From Rikenellaceae bacterium (GTDB lineage: Bacteria > Bacteroidota > Bacteroidia > Bacteroidales > Rikenellaceae): a DNA stretch of 64,000 nucleotides. Numbering within the stretch: the stretch's first letter is position 1; each line of letters begins with the position of its first letter. The stretch is from NCBI GenBank assembly GCA_017463585.1, contig JAFTOX010000003.1, positions 62,001 through 126,000 on the forward strand, in the 5' to 3' direction. Under the pieces are notes generated by a model. That model saw only the letters and a list, made by a program, of their open reading frames with translations. It ran no database searches and was not told the DNA's origin. The translations under genes and the position numbers were made by a program. Of the stretch, positions 1 through 64,000 are shown piece after piece.

Positions 1-731
1 GCGTGGTCGCGGTCGTCAGCAATCTGGTTGAACATAACGGCCGAGTCGGGATTCATACGCTTCAACCACTCCAAGCCCCAACGAGCCTCGTCCAAGATGT
101 CGGGCACGCCATTCTTGCCCTTGTTGCCTGCTGCGTCGAACTTGTCAGTGAACTGATCGGGGTTCTTGTAGTAAGCGAACAACATCTGGAATGTGGCATT
201 AGCCGAGGTCATCAGATATTGCAACTGGTCGGTAGCATCGTGCCAACCGCCACGAACGTCGATATGCTCGCCCGTACGTGTGGGGTGATCAACGATGTAG
301 CCGTCGTGCTGGTGGCACTCCTCGCCCGTGTAGGGGTTGTAGCCACAACGCTGCTGACGCATATAGTACAGAGGCATATTGCCTGCATCGGCATAGATGT
401 CGTTGCCAATGCGGAAGTTCTCCGATCGGGTGTCGCCAATCTTAATGTAGTATGCACCCTCTTTGGTCAGTTCGCTGAACGGCAGACGGTAGGCACTCTT
501 CATACCCCAAACCGAGCCATCTTTCTCGACAGCCTTGCCTGTGAAAACGACCTTGCCACTGCGAGCCTCGCAAACGTCAAAAGTTGCGACCTCGGTGGGG
601 GTGTCAGCAATTACGACAGCCACCTTGGGCAGCGTGTTGATGTAACCAATCAAGTTGGTACGGATCCAACTCTTGGCCGAAACCGATGCAGCTGCGAGCA
701 GTGCAACGGCCAGAATAGTAAGTTTTTTCAT
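1..731 (-). CDS. GH9-family glycoside hydrolase, secreted (3' end beyond window)
   Basis: The reading frame opens at the ATG at 731 and runs off the left edge, so only 243 residues are visible. It begins with a signal peptide (MKKLTILAVALLAAASVSA), then an Ig-like N-terminal segment (about residues 22-110) as in many GH9 enzymes. The GH9 domain follows: GGWHDATDQLQYL at 161-173 corresponds to the family's DAGD motif with both catalytic-type Asp residues kept (D165, D168), and NGVPDILDEARWGLEWL at 207-223 is a family signature. GH9 enzymes cut beta-1,4-glucans, and some members act on glucosaminides. It starts 38 bp after namZ on the same strand and is probably co-transcribed. The catalytic Glu would lie outside the window, so activity cannot be judged. 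Substrate is unknown; the neighbourhood hints at wall-derived or amino-sugar glycans, which is inference. Confidence 0.85.
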   Translation of the reverse strand, partial: MKKLTILAVALLAAASVSAKSWIRTNLIGYINTLPKVAVVIADTPTEVATFDVCEARSGKVVFTGKAVEKDGSVWGMKSAYRLPFSELTKEGAYYIKIGDTRSENFRIGNDIYADAGNMPLYYMRQQRCGYNPYTGEECHQHDGYIVDHPTRTGEHIDVRGGWHDATDQLQYLMTSANATFQMLFAYYKNPDQFTDKFDAAGNKGKNGVPDILDEARWGLEWLKRMNPDSAVMFNQIADDRDH

Positions 732-769
732 AGTGTTTTTATTTTACGTTGTGTGTTGTGTTAGTTTCA

Positions 770-1996
770 CTATTTGTAGAGCAGGTATTTCTGTACCTTC
801 TTCTTGAATGCGTCGATGTCGCCATTCCAGATCGGCAGAATATCCTCGACCAGCCAGCGCTCGCAGAACTTGGCGCGCACGTCGCCACGACCGCACACCT
901 TGTCGAACATATTCAGGCGCGACTTAGTAGTGTCGGCAAACACGTCGTGGTCGGGCCACAGCTTGTGAGCCTCCTGCAAGAAGTAGAACTGCAACAGAGT
1001 CAGCGGAGCATTGACGGGATCGACGATGTGGATCTGCACACCACGCAGGTCCTTGCCCTGCTGAGCACCGTAGTAGGGTTTGTAGTAGATGGGGCGGAAC
1101 ACAACGCCCTTCAAACCGATCTTGTTCAGATTCTCAGCCAGCAATTCGGGTTTGTCGATCCACTCGGCAGCCAACAGCTCGAAGGGGAGCGTGTAGCCAA
1201 CACCGATGTTGAGCGAGTAAAGCTCACCTGCGATACCCGTAGCGGGGTAGAACAGACAGCTCCATGCCTGAGGAATGTGGGGCGACGAGAGCACCCAAGG
1301 CAGACCTGTATCCTCGAACGACATATTGCGCTTCCAGCCCTTCATCTTCACGACGGTCAGCTTGCAAGGTTTTTCGAGGTAGTTCTCATTGAGGAACTGA
1401 GCCAGCTCGCCCGAGGTCAAACCGTGAACATAAGGAATGGGGAATTGGCTTACGAACGAGTAGAAACCGTCCTGCACCAAGCAACCCTCCATACGAACGC
1501 CACCCAGCGGGTTGGGACGATCGAGGATAACCATTTCGAGGTCGTTCTCGGCAGCAGCCTCCATAGCCTTACCCATAGTCGAGATAAAGGTGTATGAGCG
1601 CGAACCGATGTCCTGAATATCATAAACGATAGCGTCCAGACCCTTCAACATCTCGGGGGTCGGCTTGGTTGTACGACCATAGATGCTGTAAACCTGCACG
1701 CCGGTCGTTGCATCAACATAGTCCTCGACCTTAGCACCTGCGGTGATATCGCCACGCACACCGTGCTCGGGGCTGTAAAGAGCCTTCAACTCGACGCCCT
1801 CAGCCTCGTTCAGAATGTCGATAGTCGATTTGAGGTTACGATCAACGCCCGTGGGGTTGGTAATCAGACCCACCTTTTTGCCTTTGAGCTGAGCGAAACC
1901 GTTGTCGCGCAGCACCTCGATACCTGTCTTAACCTGAGCGGTAGCGGTTGTTGCAACTGCCACAGCCAGAGCCAGAATAAGTGATTTGATTTTCAT
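770..1996 (-). CDS. namZ: NamZ-like exo-beta-N-acetylmuramidase (DUF1343)
   Basis: This 408-residue protein has a signal peptide (MKIKSLILALAVAVATTATA). It carries the DUF1343 signatures GLITNPTGVDR, LYSPEHGVRGD (its Glu matches the proposed catalytic residue), VYDIQDIGSRSYTF and ILDRPNPLGG. The family founder, Bacillus NamZ (YbbC), removes terminal MurNAc from the non-reducing end of peptidoglycan fragments. The signal peptide puts this copy in the periplasm. A promoter-like box lies at 2052-2059 in the divergent region shared with the DUF5009 gene, and the GH9 gene follows 38 bp downstream. In Bacillus, namZ sits beside nagZ and the beta-lactamase-fold amidase amiE; a similar serine hydrolase lies at 3531-4832 here, supporting a muropeptide salvage role. 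The family call is firm; the MurNAc substrate is by homology. Confidence 0.9.
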   Translation of the reverse strand: MKIKSLILALAVAVATTATAQVKTGIEVLRDNGFAQLKGKKVGLITNPTGVDRNLKSTIDILNEAEGVELKALYSPEHGVRGDITAGAKVEDYVDATTGVQVYSIYGRTTKPTPEMLKGLDAIVYDIQDIGSRSYTFISTMGKAMEAAAENDLEMVILDRPNPLGGVRMEGCLVQDGFYSFVSQFPIPYVHGLTSGELAQFLNENYLEKPCKLTVVKMKGWKRNMSFEDTGLPWVLSSPHIPQAWSCLFYPATGIAGELYSLNIGVGYTLPFELLAAEWIDKPELLAENLNKIGLKGVVFRPIYYKPYYGAQQGKDLRGVQIHIVDPVNAPLTLLQFYFLQEAHKLWPDHDVFADTTKSRLNMFDKVCGRGDVRAKFCERWLVEDILPIWNGDIDAFKKKVQKYLLYK

Positions 1997-2051
1997 TGAA
2001 AAAGTTTGTTATTTGGTTAATATTTCGTGTTTACTCATATTGCGGAGCATA

Positions 2052-2085
2052 CAAATATAACTCTTTTTCGTGAAATTGCGAGAAA
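2052..2085 (-). promoter_or_regulatory. Candidate promoter of namZ-GH9
   Basis: Read on the minus strand, TATATTTG (2052-2059) matches the Bacteroidetes -7 consensus TAnnTTTG exactly. A weak -33 element TTTC (2082-2085) lies 22 bp upstream. The start codon of namZ is 55 bp away. The 145-bp region also drives the divergent DUF5009 gene, whose -7 candidate GAATTTTG near 2138-2145 is poorer. Confidence 0.5.
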
Positions 2086-2171
2086 TTATGCCTTAAATAT
2101 TTCCGAAAAGCGTAAAATTTACTAATTTTACATTCCGAATTTTGTGCAAATTTAACGTTAAAACTTTCTAT

Positions 2172-3524
2172 ATGTCACAAACTCAACAATTCAAACGTTT
2201 CCTTTCGCTTGACATCTTGCGCGGTCTGACCGTTGCGGGTATGATCACGGTGAACAATCCGGGCAGTTGGGGCGAGCCTACCTTTGCACCTCTGCGCCAC
2301 GCAGCGTGGGACGGCTGCACCCCGACCGATTTGGTCTTTCCCTTCTTCCTGTTCTGCGTTGGTGCGTCGATCTGGTTTGCCTACCGCAAGTCGAACCACG
2401 AACTGACCACTCCCGCAGTAACCAAGATCCTCAAACGAGGTCTGTTGATCTTCCTCGTTGGCCATTTGGTGGGCTACTATCCCTTCTATCGCTTTGGCGA
2501 AATCGCTCCCGAACAGTCGTGGCTCGGTTGCTTGTGTTCGATCGTTCAGATTTTGGGCTTGGGTCTGAGCATTGGCTCGATGGTTTGGTTCTCGAATCAG
2601 AAGGAGAATGACAGACTCGATCCCGATTACAAACGTCGCCGTGCGTGGGCGTGGACTCTGCTTGGTGTAGGTTTGGTGCTGGCTATCCTGCCCTTCCCGT
2701 TGCTGCTCGGCACTCCGCTCAAATCGCTGGCTAAGTGGCGTATTTTGGGCGTATTCCCGCGTATCGCACTCTGCTTTACGGGTGGCGCTTTGTTGGCTTT
2801 GTGGCTCAAAACCTATAAGCGTATTTCGATCGCTTTGGTGCTGATTTTGGCTGTTTATTGGATCGTGTCGGCAATGTTTGGCGATTTCACGCTTGAAGGC
2901 AACCTTGCACGTACGATCGACTTGGCTATTTTGGGCGACGCTCATATGTATCACGGCGAGGGTATCGCATTCGATCCCGAGGGTCTGTGGAGCACGCTGC
3001 CCGCTATCGGCACCGTTCTGCTCGGCTATATGTCGGGTAAGCTGATGGGTGAGAGTACCGAGGACGTTAAGCGCAACATTATCACATTGGCGGCTGTTGG
3101 AGGTCTGCTGATCACTTTGGGCTTGATTATGAATCCCTACTTCCCGATCAACAAGAAACTCTGGTCGAGCAGCTATGTTCTCTATGCTGGCGGTTTGGCA
3201 ATGCAGGTTTGGGCGCTGTTTGCCTACTTGATTGATGTTCGCAAGAAGACCAAGTGGACAACCTTCTTCGCTGTATTTGGTACTAATGCGCTGTTTACCT
3301 ACTGCCTTTCGACCTTCTTTGTTAAGGTTTGGGGTCAGTCGTGGTTCCGTGTGCCGATGGACGGTGGCGAGCGTCACGTTACAGTATTCTCGGCTTGGTT
3401 CACAACCTTGAAGGAGATTATGCCCGTTGAGCTGGCGTCGTTGCTGACCTCGTTCTCGCTGGTGGCTCTCTGCTGGTTGATTGCCCTGCCCCTGTTCAAA
3501 CGTAAGATTTACATTAAACTTTAA
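2172..3524 (+). CDS. DUF5009 / COG4299 membrane acyltransferase (HGSNAT-like)
   Basis: About 450 residues, mostly hydrophobic, with around ten or more membrane segments. The N-terminal signature RFLSLDILRGLTVAGMI and the segment NNPGSWG...RHAAWDGCTPTDLVFPFFLF are typical of the DUF5009/COG4299 family related to heparan-alpha-glucosaminide N-acetyltransferase. Such proteins are thought to move an acetyl group across the membrane onto a sugar amine, with a conserved His in the RHAAW region. I start at ATG 2172 (MSQTQQFKRF) rather than an in-frame TTG at 2142, because family similarity begins there and the upstream ten codons overlap the likely promoter. It lies 6 bp before the serine hydrolase gene and diverges from namZ. 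A role in modifying or recapturing wall amino sugars is inferred from these neighbours. Confidence 0.8.
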   Translation: MSQTQQFKRFLSLDILRGLTVAGMITVNNPGSWGEPTFAPLRHAAWDGCTPTDLVFPFFLFCVGASIWFAYRKSNHELTTPAVTKILKRGLLIFLVGHLVGYYPFYRFGEIAPEQSWLGCLCSIVQILGLGLSIGSMVWFSNQKENDRLDPDYKRRRAWAWTLLGVGLVLAILPFPLLLGTPLKSLAKWRILGVFPRIALCFTGGALLALWLKTYKRISIALVLILAVYWIVSAMFGDFTLEGNLARTIDLAILGDAHMYHGEGIAFDPEGLWSTLPAIGTVLLGYMSGKLMGESTEDVKRNIITLAAVGGLLITLGLIMNPYFPINKKLWSSSYVLYAGGLAMQVWALFAYLIDVRKKTKWTTFFAVFGTNALFTYCLSTFFVKVWGQSWFRVPMDGGERHVTVFSAWFTTLKEIMPVELASLLTSFSLVALCWLIALPLFKRKIYIKL

Positions 3525-3530
3525 ACGGAT

Positions 3531-4832
3531 ATGAAGCGTATTCTATTGCTCGTTGTCGCACTTGCGGCAGCAGTTTCGGTATCGGCCAAGAGCGATACAC
3601 TGAGCTACGCCTCGGCTGAGAGCGTAGGTATGGACGGCAAGTACCTCTCGACCACGATCGACTCGTTGGTTGAGTATGCAATGTCGCAGCACGCCTTCCC
3701 CGGTTGCCAGATTTTGGTAGCTCGCCACGGTAAGATCGTACATCACAAGAGCTACGGTCATCACACCTATCGTCGTTATCGTGCGGTTGAGAATGACCAT
3801 ATTTTCGACCTCGCATCGTGCTCGAAGGTGATGGGTGCAACTATCGCAATGATGAAGTTGGTCGAGGACGGTCTGATTGGTCTTGACGAACCCTTCTCGA
3901 AGTCGTTCCCCTATTTCGTGGGCAGCAATAAGGAGGACGTAACCCTGCGTGAGTTCTTGGCTCATCAGGGCGGTTTGGTGCCTTCGGTCAATGTCTATCG
4001 AATTATGCACGACGAGCAGGGTCGTCTGCGCGAGGGTCTGTTCAGCTACACCCCGAGCGAGGAGTATCCGATCGAGGTCTACAAGAATATGTGGGCTCGC
4101 AAGGATATGCGCGAGATCGTCTATAAGGCTGTGGCCGATACGCCGCTCGGCCCGAAGAAGTTCCGCTACTCGTGTATGTCGTTCTTGTGCTATCCCTATG
4201 TGGTTGAGTCGCTGACGGGTAAGGGCTTCGAGGAGTTCTTGCGCGATACCTATTACGAGCCTCTGGGCGCTGACGCTATTATGCTCAATCCTGCACACAA
4301 ATACCCCAAGAATAAGATCCTTCCGACCGAGGTTGATACGGTCTATCGTAACGACCTTATTCACGGCTATGTACACGATGAGTCGGCTGCGATGTTGGGT
4401 GGCGTGTCGGGTAATGCAGGTGTTTTTGCCAATACCGAGAGTATGGCCAAGGTGCTCCAAATGTTGCTCAATGGTGGTACGTACGGTGGCAAGCGCTACT
4501 TGAAGCGTAAGACCATCGAGGAGTGGACTTCGTGCCAATATCCCGACAATCGCAATCGTCGTGGTTTGGGCTTCGATCGCCCGATTTTCAGCAACTCGCC
4601 CGAGTTGTCGTTCGATGACGCTTATCCCGCACCGTCGGCAACGCAGAAGAGCTTTGGACACTATGGTTTTACGGGTACGATGTTTTGGGTAGATCCGACT
4701 GAGGACGTGATCTATATCTTCTTGACTAACCGCGTCTATCCCAACCGTTCGATTGACGCGCTGGGTCGTGAGAGCACCCGCACCAAATGCCAGGAGGCAG
4801 TCTATGAGGCGATCCGCCGCTTCGAGAAATAG
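3531..4832 (+). CDS. Serine hydrolase of the class C beta-lactamase fold, AmiE-like, secreted
   Basis: A 433-residue protein with a signal peptide (MKRILLLVVALAAAVSVSA). The SxxK active-site tetrad is S96-C-S-K99 inside IFDLASCSKVMGA, and the third motif appears as FGHYGFTGTMFW near the C terminus, as in Bacillus AmiE. The middle Tyr motif reads Y213-S-C in FRYSCMSF, where the family usually has YSN or YSD, so the third residue is unusual. The family includes esterases, D-peptidases and the MurNAc-L-Ala amidase AmiE; the NamZ and acyltransferase neighbours favour a muropeptide role, but that is inference. Six bases separate it from the upstream acyltransferase gene, and a strong bidirectional terminator follows at 4848-4885. 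Confidence 0.82.
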   Translation: MKRILLLVVALAAAVSVSAKSDTLSYASAESVGMDGKYLSTTIDSLVEYAMSQHAFPGCQILVARHGKIVHHKSYGHHTYRRYRAVENDHIFDLASCSKVMGATIAMMKLVEDGLIGLDEPFSKSFPYFVGSNKEDVTLREFLAHQGGLVPSVNVYRIMHDEQGRLREGLFSYTPSEEYPIEVYKNMWARKDMREIVYKAVADTPLGPKKFRYSCMSFLCYPYVVESLTGKGFEEFLRDTYYEPLGADAIMLNPAHKYPKNKILPTEVDTVYRNDLIHGYVHDESAAMLGGVSGNAGVFANTESMAKVLQMLLNGGTYGGKRYLKRKTIEEWTSCQYPDNRNRRGLGFDRPIFSNSPELSFDDAYPAPSATQKSFGHYGFTGTMFWVDPTEDVIYIFLTNRVYPNRSIDALGRESTRTKCQEAVYEAIRRFEK

Positions 4833-4847
4833 TCTATAAGTGTAATG

Positions 4848-4885
4848 AAAAATGTCGCGCTCGAATCTCGAACGCGACATTTTTT
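4848..4885. terminator. Bidirectional terminator between serine hydrolase gene and buk
   Basis: A 12-bp perfect stem (aaaaatgtcgcg / cgcgacattttt) with a short loop that itself contains TCGA repeats. A and T runs on both flanks let it stop transcription in both directions between these convergent genes. Confidence 0.85.
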
Positions 4886-4910
4886 ATTGCAGAAAATTCA
4901 CTAAATAATT

Positions 4911-4931
4911 GTGAATTGTGAATTGTGAATT
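4911..4931. repeat. Three tandem copies of a 7-bp repeat (GTGAATT)
   Basis: GTGAATT is repeated exactly three times, four bases before the buk stop codon. It is a short simple repeat in the 3' region, with no function evident from the sequence. Confidence 0.7.
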
Positions 4932-4934
4932 ACA

Positions 4935-6008
4935 CTACTCGTATTTCATCGGAACGATCTCGCCGTCGAGAGCAGCCACTGCGTTGTAAGCCAGCGCACC
5001 CAACTCATTCTCGCCAGCCTCGATCACAACGGGAGCGATGAACGAACACATCTTCGAGATGTAGTTGCAAACATACTCGCTATACGCAATGCCGCCAGTG
5101 AGGATAATCACCTCAGCTTTGCCTTCGAGTACGGTAGCCATTGCTCCGATCTGCTTGCCGACGGTGTAGCACATCGCGTCGAGAATCAACTTCGCGTGCT
5201 CGTCGCCATTCTTAATGCGGTCAAGCACTTCGAGAATTGACGCTGTGCCCAAATGAGCCATCATACCTCCCTTGCCTGCGAGCAGTTTATCCAACTCCTT
5301 CGACGAATATTCGCCCGATTCGACCACAGCCTTCCAACTGTCGGCAGGGAGCGTACCCGAACGTTCGGGAGCGATCGGACCTTCGCCCATCAGTGCATTA
5401 TTGACATCGACAGCTCGACCTAAACGGTGCGCTCCGACCGAAATGCCGCCGCCCAAATGAGCTACAACCAGATTCATCTCTTCGTACTTTTTGCCGATCT
5501 TAGCGGCATAGCCACGAGCAACGGCCTTCTGGTTCAGTGCGTGCCAAATCGAGCGACGCTCCACCATAGGCAGACCTGTAATTCGAGCGACGGGTTGCAA
5601 CTCGTCGGTTACGCACGGATCTGCTATAAATGCCTTAATGCCATACTTTTGTGCAATACCCAATGCCAACAGACCACCCAGATTCGAGGCGTGGTGCATC
5701 GTCGGATTTTTCAAGTCGTGAATAATAGCCTCGGTAACCTCATAAACGCCCGATTGCAGCGGTTTGAGCAGACCTCCGCGACCGATTACGGCATTGAGGT
5801 TGTTGAGTTCGATCCCCTGTTTGCCAAGCTCGTCGAGAATGACGCGCAGACGGAAATCGTATTGATCGAAGATCGTTTCGTAGGGGGCCAGCTCCTCGCG
5901 CGTATGGCGAACGGTGATCTCGGCGATGGGTTCCACGTCGCGGTAAAGACCCACCTTTGTTGAGGTCGATCCCGGGTTGATAACTAAGATATTGTAATTG
6001 TTACCCAT
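4935..6008 (-). CDS. buk: Butyrate kinase
   Basis: 357 residues, the usual length of butyrate kinases. The ASKHA-fold N terminus NILVINPGSTSTKVGLY, the central VAHLGGGISVGAH, and EGPIAPERSGTLP and LTGGIAYSEYV segments identify the family and separate it from acetate kinase. It converts butyryl phosphate (or branched-chain acyl phosphates) plus ADP to the acid plus ATP in the cytoplasm. I use ATG 6008; a longer open frame upstream reads through the intergenic hairpin and is not family-like. It is the last gene of the leftward ackA-ptb-buk operon. A 109-bp gap with a strong hairpin separates it from ptb. No butyryl-CoA synthesis gene is visible nearby, so the in vivo acid could be butyrate, isobutyrate or isovalerate. 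Confidence 0.93.
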   Translation of the reverse strand: MGNNYNILVINPGSTSTKVGLYRDVEPIAEITVRHTREELAPYETIFDQYDFRLRVILDELGKQGIELNNLNAVIGRGGLLKPLQSGVYEVTEAIIHDLKNPTMHHASNLGGLLALGIAQKYGIKAFIADPCVTDELQPVARITGLPMVERRSIWHALNQKAVARGYAAKIGKKYEEMNLVVAHLGGGISVGAHRLGRAVDVNNALMGEGPIAPERSGTLPADSWKAVVESGEYSSKELDKLLAGKGGMMAHLGTASILEVLDRIKNGDEHAKLILDAMCYTVGKQIGAMATVLEGKAEVIILTGGIAYSEYVCNYISKMCSFIAPVVIEAGENELGALAYNAVAALDGEIVPMKYE

Positions 6009-6043
6009 TTGGTTTTTTTCGAAATGTTTAGGTTGATAAATAA

Positions 6044-6089
6044 GCAATCCGAAGCGTGTCCCTTGTTTGAGGGTTGCGCTTCGGATTGC
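6044..6089 (-). promoter_or_regulatory. Long hairpin in the ptb-buk intergenic region
   Basis: A perfect 13-bp stem (gcaatccgaagcg / cgcttcggattgc) encloses a 20-nt loop with a nested CCCT/AGGG pairing. No strong T-run follows on the coding strand, so a partial terminator, RNA-processing site or stability element is more likely than a full stop. It could lower buk expression relative to ptb. Confidence 0.6.
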
Positions 6090-6117
6090 TCTATGTTTCG
6101 GTTGAGTGTCGTCGTGA

Positions 6118-7026
6118 TTACTTAGCCGACAAGCAAGCCAAAGCGATCGAGTAGAGTTTGGTCTTGCTCGAATCGCCACGCGAAGTCAGCACGCAGGGAA
6201 CTTTGCTACCAACAACCATAGCTGCCAGCTCGCCACCACCTACGTTAGTAGCCATCTTAAAGAACACGTTACCCGACTCGATGTTGGGGAAGAGCATACA
6301 GTCAGCCTCACCAGCGATTGCGCTACCCTTAACCTTCTTGTGCTCAGCGATGTGCTTATACATTGCAACGTCCAACGACAGCGGGCCGTCAGCCTCGATG
6401 TTACCCAACTGACCACGATCGGCCATCTTGGCCAACAGCGCAGCCTCGGTCGAAGAGATTACGGTAGGCAGCAGCTGCTCGCTTGCCGAGATGATAGCCA
6501 CCTTCGGGCACTTTACGCCAAGAGTGTTGGCAGTCTGAGCCAAGAACTTGATCTGCTGCTGCTTCTGCTTGAAGTCGGGCAGGGGAATAATTGCAACGTC
6601 CGAGATGGTGAGCAGGCGAGGATAGTTGGGCAGATCAACAACAGTAACGTGGGTCAGAATGCCCTTCGGGGGAACCAGACCGTACTCCTTGTTGAGAATT
6701 GCTCTCATATACTTATCGGTTGTCAGCAGACCCTTCATCAGTACGTCGCCTTCGCCCTCAGCAATCATCTTCACGGCGATGTTAGCAGCTTTTACATCGA
6801 CGCCTTCGTCAATGATGGTGAATTTATTAACGTCGATACCCTCGGCAGCGCAGACCTTCTCGATCTCCTCGCGGCTACCAACCAGAGTTGCATCAACCAA
6901 CTCAGCCTCCACAGCATCATTAACTGCGGCGATGGTGTGCGAATCCTGACCGTAAGCAACGATCAAACGTTTGCGACCGCGAGCTTTCGCAGCGGTTACG
7001 ACATCTTCCAAATGTCTAATTTCCAT
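6118..7026 (-). CDS. ptb: Phosphate butyryltransferase
   Basis: 302 residues, matching the Ptb subfamily rather than phosphotransacetylase Pta. Recognisable blocks are DVLMKGLLTTDKYMRAILN, HVTVVDLPNYPRLLTISDVA, DGPLSLDVAM, and the C-terminal KMATNVGGGELAAMVVG region that binds the acyl phosphate. It converts butyryl-CoA (or branched acyl-CoA) and phosphate into acyl phosphate for the kinase. Fifteen bases separate it from ackA upstream, consistent with one transcript. No pta gene is in the window, so this enzyme may also feed AckA; that is inference. Confidence 0.93.
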   Translation of the reverse strand: MEIRHLEDVVTAAKARGRKRLIVAYGQDSHTIAAVNDAVEAELVDATLVGSREEIEKVCAAEGIDVNKFTIIDEGVDVKAANIAVKMIAEGEGDVLMKGLLTTDKYMRAILNKEYGLVPPKGILTHVTVVDLPNYPRLLTISDVAIIPLPDFKQKQQQIKFLAQTANTLGVKCPKVAIISASEQLLPTVISSTEAALLAKMADRGQLGNIEADGPLSLDVAMYKHIAEHKKVKGSAIAGEADCMLFPNIESGNVFFKMATNVGGGELAAMVVGSKVPCVLTSRGDSSKTKLYSIALACLSAK

Positions 7027-7041
7027 AGTCCTTATAGTTTT

Positions 7042-8250
7042 TTATAAATTTTTGACAATAGCGTAGGTGTCCGAAGCGATCACCAACTCCTCGTTGGTCT
7101 CGGCAACAACAGCCTTCACGCGCGAATTAGGCTTCGAAAGCACCTTGCTCTCGCCGCGCACACCCTTGTTAGCCTCGTAATCAAACTCCAAGCCAAGGAA
7201 CTCCATATCCTTGCATACGTACTCGCGCAGGTCGTCCGAGTTCTCGCCAACACCGCCCGTGAATACTACCAGATCCAGACCGCCCATCTCGGCAGCGTAT
7301 GCACCTACGAAGCTTCTCACGCGGTTGTAGTAGAGGTCGCGACCCTCGATTGCGATCTTCACGCCGGCCTCATACGCAGCGTCGATGTCGCGCATATCGC
7401 TCGAAATACCGGTCAGACCCTGAATACCCGACTTCTTGTTGATGAATGCGTCCATCTCGTCGTAGCTCATATTCTCGTTACGTGCGATGTGGATCAATGC
7501 GCAGGGGTCGATCTGACCCGAGCGGGTACCCATGCACAGACCGTCGGCGGGGGTAAAGCCCATCGTGGTATTGAACGACTTGCCGAACTTGACAGCGGTG
7601 ATCGAAGCGCCGTTACCGATGTGGCAAGTTACGATACGCGACTTCTCAACGTCCAAACCGACCATATCAGCTGCAACCTTTGCAACGTACTTGTGGCTTG
7701 TACCGTGGAAACCGTACTTGCGAATCTTCTCTTCTGAGTAGTATTTATATGGGATAGCGTAGAGATAGTTGTGTGCGGGAATAGTCTGGTGGAAAGCGGT
7801 GTCGAAGGTGAATACCTGCGGAACGTTGGGCAGGATCTCGGCCATCGACAGTGCGCCCTGCAAGTTTGCGGGGTTGTGCAGCGGAGCCATCTTGATACAA
7901 TCGCGTACCTTCTCGATCGAGTCGGGAGTTACGAGTGCACTACCTTTGAAATGCTCACCACCGTGAGCTACGCGATGACCAACGGCTTTGATCTCGTCAT
8001 ACGAGTTGATTACGCCGTGCGCGGGGTCGATCAGAGCTTTGAGGATCAGGTCGATACCTACGTTGTGGTCAGCGATGGGCTGATGCAATTCGAGGGGCTC
8101 TTTGCCTACGGGTTTGTGTTTCAGATCGCCTTCTGCCTGACCGATACGATCGACCAGACCTTTGGCCAACAATTTGTGGCTTGCCTCGTTCATATCGATC
8201 ACCTGATATTTGATCGACGAACTACCGCAATTCAATACGAGAATGTTCAT
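7042..8250 (-). CDS. ackA: Acetate kinase
   Basis: 402 residues. Family signatures are clear: MNILVLNCGSSSIKYQV at the N terminus, AVGHRVAHGGE, VFTFDTAFHQTIP, KYGFHGTSHKYV, the phosphate-loop CHIGNGASITAV, GTRSGQIDP and FTGGVGENSD. It interconverts acetyl phosphate + ADP and acetate + ATP. I chose ATG 8250 because homology begins at MNILVL and the promoter lies just upstream at 8301-8331; an extended frame to 8313 would overlap the promoter. It is the first gene of the ackA-ptb-buk operon, so two acid kinases share one acyltransferase gene. Confidence 0.96.
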   Translation of the reverse strand: MNILVLNCGSSSIKYQVIDMNEASHKLLAKGLVDRIGQAEGDLKHKPVGKEPLELHQPIADHNVGIDLILKALIDPAHGVINSYDEIKAVGHRVAHGGEHFKGSALVTPDSIEKVRDCIKMAPLHNPANLQGALSMAEILPNVPQVFTFDTAFHQTIPAHNYLYAIPYKYYSEEKIRKYGFHGTSHKYVAKVAADMVGLDVEKSRIVTCHIGNGASITAVKFGKSFNTTMGFTPADGLCMGTRSGQIDPCALIHIARNENMSYDEMDAFINKKSGIQGLTGISSDMRDIDAAYEAGVKIAIEGRDLYYNRVRSFVGAYAAEMGGLDLVVFTGGVGENSDDLREYVCKDMEFLGLEFDYEANKGVRGESKVLSKPNSRVKAVVAETNEELVIASDTYAIVKNL

Positions 8251-8300
8251 TGTCTTTTGAGATTTTATTTTGTTAATTTTTGAGTCCATTATTCGGCACA

Positions 8301-8331
8301 CAAATATATACAAAAATTCTTATGCAACAAA
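8301..8331 (-). promoter_or_regulatory. Promoter of ackA-ptb-buk
   Basis: On the minus strand, TTTG (8328-8331), a 19-bp spacer and TATATTTG (8301-8308) match the Bacteroidetes primary-sigma consensus perfectly. The expected start point is about 45 bp before the ackA ATG. Confidence 0.85.
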
Positions 8332-8534
8332 GAGAGTCGAATGATAAAATTTCACAAAATCGGCACATTCGATTATAATTCATTACCTTTCGACGAGTTT
8401 TTTGTTGCTCGGAAGGGCGGTTGGTCGAAAGGTCGATTGCCTACCTCTCGCGTCAATCGGTCGAGGTGTGCTGCTCGCCCACGCGATAAATGTGCGCGCG
8501 TGATGGTAAGTTGGTCGATTTTTGTCGAAAAGTT

Positions 8535-8566
8535 CTTGCACGATCGAATAAAAAGTTTTACCTTTG
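8535..8566 (+). promoter_or_regulatory. Promoter of the DUF349 gene
   Basis: TACCTTTG at 8559-8566 matches TAnnTTTG, with CTTG (8535-8538) 20 bp upstream as a -33 element. Transcription would start near 8573, placing the 8581-8597 palindrome inside the leader. Confidence 0.7.
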
Positions 8567-8580
8567 CTCGTTAAACTGTG

Positions 8581-8597
8581 TTTAGACTATGTCTAAA
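8581..8597. promoter_or_regulatory. 17-bp palindrome in the DUF349 leader
   Basis: TTTAGAC-tat-GTCTAAA is a perfect 7-bp inverted repeat about 8 bp downstream of the expected transcription start. Position and symmetry suit a dimeric repressor site; a short RNA hairpin is the alternative. Confidence 0.45.
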
Positions 8598-8635
8598 TGC
8601 TGTAACCTGATCACTCTTAAATCTTTAATTGAAGT

Positions 8636-10609
8636 ATGGATACCAAAGTTTCCAACCAGTCTGTTCCTGTGGAACAAGTCAGCAATGCTGAAGATGTGCA
8701 CAATGTAGCTACCACGATGCAGCCCGAGGAGGTTGCCGCAACCATTAACGCCGAGGAGCCCGAAGTGGCCGAAGGTGTTGATTTTTCGGACGAGGAGGCT
8801 CGTCTTGCTGCCGACAATGCCGGCATTGATCTGGGTGAGGCCACGCCCGAAGAGGAGGAGGCTCAACCCGAAGCGCAGATGGCGACCGATGAGCAGTCGC
8901 TTGTCGGTAAGAGCAAGACCGAACTTGTCGAATTGTTTGCACAACTGTTGGAAACAAAGCCCGTGCAGAGCCTGCGTGGTGATGCCGAGGCGATCAAAAT
9001 AGCATTCTACAAATTACGCCGCTCGGAGGTCGATGCTCAGCGCAAGGAGTTCCTCGATGCGGGAGGCAAAGAGGAGGAGTTCTCGCCGTCGATTGATGGC
9101 GCTGAGGTAACACTCAAAGAGCTGTTTGCTCGCTACCGCAAGATGCGCGATGAGTTCGTAGCGGGTTTGGAGCAGGCTAAGGAGGAGAACCTGAAAGTTA
9201 AGCTCGCTATTATCGACGAGTTGAAGGAGTTGGTTAATAGCGACGAGACGCTCAACCATACATTCACCAAGTTCCGTGAGTTGCAGCAGCGCTGGAAGGA
9301 GACGGGTCCCGTTCCTCAGGCCAATGTGAAGGACACGTGGGAGACCTACAACCTGCACGTTGAGAATTTCTACAACTTTATCAAGATCAACAAGGAGTTG
9401 CGTGATCTCGATTTGAAGAAGAACTACGAGGCTAAGATCGCTCTGTGCGAGCAGGCCGAGGCGTTGGTAATGGAGCAGTCGGTGGTTTCGGCGTTCCGCA
9501 AGTTGCAGAAGTTGCACGACGAGTGGCGCGAGACGGGTCCTGTGGCTAATGAGTTCAAGGAGCCGCTGTGGGAGCGTTTCAAGCAGGCGAGCTCGCGTGT
9601 CAATAAGGCTCATCAGGAGTATTTCGAATCGCTCAAAGGTGAGCAGCAGAAGAATCTCGAAATGAAGACCGAGCTTTGCGTGAAAGCCGAGGAGTTGTCG
9701 GAGCAGATGTTCACTTCGCGCAAGGAGTGGAACAAGGCCAACGATCGTCTGTTGGAGATTCAGAAGGTGTGGAAGACAATCGGTTTTGCACCGAAGAAGG
9801 ATAATACCCGTATCTACGAGCGTTTCCGCAACGCTTGCGATCGTTTCTTTGCGATGAAGCGCGATTATTATGCTCAGATCAAAGCCGAGATGGATCACAA
9901 CCTGCAATTGAAGAATGAGATCTGCGAGGCTGCCGAGTCGATCAAGGATAGCGAGGATTGGAAGAAGACAGCCGATGAACTGATCGCATTGCAGAAGCGT
10001 TGGAAGGAGATTGGTACGGTGTCGCGCCGCCACTCGGACGCAGTGTGGAAGCGTTTCCGCGCAGCGTGCGATTACTTCTTCGAGCGCAAGGCGGCTCACT
10101 TCTCGTCGATTGATAACGAGCAGGAGCGTAATTTGCAGGCTAAGCGCGAACTGTTGGAGCAGATGAAGGCTTGCGATGTCAAGGAGGGTGGCTACGAGGC
10201 TATCAAATCGTTCCAGCGCAAGTGGAACGAGATCGGTTATGTGCCCATCAAGCAGAAGGACGCGCTGCAAAAACAGTATAAGGAGGTTGTCGATGCAATG
10301 TTTGCAACGTTGCGTGGTTCGGAGCACGATCGCTCGATGGATCGTTTCCGTTCGAAACTCTCGTCGATGAAGGCATCGGGCGACAAGCGTCTGCGTTCGG
10401 AGCGTGAGCGTTTATATAATAAGGTAAAGCAGCTCGAAGCGGACATCGCTCTGTTGGAGAATAACATCGGTTTCTTTGCTCACTCGAAGAATGCCGAGTC
10501 GATGATCAACGACGTTCGTGCCAAGATCGCTAAGGCTAAGGCTGAGATGGCCGAGACTATCGAGAAGGTGAAGATGATCGACCGCGAGGAGGAGCAGAGC
10601 GAGAACTAA
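8636..10609 (+). CDS. DUF349 repeat protein
   Basis: A 657-residue cytoplasmic protein. Residues 1-90 are acidic and low in complexity. Five DUF349 repeats follow, each with a W-x-G/E-T/I-G-P/x-V/A core: around residues 215-245 (LQQRWKETGPVPQ), 290-320 (HDEWRETGPVANEF), 370-405 (IQKVWKTIGFAPKK), 450-480 (LQKRWKEIGTVSRR) and 525-555 (FQRKWNEIGYVPIK). Residues 575-650 form a charged coiled coil. DUF349 proteins of this size are general in Bacteroidetes; no biochemical role is firmly known to me. It lies 60 bp upstream of pyrG with no terminator between, so it may be co-transcribed with pyrG and yidC. Confidence 0.85.
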   Translation: MDTKVSNQSVPVEQVSNAEDVHNVATTMQPEEVAATINAEEPEVAEGVDFSDEEARLAADNAGIDLGEATPEEEEAQPEAQMATDEQSLVGKSKTELVELFAQLLETKPVQSLRGDAEAIKIAFYKLRRSEVDAQRKEFLDAGGKEEEFSPSIDGAEVTLKELFARYRKMRDEFVAGLEQAKEENLKVKLAIIDELKELVNSDETLNHTFTKFRELQQRWKETGPVPQANVKDTWETYNLHVENFYNFIKINKELRDLDLKKNYEAKIALCEQAEALVMEQSVVSAFRKLQKLHDEWRETGPVANEFKEPLWERFKQASSRVNKAHQEYFESLKGEQQKNLEMKTELCVKAEELSEQMFTSRKEWNKANDRLLEIQKVWKTIGFAPKKDNTRIYERFRNACDRFFAMKRDYYAQIKAEMDHNLQLKNEICEAAESIKDSEDWKKTADELIALQKRWKEIGTVSRRHSDAVWKRFRAACDYFFERKAAHFSSIDNEQERNLQAKRELLEQMKACDVKEGGYEAIKSFQRKWNEIGYVPIKQKDALQKQYKEVVDAMFATLRGSEHDRSMDRFRSKLSSMKASGDKRLRSERERLYNKVKQLEADIALLENNIGFFAHSKNAESMINDVRAKIAKAKAEMAETIEKVKMIDREEEQSEN

Positions 10610-10669
10610 ACCAAAGAGCAACGAAAAGAAACTAATTAGAGAAACCAAAAATATAAAAATTATACGATT

Positions 10670-12283
10670 ATGTCAATTGCTAAGCCCAAGTACATTTTCG
10701 TGACCGGCGGTGTCGCCTCGTCACTCGGCAAAGGTATTATCTCTTCGTCGATTGCGCGTCTGTTGCAGGCACGCGGATACTCGGTCGCAATCCAGAAGTG
10801 CGACCCCTATATCAACGTCGATCCCGGTACGTTGAACCCCTACGAGCACGGCGAGTGCTACGTAACCAATGATGGAACTGAGGCCGACCTCGATTTGGGT
10901 CACTACGAGCGTTTCACTGCCATTCCCACTTCGAGCGCAAATACCGTAACGACGGGTAAGATCTACCAGAGCGTAATCAACAAGGAGCGTCGTGGTGAGT
11001 ATCTGGGTAAGACCGTGCAGGTTATTCCTCATATCACCGACGAGATCAAGCGTCGCATTCAGTTGTTGTCGGCAAAGAAGATCTACGACGTGATTATCAC
11101 CGAGATCGGTGGTACGGTAGGCGATATCGAGTCGTTGCCCTATATTGAGTCGGTGCGTCAGTTGCGCTATCAGCTTGGTTATCGCAATACGGCGCTGGTT
11201 CACTTGACCCTTGTACCCTATATGACGGCAAGTGCCGAGTTGAAGACCAAGCCTACTCAGCACTCGGTTAAGGCTCTGTTGGAGAATGGTTTGCAGCCCG
11301 ATGTGTTGGTACTTCGTTCGGAGCATCATCTGCCTCAGGAGGTGCGTCGCAAGGTGGCTCTGTTCTGCAATGTCGATCCTCAGGCTGTGGTTGAGTCGAT
11401 GGACGTTCCTACGATCTATGAGGTGCCTTTGAAGATGCGCGAGCAGAATCTGGATTTGGTACTGCTGGATAAGTTGAATCTGCCTGCTGACAAGCCGTCG
11501 GATATGAAGGCGTGGGAGGCTTTCGTCGAGAAGGTTAAGAATCCTTCGAAGCGTGTCGATATCGCGCTGGTTGGTAAGTATGTTGAACTGCCCGACGCTT
11601 ATAAGTCGATCATCGAGGCATACGTTCACGCTGGTGCAATGAACGATTGTAAGGTGAAACTGCACCTGATTCCCGCTGAGAAGGTTACCCCCGCATCGGT
11701 TGAGGAGTTGCTGGGTCAGATGAACGGTATTATGGTCGCTCCCGGTTTCGGTAACCGCGGTATTGATGGCAAGCTGACCGCCGTGAAGTATGCTCGTGAG
11801 AACAATGTGCCGTTCTTCGGTATCTGTTTGGGTATGCAGTGCGCAGTGATCGAATTTGCTCGCAACGTGTTGGGCTATGAGGACGCCAATTCGACCGAGA
11901 TGGAGCAGACTCAGCACCCCGTTATCGACCTGATGGAGGAGCAGAAGGGGCTGTCGGAGAAGGGCGGTACGATGCGCTTGGGCTCATATCCTTGCCATTT
12001 GGATCCTCACTCGAAGGTGAGCCGTGCTTACAACGCAACGACCGTTGAGGAGCGTCATCGTCACCGCTATGAGTTCAATAGCGACTATTTGGAGGAGTTC
12101 GAGGCAGCAGGTATGCGTGCCGTTGGTATCAATCCCGAAACGGGCTTGGTTGAGGTAGTCGAGATCGACAATCACCCCTGGTTTGTTGCTACGCAGTATC
12201 ATCCCGAGTATAGCAGCAATGTGCTGAATCCTCACCCTCTGTTTGTAGCATTTGTGGCTGCGGCATTGGCGAATAAGAAGTAG
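10670..12283 (+). CDS. pyrG: CTP synthase
   Basis: 537 residues, the normal length. The N-terminal synthetase domain begins KYIFVTGGVASSLGKGI and contains QKCDPYINVDPGTLNPYEHG and the metal/UTP-binding ITEIGGTVGDIES. The C-terminal class I glutaminase domain has the nucleophile elbow FFGICLGMQCA and the catalytic His/Glu in TQYHPEYSS. It makes CTP from UTP, ATP and glutamine. It starts 60 bp after the DUF349 gene and ends 45 bp before yidC, with no terminator at either junction, so a three-gene transcript is likely. Confidence 0.98.
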   Translation: MSIAKPKYIFVTGGVASSLGKGIISSSIARLLQARGYSVAIQKCDPYINVDPGTLNPYEHGECYVTNDGTEADLDLGHYERFTAIPTSSANTVTTGKIYQSVINKERRGEYLGKTVQVIPHITDEIKRRIQLLSAKKIYDVIITEIGGTVGDIESLPYIESVRQLRYQLGYRNTALVHLTLVPYMTASAELKTKPTQHSVKALLENGLQPDVLVLRSEHHLPQEVRRKVALFCNVDPQAVVESMDVPTIYEVPLKMREQNLDLVLLDKLNLPADKPSDMKAWEAFVEKVKNPSKRVDIALVGKYVELPDAYKSIIEAYVHAGAMNDCKVKLHLIPAEKVTPASVEELLGQMNGIMVAPGFGNRGIDGKLTAVKYARENNVPFFGICLGMQCAVIEFARNVLGYEDANSTEMEQTQHPVIDLMEEQKGLSEKGGTMRLGSYPCHLDPHSKVSRAYNATTVEERHRHRYEFNSDYLEEFEAAGMRAVGINPETGLVEVVEIDNHPWFVATQYHPEYSSNVLNPHPLFVAFVAAALANKK

Positions 12284-12328
12284 TCGTGAGGACTCAAACT
12301 AAACTAATGTGCAACTTAAAAATTTGAG

Positions 12329-14299
12329 ATGGATAAAAATTCAGTAATCGGACTTGTCTTGATTGGCGCACTGCTGATCGGATATAGTTTCTACACAAAC
12401 AAACAACAGCAGGAGTACCAGAAGGCGCAGGCCGAGTGGGTTGCTGCACACCCTGAGTTGGCCGAGCAGTCCGCCGAGGCGGATACTACGGTCGTTGCTG
12501 CCGAGACGGCCGCAATCGCGGGTGACACTTTGACGGCTGAGCAGCGCCAGCAGCGTGCTGACGAGGCTTTGAATGCAAATTTGGGTAACGATCTTTATGC
12601 GGCTTTGAAGGGCGCAGATCAAACCTTCGAGGTCGAGAATGATGTGATGAAGGTTACGTTCTCGAATCGAGGTGCGCAGATTACGGGCGTAGAGTTGAAG
12701 GATTATATGCGTTATGCCGAGGGCGAGCGCACCGAGCACGTGCATATGATGCGCGAGGGTTCGGCCGATTTCGATATCTGTATGTACGTGCGCAACGGGC
12801 TGAACAATGTTCGCCTCAATACCCACGATTACGCTTTCGTGGTCGATCCGGTGCAGAAGATTGACGATTATCAGCAGGTTGTTATGCGTCTGCCGGTGAG
12901 CGGAATGTCGGCTATCGAGTATGTCTATAAGGTGTATGATTCGGAGTCGGTGGCTCGTAACTATATGATCGACTTCGACGTACGTATGGTCGATATGGAG
13001 CAGTTGATGAGCAACCAGACTCAGTTAGACGTTGTTTGGCGCAGCATTTCGCTCCGCAACGAGAAGGGTTTCCAGAACGAGAATATGGCAACGACGATTG
13101 CCTATCGTTTCCCTGGCGAGAGTTCGATCGAGGAGTTGTCGGTGGGCGAGCGTGCCGAGGAGACCGAGAATACCCGCGTTAATTGGGTAGCGTTCAAGCA
13201 GCAGTTCTTCTCGTCGGTGCTGATTGCCGATAATAATTTCGACTATGCGTCGATGCGCTACACGACCTTCCCCGAGGGCTCGGAGGAGTTGAAGAGCTTC
13301 AATGCTTCGATGTCGATTCCCTATTCGAAGGAGATGACCGACTATAAGTTCCAATTCTACTTCGGTCCGAACAAGTATTCGATCTTGAATAAGTGCGTTT
13401 CGGAGAACGACGAACCGCTCTATTTGGAGCGTTTGATTCCGCTGGGTTGGGGTATCTTCGGCTGGGTAAACCGCTGGTTTGTAATCCCGATGTTCGATTT
13501 CCTGAGCAAGTATATCGGTAACTTCGGTTGGATCATTTTGATTATGACCATCGTGATCAAGATTATCATCTCGCCGCTGACCTTTAAGTCGTATGCTTCG
13601 ACGGCTAAGATGCGTGTCATCAAGCCCGAGATGGACGAGATCAATGCGCGCTATCCCAATCCCGACGATGCAATGAAGAAACAGCAGGCCGTTATGGAGC
13701 TCTATCAACGTGCCGGTATCAGCCCGATGGGTGGTTGCTTGCCGATGTTGATCCAGATGCCTATTCTGATTGCGATGTTCCGTTTCTTCCCTGCCTCGAT
13801 CGAGTTGCGTGGCGAGAGCTTCTTGTGGGCTGAGGACCTTTCGACCTACGATAGTGTGCTCAACCTGCCCTTCTCGATTCCTTGGTATGGCGACCACGTG
13901 AGCTTGTTCGCGCTGTTGATGGCCGTGTCGTTGTTTGTCTATTCGTGGATCAACTATCAGCAGACCGCCGCATCGCAGCCTCAGATGGCAGGTATGAAGT
14001 TTATGACGCTCTATATGATGCCTGTGATGATGCTCTTGTGGTTCAATAGCTATTCGAGTGGTTTGTGCTACTACTACTTCATTTCGCAGTTGATCACCAT
14101 TGCTCTGACCTACATAATCCGTGCAATGTTGGACGATGATAAGGTGCGTGCGCAGATGCAGGCCAACGCCAAGAAGAAAAAGAAGAAGAAAAAGAGTAGT
14201 TTCCAGCAGCGTTATGAGGAGTTGTTGAAGCAGCAGCAGGAGATGTTGCGTGAGCAGCGTCAGCAGCAGGCTCAGCAGCAGCAACAGCGTCGCAAGTAA
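12329..14299 (+). CDS. yidC: Membrane protein insertase YidC
   Basis: 656 residues. The N-terminal membrane anchor (SVIGLVLIGALLIGYSF) precedes a large periplasmic beta domain (about 80-370) and then the conserved insertase core with GWGIFGWVNRWFVIPMFDFL, NFGWIILIMTIVIKIIISPLT and GGCLPMLIQMPILIAMF. Further membrane helices lie near residues 530-600. The tail is an extreme basic/Gln stretch of consecutive Lys followed by Gln-rich sequence, likely ribosome-contacting. It inserts and folds inner-membrane proteins with or without Sec. It is the last gene of the pyrG group and is followed by a terminator at 14320-14355. Confidence 0.97.
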   Translation: MDKNSVIGLVLIGALLIGYSFYTNKQQQEYQKAQAEWVAAHPELAEQSAEADTTVVAAETAAIAGDTLTAEQRQQRADEALNANLGNDLYAALKGADQTFEVENDVMKVTFSNRGAQITGVELKDYMRYAEGERTEHVHMMREGSADFDICMYVRNGLNNVRLNTHDYAFVVDPVQKIDDYQQVVMRLPVSGMSAIEYVYKVYDSESVARNYMIDFDVRMVDMEQLMSNQTQLDVVWRSISLRNEKGFQNENMATTIAYRFPGESSIEELSVGERAEETENTRVNWVAFKQQFFSSVLIADNNFDYASMRYTTFPEGSEELKSFNASMSIPYSKEMTDYKFQFYFGPNKYSILNKCVSENDEPLYLERLIPLGWGIFGWVNRWFVIPMFDFLSKYIGNFGWIILIMTIVIKIIISPLTFKSYASTAKMRVIKPEMDEINARYPNPDDAMKKQQAVMELYQRAGISPMGGCLPMLIQMPILIAMFRFFPASIELRGESFLWAEDLSTYDSVLNLPFSIPWYGDHVSLFALLMAVSLFVYSWINYQQTAASQPQMAGMKFMTLYMMPVMMLLWFNSYSSGLCYYYFISQLITIALTYIIRAMLDDDKVRAQMQANAKKKKKKKKSSFQQRYEELLKQQQEMLREQRQQQAQQQQQRRK

Positions 14300-14319
14300 G
14301 TCGCTCTGTTCGACAGATC

Positions 14320-14355
14320 AAAAAGCCGTATCTCGCAATGAGGTGCGGTTTTTTT
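14320..14355 (+). terminator. Terminator after yidC
   Basis: The stem ccgtatctc / gaggtgcgg (with G-U pairs) is flanked by A5 and followed by a run of T residues. Confidence 0.75.
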
Positions 14356-14365
14356 GTGCCGAAAA

Positions 14366-14397
14366 TTATGATAATCAGCAAAAAAACACTAACTTTG
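14366..14397 (+). promoter_or_regulatory. Promoter of tmk
   Basis: TAACTTTG at 14390-14397 matches the -7 consensus; the -33 position holds only TATG (14367-14370) with a 19-bp spacer. The tmk ATG is 30 bp downstream. Confidence 0.6.
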
Positions 14398-14427
14398 AAA
14401 GTTGAAACCATTTTAACCGAAATCACT

Positions 14428-15108
14428 ATGCCGTTCATAGTTCTCGAAGGCGTCGATGGCGCCGGTAAATCGACCCAAATCAAAAAGTTGCGCGAGGCGT
14501 TGGACGCACGTGGCATCGAGAGTGAGTACCTTCACTTTCCACGCTTCGATGCACCGATTTATGGCGATTTGATCGCTCGCTTCTTGCGTGGCGAGTTGGG
14601 CGCGTTGGAGCAGGTGAATCCCTATCTGGTTGCGCTGTTGTATGCGGGCGACCGTGCCGAGGCGGCTCCGATGATTCGTGGCTGGCTCAGCGAGGGCAAG
14701 GCTGTGATTGTCGATCGCTACGTCTATTCGAATGTGGGCTACCAATGCGCAAAGTTCAAGAGCGAGGAGGAGCGCGCGGCTCTGCAAGAGTGGATTATGC
14801 GCACCGAGTATGAGGAGTTTGCCATTCCCGAGCCCGACCTGTCGATCTTCCTCGATGTGCCCTTTGCATTCACCGAGCGCAAGCTCCGCGAGCAGCGCGA
14901 GGGCGACGACCGTAGCTATCTGAATGGTGCGAATGATATTCACGAGGCGTCGCTCGATCTGCAACGCACGGTGCGCGAGGTCTATCTGCGTGCAGCTACG
15001 ACCGACGAGCGCTTGGAGGTAATCGACTGCTCGACGGGCGAGGGACAGATGCAGACGCCCGATGAGATTTTCGCTAAGATCGAGGCGTTGGTCGAGCCGC
15101 TTTTGTAG
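14428..15108 (+). CDS. tmk: Thymidylate kinase (dTMP kinase)
   Basis: 226 residues. The P-loop GVDGAGKST is at residues 8-16, and the DRYVYSNVGYQ segment forms the nucleotide/substrate site. PDLSIFLDVPF marks the Walker B strand. It phosphorylates dTMP to dTDP. I start at ATG 14428 (MPFIVLEG), where homology begins; the frame extends upstream to 14338 but that part overlaps the promoter and terminator. The DoxX-family gene follows after 27 bp and is probably in the same transcript. Confidence 0.94.
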   Translation: MPFIVLEGVDGAGKSTQIKKLREALDARGIESEYLHFPRFDAPIYGDLIARFLRGELGALEQVNPYLVALLYAGDRAEAAPMIRGWLSEGKAVIVDRYVYSNVGYQCAKFKSEEERAALQEWIMRTEYEEFAIPEPDLSIFLDVPFAFTERKLREQREGDDRSYLNGANDIHEASLDLQRTVREVYLRAATTDERLEVIDCSTGEGQMQTPDEIFAKIEALVEPLL

Positions 15109-15135
15109 GAGATAAATGAAAAAACTGATATAGAG

Positions 15136-16257
15136 ATGTTACAAAGGGAGAGTAGGGATATTTTTCAAACAGTGGCGACTTTGTGCCGCATATTGTTTGC
15201 GCTGACGTTCATCTTTTCGGGATTTGTCAAGGTGGTCGATCCGTGGGGCACGGCTATCAAGATCAGCGAGTATCTGAACGCATTTGGCTTTGAGAACTTG
15301 AAGTATGCACGCTTCGGCTTTTCGATCTGGTTGTGCGGAGCAGAGCTGATGATGGGCTTGATGTTGCTGTTCCGTGTGCGCACACCGCTGATCTCGATCT
15401 TTGCGGTGCTGGCGATGTTGTTCTTCACGACAGTTACGTTCATTACGGCGATGTGGTTGCCGGTGGAGGATTGTGGCTGCTTTGGCGACGCGGTGAAACT
15501 GTCGAATTGGGAAACATTAGCCAAGAATCTGGTGCTGCTGCCGATGAGTATCGTCATCTGGTGGAGCGTGCGCAAGGAGAAGATATTTACCGTCGCGCGC
15601 TGGGAGCTGGTGATGACGGGACTGATTATGTGCGTGGCATTTGGTCTGGGTATCTATTGCTACCGCCACCTGCCGCTGGTCGATTTCCTGCCCTATAAGG
15701 TGGGTACATCGTTGCGTGAGGCTGTTTCGACCGACTTCGAAATGGAGGAGGGCAAGACGGTGCTGGTCTATCGCAATTTGCAGACAGGCGAGGAGCGTGA
15801 GTTCTCGTTGGAGGATACTGAGTGGCAAGATGAGAGCAAGTGGGAGTGGGTTGATACCCGCACCGAGGCTGTCGAATCGGATCCCGTGTCGGACGCGCTG
15901 TTGGCTGAGTTCTCGTTGCACGATGCCGAGGGTGATGCAACCGATGATGTGCTCGGATATGAGGGCAAAACCTATATGATCTGTGTGGGCGACTTTGCCG
16001 ATGTCAAGCCTGCGTGGGAGAGCCGTTTGGAGGCTTTGGTCAATCGAGCAATGGCCGAGGGCGCAAGGGTAGTGTGCCTCACCCCCGAATCGTTGCGCGA
16101 GATTACATATCGCCGTTTTGGCGAGAGTGATGAGGTGCGTTGCTACAATATCGACGCCACGACGTTGATGACGATGTTGCGTGCAAAGGTGGGTGTTGTG
16201 GTGCTTGACGATGGTGTGATTATGGATAAGCGCAATGTCCGCGATATCGACAAATAG
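15136..16257 (+). CDS. DoxX/MauE-type membrane protein with C-terminal thioredoxin-like region (BT_3928-like)
   Basis: A 373-residue protein with about five membrane helices in its first 185 residues. It opens as DoxX proteins do (RILFALTFIFSGFVKVVDPWG) and carries the MauE-like motif WLPVEDCGCFGDAVKLSNWE, whose Cys-Gly-Cys is suited to disulfide or quinone redox work. The C-terminal half (about 190-373) is soluble with thioredoxin-like secondary structure but no CxxC. Bacteroidales genomes carry this architecture as the BT_3928 family, of unproven function. It follows tmk by 27 bp. A role in envelope redox chemistry is inferred. Confidence 0.75.
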   Translation: MLQRESRDIFQTVATLCRILFALTFIFSGFVKVVDPWGTAIKISEYLNAFGFENLKYARFGFSIWLCGAELMMGLMLLFRVRTPLISIFAVLAMLFFTTVTFITAMWLPVEDCGCFGDAVKLSNWETLAKNLVLLPMSIVIWWSVRKEKIFTVARWELVMTGLIMCVAFGLGIYCYRHLPLVDFLPYKVGTSLREAVSTDFEMEEGKTVLVYRNLQTGEEREFSLEDTEWQDESKWEWVDTRTEAVESDPVSDALLAEFSLHDAEGDATDDVLGYEGKTYMICVGDFADVKPAWESRLEALVNRAMAEGARVVCLTPESLREITYRRFGESDEVRCYNIDATTLMTMLRAKVGVVVLDDGVIMDKRNVRDIDK

Positions 16258-16321
16258 CACAAAAATCGCGACAGCGAGCGAATTAACGGCCGAATAGAGC
16301 GAATAATAGCAAAATAATTTA

Positions 16322-16329
16322 TAAATTTG
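16322..16329 (+). promoter_or_regulatory. Candidate -7 box for glnS
   Basis: TAAATTTG matches TAnnTTTG and lies 20 bp before the glnS ATG. No TTTG stands at the expected -33 position, so this is a partial match. Confidence 0.45.
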
Positions 16330-16349
16330 ACGCCAAAAATTTTGAGATT

Positions 16350-18023
16350 ATGGCAATTGAAAACATCAACGAACAGAACGGCACTCAGAAGCCGCTCAAT
16401 TTTCTCGAAGAGATCATAACCGGTGCCATCGCCGAGGGTAACACACGAGTTCAGACTCGTTTCCCGCCCGAACCGAATGGCTATCTGCATATTGGCCACG
16501 CCAAGAGTATCTGCTTGAACTTCGGTTTGGCAAAGAAGTATGGCGGTAAGTGTAACTTGCGTTTCGACGATACCAACCCCGTGAAGGAGGATACCGAGTA
16601 CGTTGATTCGATCAAAGAGGATATCAAGTGGCTCGGTTTCGATTGGGCCGGCGAGTACTACGCTTCGGACTATTTCGATCAGTTGTATGAGTGGGCGAAG
16701 GTGCTCATCAAGAAGGGTTTGGCATACGTTGATGACCAGACTCAGGAGCAGATTCGCGAGAATCGCGGTACGGTAACCGTTCCGGGTACTCCCTCGCCGT
16801 GGCGTGATCGTTCGGTCGAGGAGAACTTGGATCTGTTTGAGCGTATGCGTGCAGGCGAGTTCGAGGACGGCAGCCGCGTGTTGCGTGCCAAGATCGATAT
16901 GGCACACCCCAATATGCTGTTCCGCGACCCGATTATGTATCGTATTATCCACGCCGATCACCACCGTACGGGCAGCAAGTGGTGCATCTACCCGATGTAC
17001 GACTATGCACACGGTCAGAGCGACTCGATCGAGCAGATCACTCATTCGATCTGTACGTTGGAGTTCGATGTTCACCGTCCGTTGTACGATTGGTTCATCG
17101 AGAAGTTGGAGATCTTCCCCAGCCACCAGTACGAGTTCGCACGTCTGAATCTGACCTATACGATGATGAGTAAGCGTAAGTTGCTCAAATTGGTTCAGAG
17201 CGGTATCGTGATGGGTTGGGACGACCCTCGTATGCCGACCATCTGCGCTCTGCGTCGTAAGGGTTATACCCCCGCTGCGGTACGTGCATTTGCCGAGAAG
17301 GTGGGTGTTGCAAAGCGCGATAATGTGATCGACCTGAGCTTGATGGAGTTCTGCGTGCGTGAGGATCTGAACAAGACCGCTGAGCGTCGTATGGCAGTTT
17401 TGAAGCCTTTGAAGGTTACCATCACCAACTATCCTGAGGATAAGACCGAGTACTTCACCTGCATCAATAATCCCGAGGACGAGGCTGCCGGCACACGTCA
17501 GGTGCCCTTCTCGCGCGAGATCTATATCGACCGCGACGACTTTATGGAGGTGCCGCCCAAGAAGTACTATCGTCTGTCGCCGGGTCAGGAGGTGCGTCTG
17601 CGCTATTCGTACTTGATTCGTTGCGAGGAGGTCGTGAAGGACGAGAATGGCGAAATCGTTGAGTTGCGTTGTACCTACGACCCGCAGTCGGGTGGTGGCT
17701 CGTCGTCGGACGGTCGTCGCGTGAAGGGTGTGATCCATTGGGTTAGTGCTCGCCACGCTGTCGAGGCTGAGGTTCGTCTGTTCGAGACGTTGTTCTCGGT
17801 CGAAGATCCCAACGATGACAACTTTATGGATTATTTGAATCCCACCTCGTTGGTTAAGACTACGGGTTACTTGGAGCCTTCGTTGGCTGAGGCACCTGTT
17901 GGCAAGACCTTCCAGTTCGAGCGCGTGGGTTACTTCTGTCCCGATACCGATTCGACGCCCGAGAAGTTGGTATTCAACCGCACGGTAACGTTGAAGGACT
18001 CGTGGGCTAAGATCAATAAGTAG
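16350..18023 (+). CDS. glnS: Glutaminyl-tRNA synthetase
   Basis: 557 residues, normal for bacterial GlnRS. The class I signature HIGH is at residues 47-50 in [16 protein letters not shown], and the KMSKS-like loop is MMSKRKLL near residues 271-278. DDTNP and the [22 protein letters not shown] substrate region are intact; the C-terminal beta-barrel domain recognises the anticodon. It charges tRNA-Gln directly, so the organism need not rely on transamidation. A tRNA-Gln (TTG anticodon) gene lies about 5 kb downstream at 23206-23276. It is followed by the rod-shaped RNA candidate. Confidence 0.97.
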
Positions 18024-18043
18024 CCAACAAATTCTCCAAGAAA

Positions 18044-18085
18044 AATACGTTTGGGCTGTTGCACATTGCGCAGCTCAAACGTATT
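18044..18085. other. 15-bp hairpin downstream of glnS
   Basis: AATACGTTTGGGCTG pairs with CAGCTCAAACGTATT (one G-U) around a 12-nt loop. There is no T-run after it on the plus strand, but T-rich sequence follows on the minus strand. The left arm contains TACGTTTG, an exact TAnnTTTG match without a -33 element. It may end glnS mRNA, mark the 5' part of the downstream RNA, or be a terminator for minus-strand transcription. Confidence 0.5.
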
Positions 18086-18110
18086 ACTAACGGAGACGAA
18101 CATACATAGT

Positions 18111-18279
18111 AAGCGTAAGCTTTTGACCTTGCTTTTCGGAACTTAGGAACTTTTGAAGGTAGTACAGGGCAAAAAGTTTGACGCTCACGCTCTTCGGCGT
18201 GGGCTTCATTCTGTATTCGTACTACAAGGTTTCCTAAGACCACGAAAAGCGAGTCGGAGTTTGGTTCCACGCTTTTTTT
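18111..18279 (+). ncRNA. Candidate structured RNA, long rod (6S-like)
   Basis: The region folds into one long interrupted rod. Pairings in order inward are AAGCGT (18111-18116) with ACGCTT (18269-18274); GCTTTTCG (18131-18138) with CGAAAAGC (18243-18250); CTTAGGAA (18142-18149) with TTCCTAAG (18231-18238); GTAGTAC (18159-18165) with GTACTAC (18219-18225); and an apical GCTCACGC / GCGTGGGC stem with loop tcttcg. A T-run follows at 18273-18279. Length (about 170 nt), rod shape and an asymmetric internal bubble at 18168-18182 / 18205-18210 resemble 6S RNA, including the Bacteroidales-1 RNA later grouped with 6S. I cannot see a good dedicated promoter, and the rod is nearly symmetrical, so the strand is not certain. 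The rest of the 18024-18327 gap holds the hairpin at 18044-18085 and no gene. Confidence 0.5.
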
Positions 18280-18327
18280 ATTGTTTAATTATGTGTTTGG
18301 AACGACACATGTAAATTTATTAGAAAA

Positions 18328-18993
18328 ATGAAGAGATCGATTTTATTGGTCATTGGTGTATTGTTTTGCACGATGACGGCTATGGCACAGAGCTATTGCG
18401 ATGTTGTCTATCTGCACAATGGGAGTGTGATTCGAGGTCAGGTAGTAGAGCATACGATTGGCGGAAAGTTGAGAGTGCAGACTGCCGATGGAAGTCTGTT
18501 CGTGTATGAGAGCGACGAAGTGCGACTGATCGAGAAAGAGTTGGTCAAAAACAGCCGTCGCCCCCAATACAACTACGAACTGAATAAGAGTGTCTATCGC
18601 GGTTATGTCGAGTTGAGTGGTACGATACCGACGGGTCGATATTGGGCTCCTCACATTGATTTCGCTACGGGCCACGGTGCATACATTCACCCCTATATCT
18701 ATGCAGGTGGCGGTATCGGACTTTCGGTGTTCCCTGATGAGGAATTTGCATTGATTCCGATTTATGGCGAGGTGCGCGGTATCCTGCCTACCAACGTGGG
18801 CGTGAAACCATATATCGGTATGCGTCTTGGTGTCTCGACCGATTTCGGTAGCGTCGGGTTGTACGTATCACCTTCGGTGGGTTTCAGCGTTCGTCGTTTC
18901 GATCTTTCGTTGGCTTATACGGGTCAGTTCCTCTATTCGGAGAATATTGGTGGCGGCTTGACCCTCCGCTTGGGAATCCGATTGGGTAAGTAA
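18328..18993 (+). CDS. Secreted protein of unknown function, possible small outer-membrane barrel
   Basis: 221 residues with a signal peptide (MKRSILLVIGVLFCTMTAMA). Residues 25-70 (VVYLHNGSVIRGQVVEH...VRLIEKE) resemble a short beta module often found at the start of Bacteroidetes envelope proteins. Residues 95-221 alternate hydrophobic and polar positions with many Gly and Tyr, ending GGGLTLRLGIRLGK, as expected for an eight-stranded outer-membrane barrel. I do not recognise a named family. A terminator shared with the convergent dehydrogenase gene follows at 19015-19044. Confidence 0.6.
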   Translation: MKRSILLVIGVLFCTMTAMAQSYCDVVYLHNGSVIRGQVVEHTIGGKLRVQTADGSLFVYESDEVRLIEKELVKNSRRPQYNYELNKSVYRGYVELSGTIPTGRYWAPHIDFATGHGAYIHPYIYAGGGIGLSVFPDEEFALIPIYGEVRGILPTNVGVKPYIGMRLGVSTDFGSVGLYVSPSVGFSVRRFDLSLAYTGQFLYSENIGGGLTLRLGIRLGK

Positions 18994-19014
18994 TCAAACG
19001 CACACACGAAAAAT

Positions 19015-19044
19015 AAAGGGGACGCTGCTTGTGGCGTCCCCTTT
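19015..19044. terminator. Bidirectional terminator between convergent genes
   Basis: The perfect stem aaaggggacgc / gcgtcccctttt-side arm (11 bp) is flanked by A-rich and T-rich sequence and separates the secreted-protein gene from the threonine dehydrogenase gene. Confidence 0.85.
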
Positions 19045-19062
19045 GTTGTATGGTGTCGGCTG

Positions 19063-20019
19063 TTAGTACAGACCCTGTGCAACCTTCTCGCGGATATGCT
19101 CCAACATATCGTCGGTCATACGCTCCAAATCCCACTCGGGTTTCCAGCCCCACTCGTTGCGAGCACAGCTATCGTCAAGCTGATTGGGCCACGAGCGTGC
19201 AATCTGCTCCTTAACGGGATCGACGTTGTAGTCCATCGTGAAGTCGGGCAGGCGACGCTTAACGGCATCGCAGATGATCTCGGGCGTAAAGCTCATCGAG
19301 GCGATGTTGAAGCTGTTGCGGTGAACGAGCTTGGCAGGATCGGCCTCCATCAACTCGACACAAGCCTTCAATGCGTCGGGCATATAGATCATATCCATAT
19401 AGACGTCCGAGGGCACGGGGCAGGTGAACTTGCCATTCTTGATAGCCTCATAGTAGATCTCAACAGCATAGTCGGTCGTGCCACCACCGGGCAGCGTAAC
19501 GCTCGAAATGATACCCGGGAAACGGATCGAACGGGTATCCAAACCATATTTCAGGTGGTAGTAATCGCCGAGCAATTCGCCTGTAACCTTACATACACCA
19601 TAGATCGTAGTGGGGCGCATAACGGTATCCTGCGGGGTCATATCCTTGGGTGAGGTAGGACCGAACGCACCGATCGACGAGGGAGTGAAAAGCGCGCAGT
19701 GGTGCTGACGAGCCACTTCGAGCGAGTTCATCAACGCGCCCATATTGATATTCCACGCCATTTGGGGATTGCGCTCACCAACTGCCGAGAGCAGAGCGAC
19801 GAGGTTAAAGATGGTGTCGATCTTGTTGCGTGCTACGGCCGAGGCGTAAGCGACGGGATCGAGTGCGTTCAGCACCTCGAAAGGACCCTGCTCGCGCAGA
19901 CGTTCGCAATCGCGCACATCGGTTGCAACCACATTGTTAGTGCCGTAGATTTTGCGCAGGTACACGGTCAATTCCGAACCGATCTGTCCGCCTGCACCGA
20001 CGATAAGAATACGTTTCAT
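19063..20019 (-). CDS. tdh: L-threonine 3-dehydrogenase of the epimerase (extended SDR) type
   Basis: 318 residues. The Rossmann motif GAGGQIG is at residues 8-14. TIFNLVALLSAVGE, FTPSSIGAFGPTSP, the active-site Tyr/Lys in PTTIYGVCKVTGELL, and RFPGIISS...GGGTTDYAVEIYYEA match the short-chain threonine dehydrogenases known from Flavobacterium and animals rather than sugar epimerases. It oxidises threonine to 2-amino-3-ketobutyrate with NAD+. The partner ligase (kbl) is not in this window. The gene has its own promoter (20112-20142) and a leader with a stable hairpin. Confidence 0.85.
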   Translation of the reverse strand: MKRILIVGAGGQIGSELTVYLRKIYGTNNVVATDVRDCERLREQGPFEVLNALDPVAYASAVARNKIDTIFNLVALLSAVGERNPQMAWNINMGALMNSLEVARQHHCALFTPSSIGAFGPTSPKDMTPQDTVMRPTTIYGVCKVTGELLGDYYHLKYGLDTRSIRFPGIISSVTLPGGGTTDYAVEIYYEAIKNGKFTCPVPSDVYMDMIYMPDALKACVELMEADPAKLVHRNSFNIASMSFTPEIICDAVKRRLPDFTMDYNVDPVKEQIARSWPNQLDDSCARNEWGWKPEWDLERMTDDMLEHIREKVAQGLY

Positions 20020-20063
20020 ACGTTTGTAGCTCGTTTAGCTTTGAGATTAATAGTTGAATAGAG

Positions 20064-20099
20064 CGAGCGCCTTACGTTTTGTAAATCACTTGGCGCTCG
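20064..20099 (-). promoter_or_regulatory. Hairpin in the tdh leader
   Basis: CGAGCGCC (20064-20071) pairs perfectly with GGCGCTCG (20092-20099), forming an 8-bp GC-rich stem with a 20-nt loop near the 5' end of the predicted tdh transcript. It may stabilise or regulate the mRNA. Confidence 0.45.
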
Positions 20100-20111
20100 A
20101 CCATTCCAATA

Positions 20112-20142
20112 CAAAAATACGTTCAAATTTCCGAACCTCAAA
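20112..20142 (-). promoter_or_regulatory. Promoter of tdh
   Basis: On the minus strand, TTTG (20139-20142), a 19-bp spacer and TATTTTTG (20112-20119) give a full match to the Bacteroidetes consensus, with a leader of about 85 nt. Confidence 0.8.
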
Positions 20143-20211
20143 ATTTCGCGCAGCCTTTTTTCGGGGCGTGAGCCAAGTTTTTTCGCTCGAACGAAAAAAC
20201 GCTACGCTTAA

Positions 20212-20242
20212 TTGCGATTTTCCGCCCAAAAAGCTATATTTG
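20212..20242 (+). promoter_or_regulatory. Promoter of the GYF_2-CD225 operon
   Basis: TATATTTG at 20235-20242 is a perfect -7 box, with TTG at 20212-20214 and a 20-bp spacer. The first ATG of the operon (20267) is 25 bp downstream. Confidence 0.75.
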
Positions 20243-20266
20243 TACCACGATAAATGCCCACAGCCG

Positions 20267-20737
20267 ATGAAGCACTATTTTACTACTAATGGCGAACGAA
20301 ATTTTGGTCCGTTCACACTCGAAGAGTTGCGTGCGCAATCGTTGTGTGCCACTACGCTCGTATGGCACCGCGAGTTGGAGGATTGGACCGAGGCCTATCG
20401 TTTGGAGGAGCTGGCCGACCTATTCGAGGGAGAGGTAATACCTCCGCCGCAAATCCCAACTACGCAGCCGATTAATCACACCGACGAATATCGCCCGCCA
20501 ATGCCTTCGAGTAATCTGGGGTGGGCAATCTGCTCGGCGTTGTTCTGTTGCACGCCGTTGGGAATTGTGGCGATTTTCTATGCAGCGCAGGTTGAGTCGG
20601 TATATCGCCGTGGACAATATGCCGAGGCGCAACGCCTTGCCGATAAGGCCTCGATGTGGGCGACCGTGTCGGCAGTCTTGGGCTTAATCTACATTGTGAT
20701 GTATGTCTTAATAATGACTCTCACTGACTTGGTATGA
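20267..20737 (+). CDS. GYF_2 domain fused to CD225/dispanin membrane domain
   Basis: 156 residues. The N-terminal 50 residues (HYFTTNGERNFGPFTLEELR...VWHRELEDWTEA) form a GYF_2 domain, a putative peptide-binding module. After a Pro-rich linker, residues 85-155 match the CD225 (dispanin/IFITM) family: NLGWAICSALFCCTPLGIVAIFYA, the polar GQYAEAQRLADKASMW segment and a second membrane helix. I start at ATG 20267 because GYF homology begins at residue 3 and the promoter ends at 20242. The next gene overlaps by 4 bp (ATGA), implying translational coupling. No biochemical function is established. Confidence 0.8.
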   Translation: MKHYFTTNGERNFGPFTLEELRAQSLCATTLVWHRELEDWTEAYRLEELADLFEGEVIPPPQIPTTQPINHTDEYRPPMPSSNLGWAICSALFCCTPLGIVAIFYAAQVESVYRRGQYAEAQRLADKASMWATVSAVLGLIYIVMYVLIMTLTDLV

Positions 20738-21114
20738 CGCGAAAAAGGTGGTGGATTGGAGCGGGAATTGCGGCAATGCTGGTGGTTGCTGCTGTGATTT
20801 ACTATGTGTACGATCCTGCTACAATGCCTTTTCCGCGTTGTCCGTTCTTGATGCTGACGGGGTGGGAGTGTCCAGGCTGCGGCTCGCAACGAGCGATCCA
20901 TTCGCTCCTGCACCTCGACATCGCCGCAGCGTGGCGATATAATGCGATGTTGGTGTTGTCCATTCCGTATGTGGTACTGTTGCTGGTGGCCGAGTGGTTG
21001 GGTCGTCGTCGCCAAAGTCGCCTCTATCGGGTGCTGAATAGTGAGGTGCTTATTTGGAGCTATTTCGTGCTGGTTGTGGCGTGGTGGATATTGAGAAATG
21101 TAATTAATATATAG
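20734..21114 (+). CDS. DUF2752 small membrane protein
   Basis: 126 residues with three predicted membrane helices (about 7-27, 72-90, 105-122). The motif CPFLMLTGWECPGCGSQRAIH (counted in parts: Cys at start, then ECPGCGSQRA) is diagnostic of DUF2752. The closely spaced Cys residues suggest metal or disulfide chemistry at the membrane. It overlaps the GYF_2-CD225 gene by 4 bp, and DUF2752 and CD225 proteins are commonly paired in Bacteroidetes, so they probably act together. Function unknown. Confidence 0.8.
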   Translation: MTRKRWWIGAGIAAMLVVAAVIYYVYDPATMPFPRCPFLMLTGWECPGCGSQRAIHSLLHLDIAAAWRYNAMLVLSIPYVVLLLVAEWLGRRRQSRLYRVLNSEVLIWSYFVLVVAWWILRNVINI

Positions 21115-21120
21115 ACGATA

Positions 21121-21495
21121 ATGGGAATTATTAATGCAATTTTAGGCAATGCGTCGAGCATTGATGTAGCGGCTCTCGAAAAGGAGTATGGTCCGATGTT
21201 GTGCGATGGCGAGCAGATCGAGCAGGCGTTTGTAGTGATTCGTGATAAGTGGATTTTTACCAACAAACGACTGATACTTCAAGACGTTCAAGGTGTTACG
21301 GGTAGCAAACGCTCCTATCGTTCGATCCCTTATGGTTCGATCAATATGTTCTCGGTCGAGACGGCGGGTACGTTCGATACCGATAGCGAGATGAAGATTT
21401 GGGTCAAGGGTCTTGACGAGCCTATCAAGCAGAACTTTGGTCGCAAGGCTGACGTTAAGGGCATTCAGCGTGCGCTTGCGTCGTACGTGCTCTAA
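21121..21495 (+). CDS. Bacterial PH-domain protein (bPH_1-like)
   Basis: 124 residues, cytoplasmic, no membrane segment. The pattern DKWIFTNKRLILQDVQG...YRSIPYGSINMFSVE followed by MKIWVKGLDEPI is typical of the short bacterial PH family that forms oligomeric rings. It starts 6 bp after the DUF2752 gene, making it the third member of a compact operon. A scaffold or membrane-association role alongside CD225/DUF2752 is possible but unproven. Confidence 0.75.
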   Translation: MGIINAILGNASSIDVAALEKEYGPMLCDGEQIEQAFVVIRDKWIFTNKRLILQDVQGVTGSKRSYRSIPYGSINMFSVETAGTFDTDSEMKIWVKGLDEPIKQNFGRKADVKGIQRALASYVL

Positions 21496-21543
21496 GCGAG
21501 GGGTGTAATTTCACGCTTTGAAGAGTGAACATCGCTCTCCGAA

Positions 21544-21575
21544 TTTGTTTTTCACGCCAAAAATGCCTATCTTGT
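21544..21575 (+). promoter_or_regulatory. Weak promoter candidate for the glycosyltransferase gene
   Basis: TTTG (21544-21547) with a 20-bp spacer to TATCTTGT (21568-21575), an imperfect -7 box, 24 bp before the ATG at 21599. Confidence 0.35.
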
Positions 21576-21598
21576 CAAATAAAAATCGAACGAACAAT

Positions 21599-22741
21599 AT
21601 GAAGAAAGTTACGGTTTTAGGTCCGGCGCACCCCTATCGTGGTGGCTTGGCGTCGATTATGGAGATTATGGCACGCACATTTGCGGCTCGCGGTGCGGAG
21701 GTCGATATCAAGACCTTCACGTTGCAATATCCCGAATTTCTGTTTCCGGGCAAGACGCAGTATTCCGATCGTCCTGCGCCCGAGGATCTCAATATTGAGC
21801 GTTGTGTCAGTACGGTCAATCCGCTGAATTGGATCAAGGTCGGACGCCGCATTCGTCGTGAGCGCCCCGATGTGGTGCTGATGAAGTATTGGACACCGTT
21901 TATGGCTCCCTGCTTTGGTACGATTGCCCGCATTGCGCGCGGTAACGGTCATACCAAGGTGCTGGTGCAGATCGACAATGTGATCCCGCACGAACACCAC
22001 CTGATCGACCGCCCTTGCACCTCCTATTTCGTCAATAGCGTCGATGGCTTTGTCTATATGTCGCAGCAGGTGAAGGACGATCTCGATCAATTCACTACGA
22101 CCAAACCCGCACTCTTCTCGCCCCACCCGTTGTTTGTCAATTTCGGCGAGGCGGTGTCGAAGGAGGAGGCGTGCGCAAAGTTGGGGCTCGATCCATCGGT
22201 CGAATATTCGCTCTTTTTCGGTATTATCCGCGACTATAAAGGTCTTGATCTGCTGCTGGATACGTGGGCGAAGCTCAAAGCTGACGGACAGACCGCCAAT
22301 CGCAAGCTGATCGTGGCGGGCGAGTTCTACTACAACCGTGAAAAGTATATCGAGCAGATCGACCGCTTGGGGTTGAATGAGGACGTGCTGCTGCACGACT
22401 ATTTCGTGGCGGACGATATGGTGCGCTATTTCTTCTCGGCGGTTGATGTGTTGATTCAGCCCTATTGGAGTGCGACGCAGAGTGGCGTAACGCAGATTGC
22501 CTACAACTTCTCGTTGCCGATGATCGTAACGAATGTGGGCGGTTTGGCAGAGATTGTCCCCGACGATGTTGTGGGCTACGTCACCGATACCAATGTTGAG
22601 TCGTTAGCCGAGGCTTTTGTTAAGTTCTACTCGGAGGGTACGGCGGAGCGTATGCGAGCCAATATGGCTGAGGAGCGCAAACGATTCAGCTGGGAGGCAA
22701 TGGCCGATTGTCTGACCGAGGTTTATAAGATGACGCTGTAA
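21599..22741 (+). CDS. Glycosyltransferase, GT4 / group 1 family
   Basis: 380 residues, cytoplasmic, GT-B fold. The N terminus KKVTVLGPAHPYRGGLASIM provides the Gly-rich acceptor loop. The C-terminal nucleotide-sugar domain includes YSLFFGIIRDYKGLDLLLD, LIVAGEFYYNREKY and the family E-x7-E-like stretch SATQSGVTQIAYNFSLPMIVTNVGGLAEIV. ATG 21599 is chosen because homology begins immediately. Donor and acceptor sugars cannot be read from sequence, and no polysaccharide cluster surrounds it, so it may be a stand-alone surface-glycan or glycolipid enzyme. A strong terminator follows. Confidence 0.85.
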   Translation: MKKVTVLGPAHPYRGGLASIMEIMARTFAARGAEVDIKTFTLQYPEFLFPGKTQYSDRPAPEDLNIERCVSTVNPLNWIKVGRRIRRERPDVVLMKYWTPFMAPCFGTIARIARGNGHTKVLVQIDNVIPHEHHLIDRPCTSYFVNSVDGFVYMSQQVKDDLDQFTTTKPALFSPHPLFVNFGEAVSKEEACAKLGLDPSVEYSLFFGIIRDYKGLDLLLDTWAKLKADGQTANRKLIVAGEFYYNREKYIEQIDRLGLNEDVLLHDYFVADDMVRYFFSAVDVLIQPYWSATQSGVTQIAYNFSLPMIVTNVGGLAEIVPDDVVGYVTDTNVESLAEAFVKFYSEGTAERMRANMAEERKRFSWEAMADCLTEVYKMTL

Positions 22742-22760
22742 GGTATTGTTCCATAAACAG

Positions 22761-22789
22761 AAAAGACCACCCGCGACGGGTGGTCTTTT
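22761..22789. terminator. Bidirectional terminator after the glycosyltransferase gene
   Basis: Perfect 13-bp stem AAAAGACCACCCG / CGGGTGGTCTTTT with a 3-nt loop; it separates the convergent glycosyltransferase and TSCPD genes. Confidence 0.92.
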
Positions 22790-22809
22790 ACTTTGTTAAT
22801 CAGCCTTGC

Positions 22810-23067
22810 TTAGTCGGCAATGCGCTTCAATGCTTGTGCCAGCTGGTCGGGGCACGAGGTGCCCTTGCCGCGGCAGTCGATACCTTCGAGGCGGGCGATG
22901 GCCTCGTTTACCTCCATACCTCGAACGAGTGCCGCAACACCCTGCGTGTTGCCGTGGCAACCGCCAATAAATTGTACCGAACTCACCTTGCCGTCCTCGA
23001 CTACAACGTCAATCAACTGCGAGCAAACGCCTTGCGGAATATAAGTAGTGCTTTTCTTCATCTTCAT
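22810..23067 (-). CDS. TSCPD-domain protein (TIGR03905-like, four conserved Cys)
   Basis: About 85 residues (83 if the second ATG at 23061 is used). It carries the four-Cys pattern IPQGVCSQLID, FIGGCHGNTQG, and IDCRGKGTSCPDQLAQAL; the final TSCPD gives the family its name. Related domains occur at the C terminus of some class II ribonucleotide reductases, where Cys residues are thought to bind metal or relay thiols; stand-alone copies have no proven function. The two in-frame ATGs cannot be separated by eye; the -7 box at 23086-23093 supports either. Confidence 0.8.
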   Translation of the reverse strand: MKMKKSTTYIPQGVCSQLIDVVVEDGKVSSVQFIGGCHGNTQGVAALVRGMEVNEAIARLEGIDCRGKGTSCPDQLAQALKRIAD

Positions 23068-23085
23068 TTCGTTTTTTGGGGAGGA

Positions 23086-23117
23086 CAAAAATAGTCAATT
23101 TTCTCGAACAACCGCAA
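23086..23117 (-). promoter_or_regulatory. Promoter of the TSCPD gene
   Basis: Minus-strand TATTTTTG (23086-23093) matches the -7 consensus, with TTG (23115-23117) 21 bp upstream. Confidence 0.6.
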
Positions 23118-23152
23118 TTCCAAGGGGCGAAATCGAAAAATATTTCAATGAA

Positions 23153-23183
23153 TTTGTCGAATGTAAAAAAATGTGTATCTTTG
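23153..23183 (+). promoter_or_regulatory. Promoter of tRNA-Gln
   Basis: TTTG (23153-23156), an exact 19-bp spacer and TATCTTTG (23176-23183): a full consensus promoter 22 bp before the mature tRNA 5' end. Confidence 0.88.
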
Positions 23184-23205
23184 CAACCGCTTACGAGCAC
23201 CGGAT

Positions 23206-23276
23206 TGAGCTATGGTGTAATGGTAACACGTCAGATTTTGGTTCTGAAATTTTGGGTTCGAGCCCCGATAGCTCAA
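23206..23276 (+). tRNA. tRNA-Gln (anticodon TTG)
   Basis: The cloverleaf is complete: acceptor TGAGCTA / TAGCTCA, D arm GTGT-AATGGTA-ACAC, anticodon stem TCAGA / TCTGA with loop TTTTGGT (anticodon TTG, reads CAA and by wobble CAG), short variable loop AATT, and T arm TTGGG-TTCGAGC-CCCGA. The discriminator base is A and CCA is not encoded, so it must be added after transcription. It has its own strong promoter and terminator. Confidence 0.95.
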
Positions 23277-23279
23277 CAC

Positions 23280-23313
23280 AACAAACGCCACACTGCAAAG
23301 TGTGGCGTTTGTT
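23280..23313. terminator. Bidirectional terminator between tRNA-Gln and glgB
   Basis: A 15-bp perfect stem AACAAACGCCACACT / AGTGTGGCGTTTGTT with a 4-nt GCAA loop, serving both convergent units. Confidence 0.9.
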
Positions 23314-23330
23314 GTATGCGGCCCTTCGAC

Positions 23331-25367
23331 CTATTTGTATCGCTTGAATACGCGGGCAGTGCGTGAGGTGTTATATATACTAATGGTGTGGCGCACCGAG
23401 CCATCGTCGCACTTCTCGGGCGAGCTGAAATGGTAGCTCGCGAGATCCTCGCGTCCGAAACCTCCGAAACGCTCCTCGTCGGTCGAGAGCACAATGCGGT
23501 AGCGACCCGGCTCACGCACAGGGATAACATAGTCGGGAATCGACGCCGTGCCACTCCAATTGAATACAAAGATCAGATCGCGGTGCGCAAAGACCATCGT
23601 CTGGTTGTCTTGATCCATCAGCAGGTTGTATGCGTAGCCGTCCTCCAACACCTTATAGCGTTTCATCAGCTTGATCATTGCGCGGTCGAAATCGCCTAAC
23701 TGCGAGTAGCGCAGGAAGGGGTTGCGAGCCAACGACCATTGACGACGCGCATAGTCATAGCTCCAATTGTTGCCCTCGCGCGGGAAGTCGATCCATTCGG
23801 GGTGTCCGAACTCGTTACCCATAAAGTTCAGGTAGGCCTGACCGCCCGTCGAGATGGTCATCAGTCGGATCATCTTGTGCAGAGCCATACCGCGATCGAC
23901 GATCAGGTTCTTCGAACCGCGATTCATATCGGTGTACATCTCCTTGTCCATCAGTCGGAAGGCGATGGTCTTATCGCCCACAAGTGCTTGGTCGTGGCTC
24001 TCGGCGTATGCCACCGTACCCACATCGGGCAGGCGGTTGGTCATAATCTCCCAGATCTGCCACATATTCCACTCCTCGTCGGGCACCTCTTTGAGCATCT
24101 TGATCCAGAAATCGGGGATCGCCATACCCAGACGATAGTCGAATCCGATACCGCCATCGTCAATCTTCTGGCACATACCCGGCATACCGCTCACGTCCTC
24201 GGCAATCGTGATGGCCGACGGGCGGAAGTCGTGGATCAGTCGGTTGGCAAGCGTGAGGTAGGTGATTGCGGGGCGATTGACCGTATTATCGAAGAACTTC
24301 TCGCGCGAATCGAACTCGGTGTAGCCGTGGTGGTCGTAGAGCATCGAGGTTACGCCATCGAAACGGAAACCGTCGAAATGGAACTCATCGAGCCAATATT
24401 TGAGGTTCGACAACAGGAAGTGCTGGACTTCGGGCTTAGCGTAGTCGAAGGTCATCGAGTCCCAATATTTCTGATAGCCAGCCTCGCCTGCGGGAGAGTA
24501 GTGGTGATCGCTACCGTCCAACTCGCGCAGACCTTCGTTGAAGTTTTTGACGTAGTGGGCGTGAACGACGTCCATAATCACCGCCAGACCCATCGTGTGC
24601 GCCACGCGGATCAACTCCTTCAACTCTTCGGGCGTGCCGAATCGACTCGACGGAGCATAGAAATTCGAAACGTGATAACCGAACGAGCCGTAGTAGGGGT
24701 GCTCGGCAACGGCCATCAGCTGCACGGCATTGTAGCCCGCACGGCGAATCTTGGGCAGAATCTTGCGCGTAAATTCGCGGTACGATCCTACTCCTGCCTT
24801 TTCTTGCGCCATACCCACGTGAGCCTCATAGATCAGCAGCGAGCCGAGCGACTTGGCGTCGAACTGATCGCCCTGCCAATCGAACTGCTCGGTGGGTGCC
24901 CAAAATTGAGCCGAGTAATCTTTCGTCTGCTCATCTTGCACTACGCGAGTGGCGTATGCGGGAATGCGATCGTGCCAACCGTTGTCGCCGTGTACGGCCA
25001 TTTTGTAGGTCGAGCCGTGGGTGAGTTTGTTCTTATACATTGCGTCGGGCAGGAAAATGCTCCATACACCGCCCTCGCCACGATGTAGCTCCAACTCGCC
25101 ACGTCGCCAATCGTTGAAGTCGCCAAACAGATAGACCTCCTTAGCGGCGGGCAGCCACTCGCGGAACCACCAACCCGAAAGAATCTCATCGCGTTGCCAG
25201 CCGTAAAAACGGTATCCGTTGGCATAATCAACGATCGAACCTGCGGCGCGCTCGATTTGGAATATCTGATTGATATATAGCTCGTGTCGATGGATCAATT
25301 CGCCCTCGACAGGCTCTAACCAAGCGTCGCGTTCGACGATTGGAATGTGCTTTTTTTCGATCAACAT
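23331..25367 (-). CDS. glgB: 1,4-alpha-glucan branching enzyme (GH13_8 type)
   Basis: 678 residues. An N-terminal CBM48-like beta domain (about 40-160, FREWLPAAKEVYLFGDFNDW) precedes a GH13 barrel. GH13 motifs are present: MDVVHAHYVKN, DGFRFDGVTSML (nucleophile Asp), ITIAEDVSGMPG (acid/base Glu) and VAYAESHDQALVGDKT (transition-state His-Asp). The pattern and length fit the GH13_8 branch, which includes eukaryotic branching enzymes. It forms alpha-1,6 branches in glycogen. Start chosen at ATG 25367 (MLIEKKHIP); an upstream TTG frame overlaps the promoter. Other glycogen genes are not in this window. Confidence 0.95.
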   Translation of the reverse strand: MLIEKKHIPIVERDAWLEPVEGELIHRHELYINQIFQIERAAGSIVDYANGYRFYGWQRDEILSGWWFREWLPAAKEVYLFGDFNDWRRGELELHRGEGGVWSIFLPDAMYKNKLTHGSTYKMAVHGDNGWHDRIPAYATRVVQDEQTKDYSAQFWAPTEQFDWQGDQFDAKSLGSLLIYEAHVGMAQEKAGVGSYREFTRKILPKIRRAGYNAVQLMAVAEHPYYGSFGYHVSNFYAPSSRFGTPEELKELIRVAHTMGLAVIMDVVHAHYVKNFNEGLRELDGSDHHYSPAGEAGYQKYWDSMTFDYAKPEVQHFLLSNLKYWLDEFHFDGFRFDGVTSMLYDHHGYTEFDSREKFFDNTVNRPAITYLTLANRLIHDFRPSAITIAEDVSGMPGMCQKIDDGGIGFDYRLGMAIPDFWIKMLKEVPDEEWNMWQIWEIMTNRLPDVGTVAYAESHDQALVGDKTIAFRLMDKEMYTDMNRGSKNLIVDRGMALHKMIRLMTISTGGQAYLNFMGNEFGHPEWIDFPREGNNWSYDYARRQWSLARNPFLRYSQLGDFDRAMIKLMKRYKVLEDGYAYNLLMDQDNQTMVFAHRDLIFVFNWSGTASIPDYVIPVREPGRYRIVLSTDEERFGGFGREDLASYHFSSPEKCDDGSVRHTISIYNTSRTARVFKRYK

Positions 25368-25394
25368 AGCGTTCAGTCTTAAAAATTGACACAA

Positions 25395-25425
25395 TAAAGT
25401 TAGGAAAATTACACTGAATATGCAA
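25395..25425 (-). promoter_or_regulatory. Promoter candidate of glgB
   Basis: Minus-strand TAACTTTA (25395-25402, one mismatch at the last base) with TTG (25423-25425) 20 bp upstream. Confidence 0.45.
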
Positions 25426-25451
25426 GAATTCGGAAAATTTTTCTAACTTTG
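25419..25451 (+). promoter_or_regulatory. Promoter of the POT transporter gene
   Basis: TAACTTTG at 25444-25451 is an exact -7 box; the -33 position has TATG (25419-25422) with a 21-bp spacer. The leader is about 80 nt. Its -33 region overlaps the -33 of the divergent glgB promoter. Confidence 0.6.
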
Positions 25452-25537
25452 TAAAGATTATTGGCGAAAATGTGCGCCCGAAAACGATGTGAAACAACAA
25501 TTTAATACTAATATTTAACTAACACATTTTTCAAATT

Positions 25538-27097
25538 ATGTTCAAAGGACATCCCAAAGGTTTGTTGGCTGCTGCTTTGAGTAATATGGGTGAGCGTTTT
25601 GGCTACTATATTATGAATGCAGTGTTGGTACTGTTCCTCTGCTCGAAGTTCGGTCTGAACGAGGCAGTCAGCGGTACTATCTACTCGGTATTCTATGCAG
25701 GTATCTATCTGTTGGCTTTGGTTGGTGGTTTCATCGCTGACCGCTCGCAGAACTACAAGGCTACCATTAAGTCGGGTTTGGTGGTAATGGCAACCGGTTA
25801 TGTGCTGCTGTCGATTCCTATTTTGGCAACTACTGGTAACACCACTTGGTTGCTGATTTTGACCTGCTTCGCTCTGTTCCTGATCGCATTTGGTAACGGT
25901 CTGTTCAAGGGTAACTTGCAGGCAATCGTTGGTCAGATGTACGACAACTTCGAGGCTGAGGCTGCCAAGAAGGGTCCCGAGGCTCTGGCTATTGCAAAGA
26001 GTAAGCGTGATTCGGGTTTCCAGATCTTCTACGTATTTATCAATGTCGGTGGTCTGATCGCTCCGTTCGTAGCTCCCCTGCTGCGTGAGTGGTGGTTGAA
26101 TACCAACGGAATGGTTTACAACGCACAGCTGCCCGCACTCTGCCACGAGTTCATTCAGAATGCAGGTGCAATGGCTCCCGAGGCTATGGCTAACCTGACT
26201 CAGTTGATGACCGAGGTCGGTGGTGTAGTAGACAATATGGCTGCATCGTGCCAGAACTACTTGCAGATCTTCAACGAGGGTATCCACTATTCGTTCATCG
26301 CTTCGGTTGTTGCAATGGCGATTTCGTTGGTGATCTTCATCGCATCGCAGAAGATGTTCCCCAATCCCGCTAAGAAAGAGGCTGTTAAGAGCATCGAATA
26401 TACTCCCGAGGAGAAGGCTGCTGCCGCTAAGGAGATCAAGCAGCGTTTGTATGCTTTGTTTGCAGTGCTTGGTGTTGTAATTTTCTTCTGGTTCTCGTTC
26501 CACCAGAATGGTATGTCGCTGTCGTTCTTCGCACGTGACTTCGTCGATTCGTCGGCTGTTGCTCCTGAGGTATGGCAGGCAATCAACCCCTTCTTTGTGA
26601 TTGTACTGACCCCGATTATTATGGCTATCTTTGGTGCTTTGGCACGTCGCGGTAAGGAGATTTCGACTCCTCGCAAGATCGCTATCGGTATGTTCATTGC
26701 AGGTTTGGCATTCTTGTTCTTGGCAATCTACTCGTTCATCGCAGGTTATCCTTCGGCTGACGCATTCAAGACTCTGCCTATTGCTGAGCAGATGGCAGAA
26801 AAGGCTCATTGGTGGGTTCTGATCGCAGTCTACTTCTTCCTGACCGTTGCTGAGTTGTTCATCTCGCCGCTGGGTCTGTCGTTCGTATCGAAGGTTGCTC
26901 CCAAGCACCTGCTCGGTCTGTGCCAGGGTCTGTGGTTGGGCGCTACCGCTCTCGGTAACTTGATGTTGTGGGTTGGTCCTCTGATGTACAACGCTTGGCC
27001 TTTGTGGCAGTGCTGGACCGTATTCTTGGTAGTATGCCTTGTTTCGATGGGCGTGATGCTGGGTATGGTTAAGTGGTTGGAGCGCGTTACTAAGTAA
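25538..27097 (+). CDS. Proton-coupled oligopeptide transporter (POT/PTR family MFS)
   Basis: 519 residues with 12-14 membrane helices. The first-helix motif reads SNMGERFGYYIMNAVL; the classical POT motif ExxERFxYY is present with Asn in place of the first Glu, as I recall for some Bacteroidetes members. The IADRSQNYKATI loop between helices 2 and 3, GNGLFKGNLQAIVGQMY and the late AELFISPLGLSFVSKVAP segment (POT motif near helix 10) confirm the family. It would import di- or tripeptides with protons; the missing Glu may alter coupling. A loop of about 75 residues between helices 6 and 7 is longer than in many bacterial POTs. Terminator follows at 27123-27159. Confidence 0.88.
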   Translation: MFKGHPKGLLAAALSNMGERFGYYIMNAVLVLFLCSKFGLNEAVSGTIYSVFYAGIYLLALVGGFIADRSQNYKATIKSGLVVMATGYVLLSIPILATTGNTTWLLILTCFALFLIAFGNGLFKGNLQAIVGQMYDNFEAEAAKKGPEALAIAKSKRDSGFQIFYVFINVGGLIAPFVAPLLREWWLNTNGMVYNAQLPALCHEFIQNAGAMAPEAMANLTQLMTEVGGVVDNMAASCQNYLQIFNEGIHYSFIASVVAMAISLVIFIASQKMFPNPAKKEAVKSIEYTPEEKAAAAKEIKQRLYALFAVLGVVIFFWFSFHQNGMSLSFFARDFVDSSAVAPEVWQAINPFFVIVLTPIIMAIFGALARRGKEISTPRKIAIGMFIAGLAFLFLAIYSFIAGYPSADAFKTLPIAEQMAEKAHWWVLIAVYFFLTVAELFISPLGLSFVSKVAPKHLLGLCQGLWLGATALGNLMLWVGPLMYNAWPLWQCWTVFLVVCLVSMGVMLGMVKWLERVTK

Positions 27098-27122
27098 GCG
27101 TCTGACGAAGACCAAATTTGAT

Positions 27123-27159
27123 AAAGGTGCGGGACATTAGCGTGTTCCGCACTTTTTTT
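27123..27159 (+). terminator. Terminator after the POT gene
   Basis: Stem aaaggtgcgggaca / tgttccgcacttt with a 6-nt loop (one G-U pair), then a T7 run. Confidence 0.88.
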
Positions 27160-27193
27160 GTGCGAAATATTAAAATATTTGCGGAAATAGTCG

Positions 27194-27201
27194 TAAATTT
27201 G
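27194..27201 (+). promoter_or_regulatory. Candidate -7 box of the phosphofructokinase gene
   Basis: TAAATTTG matches TAnnTTTG but the nearest TTTG lies only 12 bp upstream, so the -33 element is unclear. The predicted leader is about 85 nt. Confidence 0.45.
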
Positions 27202-27291
27202 GACGCGGAAAAGTGCGAATTGTGGTTCGCACACCGCATAACTACGTAAAGCAGTAAGAATAAGTATAACTCTAAACAAAGACAAACAACA

Positions 27292-28524
27292 ATGAAACAG
27301 GCAATTGCAATTCTGACGGGTGGCGGTCCGGCTCCCGGTATGAACACTGTTGTGGGCAGTGTAGCTAAGACCTTCTTGGAGAAGGGTTACCGTGTAATCG
27401 GTCTTCACTATGGTTATTCGGGTTTGTTCAATCCGTCGCCTCGCACCGAGGATCTGGATTTCGTAAAGGCAGACTACATCTTCAATCAGGGTGGCTCGTA
27501 CCTGACTATGAGCCGCTTCAAGCCCACCGATAAGGATTTCGAGGAGAACTTCAACCTCAAATTCTTCACTGAGAACAACGTTAAGTTGCTCGTAACCGTT
27601 GGTGGTGATGATACCGCTTCGACCGCAAACCGCATTGCAAAGTTCCTCGAAGCAAAGCAGTATCCCATTGCTAATATCCACGTTCCCAAGACTATCGACA
27701 ACGACCTGCCCCTGCCTATGGGTACTCCGACCTTCGGTTACCAGTCGGCAAAGGAGGGTGGTACGGTTATCGGCCGCGCAGTTTATAACGACGCTCGCAC
27801 CTCGGCTAACTGGTTCGTAGTTGCAGCTATGGGTCGCTCGGCAGGCCACTTGGCATTTGGTATCGGTACCGCTTGCCACTATCCTATGATCGTTATCCCC
27901 GAGATGTTCAACAAGACCGAGATCACCGTTGAGAAGATCGTAAACTTGGTTGTATCGGCTATCATCAAGCGTAAGCTGATGGGTATCGAGTACGGTGTTG
28001 CAATGATTTCGGAGGGTGTATTCCACTCGTTGTCGGACGAGGAGATCAAGAAGTCGGGTGTTCATTTCACCTACGACGATCACGGTCACCCCGAGTTGGG
28101 TAAGGTTTCGAAGGCTCACATCTTCAACGAGATGCTCGAAAAGAAGGTTAAGGAACTTGGTTTGAAGGTTAAGTCGCGTCCGGTTGAGATCGGTTACGAG
28201 GTACGTTGCCAGACTCCTATCGCATACGACTTGGTATATTGCTCGCAGTTGGGTATGGGCGTTTACAAGCTGTTCAGCGAGGGTAAGACCGGCTGTATGG
28301 TATATGTAAGCACCGACGGTATGGTATCGCCCCTCTACTTGAAGGATTTGCAGGATCCCACCACCGGTAAGATTCCTCCCCGTCTGGTTAATATCGAGTC
28401 GGACAAGTTCAAGCAGGTTGTAGATTATCTGCTGAACTACGTAACCGAGGAGGACTACGAGGCAGCTAAGCAGTTCGTAGCTAACCCCGAGGAGTACGAC
28501 TTCCGCAAGATTTTGAATTGGTAA
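27292..28524 (+). CDS. pfp: 6-phosphofructokinase, pyrophosphate-dependent type
   Basis: 410 residues, longer than the roughly 320-residue ATP enzymes. The N terminus AILTGGGPAPGMNTVV is the family nucleotide/phosphate loop. The phosphate-donor motif reads VTVGGDDTAST: the second Asp of GGDD, where ATP enzymes have Gly, blocks ATP and is the hallmark of PPi use. The catalytic region is VPKTIDNDLPLPMGTPTFGY, whose Lys before TIDND is also PPi-type. The reaction is reversible phosphorylation of fructose 6-phosphate. It stands alone between two terminators. PPi preference is inferred from these residues. Confidence 0.9.
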   Translation: MKQAIAILTGGGPAPGMNTVVGSVAKTFLEKGYRVIGLHYGYSGLFNPSPRTEDLDFVKADYIFNQGGSYLTMSRFKPTDKDFEENFNLKFFTENNVKLLVTVGGDDTASTANRIAKFLEAKQYPIANIHVPKTIDNDLPLPMGTPTFGYQSAKEGGTVIGRAVYNDARTSANWFVVAAMGRSAGHLAFGIGTACHYPMIVIPEMFNKTEITVEKIVNLVVSAIIKRKLMGIEYGVAMISEGVFHSLSDEEIKKSGVHFTYDDHGHPELGKVSKAHIFNEMLEKKVKELGLKVKSRPVEIGYEVRCQTPIAYDLVYCSQLGMGVYKLFSEGKTGCMVYVSTDGMVSPLYLKDLQDPTTGKIPPRLVNIESDKFKQVVDYLLNYVTEEDYEAAKQFVANPEEYDFRKILNW

Positions 28525-28537
28525 TCCATTTACCAAT
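28517..28537 (+). promoter_or_regulatory. Hairpin overlapping the pfp stop codon
   Basis: ATTGGTAA (28517-28524, containing the stop TAA) pairs perfectly with TTACCAAT (28530-28537) around a 5-nt loop, directly before the terminator at 28548-28574. It could influence termination or 3'-end stability. Confidence 0.45.
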
Positions 28538-28547
28538 CGGATACGAC

Positions 28548-28574
28548 AACGGCCACTCAATGCGAGTGGCCGTT
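28548..28574. terminator. Bidirectional terminator between pfp and the NlpC/P60 gene
   Basis: Stem AACGGCCACTC / GAGTGGCCGTT with a 5-nt loop, followed by T-rich sequence, between convergent genes. Confidence 0.88.
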
Positions 28575-28596
28575 TGTTTTGCGCTATGTGTGACGA

Positions 28597-29226
28597 TTAT
28601 CTTCTTCGACGTTTTTTGATCTTCTTGGGTGGAAAGTCGTGTGGACGAATCAGGTTGGGAATAGGGTGAAACTCCAAGCGCCCGAAGATTCGTTCGTGAG
28701 CGGTGAGCGGTCGCTCATTGTGTGCAGCCTCGAACGTTTCGTATGGGGCAAGCACACGTCGCGCACCGATGTAACGCGAGGCGTAGTAGCGTTCGGTCGA
28801 GTGGCTTACGATCACTCCGCGCGAGGTGCTGGCGTGAATGAAATCGAATTGCTCACGCTCATCGTCTACGCTGACGACAATTCCCACGTGTCCGACGCGC
28901 GACTGACCACCATTGCGTCCCGCAAAGAACACCAAATCGCCGACTTGCCATTGTCCTCGTTCGACGCTATCGCCTTCGAGGTATTGCTCGCGCGAGGAGC
29001 GGGCAAGGGTATATCCGTAGTGCTTGAAAACGAACGAGGTAAAACCCGAACAATCGAATCGTTTGCCGTTGCTCTGCCCATAGCCGTATGGCGTGCCGAT
29101 GTATTGGCGTGCGTATTGCACCAGCGAATCGGGGTGCACAATCGGATTGTCGGCAACAATTGTAGCCGAGCAGTCGAGCATTGCCATCGAGGCGAGCAAT
29201 AGCAGTATGATTGGGCGTAGGCGCAT
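28597..29226 (-). CDS. NlpC/P60 cysteine peptidase, secreted
   Basis: 209 residues with a hydrophobic N terminus (MRLRPIILLLLASMAM) followed by Cys19, which could be a lipoprotein Cys although the preceding residues are a weak lipobox. The papain-like NlpC/P60 domain has Cys59 in RFDCSGFTSFVF, His113 in VGHVGIVV and His131 in FIHAS. Such enzymes cut gamma-D-Glu to diamino-acid bonds in wall peptides. The C terminus is strongly basic (KKIKKRRRR). It follows the acidic-tail protein gene leftward; the terminator at 29250-29282 lies between them, and no clear separate promoter is visible. Confidence 0.88.
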   Translation of the reverse strand: MRLRPIILLLLASMAMLDCSATIVADNPIVHPDSLVQYARQYIGTPYGYGQSNGKRFDCSGFTSFVFKHYGYTLARSSREQYLEGDSVERGQWQVGDLVFFAGRNGGQSRVGHVGIVVSVDDEREQFDFIHASTSRGVIVSHSTERYYASRYIGARRVLAPYETFEAAHNERPLTAHERIFGRLEFHPIPNLIRPHDFPPKKIKKRRRR

Positions 29227-29249
29227 AGTGTGCTGGGACGAAAAAATAA

Positions 29250-29282
29250 CAAAGACACGTAACTGCTAAGTTCGTGTCTTTG
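29250..29282 (-). terminator. Terminator after the acidic-tail protein gene
   Basis: CAAAGACACG / CGTGTCTTTG (10 bp) with a 13-nt loop, followed on the minus strand by a T-rich run. Confidence 0.7.
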
Positions 29283-29318
29283 AGATGTTTGTGAATGGTG
29301 TGAAAATCGAGGGGTTGG

Positions 29319-29627
29319 TTACTCGTCGTCGTCCGAGTCGTTGTCGGCGATATCTTCTGCGCCCTTGATTTCGTCATCGTCGTAGTAATCATTATCGTTG
29401 TCGTCATCAACATTATCGTCGATTTTGACGTCGATTTTTACCAGATAACTTACCTCCTCTGTTTCGAAAGGAACGGCGTAGAAGAAGTCGCCTTGGGGTT
29501 TGTCAATGCGCATCATTACGTCGGTAAAACCGAGGGGATATTTCTTTTTCAGCTCCTCTTGCAACTCTGTTGAGAGGTTGTTGTAGCTTGTTACAATACG
29601 TTTTTTGGTTTGAATTACTTTTGCCAT
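29319..29627 (-). CDS. Small conserved protein with very acidic C-terminal tail
   Basis: 102 residues. Residues 1-66 (MAKVIQTKKRIVTSYNNLS...YPLGFTDVMMRIDKPQGD FFYAVPFETEEVSYLVKIDV) form a compact domain I recall as a conserved hypothetical of Bacteroidetes without a named function. The last 35 residues are almost all Asp, Glu and Asn. Such tails can mimic DNA or bind basic partners. The ATG at 29627 is chosen because a longer frame overlaps the promoter. It is divergent from ligA. Confidence 0.65.
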   Translation of the reverse strand: MAKVIQTKKRIVTSYNNLSTELQEELKKKYPLGFTDVMMRIDKPQGDFFYAVPFETEEVSYLVKIDVKIDDNVDDDNDNDYYDDDEIKGAEDIADNDSDDDE

Positions 29628-29652
29628 AACAATTAATTCACGAAATTTTCCG

Positions 29653-29682
29653 CAATTATACGCAAAAAATGAATACCACAAA
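29653..29682 (-). promoter_or_regulatory. Promoter of the acidic-tail protein gene
   Basis: Minus-strand TTTG (29679-29682), an 18-bp spacer and TATAATTG (29653-29660, one mismatch), 26 bp before the ATG. Confidence 0.6.
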
Positions 29683-29786
29683 CGGTCAGAATATTTTTTT
29701 ATTTGAAAATATTTACTTAGTGCCCATTTTTTGCGATTTTAGGTGTGAAATGTGGTCGATGTATAGTCAATTTCCGACAAAAATCG

Positions 29787-31916
<2,130 letters not shown>

Positions 31917-31988
31917 GCGAATTATAACCCACGTGCACAATTTTCGGAGCGTGCACACGTTACACTATATATAATTAATAAGTGACCG

Positions 31989-32708
31989 ATGAAACGAATT
32001 TTGATTTTGTTGTTGGCTCTGTTGCCGTTGTTTACGATGGCGCAGCGCGTACCCGATAACGAGGCTATTTTGGCGCGTACGATCGACAACTCGTCGCCAT
32101 ATTACTATCCTCGATTGATGGAACGATATATCCACGGCGATACGACGCTGACCCTCGACGAGTATCACCACCTCTATTATGGTTTTGCATTTGCCGACAA
32201 TTATCGTCCGTTGGAGAATAATCCCGCACTGATTGACGTGTTGGAGGTCTTTGCAGTGACCGATGCGCCCGATTCGACGCAGCTGCTGCGAGTTATCGAG
32301 GCTGCTGAGCGATTGATGCACAGCGACCCGTTCTCGCCCCAGAATCTCAATATCCTGACCTTTGCATATGGCAAGTTGGGCGATGAACGTATGGAGCGAA
32401 TCTGCTATGATCGTTTTACGAAGGTGATGCAGACCATCGAATCGTCGGGTACGGGTCGTCGTGAGGATTCGCCGTGGCACGTGCTGACGTTCCAGCACGC
32501 AGCCGATTTCACGGCTTGGCGTGGTGGCGAGATTAATAATCGTCAAGTGCGTAGCCGTTCGGTCGAATATATCCAGCTGAAAGTCAAGGACGCAGATGGC
32601 AATCGTGGTTACTTCTTCGATTTCAGTCGTGTCTATATGAAGCGTCCCGAAGTCGAGAAACCGAAGGAGGAGCGTCGTTGGAAAATCAACGATATGCCGA
32701 TCAATTAG
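31989..32708 (+). CDS. DUF4919 secreted protein
   Basis: 239 residues with a signal peptide (MKRILILLLALLPLFTMA). The region TIDNSSPYYYPRLMERYIHGDTTL and LTLDEYHHLYYGFAFADNYRP is typical of DUF4919, a Bacteroidetes family with helical, TPR-like composition. Function unknown; most likely periplasmic. The 72-bp gap after ligA contains a palindromic GTGCAC pair near 31932-31960 but no consensus promoter, so co-transcription with ligA is possible. Confidence 0.75.
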   Translation: MKRILILLLALLPLFTMAQRVPDNEAILARTIDNSSPYYYPRLMERYIHGDTTLTLDEYHHLYYGFAFADNYRPLENNPALIDVLEVFAVTDAPDSTQLLRVIEAAERLMHSDPFSPQNLNILTFAYGKLGDERMERICYDRFTKVMQTIESSGTGRREDSPWHVLTFQHAADFTAWRGGEINNRQVRSRSVEYIQLKVKDADGNRGYFFDFSRVYMKRPEVEKPKEERRWKINDMPIN

Positions 32709-32728
32709 AGCCTTCGAGCAACGCTTTT

Positions 32729-32764
32729 CGCCCCGCAGTCCCGATGGATTGTGGGGCGTTTAGT
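32729..32764 (+). terminator. Terminator after the DUF4919 gene
   Basis: Stem CGCCCCGCA / TGTGGGGCG (one G-U pair) with a 12-nt loop, then a T-rich run. Confidence 0.8.
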
Positions 32765-32786
32765 TTGATATTAGTGGGCGAAAAAT

Positions 32787-32817
32787 TTTGAAGTTTGCAT
32801 TGTTTTTCGTTACTTTG
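32787..32817 (+). promoter_or_regulatory. Promoter of fabI
   Basis: TTTG (32787-32790), a 19-bp spacer and TTACTTTG (32810-32817; one mismatch to TAnnTTTG). The leader is about 105 nt. Confidence 0.7.
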
Positions 32818-32929
32818 CGCCGTCAATTTGGCGGTTTTTACCGATCTTTTGTCCTAAATACCTACAAATGAGGCTTTGCAAACGATCGCCGTCACGACAA
32901 TGTTAAACACAAAGAAGAAAGAAAACATT

Positions 32930-33799
32930 ATGGCTTGTAATTTACTGAAAGGCAAGAAAGGTATTATCTTTGGCGCACTGAACGAGGATTCGATCGCTTG
33001 GAAAGTTGCCGAGCGTGCAGTCGAAGAGGGCGCACAAATCGTACTGACAAATACCCCGATCTCGATCCGTATGGGTACGATCGATCAGTTGGCTGAGAAG
33101 TGCAACGCACCTGTGATTCCTGCTGACGCAACGTCGGTCGAGGATTTGGAGCGTGTGATCGATGGCGCAATGGAGCATTTCGGTGGCTCGTTCGACTTTA
33201 TTCTTCACTCGATCGGTATGTCGCCCAACGTTCGTAAGGGTCGCACCTATGACGATCTTGATTACGATTTCTTGGCCAAGACGCTCGATATTTCGGCTTT
33301 GTCGTTCCATAAGGTGATTCAGGTGGCACGTAAGAAGGACGCTCTGAACGAGTGGGGTTCGATTGTGGCTCTGTCGTATATCGCTGCTCAGCGCACACTC
33401 TATGGTTACAACGATATGGCTGACGCTAAGGCACTTTTGGAGTCGATTGCTCGCAGCTTTGGCTACATCTATGGTCGTGAGAAGCACGTTCGTATCAACA
33501 CCGTTTCGCAGTCGCCCACGCCTACAACGGCAGGCAAGGGTGTGCTTGGAATGGAGGATCTGTTGGAGTTTGCTGAGAGTATGTCGCCGCTGGGCAATGC
33601 GTCTGCAAACGATTGCGCTGACTACGTGCTGACGCTGTTCTCGGACTTCACGCGTAAGGTTACGATGCAGAATCTGTATCACGATGGTGGTTTCTCGTCG
33701 ATGGGTATGAGCCGCCGTGCAATGCGTACCTACCAGAAGGGTCTGCGTTTTGAGGACGTTGCCGAGAATCAGTTCCCGTTTGGTAAGGCTGACGAGTAA
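32930..33799 (+). CDS. fabI: Enoyl-ACP reductase (NADH), FabI
   Basis: 289 residues. FabI-type SDR features are present: GKKGIIFGALNEDSIAWKVAE at the N terminus (nucleotide-binding), FILHSIGMSP, and the active-site Y-x2-M-x3-K arrangement in YGYNDMADAKALLES. It reduces trans-2-enoyl-ACP in fatty-acid elongation and is the triclosan/isoniazid-type target family. I start at ATG 32930 (MACNLLKGKKG) where homology begins; an in-frame upstream start at 32876 adds 18 non-conserved residues. It stands alone with its own promoter and terminator. Confidence 0.95.
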   Translation: MACNLLKGKKGIIFGALNEDSIAWKVAERAVEEGAQIVLTNTPISIRMGTIDQLAEKCNAPVIPADATSVEDLERVIDGAMEHFGGSFDFILHSIGMSPNVRKGRTYDDLDYDFLAKTLDISALSFHKVIQVARKKDALNEWGSIVALSYIAAQRTLYGYNDMADAKALLESIARSFGYIYGREKHVRINTVSQSPTPTTAGKGVLGMEDLLEFAESMSPLGNASANDCADYVLTLFSDFTRKVTMQNLYHDGGFSSMGMSRRAMRTYQKGLRFEDVAENQFPFGKADE

Positions 33800-33825
33800 C
33801 ATTCTCGCCCGATACCTATTTATAT

Positions 33826-33860
33826 TAAGGTCGCCTCACGCTGGGCGACCTTATTTTTTT
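33826..33860 (+). terminator. Terminator after fabI
   Basis: Perfect 10-bp stem TAAGGTCGCC / GGCGACCTTA followed by T7. Confidence 0.92.
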
Positions 33861-33868
33861 GCAAAAAT

Positions 33869-33965
33869 TAACGATAAACATTAAAAAATTAACGAAAAAG
33901 TTTGCGGATTCGAAAAATGTCATTACTTTTGCATAACGATAAACGATAAATAATTAACGAGAAGA
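33869..33965. repeat. Two 32-bp direct repeats bracketing the DUF2975 promoter
   Basis: The copies at 33869-33900 and 33934-33965 both begin TAACGATAAAC and each contains a second TAACGA exactly 21 bp after the first (33869 and 33890; 33934 and 33955). One copy lies upstream of the -33 element and the other just downstream of the -7 box. Spacing of two helical turns suits cooperative binding by a helix-turn-helix protein, most simply the one encoded at 34690-34920. Confidence 0.7.
33901..33931 (+). promoter_or_regulatory. Promoter of the DUF2975-HTH operon
   Basis: TTTG (33901-33904), an exact 19-bp spacer and TACTTTTG (33924-33931): a perfect consensus placed precisely between the two 32-bp repeats. 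Confidence 0.85.
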
Positions 33966-33993
33966 TATTATCAACCATTAAAACCGTTATGCT

Positions 33994-34677
33994 ATGAAAA
34001 TTTCAAAATCCACTCAGCAGCGTGTCATTGCGCTCTTTGTCTTGGTCTGTTTAATGTTGTTGCCCGAACTGATTCTCTCGGTCTTGCGCGTCGTGCTTGA
34101 TAAGGATTGGCGCACGACCAATCAAGTTACGCTTGTCGGTACGATGGACGTTCGCCGTCCGAGTTATATGCTTGGCGAGGGCCAGCAGAGCCTCTACACT
34201 CCGACCGTTATCCGCGAAGCGACCGACGATTCACCTGCGATTATGGCCGAGCCGTCGCAGTATCTGATCTATGCCACCGAAGGCGATTATAAGATTGACA
34301 CTCCTACCAACAATGTGCGCAAAGTGATGTTGTGTATCTCAATGGTAGCGATATTTGTCTTGTCGATATTGCTTTTGGTGATTGTCTATCAGGTGATTCG
34401 AGGATTCCGTACGGGCGAATTTTTCACGCATAAATCGGTCATTATGGTGCGCGTGATGGCGGCTGTCTATTGCGTTGGCAGTCTGGTATGGTCGAATTTT
34501 GACGCGGTGGAGGCGAGTATTGCGTCGGAATTTTGTGGAGCGTTACGCCCCGAATGCTTGGGCGGCGCATACGTGCTGAATACCAATTCGATTGTGATTC
34601 CGTTGGTGATGTTGGTTATCGCCGAGCTGATGAATATTGCTCGTCTGCTGAACGAAGAGGAGAGTGCAACCTTATAA
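33994..34677 (+). CDS. DUF2975 membrane protein
   Basis: 227 residues with four predicted membrane segments (about 11-32, 112-135, 150-168, 196-215). The arrangement VIYQVIRGFRTGEFF (read here as VYQVIRGFRTGEFFTHKSV) after the second helix is the family signature. A soluble loop of about 70 residues lies between helices 1 and 2. DUF2975 proteins are nearly always encoded next to a short Cro/CI-type regulator, as here (12-bp gap). They are suspected to control that regulator at the membrane, but no function is proven. Confidence 0.85.
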   Translation: MKISKSTQQRVIALFVLVCLMLLPELILSVLRVVLDKDWRTTNQVTLVGTMDVRRPSYMLGEGQQSLYTPTVIREATDDSPAIMAEPSQYLIYATEGDYKIDTPTNNVRKVMLCISMVAIFVLSILLLVIVYQVIRGFRTGEFFTHKSVIMVRVMAAVYCVGSLVWSNFDAVEASIASEFCGALRPECLGGAYVLNTNSIVIPLVMLVIAELMNIARLLNEEESATL

Positions 34678-34689
34678 ACGCGTAAAGAG

Positions 34690-34920
34690 ATGATTGTAAC
34701 TAATTTAGATGTGATGCTCGCGCGACGCAAGATGTCGTTGCAGGAGCTTTCGGAGCGCATTGATATTTCGGTTGTGAATCTTTCGAAACTCAAAACGGGC
34801 AAGGTGCGCGCCATTCGTTTCTCGACCCTCGACGCAATATGCCGAGCGCTCGATTGCCAAACGGGCGATATCCTCGAATTTCGCCCCGACCAGCCGGAGC
34901 CTGCCGACGAGAAATGTTAA
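34690..34920 (+). CDS. Short Cro/CI-type HTH regulator (YozG-like)
   Basis: 76 residues. The helix-turn-helix spans about 15-60 (MSLQELSERIDISVVNLSKLKTG, ending in DAICRALDCQTGDILEF), typical of the XRE subfamily partnered with DUF2975. It ends in a short acidic tail. It probably regulates its own operon through the TAACGA repeats at 33869-33965. Its stop codon lies inside the first of three AATGTTAA decamers (34913-34942). Confidence 0.9.
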   Translation: MIVTNLDVMLARRKMSLQELSERIDISVVNLSKLKTGKVRAIRFSTLDAICRALDCQTGDILEFRPDQPEPADEKC

Positions 34921-34942
34921 ATAATGTTAACTAATGTTAATT
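34913..34942. repeat. Three tandem 10-bp repeats with core AATGTTAA
   Basis: AATGTTAA occurs at 34913, 34923 and 34933, in exact 10-bp register and therefore on one face of the helix. The first copy includes the HTH gene stop codon; the array ends 15 bp before the lipoprotein gene's -33 element. This is a good candidate for an activator or repressor binding array. Confidence 0.65.
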
Positions 34943-34956
34943 TACCACGCTCGCCT

Positions 34957-34987
34957 ATTGTTTCCGAAAAAAAACTTTCTAACTTTG
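34957..34987 (+). promoter_or_regulatory. Promoter of the lipoprotein gene
   Basis: ATTG (34957-34960), a 19-bp spacer and TAACTTTG (34980-34987). The ATG is 32 bp downstream. Confidence 0.75.
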
Positions 34988-35018
34988 TGGCGCATAACTC
35001 TTAAAAGTGATATTTTAT

Positions 35019-35417
35019 ATGAAACTACTTAGAATGATTTTGCTTGCTGCTGCAATGTGCGTGGCTGTGGGTTGCGAGGAGCAGTTCAAATTTGACGAGG
35101 ATACTCTGGCGCAGACCATCTGGAAGGGACACTACGAGCGTTATAACGCTCTTGGCGACAGCGCTATGGAGTGGTACGACTTTACGGTGCAGTTCACGAC
35201 CGAGAGTACGGGTAAATATATCGACAGCGAGAGCCAAGTGAGCTATTTCGAATATAATGTCGAGGATCGACTGCTTACGATCGAGGGTGTTGGCACGGGA
35301 GTACTCGTCATTGATTTCAAAGGCTCGTGGATCGTGCATAGCTCGTCCAACGAACTGCTCGAACTTGTGCGCTACCAACCTAACAAGGAGTTGGTTACCC
35401 TCACCCGCGAGTATTAA
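35019..35417 (+). CDS. Small lipoprotein, lipocalin-like beta composition
   Basis: 132 residues. The signal MKLLRMILLAAAMCVAVGC ends in a lipobox-like VAVG|C with lipidated Cys19. The mature part (EEQFKFDEDTLAQTIWKGHYER...) has a run of beta strands with the W-K/G start common to Bacteroidetes lipocalin-like proteins; I do not recognise an exact family. It follows the DUF2975-HTH pair but has its own promoter preceded by the decamer array. Start taken at ATG 35019 since the upstream GTG would precede a good signal peptide. Confidence 0.65.
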   Translation: MKLLRMILLAAAMCVAVGCEEQFKFDEDTLAQTIWKGHYERYNALGDSAMEWYDFTVQFTTESTGKYIDSESQVSYFEYNVEDRLLTIEGVGTGVLVIDFKGSWIVHSSSNELLELVRYQPNKELVTLTREY

Positions 35418-35435
35418 TTCACTCGCACCCAACGT

Positions 35436-35466
35436 AAAAGGTCGCCTCACTCAGGACGACCTTTTT
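35436..35466. terminator. Terminator between the lipoprotein gene and the S24/S26 peptidase gene
   Basis: Stem AAAAGGTCG / CGACCTTTT with a 12-nt loop and a T-run. Its GGTCGCCTCAC segment is identical to part of the fabI terminator at 33829-33839. Confidence 0.85.
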
Positions 35467-35878
35467 ATTTGCGACAAACCTTATGCAATACGATTAGCGG
35501 AATTTTGCGGACGGGGCGCAGGGCAACCCAACCGAGAGCCAACCAGCGGTGCAGTGCCGAGATCCGTACGCACCCAAACAACCGCGCGCGGGCGATTGAC
35601 TCCGTACCGACGTAGTTTCCGTCGCCCATCAGCGTAACCCGATCCTCGCCTTCGAAACCGATCAAGCGATGAATGAGGTAATGCCCCTCATCTGTCTGAG
35701 CAAAAAGCACATTGCCTCGTCTAATGTCCTCCTCACGCAGAGGTTCGATGCGCACCTTTGCCCCGCTCCGAAAGAATGGTAGCATACTCTGTCCCTGCAC
35801 CCGAATCAGCACCGAACGACCTTCGCTCAGCTCCTCGTGCGCAGCTCCGAAAAGTATGTTGTTGGCAATGGTTTGCAT
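35465..35878 (-). CDS. S24/S26-family peptidase, probably a leader/signal peptidase variant
   Basis: 137 residues. The Ser nucleophile is S31 in RVQGQSMLPFFRSG, and the second motif reads GHYLIHRLIGFEGE with His70 where bacterial signal peptidase I has Lys, giving a Ser-His pairing like the archaeal/ER type. MGDGN completes the family pattern. There is no clear N-terminal membrane anchor; the C terminus is hydrophobic and basic. It is the last gene of a leftward set after the ABC exporter and HprK-like kinase, four bases after the kinase stop. Start taken at ATG 35878 to avoid a 47-bp overlap. In RiPP clusters similar enzymes are thought to trim leader peptides; that role here is inferred. 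Confidence 0.75.
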   Translation of the reverse strand: MQTIANNILFGAAHEELSEGRSVLIRVQGQSMLPFFRSGAKVRIEPLREEDIRRGNVLFAQTDEGHYLIHRLIGFEGEDRVTLMGDGNYVGTESIARARLFGCVRISALHRWLALGWVALRPVRKIPLIVLHKVCRK

Positions 35879-35882
35879 CACG

Positions 35883-36785
35883 TTATTCCCCAAAAATTGT
35901 CGAATACGAAAGTTCAGCCGCCTCAGCATTGGGCAGACACTCCAAATGATAGACGGGCACGGTCGAGATCAACTGCGACAGCGTTTCACACACAGCGTCT
36001 TGCAGCTGCTCATCGTACGCAAACGAGGGCGGGCACGACGGTAGCAATGCACCGAGAGCCTCCAACGCCGACAGTCGACGCATACGGTTGTGTGGTGCTT
36101 GCGACAGACGAACGATGGCAGCAATGGGGTAGTGCAGGTTGCGATAGCAGGGTGTTTTGCCACTCCACGGTGAGCCGTAAGCCACTGCCGTTGAGCGAAT
36201 TATGGGGCTATCGTCGTTGAGTAGGTGCGCTCCTTCGATATTCTCGCGCCATAGTCGAGTATGGGTACTTTTTCCCGTTCCCGACTCGCCCAAGAAGAGC
36301 ACCGCGCGATCCTTGCAAACGATTGTAGATGTGTGAATTGGAATAGCTCCATCGGGCACGGCAATCAATCCGAAGGCTACCCACAATCCGAATCGCCACA
36401 ACGACGCGTCGGGCACCTCGCCACCCAAGCCTGCATTACTTTCGATCATCGACGAGCCAAATGCGTGACGCAAAACGATGGGGCGCACGCCCTCCTCGCG
36501 TGGGAACATACCGAACCAGCGAGCCTCCGTGTCGCGCGCAAGTACGCAATCGCAGTCACGCTCTTCGAAATCGAAACGATCGATCAGTGTACGGTCGATC
36601 GTGCAACCATCTGCCCACCAATCTGTTGGCAGTTCCACTTCGGTGTCGATCGTAAGTTGGGGCTCGCCAAGCAATTCGGTCGCAAAGGGGCGAAATCCCT
36701 TTATTCCGACATCGACGGGCGACGCCGACGCTCCCACGATTCGCAGTCCGATTTCACCAATCAAAAAGTCATATTTCGTTCTCAT
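35883..36785 (-). CDS. HprK-like kinase (HPr kinase C-terminal fold)
   Basis: 300 residues. The N-terminal 135 residues are poorly conserved; the C-terminal half has the P-loop FLGESGTGKSTHTRLW (GESGTGKST at about 166-174), the Asp pair LLNDDSPII, and GSPWSGKTPCYRN, the pattern of stand-alone HprK-like proteins often found beside ABC transporters and S24/S26 peptidases. Known relatives in lasso-peptide clusters phosphorylate a Ser of the precursor. The classical HprK partner HPr is not in the window. The gene begins 5 bp after the ABC gene stop, so translation is probably coupled. An ATG at 36785 is preferred over an in-frame TTG at 36794. Confidence 0.75.
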   Translation of the reverse strand: MRTKYDFLIGEIGLRIVGASASPVDVGIKGFRPFATELLGEPQLTIDTEVELPTDWWADGCTIDRTLIDRFDFEERDCDCVLARDTEARWFGMFPREEGVRPIVLRHAFGSSMIESNAGLGGEVPDASLWRFGLWVAFGLIAVPDGAIPIHTSTIVCKDRAVLFLGESGTGKSTHTRLWRENIEGAHLLNDDSPIIRSTAVAYGSPWSGKTPCYRNLHYPIAAIVRLSQAPHNRMRRLSALEALGALLPSCPPSFAYDEQLQDAVCETLSQLISTVPVYHLECLPNAEAAELSYSTIFGE

Positions 36786-36790
36786 CTCTC

Positions 36791-38488
36791 TCAAATCTCA
36801 ATTATACGGTCGCAATATTCGAGCGAACTCGATCGGTGCGCGATGACGACTATCGTCAGGGCGCTCTGCTCGCGCGAGAGTTGCTCGATTGCGTGGTTAA
36901 TCTCCTGCTCGGTGCGATCGTCGAGTGACGATGTCGCCTCGTCAAAGAAGAGTACATCGGCCTGCTTATAGAGCGCACGCGCAATGCCAATTCGCTGACG
37001 CTGACCGCCCGATAGACGGCTGCCACACTCGCCAATCGCCGTGTCGGCACCATTGGGCAGTTGATCGATAAACTCCTCCAAGCGTGCACGACGAATTACA
37101 TCGGCCAATCGCTCGCGGTCGATTTTGTCCGTATCGACGCCGAGTGCAATGTTCCCCGCAATGGTGCTATCTTCGATATAGACGCTCTGCGAAACGTATC
37201 CAATGCTGGTTTGCCAGCGACGAGCAAGTGTTCGGTCGAGGCGCTGTCCGTCGATCAGAATCTCGCCCTCGGTTGGCGTGAGGAATCCAAGTAATAGATT
37301 GAATAACGTGGTTTTACCCGCACCCGAGGTGCCTCGAATGCCGATCTTCTCGCCCTTAGCGATCTTCATATTCAGTCCGCGCAGAGTCCATTGCTCGTCG
37401 GCTGCGTCATCGAAACGGAACCCAAGCCCACGTACTTCGATAGCTGAATTGAAGTCAAGACGCTCAATCGGACCATCGTTCTCGATTGCGTCGGCCTCCT
37501 CCAATCCTTCACGCACAACGTCAATGCAATAATAATTGTATCGCACCTGCCACCATTGCGCCATAATCGCGCGCACGCTTGGCAGAATACGTATCGCCGC
37601 AACGGCAAATACACCGAAAATCAGCGATGTATCGGGTCGAGCCGTAGCCGTTCCCAGCAGAATCAGCACCACCATTGCGATAGCAACACTCATCTCGGCA
37701 ATAATCGAGGGCATAGCTCCGATTACATCTGTATGTGTTTTGATTCCGGCAATCGTGTCAAGGCTCTGCTCGAATCGACGTTGCATAGTGGGGAATGCGT
37801 TATTGATTTCGATGTCGGTGTAGCCACGGAAAGTCTCGATAACGGCACGTGCTTGCTGACGTCGAGCCTCGTTCTCACGCTGACCATAGTCGCGCAGTTT
37901 GCCACGCAGCAGAACGATGTAAATCCATGACAACGGAATAAATGCCGCCACCGCCAGCAACGCAATCAGCGGGTTGTACCACATCAACGCTGCCAGCAAC
38001 AAGCCGAGCAACAACACCTCGCTGATCATCGAGATTGTGGGCGAGATGACACCCATCACCAGATTGTAGCAGATGAAATTGACGTTGCGCGACAGAATAG
38101 CGGTATTTTGGCGTTTGATGAAGGCCAGACCTCGGTCGTGGTAGTTACGGAAAACCTTGACAGAGAAATACTTATACAATCGAACGACGTAACGACGTTG
38201 CACACGTTGCAGTAGCAGATTGCACGCCTGCTTTATTGTAATGACGCCAATAACAACTGCACACGTAGCTGCGATAAACTGCTGATCGGTCGTGAAACCT
38301 CCCCATTCGTATAGCGAGGCAAGTACTCGATTCGAGTGAATTTGTTGCGAATTGAGTACCATTAGCAACACAGGCAAGAGCACCGCCAAACCTGCAAAGT
38401 TGAGCAATGCACGCACCAATGCCGATAGCACAACGCCAAACGTTGCCGCCCGAAATTTCTTAGGTATGATCTCGAATAGAGTCTTCAT
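36791..38488 (-). CDS. ABC exporter, fused permease and ATPase
   Basis: 565 residues. An N-terminal membrane domain with six helices (about 15-310) is fused to an ATPase with Walker A GTSGAGKTT, Q-loop YVSQSVY, signature LSGGQRQRIGIARAL, Walker B VLFFDEATSSLDD and the switch AHRSS. The architecture is that of MsbA/PglK-type exporters; there is no N-terminal C39 peptidase domain, so any peptide substrate would have to be trimmed by another enzyme. It lies between addA (49 bp upstream) and the HprK-like kinase. A TAACTTTG box at 38495-38502 lies only 6 bp before the ATG and could give a nearly leaderless mRNA. Confidence 0.88.
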   Translation of the reverse strand: MKTLFEIIPKKFRAATFGVVLSALVRALLNFAGLAVLLPVLLMVLNSQQIHSNRVLASLYEWGGFTTDQQFIAATCAVVIGVITIKQACNLLLQRVQRRYVVRLYKYFSVKVFRNYHDRGLAFIKRQNTAILSRNVNFICYNLVMGVISPTISMISEVLLLGLLLAALMWYNPLIALLAVAAFIPLSWIYIVLLRGKLRDYGQRENEARRQQARAVIETFRGYTDIEINNAFPTMQRRFEQSLDTIAGIKTHTDVIGAMPSIIAEMSVAIAMVVLILLGTATARPDTSLIFGVFAVAAIRILPSVRAIMAQWWQVRYNYYCIDVVREGLEEADAIENDGPIERLDFNSAIEVRGLGFRFDDAADEQWTLRGLNMKIAKGEKIGIRGTSGAGKTTLFNLLLGFLTPTEGEILIDGQRLDRTLARRWQTSIGYVSQSVYIEDSTIAGNIALGVDTDKIDRERLADVIRRARLEEFIDQLPNGADTAIGECGSRLSGGQRQRIGIARALYKQADVLFFDEATSSLDDRTEQEINHAIEQLSREQSALTIVVIAHRSSSLEYCDRIIEI

Positions 38489-38537
38489 AATCCACAAAGT
38501 TACGAATTAATTCGCAATTATTGCTCACCGAGCGGGT

Positions 38538-41500
38538 TTAATTGCTGACAGCCACCACCTCGCCCAGCGCGATATACCAAATATAGCCCTCGACTTGCTG
38601 ATATCCCATCTGGCGCAGCAGCTTGCAATAGTGGGCAATTTGGCGCGAGTACGAACCCTTCTGCTCCATACCGAACTTGTAATCAACTACTACGGTGCGC
38701 TCCTCGTTGATCATCACTCGGTCGGGACGATATGTTCCGCCATCGGGAACAATGATGCTATGCTCGTTGCGCACCTCGCTCCATTTGCCCTCGAACCACT
38801 CTGCAATTTGCGGGTTGCGCATCGCCTCGTCGATCATTTCGTGCAAACGGGCGCACTCCTCGTCCGAGAGTAGCGAGTTGCGTTGCATATTGTCGATCGC
38901 CGCAAAGATATCCTCGGTCGATGTTGCTTGCTCAAAAACTTTGTGCATTGCCACACCGAAATTGCGTGGCGAGAGGTGCACCTCGCCATCTTGCTCGAAA
39001 TAGCGCTGCATTGGCAGTCGCAGACGCAGCTGCGATGAGGTGTCACGAGTGGGGTAGTCGCTGAGAATCACACGCTCGGTCTGCTGTGCACGCTGTTTGC
39101 TGTCAGATGGCTCGGGACCGTTAAACTCTCCAAATTCAATGAGTTGGCAGTTGTCGAGTGCGCCAATCTGCCCTTCGAGCTCTCGTTCCGACTCTTCGGG
39201 CTTTGCGTGCAGACGTGCCGCCTGATCGTCAACCTCTATGGAGGCGTTAATCAATGCACCGACCGTAGTCGAGGCTGCCGAAGCGGGATACATTATATGT
39301 AGTTGCTCCTTTGCACGTGTGAGCGCAACATAGAGCAGATTGACGTTATCGATATGCGAGCTGACGCTCTCGCGGTAGTAGTCGGCCGAGAAATCCGACG
39401 CAGCCATATCGCCCTTGTAGCGTAGTGGCAGACGGCCCAAACCCTCGAACTCTGTGCCGTCGCTATCGGCCCAAATAGGCGAGTTGGTCTTGGGCTCCAT
39501 CTTCCAACTGCAATAAGGTAGGATAACAACTTTGCGCTCCAATCCCTTCGACTTATGGATTGTCGAAATCTCGATTGCCTGTGTGTTCTCCTGCGATGAG
39601 AGGGCGGTTTTGTAACCCTTTTCGTCCCACCAGCGCAGGAACAACGGAATATCGGCAACACGATTGACACAGAACGACACAACCAATTCGTGCAACGCCT
39701 GAATGTAGGCAACGGCCTCGGGAATGCGATTCAATTCGTATCGTATTACGATCTGCTCGAAGGCCTCCTCGGGCGAGGTCGAACGCATACGGGCAAAGAA
39801 CTCCTGCTCCTCGTCGCTCAGTTCGGCGTCGAGAGCACGATCAACGCCTCGCTCGGCTAAATATTTATTGATTGTCAGGCGGCTTAGGTCATCTTTCGGA
39901 TTGATTGCCAGACGCATACAAGCAATTATAAAGCCACTCACGGGATCGTAGCTAACCGTCAATGCGTCTTGCGTAATTACATCGAAACGGAAACGAGCCT
40001 CGTCGCTGCCCGTGTAATCGAGCAACATTGTCGCAATGCGTTTACCCTCATCTTTGTTGCGGGTGAGGATCATAATGTCGCTTGGTCGATAGCCCGCCGA
40101 CAGCACTCGCTCGATACAGTTGATAACGGGCGGCTCGGGCTTTTCGCCTTTCTGCTTTTCGATTCCGAAACGGGTGATCGAGATGTAACCTTCGTGCTGG
40201 CTCTTGCGCATAGGTCGCTGGCTATGACCACGATAGGCATTCGAGAGCAACGAACTGAGCTCATCGGCCTCTCCCTGCGAGAGTGCACCTTCGTTTGCAA
40301 CCGTAGCGAGCATTGTCGAGAGTGTTTGGCTGTCTTGCTCGACAATTCGTCCGATGAGGGCGTTGTTGAACTGCACGATAAGAGGCAGACTGCGACGATT
40401 CTCAATCAGACTTCGCTCCTCGATGTTGTCCTGTCCTAAATTTTCGGCCACCTTACGCGCCAAAATCTGCCAATCGCCACCGCGCCAGCGGTAGATCGAC
40501 TGCTTGACATCGCCAACAATCAACACGGGCGTATGCTCCGATTGGGCGAGTGAGTTCTGCAACAACGGCAAAAAGTTACGCCACTCTTTGAGCGAGGTGT
40601 CCTGGAACTCATCAATCATAAAGTGCTCGTAACGATTACCCACCTTCTCGTAGATGAACGGAGCATCGTTCTTCTCGATGAACTCCGAGAGTATGTTCTT
40701 GGTTTGCGACAATAGCACTGCGCCATCTTCGCTGCAACCCGTATCCATTTTGGTATAGAGGTCAGTTAGCAACGCATAACTGCGGTAGGTTTCACGGAAG
40801 AGTCGGGTAGCGTTATATCGACGTACGTTCTTGTCGTAGATTGAACACAACTCTCGCAGCAAAGGTTGCAATTCGGGAATGACGGCTTCGATGTCCGTGC
40901 GTCGAGGTGAACTCTTTGTTGCCCAAAGGCTTGCGTCGGCGGCAGCGTTGCGGGCGGCGGTCGTAGGCTCAACGAATCCCGTCGCTGCTACGTTGAAATA
41001 GTTTGCAAACGAGCGACTACCATTTTTGAAATCCGAGGCAATCAGACCGTGCTCTGCCATCACCTCTTGTGCTCGACGCGCCACCTTGATCATCTGTTGC
41101 TCAATGGCGCAGTTGCGAGCCGTTGCAGCTTTCATACGCTCGTCCAACGTCGCTTTGGAGATCTTTTTGCTGAAATTCTCACCCGCCTCGTTGAATAGCT
41201 CGGCACCGATCATCTTGATGCTATCGCGCACGTCCCACTTGACATTTTCGGCGATACGTTCGCGCGCAAAATCGATGAGCCACTGTTTGAGCTCCTCGTC
41301 CGAGGTGATACTCTCGATCAGCTGATCGACGCTGCGATCGAGCACCGTATCAGTCTCAATCTCGATATTGTAGTTAAGGTCGAGGTTTAGCTCTTTGAGA
41401 AAAGCACGAATGATTCGCTGGAAAAATTTGTCGATCGTGAGCACCGTGAAACGGCTGTAATCGTGCAGAATGAGCGAACGAGCCTCCGCCGCCCGATCAC

Positions 41501-41756
41501 GAATATCTCGTGCGTCGAATTGCGGAAAGTCACGCAGTAGATCATTCAGATATGGGGTCTGTTCGCCTTGTGCCAACGCATTGATCTCGCCCAAGATACG
41601 CGATTTCATCTCTTCGGTGGCCTTGTTGGTGAACGTTACAGCGAGGATATGACGATAGAACCACGGACGCTCGATCACGTCCGACACATATTTATATGCC
41701 AACTGATAGGTTTTACCCGCACCAGCGCTTGCCGTTAATATTCTCGCTTTTCCCAT
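38538..41756 (-). CDS. addA: AddA-type helicase-nuclease (UvrD/Rep family with PD-(D/E)XK domain)
   Basis: 1072 residues. Superfamily 1 helicase motifs are clear: Walker A ILTASAGAGKTYQLA, AVTFTNKATEEMKSR, MIDEFQDTS (motif II), VGDVKQSIYRWRGGD (motif III), AIEISTIHKSKGLERKVV (motif V) and LLYVALTRAKEQL (motif VI). The C terminus carries a RecB-family nuclease with RPDRVMINEERTVVVDYKFG. With AddB at 42571-45459 it should form a RecBCD-like complex that resects double-strand breaks. I start at ATG 41756 (MGKARILTAS). It diverges from the DUF2807-addB unit, and the exporter gene follows 49 bp downstream. Confidence 0.93.
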   Translation of the reverse strand: MGKARILTASAGAGKTYQLAYKYVSDVIERPWFYRHILAVTFTNKATEEMKSRILGEINALAQGEQTPYLNDLLRDFPQFDARDIRDRAAEARSLILHDYSRFTVLTIDKFFQRIIRAFLKELNLDLNYNIEIETDTVLDRSVDQLIESITSDEELKQWLIDFARERIAENVKWDVRDSIKMIGAELFNEAGENFSKKISKATLDERMKAATARNCAIEQQMIKVARRAQEVMAEHGLIASDFKNGSRSFANYFNVAATGFVEPTTAARNAAADASLWATKSSPRRTDIEAVIPELQPLLRELCSIYDKNVRRYNATRLFRETYRSYALLTDLYTKMDTGCSEDGAVLLSQTKNILSEFIEKNDAPFIYEKVGNRYEHFMIDEFQDTSLKEWRNFLPLLQNSLAQSEHTPVLIVGDVKQSIYRWRGGDWQILARKVAENLGQDNIEERSLIENRRSLPLIVQFNNALIGRIVEQDSQTLSTMLATVANEGALSQGEADELSSLLSNAYRGHSQRPMRKSQHEGYISITRFGIEKQKGEKPEPPVINCIERVLSAGYRPSDIMILTRNKDEGKRIATMLLDYTGSDEARFRFDVITQDALTVSYDPVSGFIIACMRLAINPKDDLSRLTINKYLAERGVDRALDAELSDEEQEFFARMRSTSPEEAFEQIVIRYELNRIPEAVAYIQALHELVVSFCVNRVADIPLFLRWWDEKGYKTALSSQENTQAIEISTIHKSKGLERKVVILPYCSWKMEPKTNSPIWADSDGTEFEGLGRLPLRYKGDMAASDFSADYYRESVSSHIDNVNLLYVALTRAKEQLHIMYPASAASTTVGALINASIEVDDQAARLHAKPEESERELEGQIGALDNCQLIEFGEFNGPEPSDSKQRAQQTERVILSDYPTRDTSSQLRLRLPMQRYFEQDGEVHLSPRNFGVAMHKVFEQATSTEDIFAAIDNMQRNSLLSDEECARLHEMIDEAMRNPQIAEWFEGKWSEVRNEHSIIVPDGGTYRPDRVMINEERTVVVDYKFGMEQKGSYSRQIAHYCKLLRQMGYQQVEGYIWYIALGEVVAVSN

Positions 41757-41774
41757 TTGTTCGTAAAAATTGAT

Positions 41775-41807
41775 CGAAGATACGAATTTTCTTTGTGATC
41801 TTACCAA
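41775..41807 (-). promoter_or_regulatory. Weak promoter candidate of addA
   Basis: Minus-strand TATCTTCG (41775-41782, one mismatch) with TTG (41805-41807) 22 bp upstream. The plus-strand promoter for the DUF2807 gene is less clear: TATGTTTT at 41835-41842 without a well-placed TTTG. Confidence 0.35.
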
Positions 41808-41863
41808 TTTTCGCAAAAAAGTTTGTAACTTGCCTATGTTTTAGAATGCAAAACTGTATAACT

Positions 41864-42556
41864 ATGAAAAAGATTATGCTCGTTGTAGCAGCGCTTGTGA
41901 TTGCGTTTGCTGCTAATGCTCAGAATGATGTGCGCCGTGAGTGGCTTGGTACCTTCTCGTCGATCTCGCTTGGTGGCGATATGAAGGTGACGCTTGTACC
42001 CATTGAGGAGGGTGGTCAGCCTATGCTGATTGTGAAGGCTGAGGACCGCGAATTGAGTAAACTGAAATATACGATCAACAATAAGGGCGAGCTGTCGGTA
42101 CGCGAATCGACCAACCGCAAGCGTACGACCCGCACTGAGATTGAGATTCACTTCGCGGCGGTCGACGCAATCGAGGTCGTGAGTAGCGATGTCGAGGTTG
42201 CGGGTTTGATTGACGTGCCCATTTTGGATATCATCGTGTCGAATGGCGGTTTCTTCAAGGCTGAGATCGATACCGAAGATGTGATGATCAAGGCTACGGG
42301 TCAGTCGACTGTCGATTTGAAGGGTCGTGCCCGCTATCTGATTGCTGATGTTACGGTTGCGAAGATCGATCTGCGTCAGTTGGAGTCGATGTCGGCTGAG
42401 GTGCAGGCGGCGCAGCGTGGTGAGGTGTCGGTATTCTGCACCGAGCGTCTGGCTGCAACGGCCAACTTTGGCGGTACGGTATTCTATCGTGGTAACCCCT
42501 CGATTCTGCGTGCCAATTCGAAGTTGCTCGGTAGCTCGATCAATAGTATCGAATAG
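41864..42556 (+). CDS. DUF2807 head-GIN-like secreted protein
   Basis: 230 residues with a signal peptide (MKKIMLVVAALVIAFAANA). The mature part is repetitive beta sequence (FSSISLGGDMKVTLVPIE..., VDAIEVVSSDVEVAG, TGQSTVDLKGRARYL, AKIDLRQLESMSAEVQA) typical of the DUF2807 beta-helix found in Bacteroidetes envelopes. Function unknown; possibly adhesive or lipid-related. It sits 14 bp upstream of addB on the same strand, an odd pairing of an envelope protein with a DNA-repair nuclease. Confidence 0.75.
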   Translation: MKKIMLVVAALVIAFAANAQNDVRREWLGTFSSISLGGDMKVTLVPIEEGGQPMLIVKAEDRELSKLKYTINNKGELSVRESTNRKRTTRTEIEIHFAAVDAIEVVSSDVEVAGLIDVPILDIIVSNGGFFKAEIDTEDVMIKATGQSTVDLKGRARYLIADVTVAKIDLRQLESMSAEVQAAQRGEVSVFCTERLAATANFGGTVFYRGNPSILRANSKLLGSSINSIE

Positions 42557-42570
42557 TCGCCCGTCGCACG

Positions 42571-45459
42571 ATGTCTGCTGAAACGCAAATGGTTACATTT
42601 GTCGAGGAGGTCGCCGCTGATCTCTATCGACGCTATGGACGTGAGGTGTCACGGCTGAGGATTATGTTCCCCAGCCGTCGTGCTCAGTTGTTCTTTACTG
42701 ACGCATTGAGCCGTCTGACCGACACGCCGATATGGCAGCCTCAATTCGAAACCATCGACCGATTGATGACCTCGATAGCGGGCATCGAGCACGGTGAGCG
42801 TGTGCGACTGATTACCGAACTCTATAACGTCTATCGGGAGTTCCACAAAGACGAGAAATTCGACAAGTTCTACTTTTGGGGCGAGATGTTGCTCAACGAT
42901 TTCGACGCGATTGACAAGTATATGATCGATGCCGATATGTTGTTTGCCAATATCTCCGATATCAAGCAACTTGAATCCGATCTGAGCTATATCACCGAAC
43001 GCCAATGGGAGGTGATCACCCGCTTTTGGAGCGTACTCAACGACGACAAAGATCCCTCGGAGCACAAACGTCGTTTCTTGAAGATTTGGAACACGCTGTG
43101 TCCTGTCTATCATCGTTTTCGAGAGCGTCTGCACGAGTTGGGTATTGGCTATGGCGGAATGATTCAGCGTGAGGCGGTCGAGCGAATCGAAGCGCCCGAT
43201 TTTGAGTTGGACGATGATGGCGCTCAATATGTCGTTGCGGGTTTCAATGCGTTGTCAAAGTGCGAGAAACGTCTGTTTGACTACTTGGCGGTGAATCGTA
43301 CTACCGATTTCTATTGGGATTACGATCGTTATTACCTCGATGAGCGTCAGGAGGCGGGTCTGTTCCTGCGAGAAAATCTGGTGCGCTATCCGCAAAGTGT
43401 GACCTTTGCGTCGCAGATCGACAATTTCTCAAAACGCGAGAAGAACTTTACGTCGGTGGCTACGGCGTCGAACGTGCTGCAATGTAAATATGTCAATGGG
43501 CTGTTGCGACAACTGATTGCCGATGGGGTACCGATGGATAAGAGTACGGCGATTGTGCTTACGGACGAGAATCTGTTGCAACCGCTTTTGTATTCAATGC
43601 CCGAGGGTGTCGAGTTGAACGTAACGATGGGCTTCCCGTTGAAGCAGACGGTAGCCTATTCGCTCATTGAGCGTCTGATTGAGTTGCAGAATCGTCGTCG
43701 TGAGAGCAGTTCGGGTGTCTGGTTCTATCATACCGATGTGCTTGGTCTGTTGTCGCACCCATACCTCTGTAATGTTTTGGGCGGTGAGGCGATGAAACTC
43801 TCACGCGAGATTGTTGAGCGTCAACGAGTCTACGTGCCACGTGAGGAGTTGGCCAAAACGCCTCTGTTTGAGCGACTTTTTACGCCTATTACTGAGTGGC
43901 AGCAGATGTCAGACTATCTGCTGGCGATGATTGGCGAGGCGTCGCGTTCGGCAACGATGAGCGATGACGCCCTGCGTCGTGAGGCTCAATATCTGTCGGT
44001 TGTGGCCGAGAATGTTATGCAGTTGCGCAATTCGCTCGATCAGTGTGCGGTCGAGATTTCGCAACCGATCTATACGTCGCTTTTGCGTCGCCATTTGCAG
44101 ACGGTTCGTATTCCGTTCGAGGGCGAGCCGCTCAATGGTGTGCAGATTATGGGTATCCTCGAAACGCGTAACCTCGATTTCGATAACGTCATCATTCTTT
44201 CGATGAACGATGATAACTTCCCCGGTAACCGCACTACATCTTCGTCGTTTGTGCCTTATGGTTTGCGAGCAGCGTATGGTCTGCCCACGCCCGAACATCA
44301 CGAGGGTGTCTATGCCTACTATTTCTATCGATTGATCCAACGCGCGCGTAATATATATATGGTATATTGTTCGCAGAGTGACGAGAAGAGTAGTGGCGAG
44401 GTGAGCCGTTATATCCGCCAGCTTGACTATGAGTCGGGTGTGCCAATTCGCAAGGTTGACTTTGGTGTTGATATCAATCTCGGAACGACGGCACCATTCT
44501 CGATTGCTAAGCAGGACGATGTGCGCACAAAGCTCGAACGATATTTGACCGATCCTGAGGCGTCACTCTCGCCAACGGCTCTCTATCGCTATATCGCTTG
44601 CCCGATGCGATTCTATTTTGCGTCAGTAGCTCATATTCGTGGCGAGGAGGAGATTGCTGAGGAGATCGACGCTCCGATGTTTGGTACGATTCTGCACGAG
44701 TCAATGCGATCGTTGTACGAGCCGCTGAAAACAGCCGCTTCGACAGCTAAGGCGATCGCTGAGATTACCGATGAAAAGATTTCGCAGGCGGTCGATCACG
44801 CTATCAACGAGAACTATCTGCACCGCAACCACGCCTCGGTCGAGGATTATGGCGGTAATATATTATTAGTGCGAGATATCATTTGTCGCTATATCCGCAC
44901 GGGAATTTTAACTTACGATGCTGCTCACGCCGATTTTCGTGTCGAGAATATTGAGCACGAGGTTTCGACACCCTTCTCGTTCCGTTCGGGCGAGCGAGAG
45001 TTGCAGGTTGTATTCAAGGGTACGGCCGACCGTATTGACCTGATGGATTCGGGTATGGTGCGCGTGGTCGATTACAAGACCGGAACACCGCACCTCGAAT
45101 TTGATGGCATTGAGAGCTTGTTCCGAGGTCAGGGTAAGCAGCGCCAATCGAATACGATCCAGACTCTGCTCTATTCGATGATGATCACCCTCAGCGAACG
45201 TCGCGCTGTGGTCCCCGCACTCTATTATGTTCGCGATTTGGGACGTGAGGATTATTCGCCTCAGCTTGTCGAGGTCGTGGGCGAGGGACGTAATAAGTCG
45301 CGTCGCGCAGTTGAGAGCTATGCCGCGTATGCCGAAGAGTTTGAGCGCCATCTGGCCGAAACGCTTGGCGAGATATTTGATTTCGATCGACCATTCACCC
45401 AGTGCGACGATCTCGATACGTGTACCTATTGCGACTACGCTGATATCTGCCGTCGCTAA
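42571..45459 (+). CDS. addB: AddB-like exonuclease subunit with iron-sulfur PD-(D/E)XK domain
   Basis: 962 residues. The N-terminal two thirds resemble an inactive helicase fold. The C-terminal nuclease has GTADRIDLMDSGMVRVVDYK (catalytic Asp and DxK). Four Cys match the AddB 4Fe-4S staple: C677 (YIACPMRFYF), then C951-x2-C954-x5-C960 at the very end (CTYCDYADIC). It would hold broken DNA ends with AddA and contribute the second nuclease. It is 14 bp after the DUF2807 gene and followed by a strong terminator. AddA lies divergently on the other side of the DUF2807 gene rather than adjacent, as it is in many genomes. Confidence 0.9.
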   Translation: MSAETQMVTFVEEVAADLYRRYGREVSRLRIMFPSRRAQLFFTDALSRLTDTPIWQPQFETIDRLMTSIAGIEHGERVRLITELYNVYREFHKDEKFDKFYFWGEMLLNDFDAIDKYMIDADMLFANISDIKQLESDLSYITERQWEVITRFWSVLNDDKDPSEHKRRFLKIWNTLCPVYHRFRERLHELGIGYGGMIQREAVERIEAPDFELDDDGAQYVVAGFNALSKCEKRLFDYLAVNRTTDFYWDYDRYYLDERQEAGLFLRENLVRYPQSVTFASQIDNFSKREKNFTSVATASNVLQCKYVNGLLRQLIADGVPMDKSTAIVLTDENLLQPLLYSMPEGVELNVTMGFPLKQTVAYSLIERLIELQNRRRESSSGVWFYHTDVLGLLSHPYLCNVLGGEAMKLSREIVERQRVYVPREELAKTPLFERLFTPITEWQQMSDYLLAMIGEASRSATMSDDALRREAQYLSVVAENVMQLRNSLDQCAVEISQPIYTSLLRRHLQTVRIPFEGEPLNGVQIMGILETRNLDFDNVIILSMNDDNFPGNRTTSSSFVPYGLRAAYGLPTPEHHEGVYAYYFYRLIQRARNIYMVYCSQSDEKSSGEVSRYIRQLDYESGVPIRKVDFGVDINLGTTAPFSIAKQDDVRTKLERYLTDPEASLSPTALYRYIACPMRFYFASVAHIRGEEEIAEEIDAPMFGTILHESMRSLYEPLKTAASTAKAIAEITDEKISQAVDHAINENYLHRNHASVEDYGGNILLVRDIICRYIRTGILTYDAAHADFRVENIEHEVSTPFSFRSGERELQVVFKGTADRIDLMDSGMVRVVDYKTGTPHLEFDGIESLFRGQGKQRQSNTIQTLLYSMMITLSERRAVVPALYYVRDLGREDYSPQLVEVVGEGRNKSRRAVESYAAYAEEFERHLAETLGEIFDFDRPFTQCDDLDTCTYCDYADICRR

Positions 45460-45481
45460 TCTCAATCGCAACCATCAAATG

Positions 45482-45516
45482 AAAAACCCGCTCTTCGAAC
45501 AGAAGAACGGGTTTTT
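45482..45516. terminator. Bidirectional terminator between addB and nqrF
   Basis: AAAAACCCG / CGGGTTTTT extended by TCTTC / GAAGA inside, with A and T runs on both flanks. Confidence 0.9.
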
Positions 45517-45540
45517 GCTAAGTTGTATAACTTATTGGTA

Positions 45541-46803
45541 CTAAGCACCGAAGTTATCGTAGAGGATATTCTCCTTGGGAACACCGAGGCTATCGAGCAT
45601 CTTCTCTACCGATGCAACCATCATCGGGGGACCGCACATCAGATAGATACAGCTTTCGGGCTCCTCGTGGTTCTTCAAGTAGTTCTCGAACAGCACGTTG
45701 TGAACGAAACCTGCGGTGTACTTCTCGCCTGCTGCATCAGCTTCGGGATCGGGACGGTCCAAAGCCAAGTTGAACTTGAAGTTGGGGAAATCCTTCTCGA
45801 TACCGCGGAAGTCCTCCATATATGGAGCCTCCTTCAATGCGCGGGCACCATACCAGAACGATACGGGACGCTTGGTCTTCTCGGTCTTGAACAGGTGCAT
45901 AATGTGGCTACGCATAGGAGCCATACCTGCACCACCACCGATAAAGATCAACTCCTGAGTATCGGGCAGGTTGTCGGGCAGGAAGAACTCGCCATAAGGA
46001 CCCGAAATGGTTACCTTATCGCCAGCCTTGCGCGAGAACACATACGACGAGCAGATACCCGGATTAACCTTCATAAAGCCGCCATTAACGCGATCGAAGG
46101 GAGGTGTTGCGATACGAATGTTCAACATAATGATGTTACCCTCAGCAGGGTGGTTAGCCATCGAGTATGCGCGGAAGGTCGGTTCGGGGTTCTTGGTTAC
46201 CAGATCCCACATATTGAACTTATCCCAGTCGCCACGGAACTGCTCGTCGATCACCATATCCGAGAACTTAATCTCGTCATACTTCGGAATGTCGATCTGA
46301 ATGTAACCACCGCTGCGGAACTTCAAGTTCTCGCCCTCAGGCAGCTTTACAACGAACTCCTTGATGAAGGTCGAGATATTGCGGTTCGAAACAACCTCGC
46401 ACTCCCACTTCTTCACGCCGAGTACCGATTCGGGCACCTTGATTTTCAGATCGTTCTTCACCTTCACCTGGCAGCCCAGACGCCAGTGGTCTTTCTGCAT
46501 CTTGCGGGTGATGAAGCCGGTCTCGGTAGGCAGAATGTCGCCGCCACCCTCGATAACCTGACACTTACACATACCGCACGAACCACCACCACCGCAAGCC
46601 GACGGCAGGAAGATGTTGTTGTTGGCGAGCGTTGCCAGCAGGGTCGAGCCACTTGCAGTGGTCAGCACCTTCTCGCCATCGTTGATATCAATCGTAACAT
46701 CGCCTGACGATGTCAATTTTGCCTTGGCTACGAGCAGCAAAGCTACAAGCAGCAGCGTTACTACCAGAAAGGCAACGATTGCAACTATAATTGTTGTAGT
46801 CAT
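45541..46803 (-). CDS. nqrF: Na+-translocating NADH:quinone reductase subunit F
   Basis: 420 residues. An N-terminal membrane helix (4-26) precedes a plant-type ferredoxin domain with Cys70, Cys76, Cys79 (SACGGGGSCGMC) and Cys111 (WRLGC) for the 2Fe-2S cluster. The FAD domain has RAYSMANHPAE, and the NADH domain has FIGGGAGMAPMRSH and YLMCGPPMM. NqrF takes electrons from NADH and passes them into the complex. It ends the leftward nqrABCDEF operon, 24 bp after nqrE. Confidence 0.98.
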   Translation of the reverse strand: MTTTIIVAIVAFLVVTLLLVALLLVAKAKLTSSGDVTIDINDGEKVLTTASGSTLLATLANNNIFLPSACGGGGSCGMCKCQVIEGGGDILPTETGFITRKMQKDHWRLGCQVKVKNDLKIKVPESVLGVKKWECEVVSNRNISTFIKEFVVKLPEGENLKFRSGGYIQIDIPKYDEIKFSDMVIDEQFRGDWDKFNMWDLVTKNPEPTFRAYSMANHPAEGNIIMLNIRIATPPFDRVNGGFMKVNPGICSSYVFSRKAGDKVTISGPYGEFFLPDNLPDTQELIFIGGGAGMAPMRSHIMHLFKTEKTKRPVSFWYGARALKEAPYMEDFRGIEKDFPNFKFNLALDRPDPEADAAGEKYTAGFVHNVLFENYLKNHEEPESCIYLMCGPPMMVASVEKMLDSLGVPKENILYDNFGA

Positions 46804-46827
46804 CTTGTTACTTCTCTCTTTAATAGG

Positions 46828-47436
46828 TTAGAACTGAATACCCGAGAATATCATAAATGCGATACCCATCAGACCGGTAATGATAAATGCGATACCGGGG
46901 CCTTTCAATGCCTTAGGTATGTTCGAGTAGGTGGTCTTTTCGCGGATAGCGGCCATCATTACGATTGCCAGCCACCAGCCCAGACCCGAACCCAGACCAT
47001 AGACGATCGACTGCCAGCACGAGGTGATCTCGGCAGCAGCAACCTTCTGCTGCATAAACAGCGAACCACCCATAATTGCGCAGTTCACAGCGATCAGCGG
47101 CAGGAAGATACCCAACTGATTGTAGAGCGCGGGCGAGAATCTCTCGACAACCATCTCCACCAGCTGCGTGAACGATGCGATCACGGCGATGAAGACGATG
47201 AACGACAAGAAGCTCAGATCGACGCCCTCTACAAGTGCGTCAGCTTTCAGTACGTACTCATTCAAGAGGTAGTTCAGGGGCACGGTCATTACCATCACGA
47301 AGGTAACGGCAGCACCCAGACCGAGTGCAGTCTTAACGCTCTTCGAAACGGCGATGTACGAACACATACCGAAGAAGAATGCGAAGACCATATTGTCGAT
47401 AAAGATCGACTTAATGAAAATATTCAATGATTCCAT
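46828..47436 (-). CDS. nqrE: Na+-translocating NADH:quinone reductase subunit E
   Basis: 202 residues with six membrane helices; begins MESLNIFIKSIFIDNMVFAF. NCAIMGGSLF holds a conserved Cys that, with its NqrD counterpart, is part of the membrane iron-sulfur centre of the complex. The spacing to nqrD is 13 bp. Confidence 0.97.
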   Translation of the reverse strand: MESLNIFIKSIFIDNMVFAFFFGMCSYIAVSKSVKTALGLGAAVTFVMVMTVPLNYLLNEYVLKADALVEGVDLSFLSFIVFIAVIASFTQLVEMVVERFSPALYNQLGIFLPLIAVNCAIMGGSLFMQQKVAAAEITSCWQSIVYGLGSGLGWWLAIVMMAAIREKTTYSNIPKALKGPGIAFIITGLMGIAFMIFSGIQF

Positions 47437-47449
47437 AATCTACCTCCTC

Positions 47450-48106
47450 TTATTTTTCCTGTAAGTCCTTATTGTAAGAGCGGTGAGCCCAGATGATACA
47501 ACCCACCAGGATCAGAGCCATAGGCGGGAAGAGCATCAGACCGTTGTTGGCATAGAAACCACCATTTGCAACATACCAGCTATCGGGAATAATCTGATAA
47601 CCGAAGATCGAACCCGAACCGAACAGTTCGCGGAAGAATGCAACAGTTACCAAGATCACACCATAACCCAGACCGTTGCCGATACCATCGAGGAATGAAG
47701 CCCAAGGCTTGTTACCCAATGCGAAGGCCTCGACACGACCCATAATGATACAGTTGGTGATAATCAGACCTACGTAAACCGACAGCTGCTTCGACACGTC
47801 GTAAACAAATGCCTTCAATACCTGGTCCACCAAGATTACCAATGCAGCGATTACAACCAGCTGCACGATGATACGGATACGCGAGGGAATACCCTTACGC
47901 AGCAGCGACATAACAAGATTCGAGAATGCTGTAACGACCATTACCGACAGCGACATAACCAACGCGGGTTTGACCTGTACGGTTACAGCCAGAGCCGAGC
48001 AGATACCCAGAATCTGAACAATGACCGGGTTGTTAGCCGAGAACGGACCGGTCAGATACTTCATATTTTTAGCCGAAAACAGAGGCTCTTTTTCAGTGTT
48101 ACTCAT
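47450..48106 (-). CDS. nqrD: Na+-translocating NADH:quinone reductase subunit D
   Basis: 218 residues, six membrane helices, homologous to NqrE with opposite membrane topology. The conserved TNCIIMGRVEAFALG carries the cluster Cys. It overlaps the end of nqrC by 8 bp, implying coupled translation. Confidence 0.97.
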   Translation of the reverse strand: MSNTEKEPLFSAKNMKYLTGPFSANNPVIVQILGICSALAVTVQVKPALVMSLSVMVVTAFSNLVMSLLRKGIPSRIRIIVQLVVIAALVILVDQVLKAFVYDVSKQLSVYVGLIITNCIIMGRVEAFALGNKPWASFLDGIGNGLGYGVILVTVAFFRELFGSGSIFGYQIIPDSWYVANGGFYANNGLMLFPPMALILVGCIIWAHRSYNKDLQEK

Positions 48107-48836
48107 TCTCTTCTACATTTTGAACGTTAGACTCCTCAGTTTCCTCAACCTCAGCTACAACCTCCTCAGCCGCTGCTGCGCCCTTCTTTGCGCCCAGCAG
48201 GGGAAGGTAGTTTTCGAGGCTGTTCTTCAACATTGCGCTTACGCCGTCCGAGGTTTTGGTACCACCCGAGATAGCATCTACCTCGTGGGTATTACCCTCC
48301 GATGCGCCGCCCTTCTTCAAGGTTACCGATACGAACTCGTCGCCCTCGAAGATCTGCTTGCCCTTATACATCGCCTGATGTGCGGGAGTTGCGATCTCAG
48401 CACCCAGACCGGGGGTCTCGCCCGAGTGGTCGAGTACGATGCCTGCAACGGTGTTCATATCGCTTTCGAGAGCGATGTAGCCCCAGATGGGACCCCACAG
48501 ACCAGTACCGGTGATAGGCAATACCACGCGACCGTCCTGAGCCTCGAATACGGGATACTGACCCTGCTCGAACGAGCCTTTCAGATCCTGCAACATAACG
48601 AATACGTCGCCTTCGATCTTCTCGCCCTCAGCGTTCACTGCGTATGCGTTGATAAATTCATCGTAGTTCTGGTCAGCTGCACCCAACGATGCGAGGATTG
48701 CCGACTTCTTCTCGTTGAGAATGTTAGCGTCCTGACGATCTTTGAGCGACAATGCAGCTACGGCCAGAAGTACTGCTACTATAACGACCATTACGGTCGA
48801 GTAGATAATAATATATACGTTACTTTCCTTATTCAT
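48099..48836 (-). CDS. nqrC: Na+-translocating NADH:quinone reductase subunit C
   Basis: 245 residues. One N-terminal helix (YIIIYSTVMVVIVAVLLA) and a periplasmic FMN-binding domain. Flavin is attached covalently to the Thr of an SGxT motif, here DAISGGTKTSDGV. I prefer ATG 48836 (MNKESNVYIII) to an upstream GTG at 48842. The acidic C-terminal tail (about residues 222-245, rich in Glu and Val) is longer than I expect for the family. Confidence 0.96.
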   Translation of the reverse strand: MNKESNVYIIIYSTVMVVIVAVLLAVAALSLKDRQDANILNEKKSAILASLGAADQNYDEFINAYAVNAEGEKIEGDVFVMLQDLKGSFEQGQYPVFEAQDGRVVLPITGTGLWGPIWGYIALESDMNTVAGIVLDHSGETPGLGAEIATPAHQAMYKGKQIFEGDEFVSVTLKKGGASEGNTHEVDAISGGTKTSDGVSAMLKNSLENYLPLLGAKKGAAAAEEVVAEVEETEESNVQNVEENE

Positions 48837-48845
48837 AGCCACACA

Positions 48846-50009
48846 TTATTTAACCGATTTAACACGATTCTTTCTGCGAGCGATGTTGCGCTCAACCACG
48901 AAGTAATCCACCAGCGGAGCCAATGCGTTCATAAACAGAATCGAAAGCATCATACCCTCGGGATATGCGGGGTTGATCACGCGGATCATCACTGCCAGAG
49001 CACCAGTCATAAAGCCTACGATATACTTACCTGCATTGGTCTGAGCCGAGGTAACGGGGTCGGTAGCCATAAATACAGCACCGAAAGCGAAACCACCAAC
49101 CAGCAGGTGAGTGTAAGCGGGAACCTCCATATAAGCGTTAGCACCGATAGCGTTGAAGAGCAGACCCATAGCCAGACCACCAACGAATACCGATACCATC
49201 GTGCGCCACGAAGCAACACCCGATACGAGCAGAATCAGCGCACCCAATGCGATAGCGATAACCGAAGTCTCGCCAACGCAACCCGGCATCAAACCGATCA
49301 GTGCGTCGCAGATCGAGTAGCTCATCTCTCCCGTAGTGCTGAGCTGCTCCAAAGCGGTTGCACCACTGAAACCATCAGCGATTGCACCTGCCTCAGCCTT
49401 ACCCAAGCCAGCTACCCATACGGTCTCACCCGACATAAACGGAGTGTAGGCGAAGAATACGAATGCACGAGCCAACAGAGCGGGGTTGAATACGTTCATA
49501 CCCGTACCACCGAACACCTCTTTACCGATTACAACGGCGAAAGCGGTACCCAGAGCCAGCATCCACAGGGGTACATCAACGGGCATAATCATCGGAATCA
49601 ACAGACCCGAAACAAGGAAACCCTCATTGATCTCGTGGCCACGCTTCTGAGCGAATGCAAACTCGATCGACAGACCGACCAAGTACGACACGATGATCAT
49701 CGGGAGCACCTTCAAGAAACCGAACCAGAAGCACTGCCACAAGCCAGCCTCTTGGCCGAGCGACAGGAAGTGCTGGTAACCGGTGTTGTACATACCGAAC
49801 AGCAGTGCGGGAACCAGCGCCAGCACTACCATAATCATAGTACGCTTCATATCGTTGCAGTCGCGGACGTGAGCACCCTTCTGAGTCGTGGTGTTAGGCA
49901 CGAACAAGAAGGTCTCGAAGCCCTCGAAGGTCGAGTGAAGCGCGCTGAGCTTACCTCCCTCTGAGAAGGTAGGCTTCAACTTATCTACAAAATTTCTCAA
50001 TGCCTTCAT
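48846..50009 (-). CDS. nqrB: Na+-translocating NADH:quinone reductase subunit B
   Basis: 387 residues with about ten membrane helices. The covalent FMN site is the Thr in DGFSGATALEQL. NqrB binds quinone and riboflavin and forms the main Na+ pathway. It begins one base after nqrA ends, a tight operon junction. Confidence 0.97.
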   Translation of the reverse strand: MKALRNFVDKLKPTFSEGGKLSALHSTFEGFETFLFVPNTTTQKGAHVRDCNDMKRTMIMVVLALVPALLFGMYNTGYQHFLSLGQEAGLWQCFWFGFLKVLPMIIVSYLVGLSIEFAFAQKRGHEINEGFLVSGLLIPMIMPVDVPLWMLALGTAFAVVIGKEVFGGTGMNVFNPALLARAFVFFAYTPFMSGETVWVAGLGKAEAGAIADGFSGATALEQLSTTGEMSYSICDALIGLMPGCVGETSVIAIALGALILLVSGVASWRTMVSVFVGGLAMGLLFNAIGANAYMEVPAYTHLLVGGFAFGAVFMATDPVTSAQTNAGKYIVGFMTGALAVMIRVINPAYPEGMMLSILFMNALAPLVDYFVVERNIARRKNRVKSVK

Positions 50010-50010
50010 C

Positions 50011-51372
50011 TTAGTTCATCTCTTTAATCATCTGATTAATACCCTGACGGACGATCTCCTGCATCTCGATCTTCGAAGGATCGACGAACTCGCACAGAGC
50101 CAAGTCCTCTTCAACGATCTCATAGATACCCAGATTCTCCATCTTGTCGATGTCGCCTGCCAGAATAGCTTTGAGCAGATAGACGGGATAGATGTCCATA
50201 GGCAGGTACTCGTCGTACAGACCCGAAACTACGAACGGACGCTCGCCACCATTGAGGTTGGTATCCAAATCGTACTGCTTCTTGGGGCAGAGCCACGAGA
50301 AGTAAGCCTTCGACACCGAGAACTTGTTGAAGCGAGGCATTGCCCAACCCAACAGCTCGTACTTGTCGCCTTCGGGAATCAGTGTTACCTGATTCGAGTA
50401 GAAGGTCAGATAGCCGTCCGCTGCCACCTTTGTACCGGTCAGAACGTTACCGCTAATTACGCGAACGCTGTCGCCCTCCTTCTGTGCCTTCACGCGACCT
50501 GCGAGGATCGAATCCATAGCAGCGCCTGCGATGAGGGTGAAGTACTGAGGAGCCTCAGCCTGTGAACCGCACAAAACGATGGTCTTGGTCATATCAACCT
50601 TACCCGTAGCAAACAGACGACCGATCATAGCTACGCCCTGAGCGCTAACGGTCCAAACTACTTCGCCCTTGTTGATGGGGTCGATGTGGTGGATCTGCAC
50701 GCCAACATTACCAGCGGGGTGGGGACCGGCGAACTCGTGAATCTCGACGCCCTTCAAGCCCTCGAACACTTTGTTCTCGGCCTTGGCGTTGAGCGAGAGG
50801 TGAACCTTACCAGCGGTCAGGCGTGCGAGCACGTCGAAACCCTTTTGGAGGTTAGCCTTGTCGTTAGCCAATACCACGTCGTAGTCGGCAGCCAGAGGAG
50901 CCGAATCGAAACCCGATACGAAGATAGCCTTGGGCTGATCGTCGGGGTTGGCGATAATGCCGTAAGGGCGCTGAATGATCAGCGGCCACAAACCTGCTTC
51001 AAGCAGCAGTTTGGTCGCATCTTCCTTCGAGGCATTCTCGATTGCGGGGACGTCGAACTCCTTGTAGCTTTGGGTAGCGTCGGGCTGTACGGTTACATTG
51101 AGAACCTTACGCTTCTCACCGCGATTAACGGCAGTAACGGTACCGCTGACGGGCGAGGTAAACAGCACGCGGCTATCGTTCTTCGAGAAGAAGAGCGCGT
51201 CACCGGCCTTAACCTGCTCGCCGACCTTAACCAAAAGCTTGGGAACAACTCCCTCGAAATCCAGAGGAGAAACTGCATACGAAGTAGCCATCGGAAGTGC
51301 GGTTACCTTCGCCTCAGCCTTGCCTTGGAGATTGATGTCGAGACCCTTTTTAATTTTGATGATTTTCGACAT
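50011..51372 (-). CDS. nqrA: Na+-translocating NADH:quinone reductase subunit A
   Basis: 453 residues, soluble; begins MSKIIKIKKGLDINLQGKAE. NqrA packs on the cytoplasmic side of NqrB near the quinone pocket. It is the promoter-proximal gene of the operon; the promoter lies at 51465-51495 and the leader is about 85 nt. The six genes are all present and in canonical order A to F, so a working Na+ pump is expected. Confidence 0.97.
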   Translation of the reverse strand: MSKIIKIKKGLDINLQGKAEAKVTALPMATSYAVSPLDFEGVVPKLLVKVGEQVKAGDALFFSKNDSRVLFTSPVSGTVTAVNRGEKRKVLNVTVQPDATQSYKEFDVPAIENASKEDATKLLLEAGLWPLIIQRPYGIIANPDDQPKAIFVSGFDSAPLAADYDVVLANDKANLQKGFDVLARLTAGKVHLSLNAKAENKVFEGLKGVEIHEFAGPHPAGNVGVQIHHIDPINKGEVVWTVSAQGVAMIGRLFATGKVDMTKTIVLCGSQAEAPQYFTLIAGAAMDSILAGRVKAQKEGDSVRVISGNVLTGTKVAADGYLTFYSNQVTLIPEGDKYELLGWAMPRFNKFSVSKAYFSWLCPKKQYDLDTNLNGGERPFVVSGLYDEYLPMDIYPVYLLKAILAGDIDKMENLGIYEIVEEDLALCEFVDPSKIEMQEIVRQGINQMIKEMN

Positions 51373-51464
51373 TTTGGTTAAATGTTAATTAATGTGAAAA
51401 ATTATTGTTAGTTGAATTTTTACGTTTGAGTGATCTATGTTGGGATCGCCATATAATTCGCGCG

Positions 51465-51495
51465 CAAAAATACAAATTATTCCTTAATTGTGAAA
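51465..51495 (-). promoter_or_regulatory. Promoter of nqrABCDEF
   Basis: Minus-strand TTTC (51492-51495), a 19-bp spacer and TATTTTTG (51465-51472). The leader contains AATGTTAATT and AATGTGAAAA at 51381-51400, similar to the decamers at 34913-34942. Confidence 0.7.
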
Positions 51496-51513
51496 ATCCT
51501 AACAGCACCTTTT

Positions 51514-51543
51514 TATGGTTTTCGCAGAAAATTTGTAAATTTG
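51514..51543 (+). promoter_or_regulatory. Promoter of tatD-tcdA
   Basis: TAAATTTG at 51536-51543 is an exact -7 box, with TATG (51514-51517) 18 bp upstream; the ATG is 30 bp downstream. Confidence 0.55.
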
Positions 51544-51573
51544 TGCTGAAAAAATGCGAAAATCTTGCTTGCA

Positions 51574-52241
51574 ATGGCTCCATACGTCGATTTTCACACT
51601 CACCGGCGCAGTGGCGACGCGCTCGAAATTTTGAGCGTTGAGGCTCTCGATGAGGCTCAATTTGCTATGGCTATCGAGAGTGGGCAACCATTTTCGGTTG
51701 GCGTGCACCCGTGGCACGCTGCTGAAAATCCCGAGCAATTGAACGAGGCATTTGAACGAATGGAGCGTGTGGTATCAGGTGGTCGAACTGTTGCAATCGG
51801 GGAGTGCGGTTTGGATTGGGCGGTTGAGGTCGATCGAAAGTTGCAGGCGGAAGTTTTCGAGCGACAATTCGATATGGCAAAACGGTACAATCTCCCTATT
51901 ATTTTGCATTGTGTTCGTGCTTTTGAAGATGTGATGCTGCGATTGTCGCGGGCAAAGATTGAACGAGCTGTTTTTCATAGTTTCGTAGGCTCCATTCAGC
52001 AAGCCGAAAGGGTAGGCGTGAAGGTTATTTCTGCTCGTTTTCGCCTCGTAGTTTAGCGTCGCCTCGCACGCGAGAAGTCATAAAAGCGATTGCCCCGTCG
52101 GTTATGCTTGTCGAACGTGACGAATGCGAATGCTCAATCGAGGAGGTGTATGAGGCTGTCGCTACGTTGCGCAAATGCTCGGTTGAGGAGTTGCGCGAGA
52201 TTGTATTTGATAATTATAAACGTTTGATTGATAATGAGTAA
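51574..52241 (+). pseudogene. tatD: TatD-family metal-dependent hydrolase, interrupted by a frameshift
   Basis: The first frame (51574-52056) encodes APYVDFHTHRRSG (metal-binding HTH), FSVGVHPWHA, IGECGLDW, LPIILHCVRAFED and FHSFVGSIQQAERVG, then drifts into unrelated residues and stops. A second frame, from about 52024 to the stop at 52241, supplies the expected continuation SPRSLASPRT, VMLVERDECE and VEELREIVFDNYKRL. Together they total about 222 residues, the size of short Bacteroidetes TatD proteins, so a one-base loss near 52020-52028 explains the break. The restored 3' end overlaps tcdA by 8 bp. It may be a sequencing error, a recent mutation or a true pseudogene. The family contains 3'-5' DNases and other phosphohydrolases. 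Confidence 0.85.
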
Positions 52242-52956
52242 TTGGAAAGAACGCACCGAATTGTTGCTTGGAGTAGAGAAGGCTGCCAAACTCGCCGAAG
52301 CGCACGTGCTTGTGGTTGGCTTGGGCGGTGTCGGAGCATACGCAGCCGAGATGGTCTGCCGTGCGGGTGTCGGGCGTATGACCATTGCCGATTCGGACGA
52401 TGTGTCAGAGAGTAATATCAACCGTCAGCTTGTCGCTCTTCACTCGACCGTGGGTCGTGCCAAGAGCAATGTGCTGGCCGAGCGCCTGCGAGATATTAAT
52501 CCCGATTTGCAACTCGATGTGGTTCAGCGATATATCCGCGATGAGGAGACTGATCGAATACTCGATGCGGCACACTATGACTATATCATTGATGCTATCG
52601 ATACCTTGTCGCCCAAAGCAGCGTTGATCAAAGGTGCGCTCGATCGCAGTATTCCCATCGTGAGTGCGATGGGCGCGGGAGCAAAGACCGATCCTACGCG
52701 CGTTGAGGTGGCCGATATCGGTAGTACGCATCACTGCCCGCTGGCTCATATGCTGCGCAAACGTCTGCATAAAATGGGAATCCGCACGGGTTTTTATGCA
52801 GTTTTCTCGGCTGAGCCCGTCCGCGAGGGGGCGATGATCATCAGCGAGGAGACCAACAAAAAATCCAACACAGGAACAATCTCGTATATGCCTGCTGTCT
52901 TCGGTTGTGCGTGTGCTTCGGTCGTTGTTCGTGACCTGCTGGGTGAGATGAAATAA
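52234..52956 (+). CDS. tcdA: tRNA threonylcarbamoyladenosine dehydratase (ThiF/E1-like)
   Basis: 240 residues. The nucleotide-binding loop VLVVGLGGVGAYAAE (about 26-40), DSDDVSESNINRQL and DAIDTLSPKAAL are typical of TcdA (CsdL/YgdL). It activates t6A37 with ATP to form the cyclic ct6A on tRNAs reading ANN codons. The start overlaps the tatD reading frame end, so a tatD frameshift may lower its translation. ATG 52234 is used; an in-frame TTG lies six bases before. Confidence 0.93.
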   Translation: MSNWKERTELLLGVEKAAKLAEAHVLVVGLGGVGAYAAEMVCRAGVGRMTIADSDDVSESNINRQLVALHSTVGRAKSNVLAERLRDINPDLQLDVVQRYIRDEETDRILDAAHYDYIIDAIDTLSPKAALIKGALDRSIPIVSAMGAGAKTDPTRVEVADIGSTHHCPLAHMLRKRLHKMGIRTGFYAVFSAEPVREGAMIISEETNKKSNTGTISYMPAVFGCACASVVVRDLLGEMK

Positions 52957-52967
52957 TAAACAATAAT

Positions 52968-54674
52968 ATGAAACAAAAACTACTAATGCTCTTAGCGTTG
53001 CTGACTTTAACTAATGCGTTAGCTCAGCAACGTGATAACTATCGGGTAGCCTTCGATCCCGCGACCGTTCGCAACGAAAATGTACCCGAAGGAGAGATCC
53101 TAAAACGCTCATTCAACGAGTCGAAAATCTATCCGATGACCACGCGTGATTATTGGATTTATGTACCCGCAGCATACGATGCGTCGAAGCCCGCTTGTCT
53201 GTTCGTCTGCTTGGACGGAATCACCTACAATGCTCCGACCGTTTTCGACAACCTTATCGCAAGCGGTCAAATGCCCGTTACGATTGGCGTTTTTGTCAAT
53301 CCTGGCGTGGTGCGTGACGCTGATGGTGGCGTGATCCGCTACAATCGCAGTAATGAATTCGATCGTACTGATGGAACGTTTGCGCGTTTCTTAATCGAGG
53401 AGTTACTGCCTGAGGTTGAGCGACAAACGACTGCGGACGGTCGTCCTATTTGCCTTTCGACCGACCCCAATGATTGCGCTATTGCGGGTTCGAGTAGCGG
53501 TGGCATTTGTGCATTCACGGCGGCGTGGTCGCGTCCCGATCGTTTTGCCCGAGTATTCAGTGCAGTAGGCACTTATGTGTCAATGCGTGGCGGAAACGAA
53601 TATCAGGCTGTGATCCGTAAAACCGAGCCTAAACCGCTGCGAATCTTCTTGCAGGACGGTCTGTATGACGTGTGGAATGGAATTTTTGGTGATTGGTATG
53701 AGGCTAATATTTTGGTCGAATCTGCACTCAATTTTAGTGGTTATGAGGTAGCTCATACGTGGGGGCGCGGTGGTCATAGCAATACCCACGCAAACCGAAT
53801 TTTCCCCGATGTAATGCGTTGGTTGTGGAAGGGTTGGCCACTCCCAATTCAAGCAGGACGTTCGCAGAATGATATGCTCGCTGCAATACTTCCCGAGGAG
53901 GGCGGCTGGTCGCGTGTCGAGGGCGCAAATGTTGCGGATAAATTATTCACGTGCGGCGAGAGAATAGTGTTTGCAAATGGTGGTGAAGTGTGCGATGTAG
54001 AGGGCAATTCGTTGCTCCGTTTGAAGGCGGGTGAGCGTCTGATTGGCGATGACGTAGAAGCTCTCTATTTGTCAAATGTAAAGAATGAAATTATCCGTGT
54101 GGTCAACGGCAAACGCACAAAAATTGCAACGGCTCAAAACAAAGTAGAACAATTGATTGCAACTGATAACCTCAATCGATACTTTATGTCTGGCGGTTCG
54201 CTCGTTCAACTCGATTCAAATGGCAAAATGACCGTTGTAAACGATGGTTTGTCGTGCGGTGCGAGTCTTGCGCTTTATCCCGATCATCGACTGCTTATTT
54301 GCAATGAGCCGAACACCCGTTGGTTGCTGAGTTATGTTGTTGGTGAGGGAGGCAAGCCGATGGCTGGTCAGCGTTTCTATTGGTTGCACAATATGACGGG
54401 CGATGATTCGCAACAAGTAGGGCAGATGTGCTTCGATGAGAATGGAAATCTCTATGTGGCGACGGCGATGGGCGTGCAGGTGTGCGATCAAAATGGTCGT
54501 GTACGCGCAATTCTGCCTTTGCCTGATAGTGCTCCGATTCGCTCGTTGGCATTTGTCGGAACAAAGCTCTATGTGGCGAATGAACGGGGCGAGATTTTCG
54601 TGCGCGAATTGAAGGTTGCGGGCGCCCAGCCGTGGCAGGCGGCCACTTCACCTAAAAGTCAAGGTCAAGGTTGA
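52968..54674 (+). CDS. Secreted esterase-like alpha/beta hydrolase with C-terminal SMP-30/propeller-like domain
   Basis: 568 residues with a signal peptide (MKQKLLMLLALLTLTNALA). Residues 30-300 form an esterase-D-type hydrolase: the nucleophile elbow is GSSSG (Ser176), FLQDGLYDVWNG lies on the acid strand, and GRGGHSNTHANRIFPDVMRWLW provides the His. Residues about 330-560 contain repeated beta segments ending in DENGNLYVATAMGVQVCDQNG and LYVANERGEIFVREL, resembling SMP-30/gluconolactonase propellers. The combination suggests hydrolysis of a sugar ester or lactone outside the cell. It lies 24 bp before the 2-hydroxyacid dehydrogenase gene. Substrate unknown. Confidence 0.75.
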   Translation: MKQKLLMLLALLTLTNALAQQRDNYRVAFDPATVRNENVPEGEILKRSFNESKIYPMTTRDYWIYVPAAYDASKPACLFVCLDGITYNAPTVFDNLIASGQMPVTIGVFVNPGVVRDADGGVIRYNRSNEFDRTDGTFARFLIEELLPEVERQTTADGRPICLSTDPNDCAIAGSSSGGICAFTAAWSRPDRFARVFSAVGTYVSMRGGNEYQAVIRKTEPKPLRIFLQDGLYDVWNGIFGDWYEANILVESALNFSGYEVAHTWGRGGHSNTHANRIFPDVMRWLWKGWPLPIQAGRSQNDMLAAILPEEGGWSRVEGANVADKLFTCGERIVFANGGEVCDVEGNSLLRLKAGERLIGDDVEALYLSNVKNEIIRVVNGKRTKIATAQNKVEQLIATDNLNRYFMSGGSLVQLDSNGKMTVVNDGLSCGASLALYPDHRLLICNEPNTRWLLSYVVGEGGKPMAGQRFYWLHNMTGDDSQQVGQMCFDENGNLYVATAMGVQVCDQNGRVRAILPLPDSAPIRSLAFVGTKLYVANERGEIFVRELKVAGAQPWQAATSPKSQGQG

Positions 54675-54698
54675 TAAACAATTAAAACAGATATAGAT

Positions 54699-55640
54699 AT
54701 GAAACCAGAAATTGTTTTCTTGGACGAATATTCGTTGAGTAATGCAGATTTGTCGCGTGTACGCTCGATGGGCGATTATCGTTCCTATTACAATACGTTG
54801 GCGGATGAGATTGTTGAGCGTGTCGGCAATGCTGAAATTGTGATCACGAATAAGGTGCCTTTCTCGCGTGAAACGATGAAGGCTCTGCCCAATCTGCGAC
54901 TGATCTGTGTGGCAGCGACGGGTGTCAATATCATTGACCTTGAAGCGGCGGCCGAACTTGGTATCGAGGTGCGAAATGCGGCGGGTTATTCGACTGAGTC
55001 GGTGACTGAAACCACGATTGGCGCAGCGTTGGCTTTGTGCAGAAATATAGGCTATTACGACAATTATATCAAGTCGGGTCGATACTCGGCAGATGGGTTG
55101 ATGTTCAATTTTGATCGTCCGACGCGACGTCTGTGTGGAAAGCGTTGGGGTGTGATTGGATTGGGCGCAATTGGCCGAAATGTGGCACGTGTAGCGCAGG
55201 CGCTTGGTTGCGAGGTGGTATATGCCTCGACGTCGGGTGTTAAGCGCGAAGAGGCGTGGCAGTGTGTGTCGCTCGAAGAGCTTTTGTCGACTTCTGACGT
55301 GGTTTCGATACATTGCCCGCTCAATGCCGCAACGCGCAATTTGATAGATGCTGCAAAACTTGATATAATGAAACCCGACGCTCTGTTAATCAATGTTGCA
55401 CGTGGTGGTATTGTTGATGAGAAAGCGTTGGCTGAGGCGATCGATGCAGGCAAGATCGGAGGTGCGGCGCTCGATGTGTTTGTGAATGAGCCAATCGAGG
55501 CAGATTCACCGTTGTTGAAGGTCGAAAAGAGCGACCGATTGTTGCTTTCGCCGCACAATGCGTGGTCGGCAGCCGAGTCGATTACGACGTTGGTTGGTTG
55601 TATCGAACGCAATATCGAGGACTATCTCGCTCGTCGATAA
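54699..55640 (+). CDS. D-2-hydroxyacid dehydrogenase
   Basis: 313 residues. The NAD-binding loop GVIGLGAIGRNVARVAQAL is central, and the catalytic triad is present: Arg in LINVARGGIVDEKAL, Glu in LDVFVNEPIE and His in LLLSPHNAW. It is of the size of hydroxypyruvate/glyoxylate reductases (HprA-like) and related D-lactate-type enzymes; the exact substrate cannot be read. It shares a transcript with the secreted esterase (24-bp gap). The stand-alone RNA begins about 38 bp after its stop. Confidence 0.88.
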   Translation: MKPEIVFLDEYSLSNADLSRVRSMGDYRSYYNTLADEIVERVGNAEIVITNKVPFSRETMKALPNLRLICVAATGVNIIDLEAAAELGIEVRNAAGYSTESVTETTIGAALALCRNIGYYDNYIKSGRYSADGLMFNFDRPTRRLCGKRWGVIGLGAIGRNVARVAQALGCEVVYASTSGVKREEAWQCVSLEELLSTSDVVSIHCPLNAATRNLIDAAKLDIMKPDALLINVARGGIVDEKALAEAIDAGKIGGAALDVFVNEPIEADSPLLKVEKSDRLLLSPHNAWSAAESITTLVGCIERNIEDYLARR

Positions 55641-55642
55641 GT

Positions 55643-55672
55643 TTTGCAATTGCAAAAGATTTCGTATATTTG
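55643..55672 (+). promoter_or_regulatory. Strong promoter of the stand-alone RNA
   Basis: TTTG (55643-55646), an 18-bp spacer and TATATTTG (55665-55672) match the consensus exactly. They begin right after the dehydrogenase stop codon, with no reading frame downstream for about 330 bp. Confidence 0.85.
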
Positions 55673-55677
55673 TCGAA

Positions 55678-55867
55678 GAAATTGAGGCTATAATTTAGCC
55701 ATTTTACAATAACATATAACTCAATCGCTGTCGAATCACCACCTCGTAAGCAGACGAGTTAGTACAATTCTTGTTGGGAGTATTGTGCCCGATTGGCGCA
55801 GATTTCCCATAAAGAATTGTGGCTTGTGGTGAGCCCGACAGCGTATGGCGAATATCTGCGCTTTTTT
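55678..55867 (+). ncRNA. Candidate stand-alone structured RNA, about 190 nt
   Basis: A perfect promoter precedes it and a T7 run (about 55861-55867) ends it. Visible pairings are ATTGAG / CTCAAT near the 5' end with an inner GGCTA / TAGCC; then a main arm CGCTGTCG / CGACAGCG, TCACCAC / GTGGTGA, ACAATTCTT / AAGAATTGT, TGGGA / TCCCA and TGTGCC / GGCGCA with a 5-nt loop. A small side hairpin CTCGT / ACGAG sits in the 5' strand of a large asymmetric bubble. GCGCAGAT inside the apical arm can instead pair with ATCTGCGC just before the T-run, so two folds compete. Size and shape fit a 6S-type or Bacteroidales-1-like RNA; a riboswitch is less likely because the next gene seems to have its own promoter. 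The 55641-56004 gap holds nothing else except that promoter. Confidence 0.65.
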
Positions 55868-55922
55868 TTATTTGTGCAGGTCGCCTATGACGATATGTGA
55901 ATGATTTACGAATATACGGGTT

Positions 55923-55955
55923 TTTGCCGAAAATCACCCTGTCGGTTTAACTTTT
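55923..55955 (+). promoter_or_regulatory. Promoter of the transglutaminase-like gene
   Basis: TTTG (55923-55926), a 21-bp spacer and TAACTTTT (55948-55955, one mismatch); the ATG is 49 bp downstream. Confidence 0.5.
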
Positions 55956-56004
55956 CGCGTCTTCGTGCGTCATATAGTCAAAGGTACTTAAAATTATAAA
56001 TGTT

Positions 56005-57249
56005 ATGAAGAAAAATTTTGTGAATCTGAAAACGATTGTTCTGCTCATACTCGCTATGACGGCTATCACCACGTGGGCGCAGACACCTGCTTGGCAGCAG
56101 CAACTCGATCGCCTTGACAAGGAGGCTGATCAACTCTACGAAAAACAGGATTGGAAGCGACTTGTTGCCAATCAGGAGCAATATCGCAAAATCATTATGG
56201 CTCAACCCGATTCGGTGCGTCAGGAGTATTTGTGGGACACGGATCTGTCGGGTAATTTCTACTACAATTTGGCTTGTTGGCGAGCTCTTGCGGGCGACAA
56301 GAGAGGGGCGTTGAGCACGTTCGAGTATTACACCGACCGCGTGATCAACCGCGAAGAGATACGTCTGTCGCACATTAACACCGACAGCGATCTAAATTCA
56401 CTGCGCGAAGAGCCGCGTTTCGTGAAATGTATGGAGCGCTTGCAAAAATGGGGCGATTACAAACAGATTTTGAAAGACGCCAAGCCCTACTATTCGGGCC
56501 TGCACCCCGAGGGCATAAAGTTCCGCTATATGGCGCCCAATAATCCCGACTTGGTTCAACTGCGTGAGCAATTCAAGTTGGATAGTGTGGCTGGCGCAGG
56601 CGACGAAATTTCAAAGATTAAAAACCTTCTGCATTGGGTTCACGAGGTTGTGCCACACGATGGCAACTCGGATAATCCCAAGATTAAGAATACAGCCGCA
56701 ATGATCGAGCTCTGCCGAGAGGAGAATCGTGGCGTAAATTGTCGTATGATGGCTCAGATGCTCACCGAGGTATATCTCGCAATGGGTTTCAAGGCGCGAT
56801 TTGTAACCTGTATGCCAATGAATTATGTGAGCGATTGCCACGTTATAACAGTTGTGTACAGCAATACGCTCAATAAATGGGTGTGGGTCGATCCGACATT
56901 CGATCTGTTTGTGATGGACGAGAATGGAACAATGCTTTCGATCGCCGAAGTGCGCGAGCGTATCCGTAACGATAAACCTTTGCAGATCAACGACTATGCA
57001 AATTGGAATCACCGATCGCCGCAAACCAAAGAGTATTACATCGACCACTATATGGCAAAGAATCTATACTACTTGGTGTGTATGGAGCACTCGCGATTCA
57101 ATGCCGAAACCGTCATCGAGGGTCAGACGTATCGCTATATTGCGCTTATGCCCTACGACAAGATAAACTCCGAATCGAGTGCGATAGGTTGGAACGATCT
57201 CCGTATATGCGACGAGCAACTGTTCTGGCAATCACCCTATGAAGAGTAA
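56005..57249 (+). CDS. Secreted transglutaminase-like protein
   Basis: 414 residues with a hydrophobic N-terminal signal (about 9-25, TIVLLILAMTAITTWA). Residues 30-170 are helical and TPR-like (FYYNLACWRALAGDKRGALSTF). The transglutaminase core keeps the triad: Cys246 (NRGVNCRMMAQM), His279 (SDCHVITVVY) and Asp296 (WVWVDPTFD). Such domains can be peptidases, cross-linkers or inactive binders. It stands alone downstream of the stand-alone RNA and has its own weak promoter and a strong terminator. Confidence 0.82.
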   Translation: MKKNFVNLKTIVLLILAMTAITTWAQTPAWQQQLDRLDKEADQLYEKQDWKRLVANQEQYRKIIMAQPDSVRQEYLWDTDLSGNFYYNLACWRALAGDKRGALSTFEYYTDRVINREEIRLSHINTDSDLNSLREEPRFVKCMERLQKWGDYKQILKDAKPYYSGLHPEGIKFRYMAPNNPDLVQLREQFKLDSVAGAGDEISKIKNLLHWVHEVVPHDGNSDNPKIKNTAAMIELCREENRGVNCRMMAQMLTEVYLAMGFKARFVTCMPMNYVSDCHVITVVYSNTLNKWVWVDPTFDLFVMDENGTMLSIAEVRERIRNDKPLQINDYANWNHRSPQTKEYYIDHYMAKNLYYLVCMEHSRFNAETVIEGQTYRYIALMPYDKINSESSAIGWNDLRICDEQLFWQSPYEE

Positions 57250-57255
57250 AACGAT

Positions 57256-57287
57256 AAAGCCTACCACCCGAAAAGTTGGTAGGCTTT
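57256..57287. terminator. Bidirectional terminator between the transglutaminase and M23 genes
   Basis: Perfect 11-bp stem AAAGCCTACCA / TGGTAGGCTTT with a 10-nt loop and flanking T-rich sequence. Confidence 0.9.
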
Positions 57288-57290
57288 GTT

Positions 57291-58259
57291 TTAGTCGAAC
57301 GATTGCATACCCGATTGGGCGATCTGCATAATGCGATAGTATTGGTCGGGTGTCAGCTCCATAAAGAAGTAATGGATCGGATCGACACGCATACCGTTGT
57401 AACGCACCTCATAATGGAGGTGTGGTGCGAGCGAAAGACCCGTATTGCCACTCAGCGCCACGATATCGCCACGACGTACCGTCGCCCCGCGCTTGACATA
57501 AACCTTACTCAGGTGGCTGTATGAGGTGGTGTAGCCGTTGCCGTGATCGATTACGAGAGTTTGACCCGATGTCGAGTTGCGCAGAGCCACCTCGCTGACG
57601 CGGCCGTCGGCAGTAGCAAAGACTCGGGTGCCCTCGGGGACGGTGTAATCGACACCTTGGTGCGACGCCAACGTCTTGAAGAAGGGGTGGATTCGCATAC
57701 CGTACGAGGCGGTGAGTAGAGTCAGCTCGTCGTTGATAACGGGTTGAATAGCAGGGATATAGTTGCGTTCGTTGCCCGCGTCGCTAATTTTGTGCAGCAA
57801 CTTACGATAGGACGAGGTCAGCGACTCGATATTCTTCTCCATCGAGGTTACTCGTTCGTTGAATGTGCGCGAAAGGACATCAGTCGGCTGGCTGATAAGA
57901 TTCTCATAACGAGCCCAACTGCTCACGTTACCACCGCCTCCCATATCGTAGGGGTCGGCCTCGAACATAATGTTAAAGACATTCTTGTCGCGAGCCACAA
58001 CATTATCAATCACACGCGAAATGGAGTCATAACGTGCGCTCAGTACCTCGTACTCCTCACGCAGACGATCGGTCGAGTGCTTGGCTGCGTACTCGGTCGG
58101 AGTGTCGAAGAAGAGCGAAAAACCGAGATAGTAGCAAACAGCCAATCCGATCCAAACGAAAGCTTGGATCACACCGCGCGAGATCTTCTGTCGCAGTTGG
58201 CGACGGCAGCGCATACGCTCGACGCGCTCTTCACGGGATATGTTATTAGTCTGCTTCAT
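57291..58259 (-). CDS. M23 (LytM-type) metallopeptidase, membrane anchored, second of a pair
   Basis: 322 residues. A basic N terminus (RCRRQLRQKISR) and one membrane helix (about 28-50) precede a coiled coil (60-160) and a LytM domain. The zinc ligands are complete: His200 and Asp204 (SHQGVD), and His280/His282 (PHLHYEV). It should cut peptidoglycan cross-bridges or stems in the periplasm. Its start overlaps the end of the upstream M23 gene by 14 bp, so the two are translationally coupled. The long coiled coil resembles that of division-linked LytM proteins. Confidence 0.9.
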   Translation of the reverse strand: MKQTNNISREERVERMRCRRQLRQKISRGVIQAFVWIGLAVCYYLGFSLFFDTPTEYAAKHSTDRLREEYEVLSARYDSISRVIDNVVARDKNVFNIMFEADPYDMGGGGNVSSWARYENLISQPTDVLSRTFNERVTSMEKNIESLTSSYRKLLHKISDAGNERNYIPAIQPVINDELTLLTASYGMRIHPFFKTLASHQGVDYTVPEGTRVFATADGRVSEVALRNSTSGQTLVIDHGNGYTTSYSHLSKVYVKRGATVRRGDIVALSGNTGLSLAPHLHYEVRYNGMRVDPIHYFFMELTPDQYYRIMQIAQSGMQSFD

Positions 58260-59220
58260 AGGTAGTTTCGCGTGCCGAGCTGATGATGTCCTCAAACTCT
58301 TCGGCGCTCATATTCTTATTAATGTAATTGATCGGGTTCACGTGGTGGCCCATATAAAGCACCTCGTAATGGAGGTGCGGACCGGTCGAAATACCCGTAT
58401 TGCCCAAGTCTGCAATGCGCTGACCGCGCACAATCTTGTCGCCCTCTTTGACCCAAACCTTATCCAAATGGGCATAGCGGGTTTGGTAGCCGAACTCGTG
58501 GTCGATCACGATCTGCGTGCCGTAACCGCGACGCGAGCGGGTGATCTCAACCTCTTTAACCGTGCCGTTGCCTGTCGCATAAACCGGATCGCCGATATGA
58601 CCTCCGAGGTCGATACCTTTGTGAGGTCGCCAGATGTGCAATTTGGGGTGGAAACGCATACCGTAAGCGCCAATGTGACCTTTAAGTAACTTCTTGTCAA
58701 TCGGCATAATAGCAGGTATGGCCAGCGACATATTCTCCTTGTTCTTTGCTAATATCTGCAACTCGTCGAATGAGCGCGATTCGAGATAGGTTTTGCGTGT
58801 CAATTCGTCGAGTTTGATCCACGTCGAGGTCATCAATGACGAGTAGTCGTCGCCGCGTAACGAGGCGTACTTCGAATCGGGATAGGGCGAATATATACCG
58901 TCGATCGAGAGCGTGTCGGCTGCGAACAGGGTGCGATAGACACGGTTGTCGCGGTGCTTGATTTCGTCCAGTTGATTCATCGAGGCGTCGATCTTGCTCT
59001 GCAAAATTCGATACTTGATGATAAGTTCGTTGTTTTCGCGATGGATTCGGTAGAGTTTGGGTGTGTAGAAGAAATACGAAAAGATCGCATTGAAGATCGA
59101 CGCAAGGATAAAAGCAACCAAAATTTTTCGCAAAAGGCGATAGTACCGCAGCTTGAAAGGCGCGGTTACCACCTCGTAAGTGAGTGTCTGCGGGTTGAAT
59201 TTATACTCTTTTTTCTCCAT
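58246..59220 (-). CDS. M23 (LytM-type) metallopeptidase, membrane anchored, first of a pair
   Basis: 324 residues. A short cytoplasmic segment (YKFNPQTLTYEVV) and one membrane helix (about 31-52) precede a coiled coil (55-95) and a LytM domain. The zinc ligands are complete: His200 and Asp204 (PHKGID), His282/His284 (PHLHYEV). The N-terminal pattern is shared by Bacteroidetes M23 proteins transcribed divergently from alaS. It overlaps its paralogue by 14 bp, and the two have identical spacing of catalytic residues, suggesting an old duplication. Confidence 0.9.
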   Translation of the reverse strand: MEKKEYKFNPQTLTYEVVTAPFKLRYYRLLRKILVAFILASIFNAIFSYFFYTPKLYRIHRENNELIIKYRILQSKIDASMNQLDEIKHRDNRVYRTLFAADTLSIDGIYSPYPDSKYASLRGDDYSSLMTSTWIKLDELTRKTYLESRSFDELQILAKNKENMSLAIPAIMPIDKKLLKGHIGAYGMRFHPKLHIWRPHKGIDLGGHIGDPVYATGNGTVKEVEITRSRRGYGTQIVIDHEFGYQTRYAHLDKVWVKEGDKIVRGQRIADLGNTGISTGPHLHYEVLYMGHHVNPINYINKNMSAEEFEDIISSARETTYEAD

Positions 59221-59242
59221 ATCATTAAAAAACGCTGCGCAT

Positions 59243-59276
59243 TTTGGGCAAAATTACAGCAAAATGTGTAACTTTG
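59243..59276 (+). promoter_or_regulatory. Promoter of alaS-gpmI
   Basis: TTTG (59243-59246), a 22-bp spacer and TAACTTTG (59269-59276). The elements occupy the same 38 bp as the opposite-facing M23 promoter. Confidence 0.75.
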
Positions 59277-59280
59277 CAAA
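59249..59280 (-). promoter_or_regulatory. Promoter of the M23 gene pair
   Basis: Minus-strand TTTG (59277-59280), a 20-bp spacer and TAATTTTG (59249-59256), an exact -7 match. It interlocks completely with the alaS promoter on the other strand. Confidence 0.75.
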
Positions 59281-59356
59281 TTCTCGCGTGCATATAACGA
59301 ACGCGCGCGACCAATTATTACGTGATTTGATAACAAATAAACATCAAAAATAGAGA

Positions 59357-61981
59357 ATGGAAAGCAACAAAATTAGAGAGGCCTTTCTCAAATTCTTCGA
59401 GAGTAAAGGCCACGTGGTAGTGCCCTCGGCACCGATGGTTGTAAAGAATGATCCGACGCTGATGTTCACCAATGCAGGTATGAACCAGTTCAAGGATATG
59501 TTTTTGGGTAACGCCCCGATCAAGGCACCCCGTGTGTGCGATTCGCAGAAGTGTCTGCGCGTGTCGGGTAAGCATAACGACTTGGAGGAGGTAGGCCACG
59601 ATACCTATCACCACACGATGTTCGAAATGCTCGGCAACTGGTCGTTTGGCGACTATTTCAAGAAGGAGGCTATCGAGTGGGCGTGGGAGCTGCTGACCGA
59701 GGTGTATAAACTTCCGAAGGAGCGTATGTATGCAACCGTATTCGAGGGCTCGGAGGAGGACGGTGTGCCGTTCGATCAGGAGGCTTACGATTTTTGGTTA
59801 CGTTTCCTGCCTGCCGACCATATCATTCGCGGTAACAAGAAGGATAACTTCTGGGAGATGGGCGATACCGGTCCGTGCGGTCCGTGTAGCGAGATCCATT
59901 TCGACCTGCGTGATGAGGCAGAGATCGCGTTGATCCCCGGTCGTGAGATGGTCAATAAGGATCACCCGCAGGTTATCGAGATCTGGAACAACGTATTTAT
60001 GCAGTTCAACCGTAAGGCTAATGGCTCGTTGGAGCCGCTGCCGAAGAATCACGTCGATACGGGTATGGGTTTCGAGCGTCTGTGTATGATTTTGCAGGGC
60101 AAGAAGTCGAACTACGATACCGATGTGTTCCAGCCGACAATCAAGCGATTGGCTGATATGTGTGGCAAGCAGTATGGCGTCGATGAGAAGTGCGACGTGG
60201 CGATGCGTGTTATCGCTGACCACTTGCGTGCTATTGCATTCTCGATTGCCGATGGTCAGCTGCCCTCGAACGTTAAGGCAGGTTATGTAATCCGTCGAAT
60301 CTTGCGCCGTGCAGTACGTTATGGTTATACCTATCTCGGTTTCAATGAGCCGTTTATCTGCTGGTTGGTAGCAGGCTTGGTTGAGCAGATGGGTGATCAG
60401 TTCCCCGAGTTGCGTGCTCAGCAGACGTTGATCGAGAAGGTAATCTCGGAGGAGGAGAACTCGTTCTTGCGTACGCTGGCTACGGGTATCAATCTGTTGG
60501 ACGATGTGATTCGTCGCGCTAAGGCCGAGGGTAAGAGCCAGATCAGCGGTCGTGATGCCTTCCTGCTCTATGATACTTACGGTTTCCCGATCGACTTGAC
60601 CGACCTGATCGCTCACGAGCAGGGTGTCGAGGTTGATCTGCCCGCATTCGAGAAGGAGTTGCAGGCACAGAAGGAGCGTTCGCGTAATGCTGCGGCTGTG
60701 GCTACGGACGACTGGGTTGAGGTGATGGCAATCGACCAGAGCACCTTCACAGGTTACGATACGCTGGTTGATGAGGTGCGCATTGCACGTTATCGTCGAG
60801 TAACCACCAAGGGTAAGAGCTACTATCAGATCGTATTCGATCACACACCGTTCTATGGTAATTCGGGTGGTCAGGTTGGCGACGTTGGTACGATTGAGGC
60901 TGATGGCGAGCGCGTGGCTATTACCGATACGCAGAAGGAGAACGGTCTGACTATTCATATCGCCGATACGCTGCCTTCGAACGTCGAGGCTACGTTCCGT
61001 GCTGAGGTTAATGCCGAGAAGCGTCAGGCATCGGCTAACAACCACACCGCAACTCACCTGTTGCACGCTGCGTTGCGTAAGGTGCTTGGCACGCACGTTG
61101 AGCAGAAGGGTTCGATGGTGTCGCCGATGGGCTTGCGTTTCGACTTCTCGCACTTCCAGAAGGTAACCAACGAGCAGTTGCGCGAGGTTGAGCAGCTGGT
61201 AAATGCTGCAATCCGTGCCAACAGTCCTCTCGATGAGCGTCGTGAGTGCCCGATTGATGAGGCACGCGAGGCTGGTGCTATGATGTTGTTTGGCGAGAAG
61301 TATGGCGACAAGGTGCGTATGGTGCGTTTCGGAGAGTCGGTTGAGCTGTGTGGTGGTACTCATACTTCGGCTACGGGTAACATCGGTATGTTCAAGATTA
61401 TGTCCGAGAGCGCAATTTCGGCAGGTGTGCGTCGTATCGAGGCAGTTACGGGCGTGGGTGCCGAGAAGGTGCTCTATGCAGCTGAGGATACGATTCGTCA
61501 GATCGAGGAGTTCTTCCATAACTCGAAGATTGTCCCTGCAATCCAGCGATTGATCGAGAGCAACGACGCTTTGAACCACGAGGTTGAGCAGATGCGTCGT
61601 GAGCAGATCTCGGCAATGGCCGAGAAGTTGGCTAAGGCGTGCCCTGAGACCAACGGTATGCAGTTGATCGCACGTACGTTTGATCGTCCGACCGAGTTTG
61701 TGAAGGATTTGGCCTATAACTTGCGTGCTACGATGCCGCGTCTGGTGTTGGTTGCCGGTTCGGTGGCAGGTGGCAAGGCTACGCTGACGATTATGCTCGG
61801 TGATGAGATTGTCGCTGCGGGTGTCAATGCGTCGCAGGTTGTTCGCACGGCTGCCAAGGAGATCAATGGCGGTGGCGGCGGTCAGCCCTTCTTTGCAACG
61901 GCAGGTGGTAAGAACCCCGAGGGTATGCAGAAGGCTATCGACGTTGCTGTTGAGTTGATCAAAAATGAGTTGAATAAATAA
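59357..61981 (+). CDS. alaS: Alanyl-tRNA synthetase
   Basis: 874 residues. The class II catalytic core includes [32 protein letters not shown] and [15 protein letters not shown]. The editing domain has [11 protein letters not shown] and the zinc-binding CGGTHTS, which clears Ser- and Gly-tRNA-Ala. The C-terminal region (about 735-874) contains a coiled coil and ends with [19 protein letters not shown], the C-Ala segment. It charges tRNA-Ala. gpmI follows after 18 bp. Confidence 0.98.
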
Positions 61982-61999
61982 TAAAGATACAAAACACGT

Positions 62000-63529
62000 A
62001 TGGAAAAGAAAAAGGTTTTGCTGATGATCCTCGATGGTTGGGGCATTGGCAACAAGACTAAGGGCGATGTGATCTATACGGTCAATCCTCCCTATATTAC
62101 GGCTATGACCGCAAAGTATCCTCACGCTGAGTTGCGTACCGATGGCGAGAATGTTGGTCTGCCCAACGGTCAGATGGGTAACTCGGAGGTGGGCCACCTC
62201 AATATTGGTGCAGGTCGTATCGTTTATCAGGACTTGGTGAAGATCAACCGCGCAGCAGCCGATGGCTCGATTATGCAGAACAAGGAGATCGTCGCAGCGT
62301 TCGAGTATGCAAAGAAGAATGGTGTGAATGTTCACTTTATGGGTCTGGTTTCGGACGGTGGTGTTCATTCGTCGCTCGATCATCTGTTTACGCTGTGCGA
62401 CATCTCGAAAGAGTATGGTATCGAGAATACCTTTGTACATTGCTTTATGGACGGTCGTGATACCGATCCTCGCAGTGGTAAGGGCTTTATCGAGCAGTTG
62501 CAGAACCATTTGGCTAAGACAACCGGTCGCATTGCGTCGATCATCGGTCGTTACTACGCTATGGACCGCGATAAGCGTTGGGAGCGTGTGAAGATTGCTT
62601 ACGACCAGCTGGTTAATGGCGTAGGTGAGCCTTCGAGCGATATGGTTGAGGCTATGCAGAAGTCGTATGACGAGGGCGTAACCGATGAGTTCGTTAAGCC
62701 GATCGTGGCTATCGATGCTGAGGGTCAGGTTATAGGTACGATTAAGCCTAATGACGTAGTGATCTTCTTCAACTATCGTAACGACCGCGCCAAGGAGCTG
62801 ACCATCGTGCTGACTCAGCAGGATATGCCCGAGGAGGGTATGAAGACTATGCCGCTGTACTACTGCTGTATGACTCCCTACGACGCTAAGTTCGAGGGTC
62901 TGCACATTCTGTTCGATAAGGAGAACGTGCAGAATACCATTGGTGAGTATGTGTCGAAGCAGGGTTTGAAGCAACTGCGTATTGCCGAGACCGAGAAGTA
63001 TGCTCACGTAACCTTCTTCTTGAACGGTGGTCGCGAGGAGTTGTTCGAGAATGAGGAGCGTATTCTGGTTGCGTCGCCGAAGGTTGCTACCTACGACTTG
63101 CAGCCCGAGATGAGCGCATACGAGGTGAAGGACAAGTTAGTTGAGGCTCTCGGTGAGCAGAAGTACGACTTCATCTGCTTGAACTTTGCTAATGGCGATA
63201 TGGTTGGTCATACGGGTATCTATGACGCAATCGTCAAGGCAGTTAAGGCAGTTGATGAGTGCGTTGGGGCGGTTGTTGAGGCTGCGGTTGCAAACGGCTA
63301 CGAGGTTGTTCAGATCGCTGACCACGGTAATGCCGACAATGCAATCAACGAGGACGGCTCGGCTAATACGGCTCACTCGCTGAATCCTGTACCCATCGTG
63401 GTTGTATCGGATCGCGTGGCTAAGGTCGAGAATGGTGTATTGGCTGATGTTGCACCGACCGTTCTGAAACTGATGGGCTTGGAGCAGCCTGCCGAGATGA
63501 CCGGTAAGGCTCTGGTTGAGTTCAAGTAG
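62000..63529 (+). CDS. gpmI: 2,3-bisphosphoglycerate-independent phosphoglycerate mutase
   Basis: 509 residues. The phosphatase-fold metal site begins [11 protein letters not shown]; the catalytic Ser lies in [39 protein letters not shown] and FFNYRNDRA form the substrate region; and [10 protein letters not shown] completes the metal ligands. It interconverts 3- and 2-phosphoglycerate using Mn2+. It is co-transcribed with alaS (18-bp gap) and followed by a strong terminator. Confidence 0.97.
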
Positions 63530-63551
63530 TCTTGATAAGCTGATATAAATG

Positions 63552-63585
63552 CAAAGCGCAACGGGAGTGATCTCGTTGCGCTTTG
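63552..63585. terminator. Bidirectional terminator between gpmI and the small membrane protein gene
   Basis: Perfect 12-bp stem CAAAGCGCAACG / CGTTGCGCTTTG with a 10-nt loop and T-rich sequence after it. Confidence 0.9.
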
Positions 63586-63611
63586 TTGTTTACAATAAAG
63601 TGCTTAGTCGA

Positions 63612-63761
63612 TTACTTCTTCCATTTACGATGATCCACCGAGTCGATCATACGATTGCGCTTGTAACGCTTGATAGCGTGTCCGATCAGCGCACAAATAA
63701 ATGCAATGCCACCCAAAATGAGGAGCATAATAATAAAATCCCATGTTGTCTGCTCTACCAT
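63612..63761 (-). CDS. Small single-span membrane protein, 49 residues
   Basis: The frame begins ATG 63761 and reads MVEQTTWDFIIMLLILGGIA, then FICALIGHAI and a basic tail (KRYKRNRM..HRKWKK). One membrane helix (about 9-29) is followed by a strongly positive cytoplasmic segment. A consensus -7 box lies upstream, a purine-rich AGGGAAAG stretch precedes the start by a few bases, and the gpmI terminator lies beyond the stop. A longer frame at 63625-63849 runs in another phase and has no such features. I do not recognise a family; small membrane proteins of this shape often modulate a larger partner. Confidence 0.7.
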   Translation of the reverse strand: MVEQTTWDFIIMLLILGGIAFICALIGHAIKRYKRNRMIDSVDHRKWKK

Positions 63762-63787
63762 AACTTTCCCTTTTTACCTCCCCAGTG

Positions 63788-63814
63788 CAAAGATAGTAAA
63801 ATTTTCCTACCAAA
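63788..63814 (-). promoter_or_regulatory. Promoter of the small membrane protein gene
   Basis: Minus-strand TATCTTTG (63788-63795) matches the -7 box; the nearest TTTG (63811-63814) gives only a 15-bp spacer. A run of eight C (G on the coding strand) at 63818-63825 lies just upstream. Confidence 0.55.
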
Positions 63815-63905
63815 ATACCCCCCCCTAAAAAATTACACAAAATTTTCAATTTTTGTTCCTAAATGGCTGTAAATGGAGCTAATTGGAGGTTAGTTTCGGA
63901 ACGTA

Positions 63906-63937
63906 GTTGCGATTTTCGAGATTTATTTGTATCTTTG
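63906..63937 (+). promoter_or_regulatory. Promoter of the gene starting at 63960
   Basis: GTTG (63906-63909), a 20-bp spacer and TATCTTTG (63930-63937), 22 bp before the ATG. Confidence 0.7.
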
Positions 63938-63959
63938 AAAATGCTAAATAGAAAATAGT

Positions 63960-64000
63960 ATGTCACAACCCAAACCATACTCATTTGCACTGATTGCCCC
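63960..64000 (+). CDS. 5' end of an unidentified gene (truncated by window)
   Basis: ATG at 63960 opens a frame reading MSQPKPYSFALIAP before the window ends. A consensus promoter stands upstream. The first residues resemble the N termini of family 2 glycosyltransferases (a hydrophobic strand just after the start), but 13-14 residues cannot identify it. Confidence 0.5.
   Translation, partial: MSQPKPYSFALIA

Follow-up and report, generated by a model that had tools for sequence, protein, structure and literature searches.

Does the structured RNA of about 190 nt at this locus, which has its own promoter and terminator, act as a free-standing regulator or as the leader of the gene that follows it? 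It lies in a stretch of 64,000 nucleotides from a Rikenellaceae bacterium, analysed here as a whole (the window). An earlier note on this DNA had described an orphan, trans-acting RNA, such as a 6S RNA of the Bacteroidales-1 type. Given that the RNA has two competing folds, one with a stop signal, and stands before exported-protein genes, it probably acts as a hitherto undescribed on/off switch of secreted- and surface-protein genes, not as a free-standing 6S-type RNA. The locus has the following outline.

55643–55672, plus strand: Bacteroidetes-type promoter (TTTG −33 element, 18-nt spacer, TATATTTG −7 box), read from the sequence
55677–55869, plus strand: leader RNA, ~190 nt, from the fold z-score, family alignments and covariation
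55686–55700, plus strand: 5′ hairpin GGCTA/TAGCC, of varying sequence among relatives
55862–55869, plus strand: U-run of the predicted intrinsic terminator (T8 in the window sequence)
56005–57249, plus strand: downstream gene for a signal-peptide protein with a transglutaminase-like domain (PF01841, E = 1.6e-8)

The promoter is present as the earlier note gave it (TTTG-N18-TATATTTG), with TTTG at 55643–55646 and TATATTTG at 55665–55672, and 118 of 128 relatives (15.5 expected) have a TAnnTTYG box at the matching distance before the RNA. The RNA start (55677–55680) is predicted from the −7 box and its end is taken as the U-run; the terminator ascribed to it is likewise there, T8 closing the RNA and a U-rich tail being kept in 97 of 103 relatives. 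Folding of 55665–55869 gave −77.9 kcal/mol, compared with −51.2 ± 4.0 kcal/mol for dinucleotide shuffles (z = −6.63), and none of 200 shuffles folded as well; together with the covariation across the family, this bears out a structured RNA. No plausible plus-strand open reading frame (ORF) was found within the RNA region, in agreement with the claim that the ~190 nt contain none. The core of the leader is CACCACCTCG...GGYTTGTGGTGARCC; the 5′ hairpin differs in sequence in other relatives, yet a hairpin stands at the equivalent place.

At least 129 relatives were recovered by pattern, and more by covariance model, nearly all of them in Bacteroidales. A blastn comparison with related genomes revealed copies within the RNA's own genus and two from a different family. 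The first covariance model (R1) was positive in 15 of 344 genomes of the order, in some of them two or three times, and 20 chosen genomes contained 1–5 copies each; the distribution is patchy. Scanning the GTDB genomes by pattern detected at least 118 stretches; among the matches listed, nearly all are labelled as Bacteroidales groups (Prevotella, Bacteroidaceae, Muribaculaceae, Rikenellaceae/Alistipes, Parabacteroides, Dysgonomonas and Barnesiella), with a few metagenome-assembled genomes labelled otherwise. The pattern scan yielded nine further stretches in putative viral contigs; blastn against phage and plasmid collections gave no match to the leader. A class-wide search with a second model (R2) added one member, in another order (locus L248). 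Two loci are unusual in form. Three leader copies stand in series at L175:4086–5422, ~540–625 nt apart and each with its own TAnnTTTG-like box, before an ORF that by eye starts like a SusC/RagA-type TonB-linked protein, and a fourth copy lies ~5 kb further on in the contig. At L086:7983–8146 (genome G040), a degenerate copy has lost its 5′ half and kept the 3′ terminator part, upstream of a lipoprotein gene resembling one behind the intact copies of G041 and G059; this natural deletion is useful for testing function. The literature searched, including the main text of a paper on structured RNAs of the human microbiome (PMC8040213), contains no description of the leader.

Each helix of the RNA belongs to one of two folds: P1–P5 make up the long arm of Fold I, and Fold II consists of helix A, hairpin K and an arm, T, directly before the U-run.

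55726–55843, plus strand: P1, CGCTGTCG (55726–55733) with CGACAGCG (55836–55843), from the alignment of 103 sequences
55737–55831, plus strand: P2, CACCAC (55737–55742) with GTGGTG (55826–55831), almost invariant
55765–55819, plus strand: P3, CAATTCTT (55765–55772) with AAGAATTG (55812–55819), from the same alignment
55784–55800, plus strand: P5, TGTGCC (55784–55789) with GGCGCA (55795–55800), from the same alignment
55717–55761, plus strand: helix A, TAACTC (55717–55722) with GAGTTA (55756–55761), from the swap test and pair counts
55821–55835, plus strand: hairpin K, GGCT/AGCC, whose loop holds the P2 3′ strand GTGGTG, from pair counts
55795–55862, plus strand: terminator arm T, GGCGCAGAT (55795–55803) with ATCTGCGCT (55854–55862), from the swap test and covariation

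In Fold I, 95.5% of cells form standard pairs across 103 sequences. P1 is paired in 98.5% of cells and P3 in 96.1%, each with changes on both sides in all seven pairs, and P5 in 91%, again with changes on both sides; P2 is paired in 99.8%, a value partly fixed by the search pattern, and changes from CACCAC/GUGGUG to UACCAC/GUGGUA in distant members. The covariation score was 0.646 (0.193 when shuffled), with 672 double changes (180 when shuffled), figures that lean towards Fold I because the alignment was fitted to it; compensatory changes in P1 were already visible in the first alignment of seven sequences, which was built without structure.

Fold II, which is absent from the covariance model, also covaries (score 0.261 versus 0.170 shuffled, with slid controls at ≤0.085; 152 double changes versus 52 shuffled). 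Helix A, of family form TARCTC with GAGYTA, scored 15.2 with its own partner and 12.8 with partners swapped, and occurs as AACTC/GAGTT, AGCTC/GAGCT, TGCTC/GAGCA and GGCTC/GAGCC. Hairpin K has the family form GGY..RCC around GUGGUG; its third pair is C-G in 92 and U-A in 33 of 125 distinct sequences, with no mismatch, although mismatches were permitted by the search pattern. Arm T averages 11 bp and scored 25.9 compared with 20.7 when swapped; its family form is GGCGCAGAC with GUCUGCGC, extended by CCAUA/UAUGG (in the window, CCATA at 55807–55811 with TATGG at 55844–55848). The second pairing proposed in the earlier note, GCGCAGAT with ATCTGCGC, exists in the window and covaries across relatives, and the idea of two competing folds is supported by covariation of both.

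The helices exclude one another one by one, A against P1, K against P2 and T against P5. P5 and T share GGCGCA, the 3′ strand of the one being the 5′ strand of the other, which makes P5 the predicted antiterminator; the putative antiterminator and terminator are thus mutually exclusive, as in terminating riboswitches, and both covary. Judged from the sequences, the three exclusions are the anatomy of a two-state switch. By computation, Fold I is the minimum-energy fold of the window copy (−70.6 kcal/mol; Fold II, −58.2 kcal/mol), and the family average puts Fold I ahead of the T-containing fold by 11.6 kcal/mol, so that a factor or kinetic trapping would be needed for Fold II to form. Computed folding of growing prefixes forms helix A by about nucleotide 80, next P3–P5, and then refolds to P1/P2, an order that makes a kinetic choice between the folds plausible in this model.

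The RNA is closely tied to the gene downstream. The cis-regulatory arrangement that the earlier note had named beforehand as speaking against its own reading is what we observe: the RNA directly precedes same-strand genes in almost all relatives, so an orphan, trans-acting RNA is not borne out. The nearest downstream gene is on the same strand in 95 cases and on the opposite strand in 10, and a same-strand ORF of ≥100 aa starts 15–90 nt after the U-run at 79% of testable loci, the corresponding figures being 15% for randomly placed anchors and 13% for the divergent side; this is the 5′-leader position of a riboswitch. This stricter test was used because a looser one (60 aa within 400 nt) was weak evidence (24/27, versus 22/27 on the divergent side and 66% of random anchors). 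No conserved protein is widely shared among neighbours within 8 kb, which had at first suggested a free-standing RNA, an idea dropped after orientation and spacing were measured. A separate promoter for the next gene, as had been supposed, was not seen: the sole TAnnTTYG box in 55560–56010 is the RNA's own, and such boxes in the spacer between U-run and gene are no commoner than chance (4 of 103, 7 expected). In function, the element is predicted to extend into the gene that follows, which corrects the earlier note. A GGCAATATTGCA-like palindrome occurs between terminator and start codon in about a quarter of the loci.

The window's own gene, the predicted target of the leader, starts 131–136 nt beyond the U-run, a wider spacing than most relatives have. 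Leader and transglutaminase gene are kept together in three other loci from Rikenellaceae and Alistipes, L108, L171 and L191 (96, 78 and 74% identity), of which only L108 also shares the upstream dehydrogenase gene, and an orthologue in genome G016 (78% identical) lacks the leader and has an TAAATTTG (TAnnTTTG) box just before its ATG. On the basis of this linkage despite a changed upstream gene, and of the leaderless orthologue, the leader is, as far as these loci indicate, a removable module at the 5′ end of the transglutaminase gene. Beyond this gene, on the minus strand at 57291–59220, lie two adjoining genes whose products by eye resemble M23-type cell-wall peptidases.

Across the family, the downstream proteins are mostly exported. 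A signal-peptide-like start, called by a simple sequence rule, is present in 89 of 108 downstream proteins and 161 of 496 other ORFs (p = 8e-22), and a lipobox in 40 of 108 and 47 of 496, respectively (p = 2e-11). The outlying member in another order (L248) and one in Bacteroidales (L249) each lie upstream of a gene with a signal-peptide-like start. Pfam domains include BspA-type LRR, Big_2 Ig-like, peptidase C10 with Spi inhibitor domain, clostripain C11, transglutaminase, lipocalin-like, OMP barrels and several DUFs. The genes share no pathway, and a minority are cytoplasmic or mobile-type genes, for example an EcoRI-type methylase and a weak DUF3800 match. As an exception to the exported-protein rule, two genomes (L071 and L073) have the leader before an EcoRI-type adenine methyltransferase gene.

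We consider it likely that the leader is a cis-acting transcription-attenuation leader (a candidate orphan riboswitch) controlling exported-protein genes. The promoter would start a ~190-nt RNA able to fold in either of two mutually exclusive ways. In Fold I, P5 would hold the terminator 5′ strand, and the polymerase would read through into the gene ~50–130 nt downstream; in Fold II, T would form directly before the U-run, so that transcription stops and a short RNA is released. Fold choice would thereby set expression of the exported protein, here the transglutaminase-like one. Comparison and computation show the two folds with their covariation, the promoter, the U-run and the linkage to same-strand exported-protein genes; we infer that the switch acts at termination, with Fold I as the ON state and the choice of fold biased by a ligand, protein or other factor. 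Several features count against attenuation: Fold I is computed to be the more stable fold, T encloses ~50 nt, which is large for a terminator loop, the downstream genes share no pathway, and the spacing from U-run to gene in the window is unusually wide. Since the leader is common to many unrelated surface-protein genes, the signal is more likely to be broad (a second messenger, common metabolite or general RNA-binding protein) than to be a metabolite of one pathway, and a riboswitch ligand and a protein factor are about equally possible. The family alignments do contain the conserved, covarying, aptamer-like structure of a riboswitch, and we tentatively suggest a new class that responds to a small molecule common to many Bacteroidales, perhaps a second messenger, and acts by termination to turn surface and secreted proteins (adhesin-like BspA and Ig-domain proteins, cysteine proteases and lipoproteins) on or off. 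It is just as conceivable that the attenuator is controlled by a protein or the ribosome, with an RNA-binding protein or antitermination factor recognizing the invariant CACCAC/GUGGUG core. The almost invariant short core and the position before functionally unrelated genes, as in protein-controlled regulons, agree with this; no candidate protein was identified, and, as regards the ribosome, the 5′ segment of the window copy has no ATG from the predicted start to P1, as the short translated ORF of a leader-peptide attenuator would need.

Readings outside attenuation fare less well. A trans-acting 6S RNA of the Bacteroidales-1 type, binding RNA polymerase, would agree with the long arm with its internal loop, the promoter, the terminator and the size of ~190 nt, and neither RF00013 nor RF01693 has a match anywhere else in the RNA's own genome. 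Neither model matches the window either at E values up to 10; tRNAs aside, no other Rfam family passes its gathering threshold, either in the window or among 20 diverse relatives, and an Rfam E-value scan of the window returned chance matches only. RF01693 is present in 47 of 198 genomes of the order, and five genomes (G085, Heminiphilus faecis AM35; G202; G088; G171; and G211) carry it and the leader at separate loci. On the model searches and this coexistence we reject the 6S/Bacteroidales-1 identity; considering also the patchy occurrence in 1–5 copies per genome, tied to same-strand downstream genes, we regard a 6S role as highly improbable. An experimentally supported 6S RNA with product RNAs has been described in B. 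thetaiotaomicron (PMC7366714). Either the genome's own 6S RNA has diverged too far or the assembly lacks it, and the missing match is a gap, not evidence that the leader fills it. Among the genomes listed in one order-wide RF01693 search, a single further member of this family (G173) appears, likewise without a match; because neither genome has one, the 6S RNA of the family may be undescribed or too divergent.

It is also unlikely that the RNA is a constitutively terminated 5′-UTR sRNA acting on other mRNAs, for which the downstream linkage would merely supply a promoter. Such sRNAs are known in B. thetaiotaomicron (PMC7366714), and the RNA has its own promoter, a strong terminator and, in Fold II, an unpaired conserved CACCACCTCG; this would leave unexplained the tight spacing to the start codon and the conserved antiterminator P5 competing with T, and a promoterless gene behind a constant terminator would hardly be expressed. 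Similarly doubtful is a single compact fold of all helices, in which T is a pseudoknot of the apical loop with the 3′ tail. T might coexist with intact P1–P3 if the ~10-nt linker CGTATGGCGA spans the arm, but its 5′ strand overlaps P5, a linker of ~3 nt makes A topologically incompatible with P1, and the 7-nt loop of K traps the P2 strand.

To our knowledge, few cis-regulatory RNA classes are known in Bacteroidota. The candidate attenuation leader is defined at base-pair level by covariation, offers a testable two-state mechanism and marks surface- and secreted-protein genes of gut and rumen Bacteroidales as a candidate regulon; its signal, once identified, would indicate what Bacteroidales sense when changing their surface.

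The leader resembles Bacteroidales-1 RNA (RF01693) and Bacteroides 6S RNA in size, taxon and possession of its own promoter, and differs in being a gene-linked leader without a model match that occurs at separate loci in the same genomes. With 6S RNA (RF00013) it shares a long bulged arm and refolding potential, but no model match, here or in its own genome. It is like intrinsic-terminator riboswitches in its 5′ leader position, conserved core, U-run and a strand common to antiterminator and terminator; it differs in having no Rfam family match, and its downstream genes encode diverse exported proteins, whereas most riboswitch regulons serve one pathway. Although its architecture is different and it has no Rfam sequence or structure match to them, the leader is like the c-di-GMP (GEMM-type) riboswitches in that one leader class stands ahead of many unrelated surface- and secreted-protein genes.
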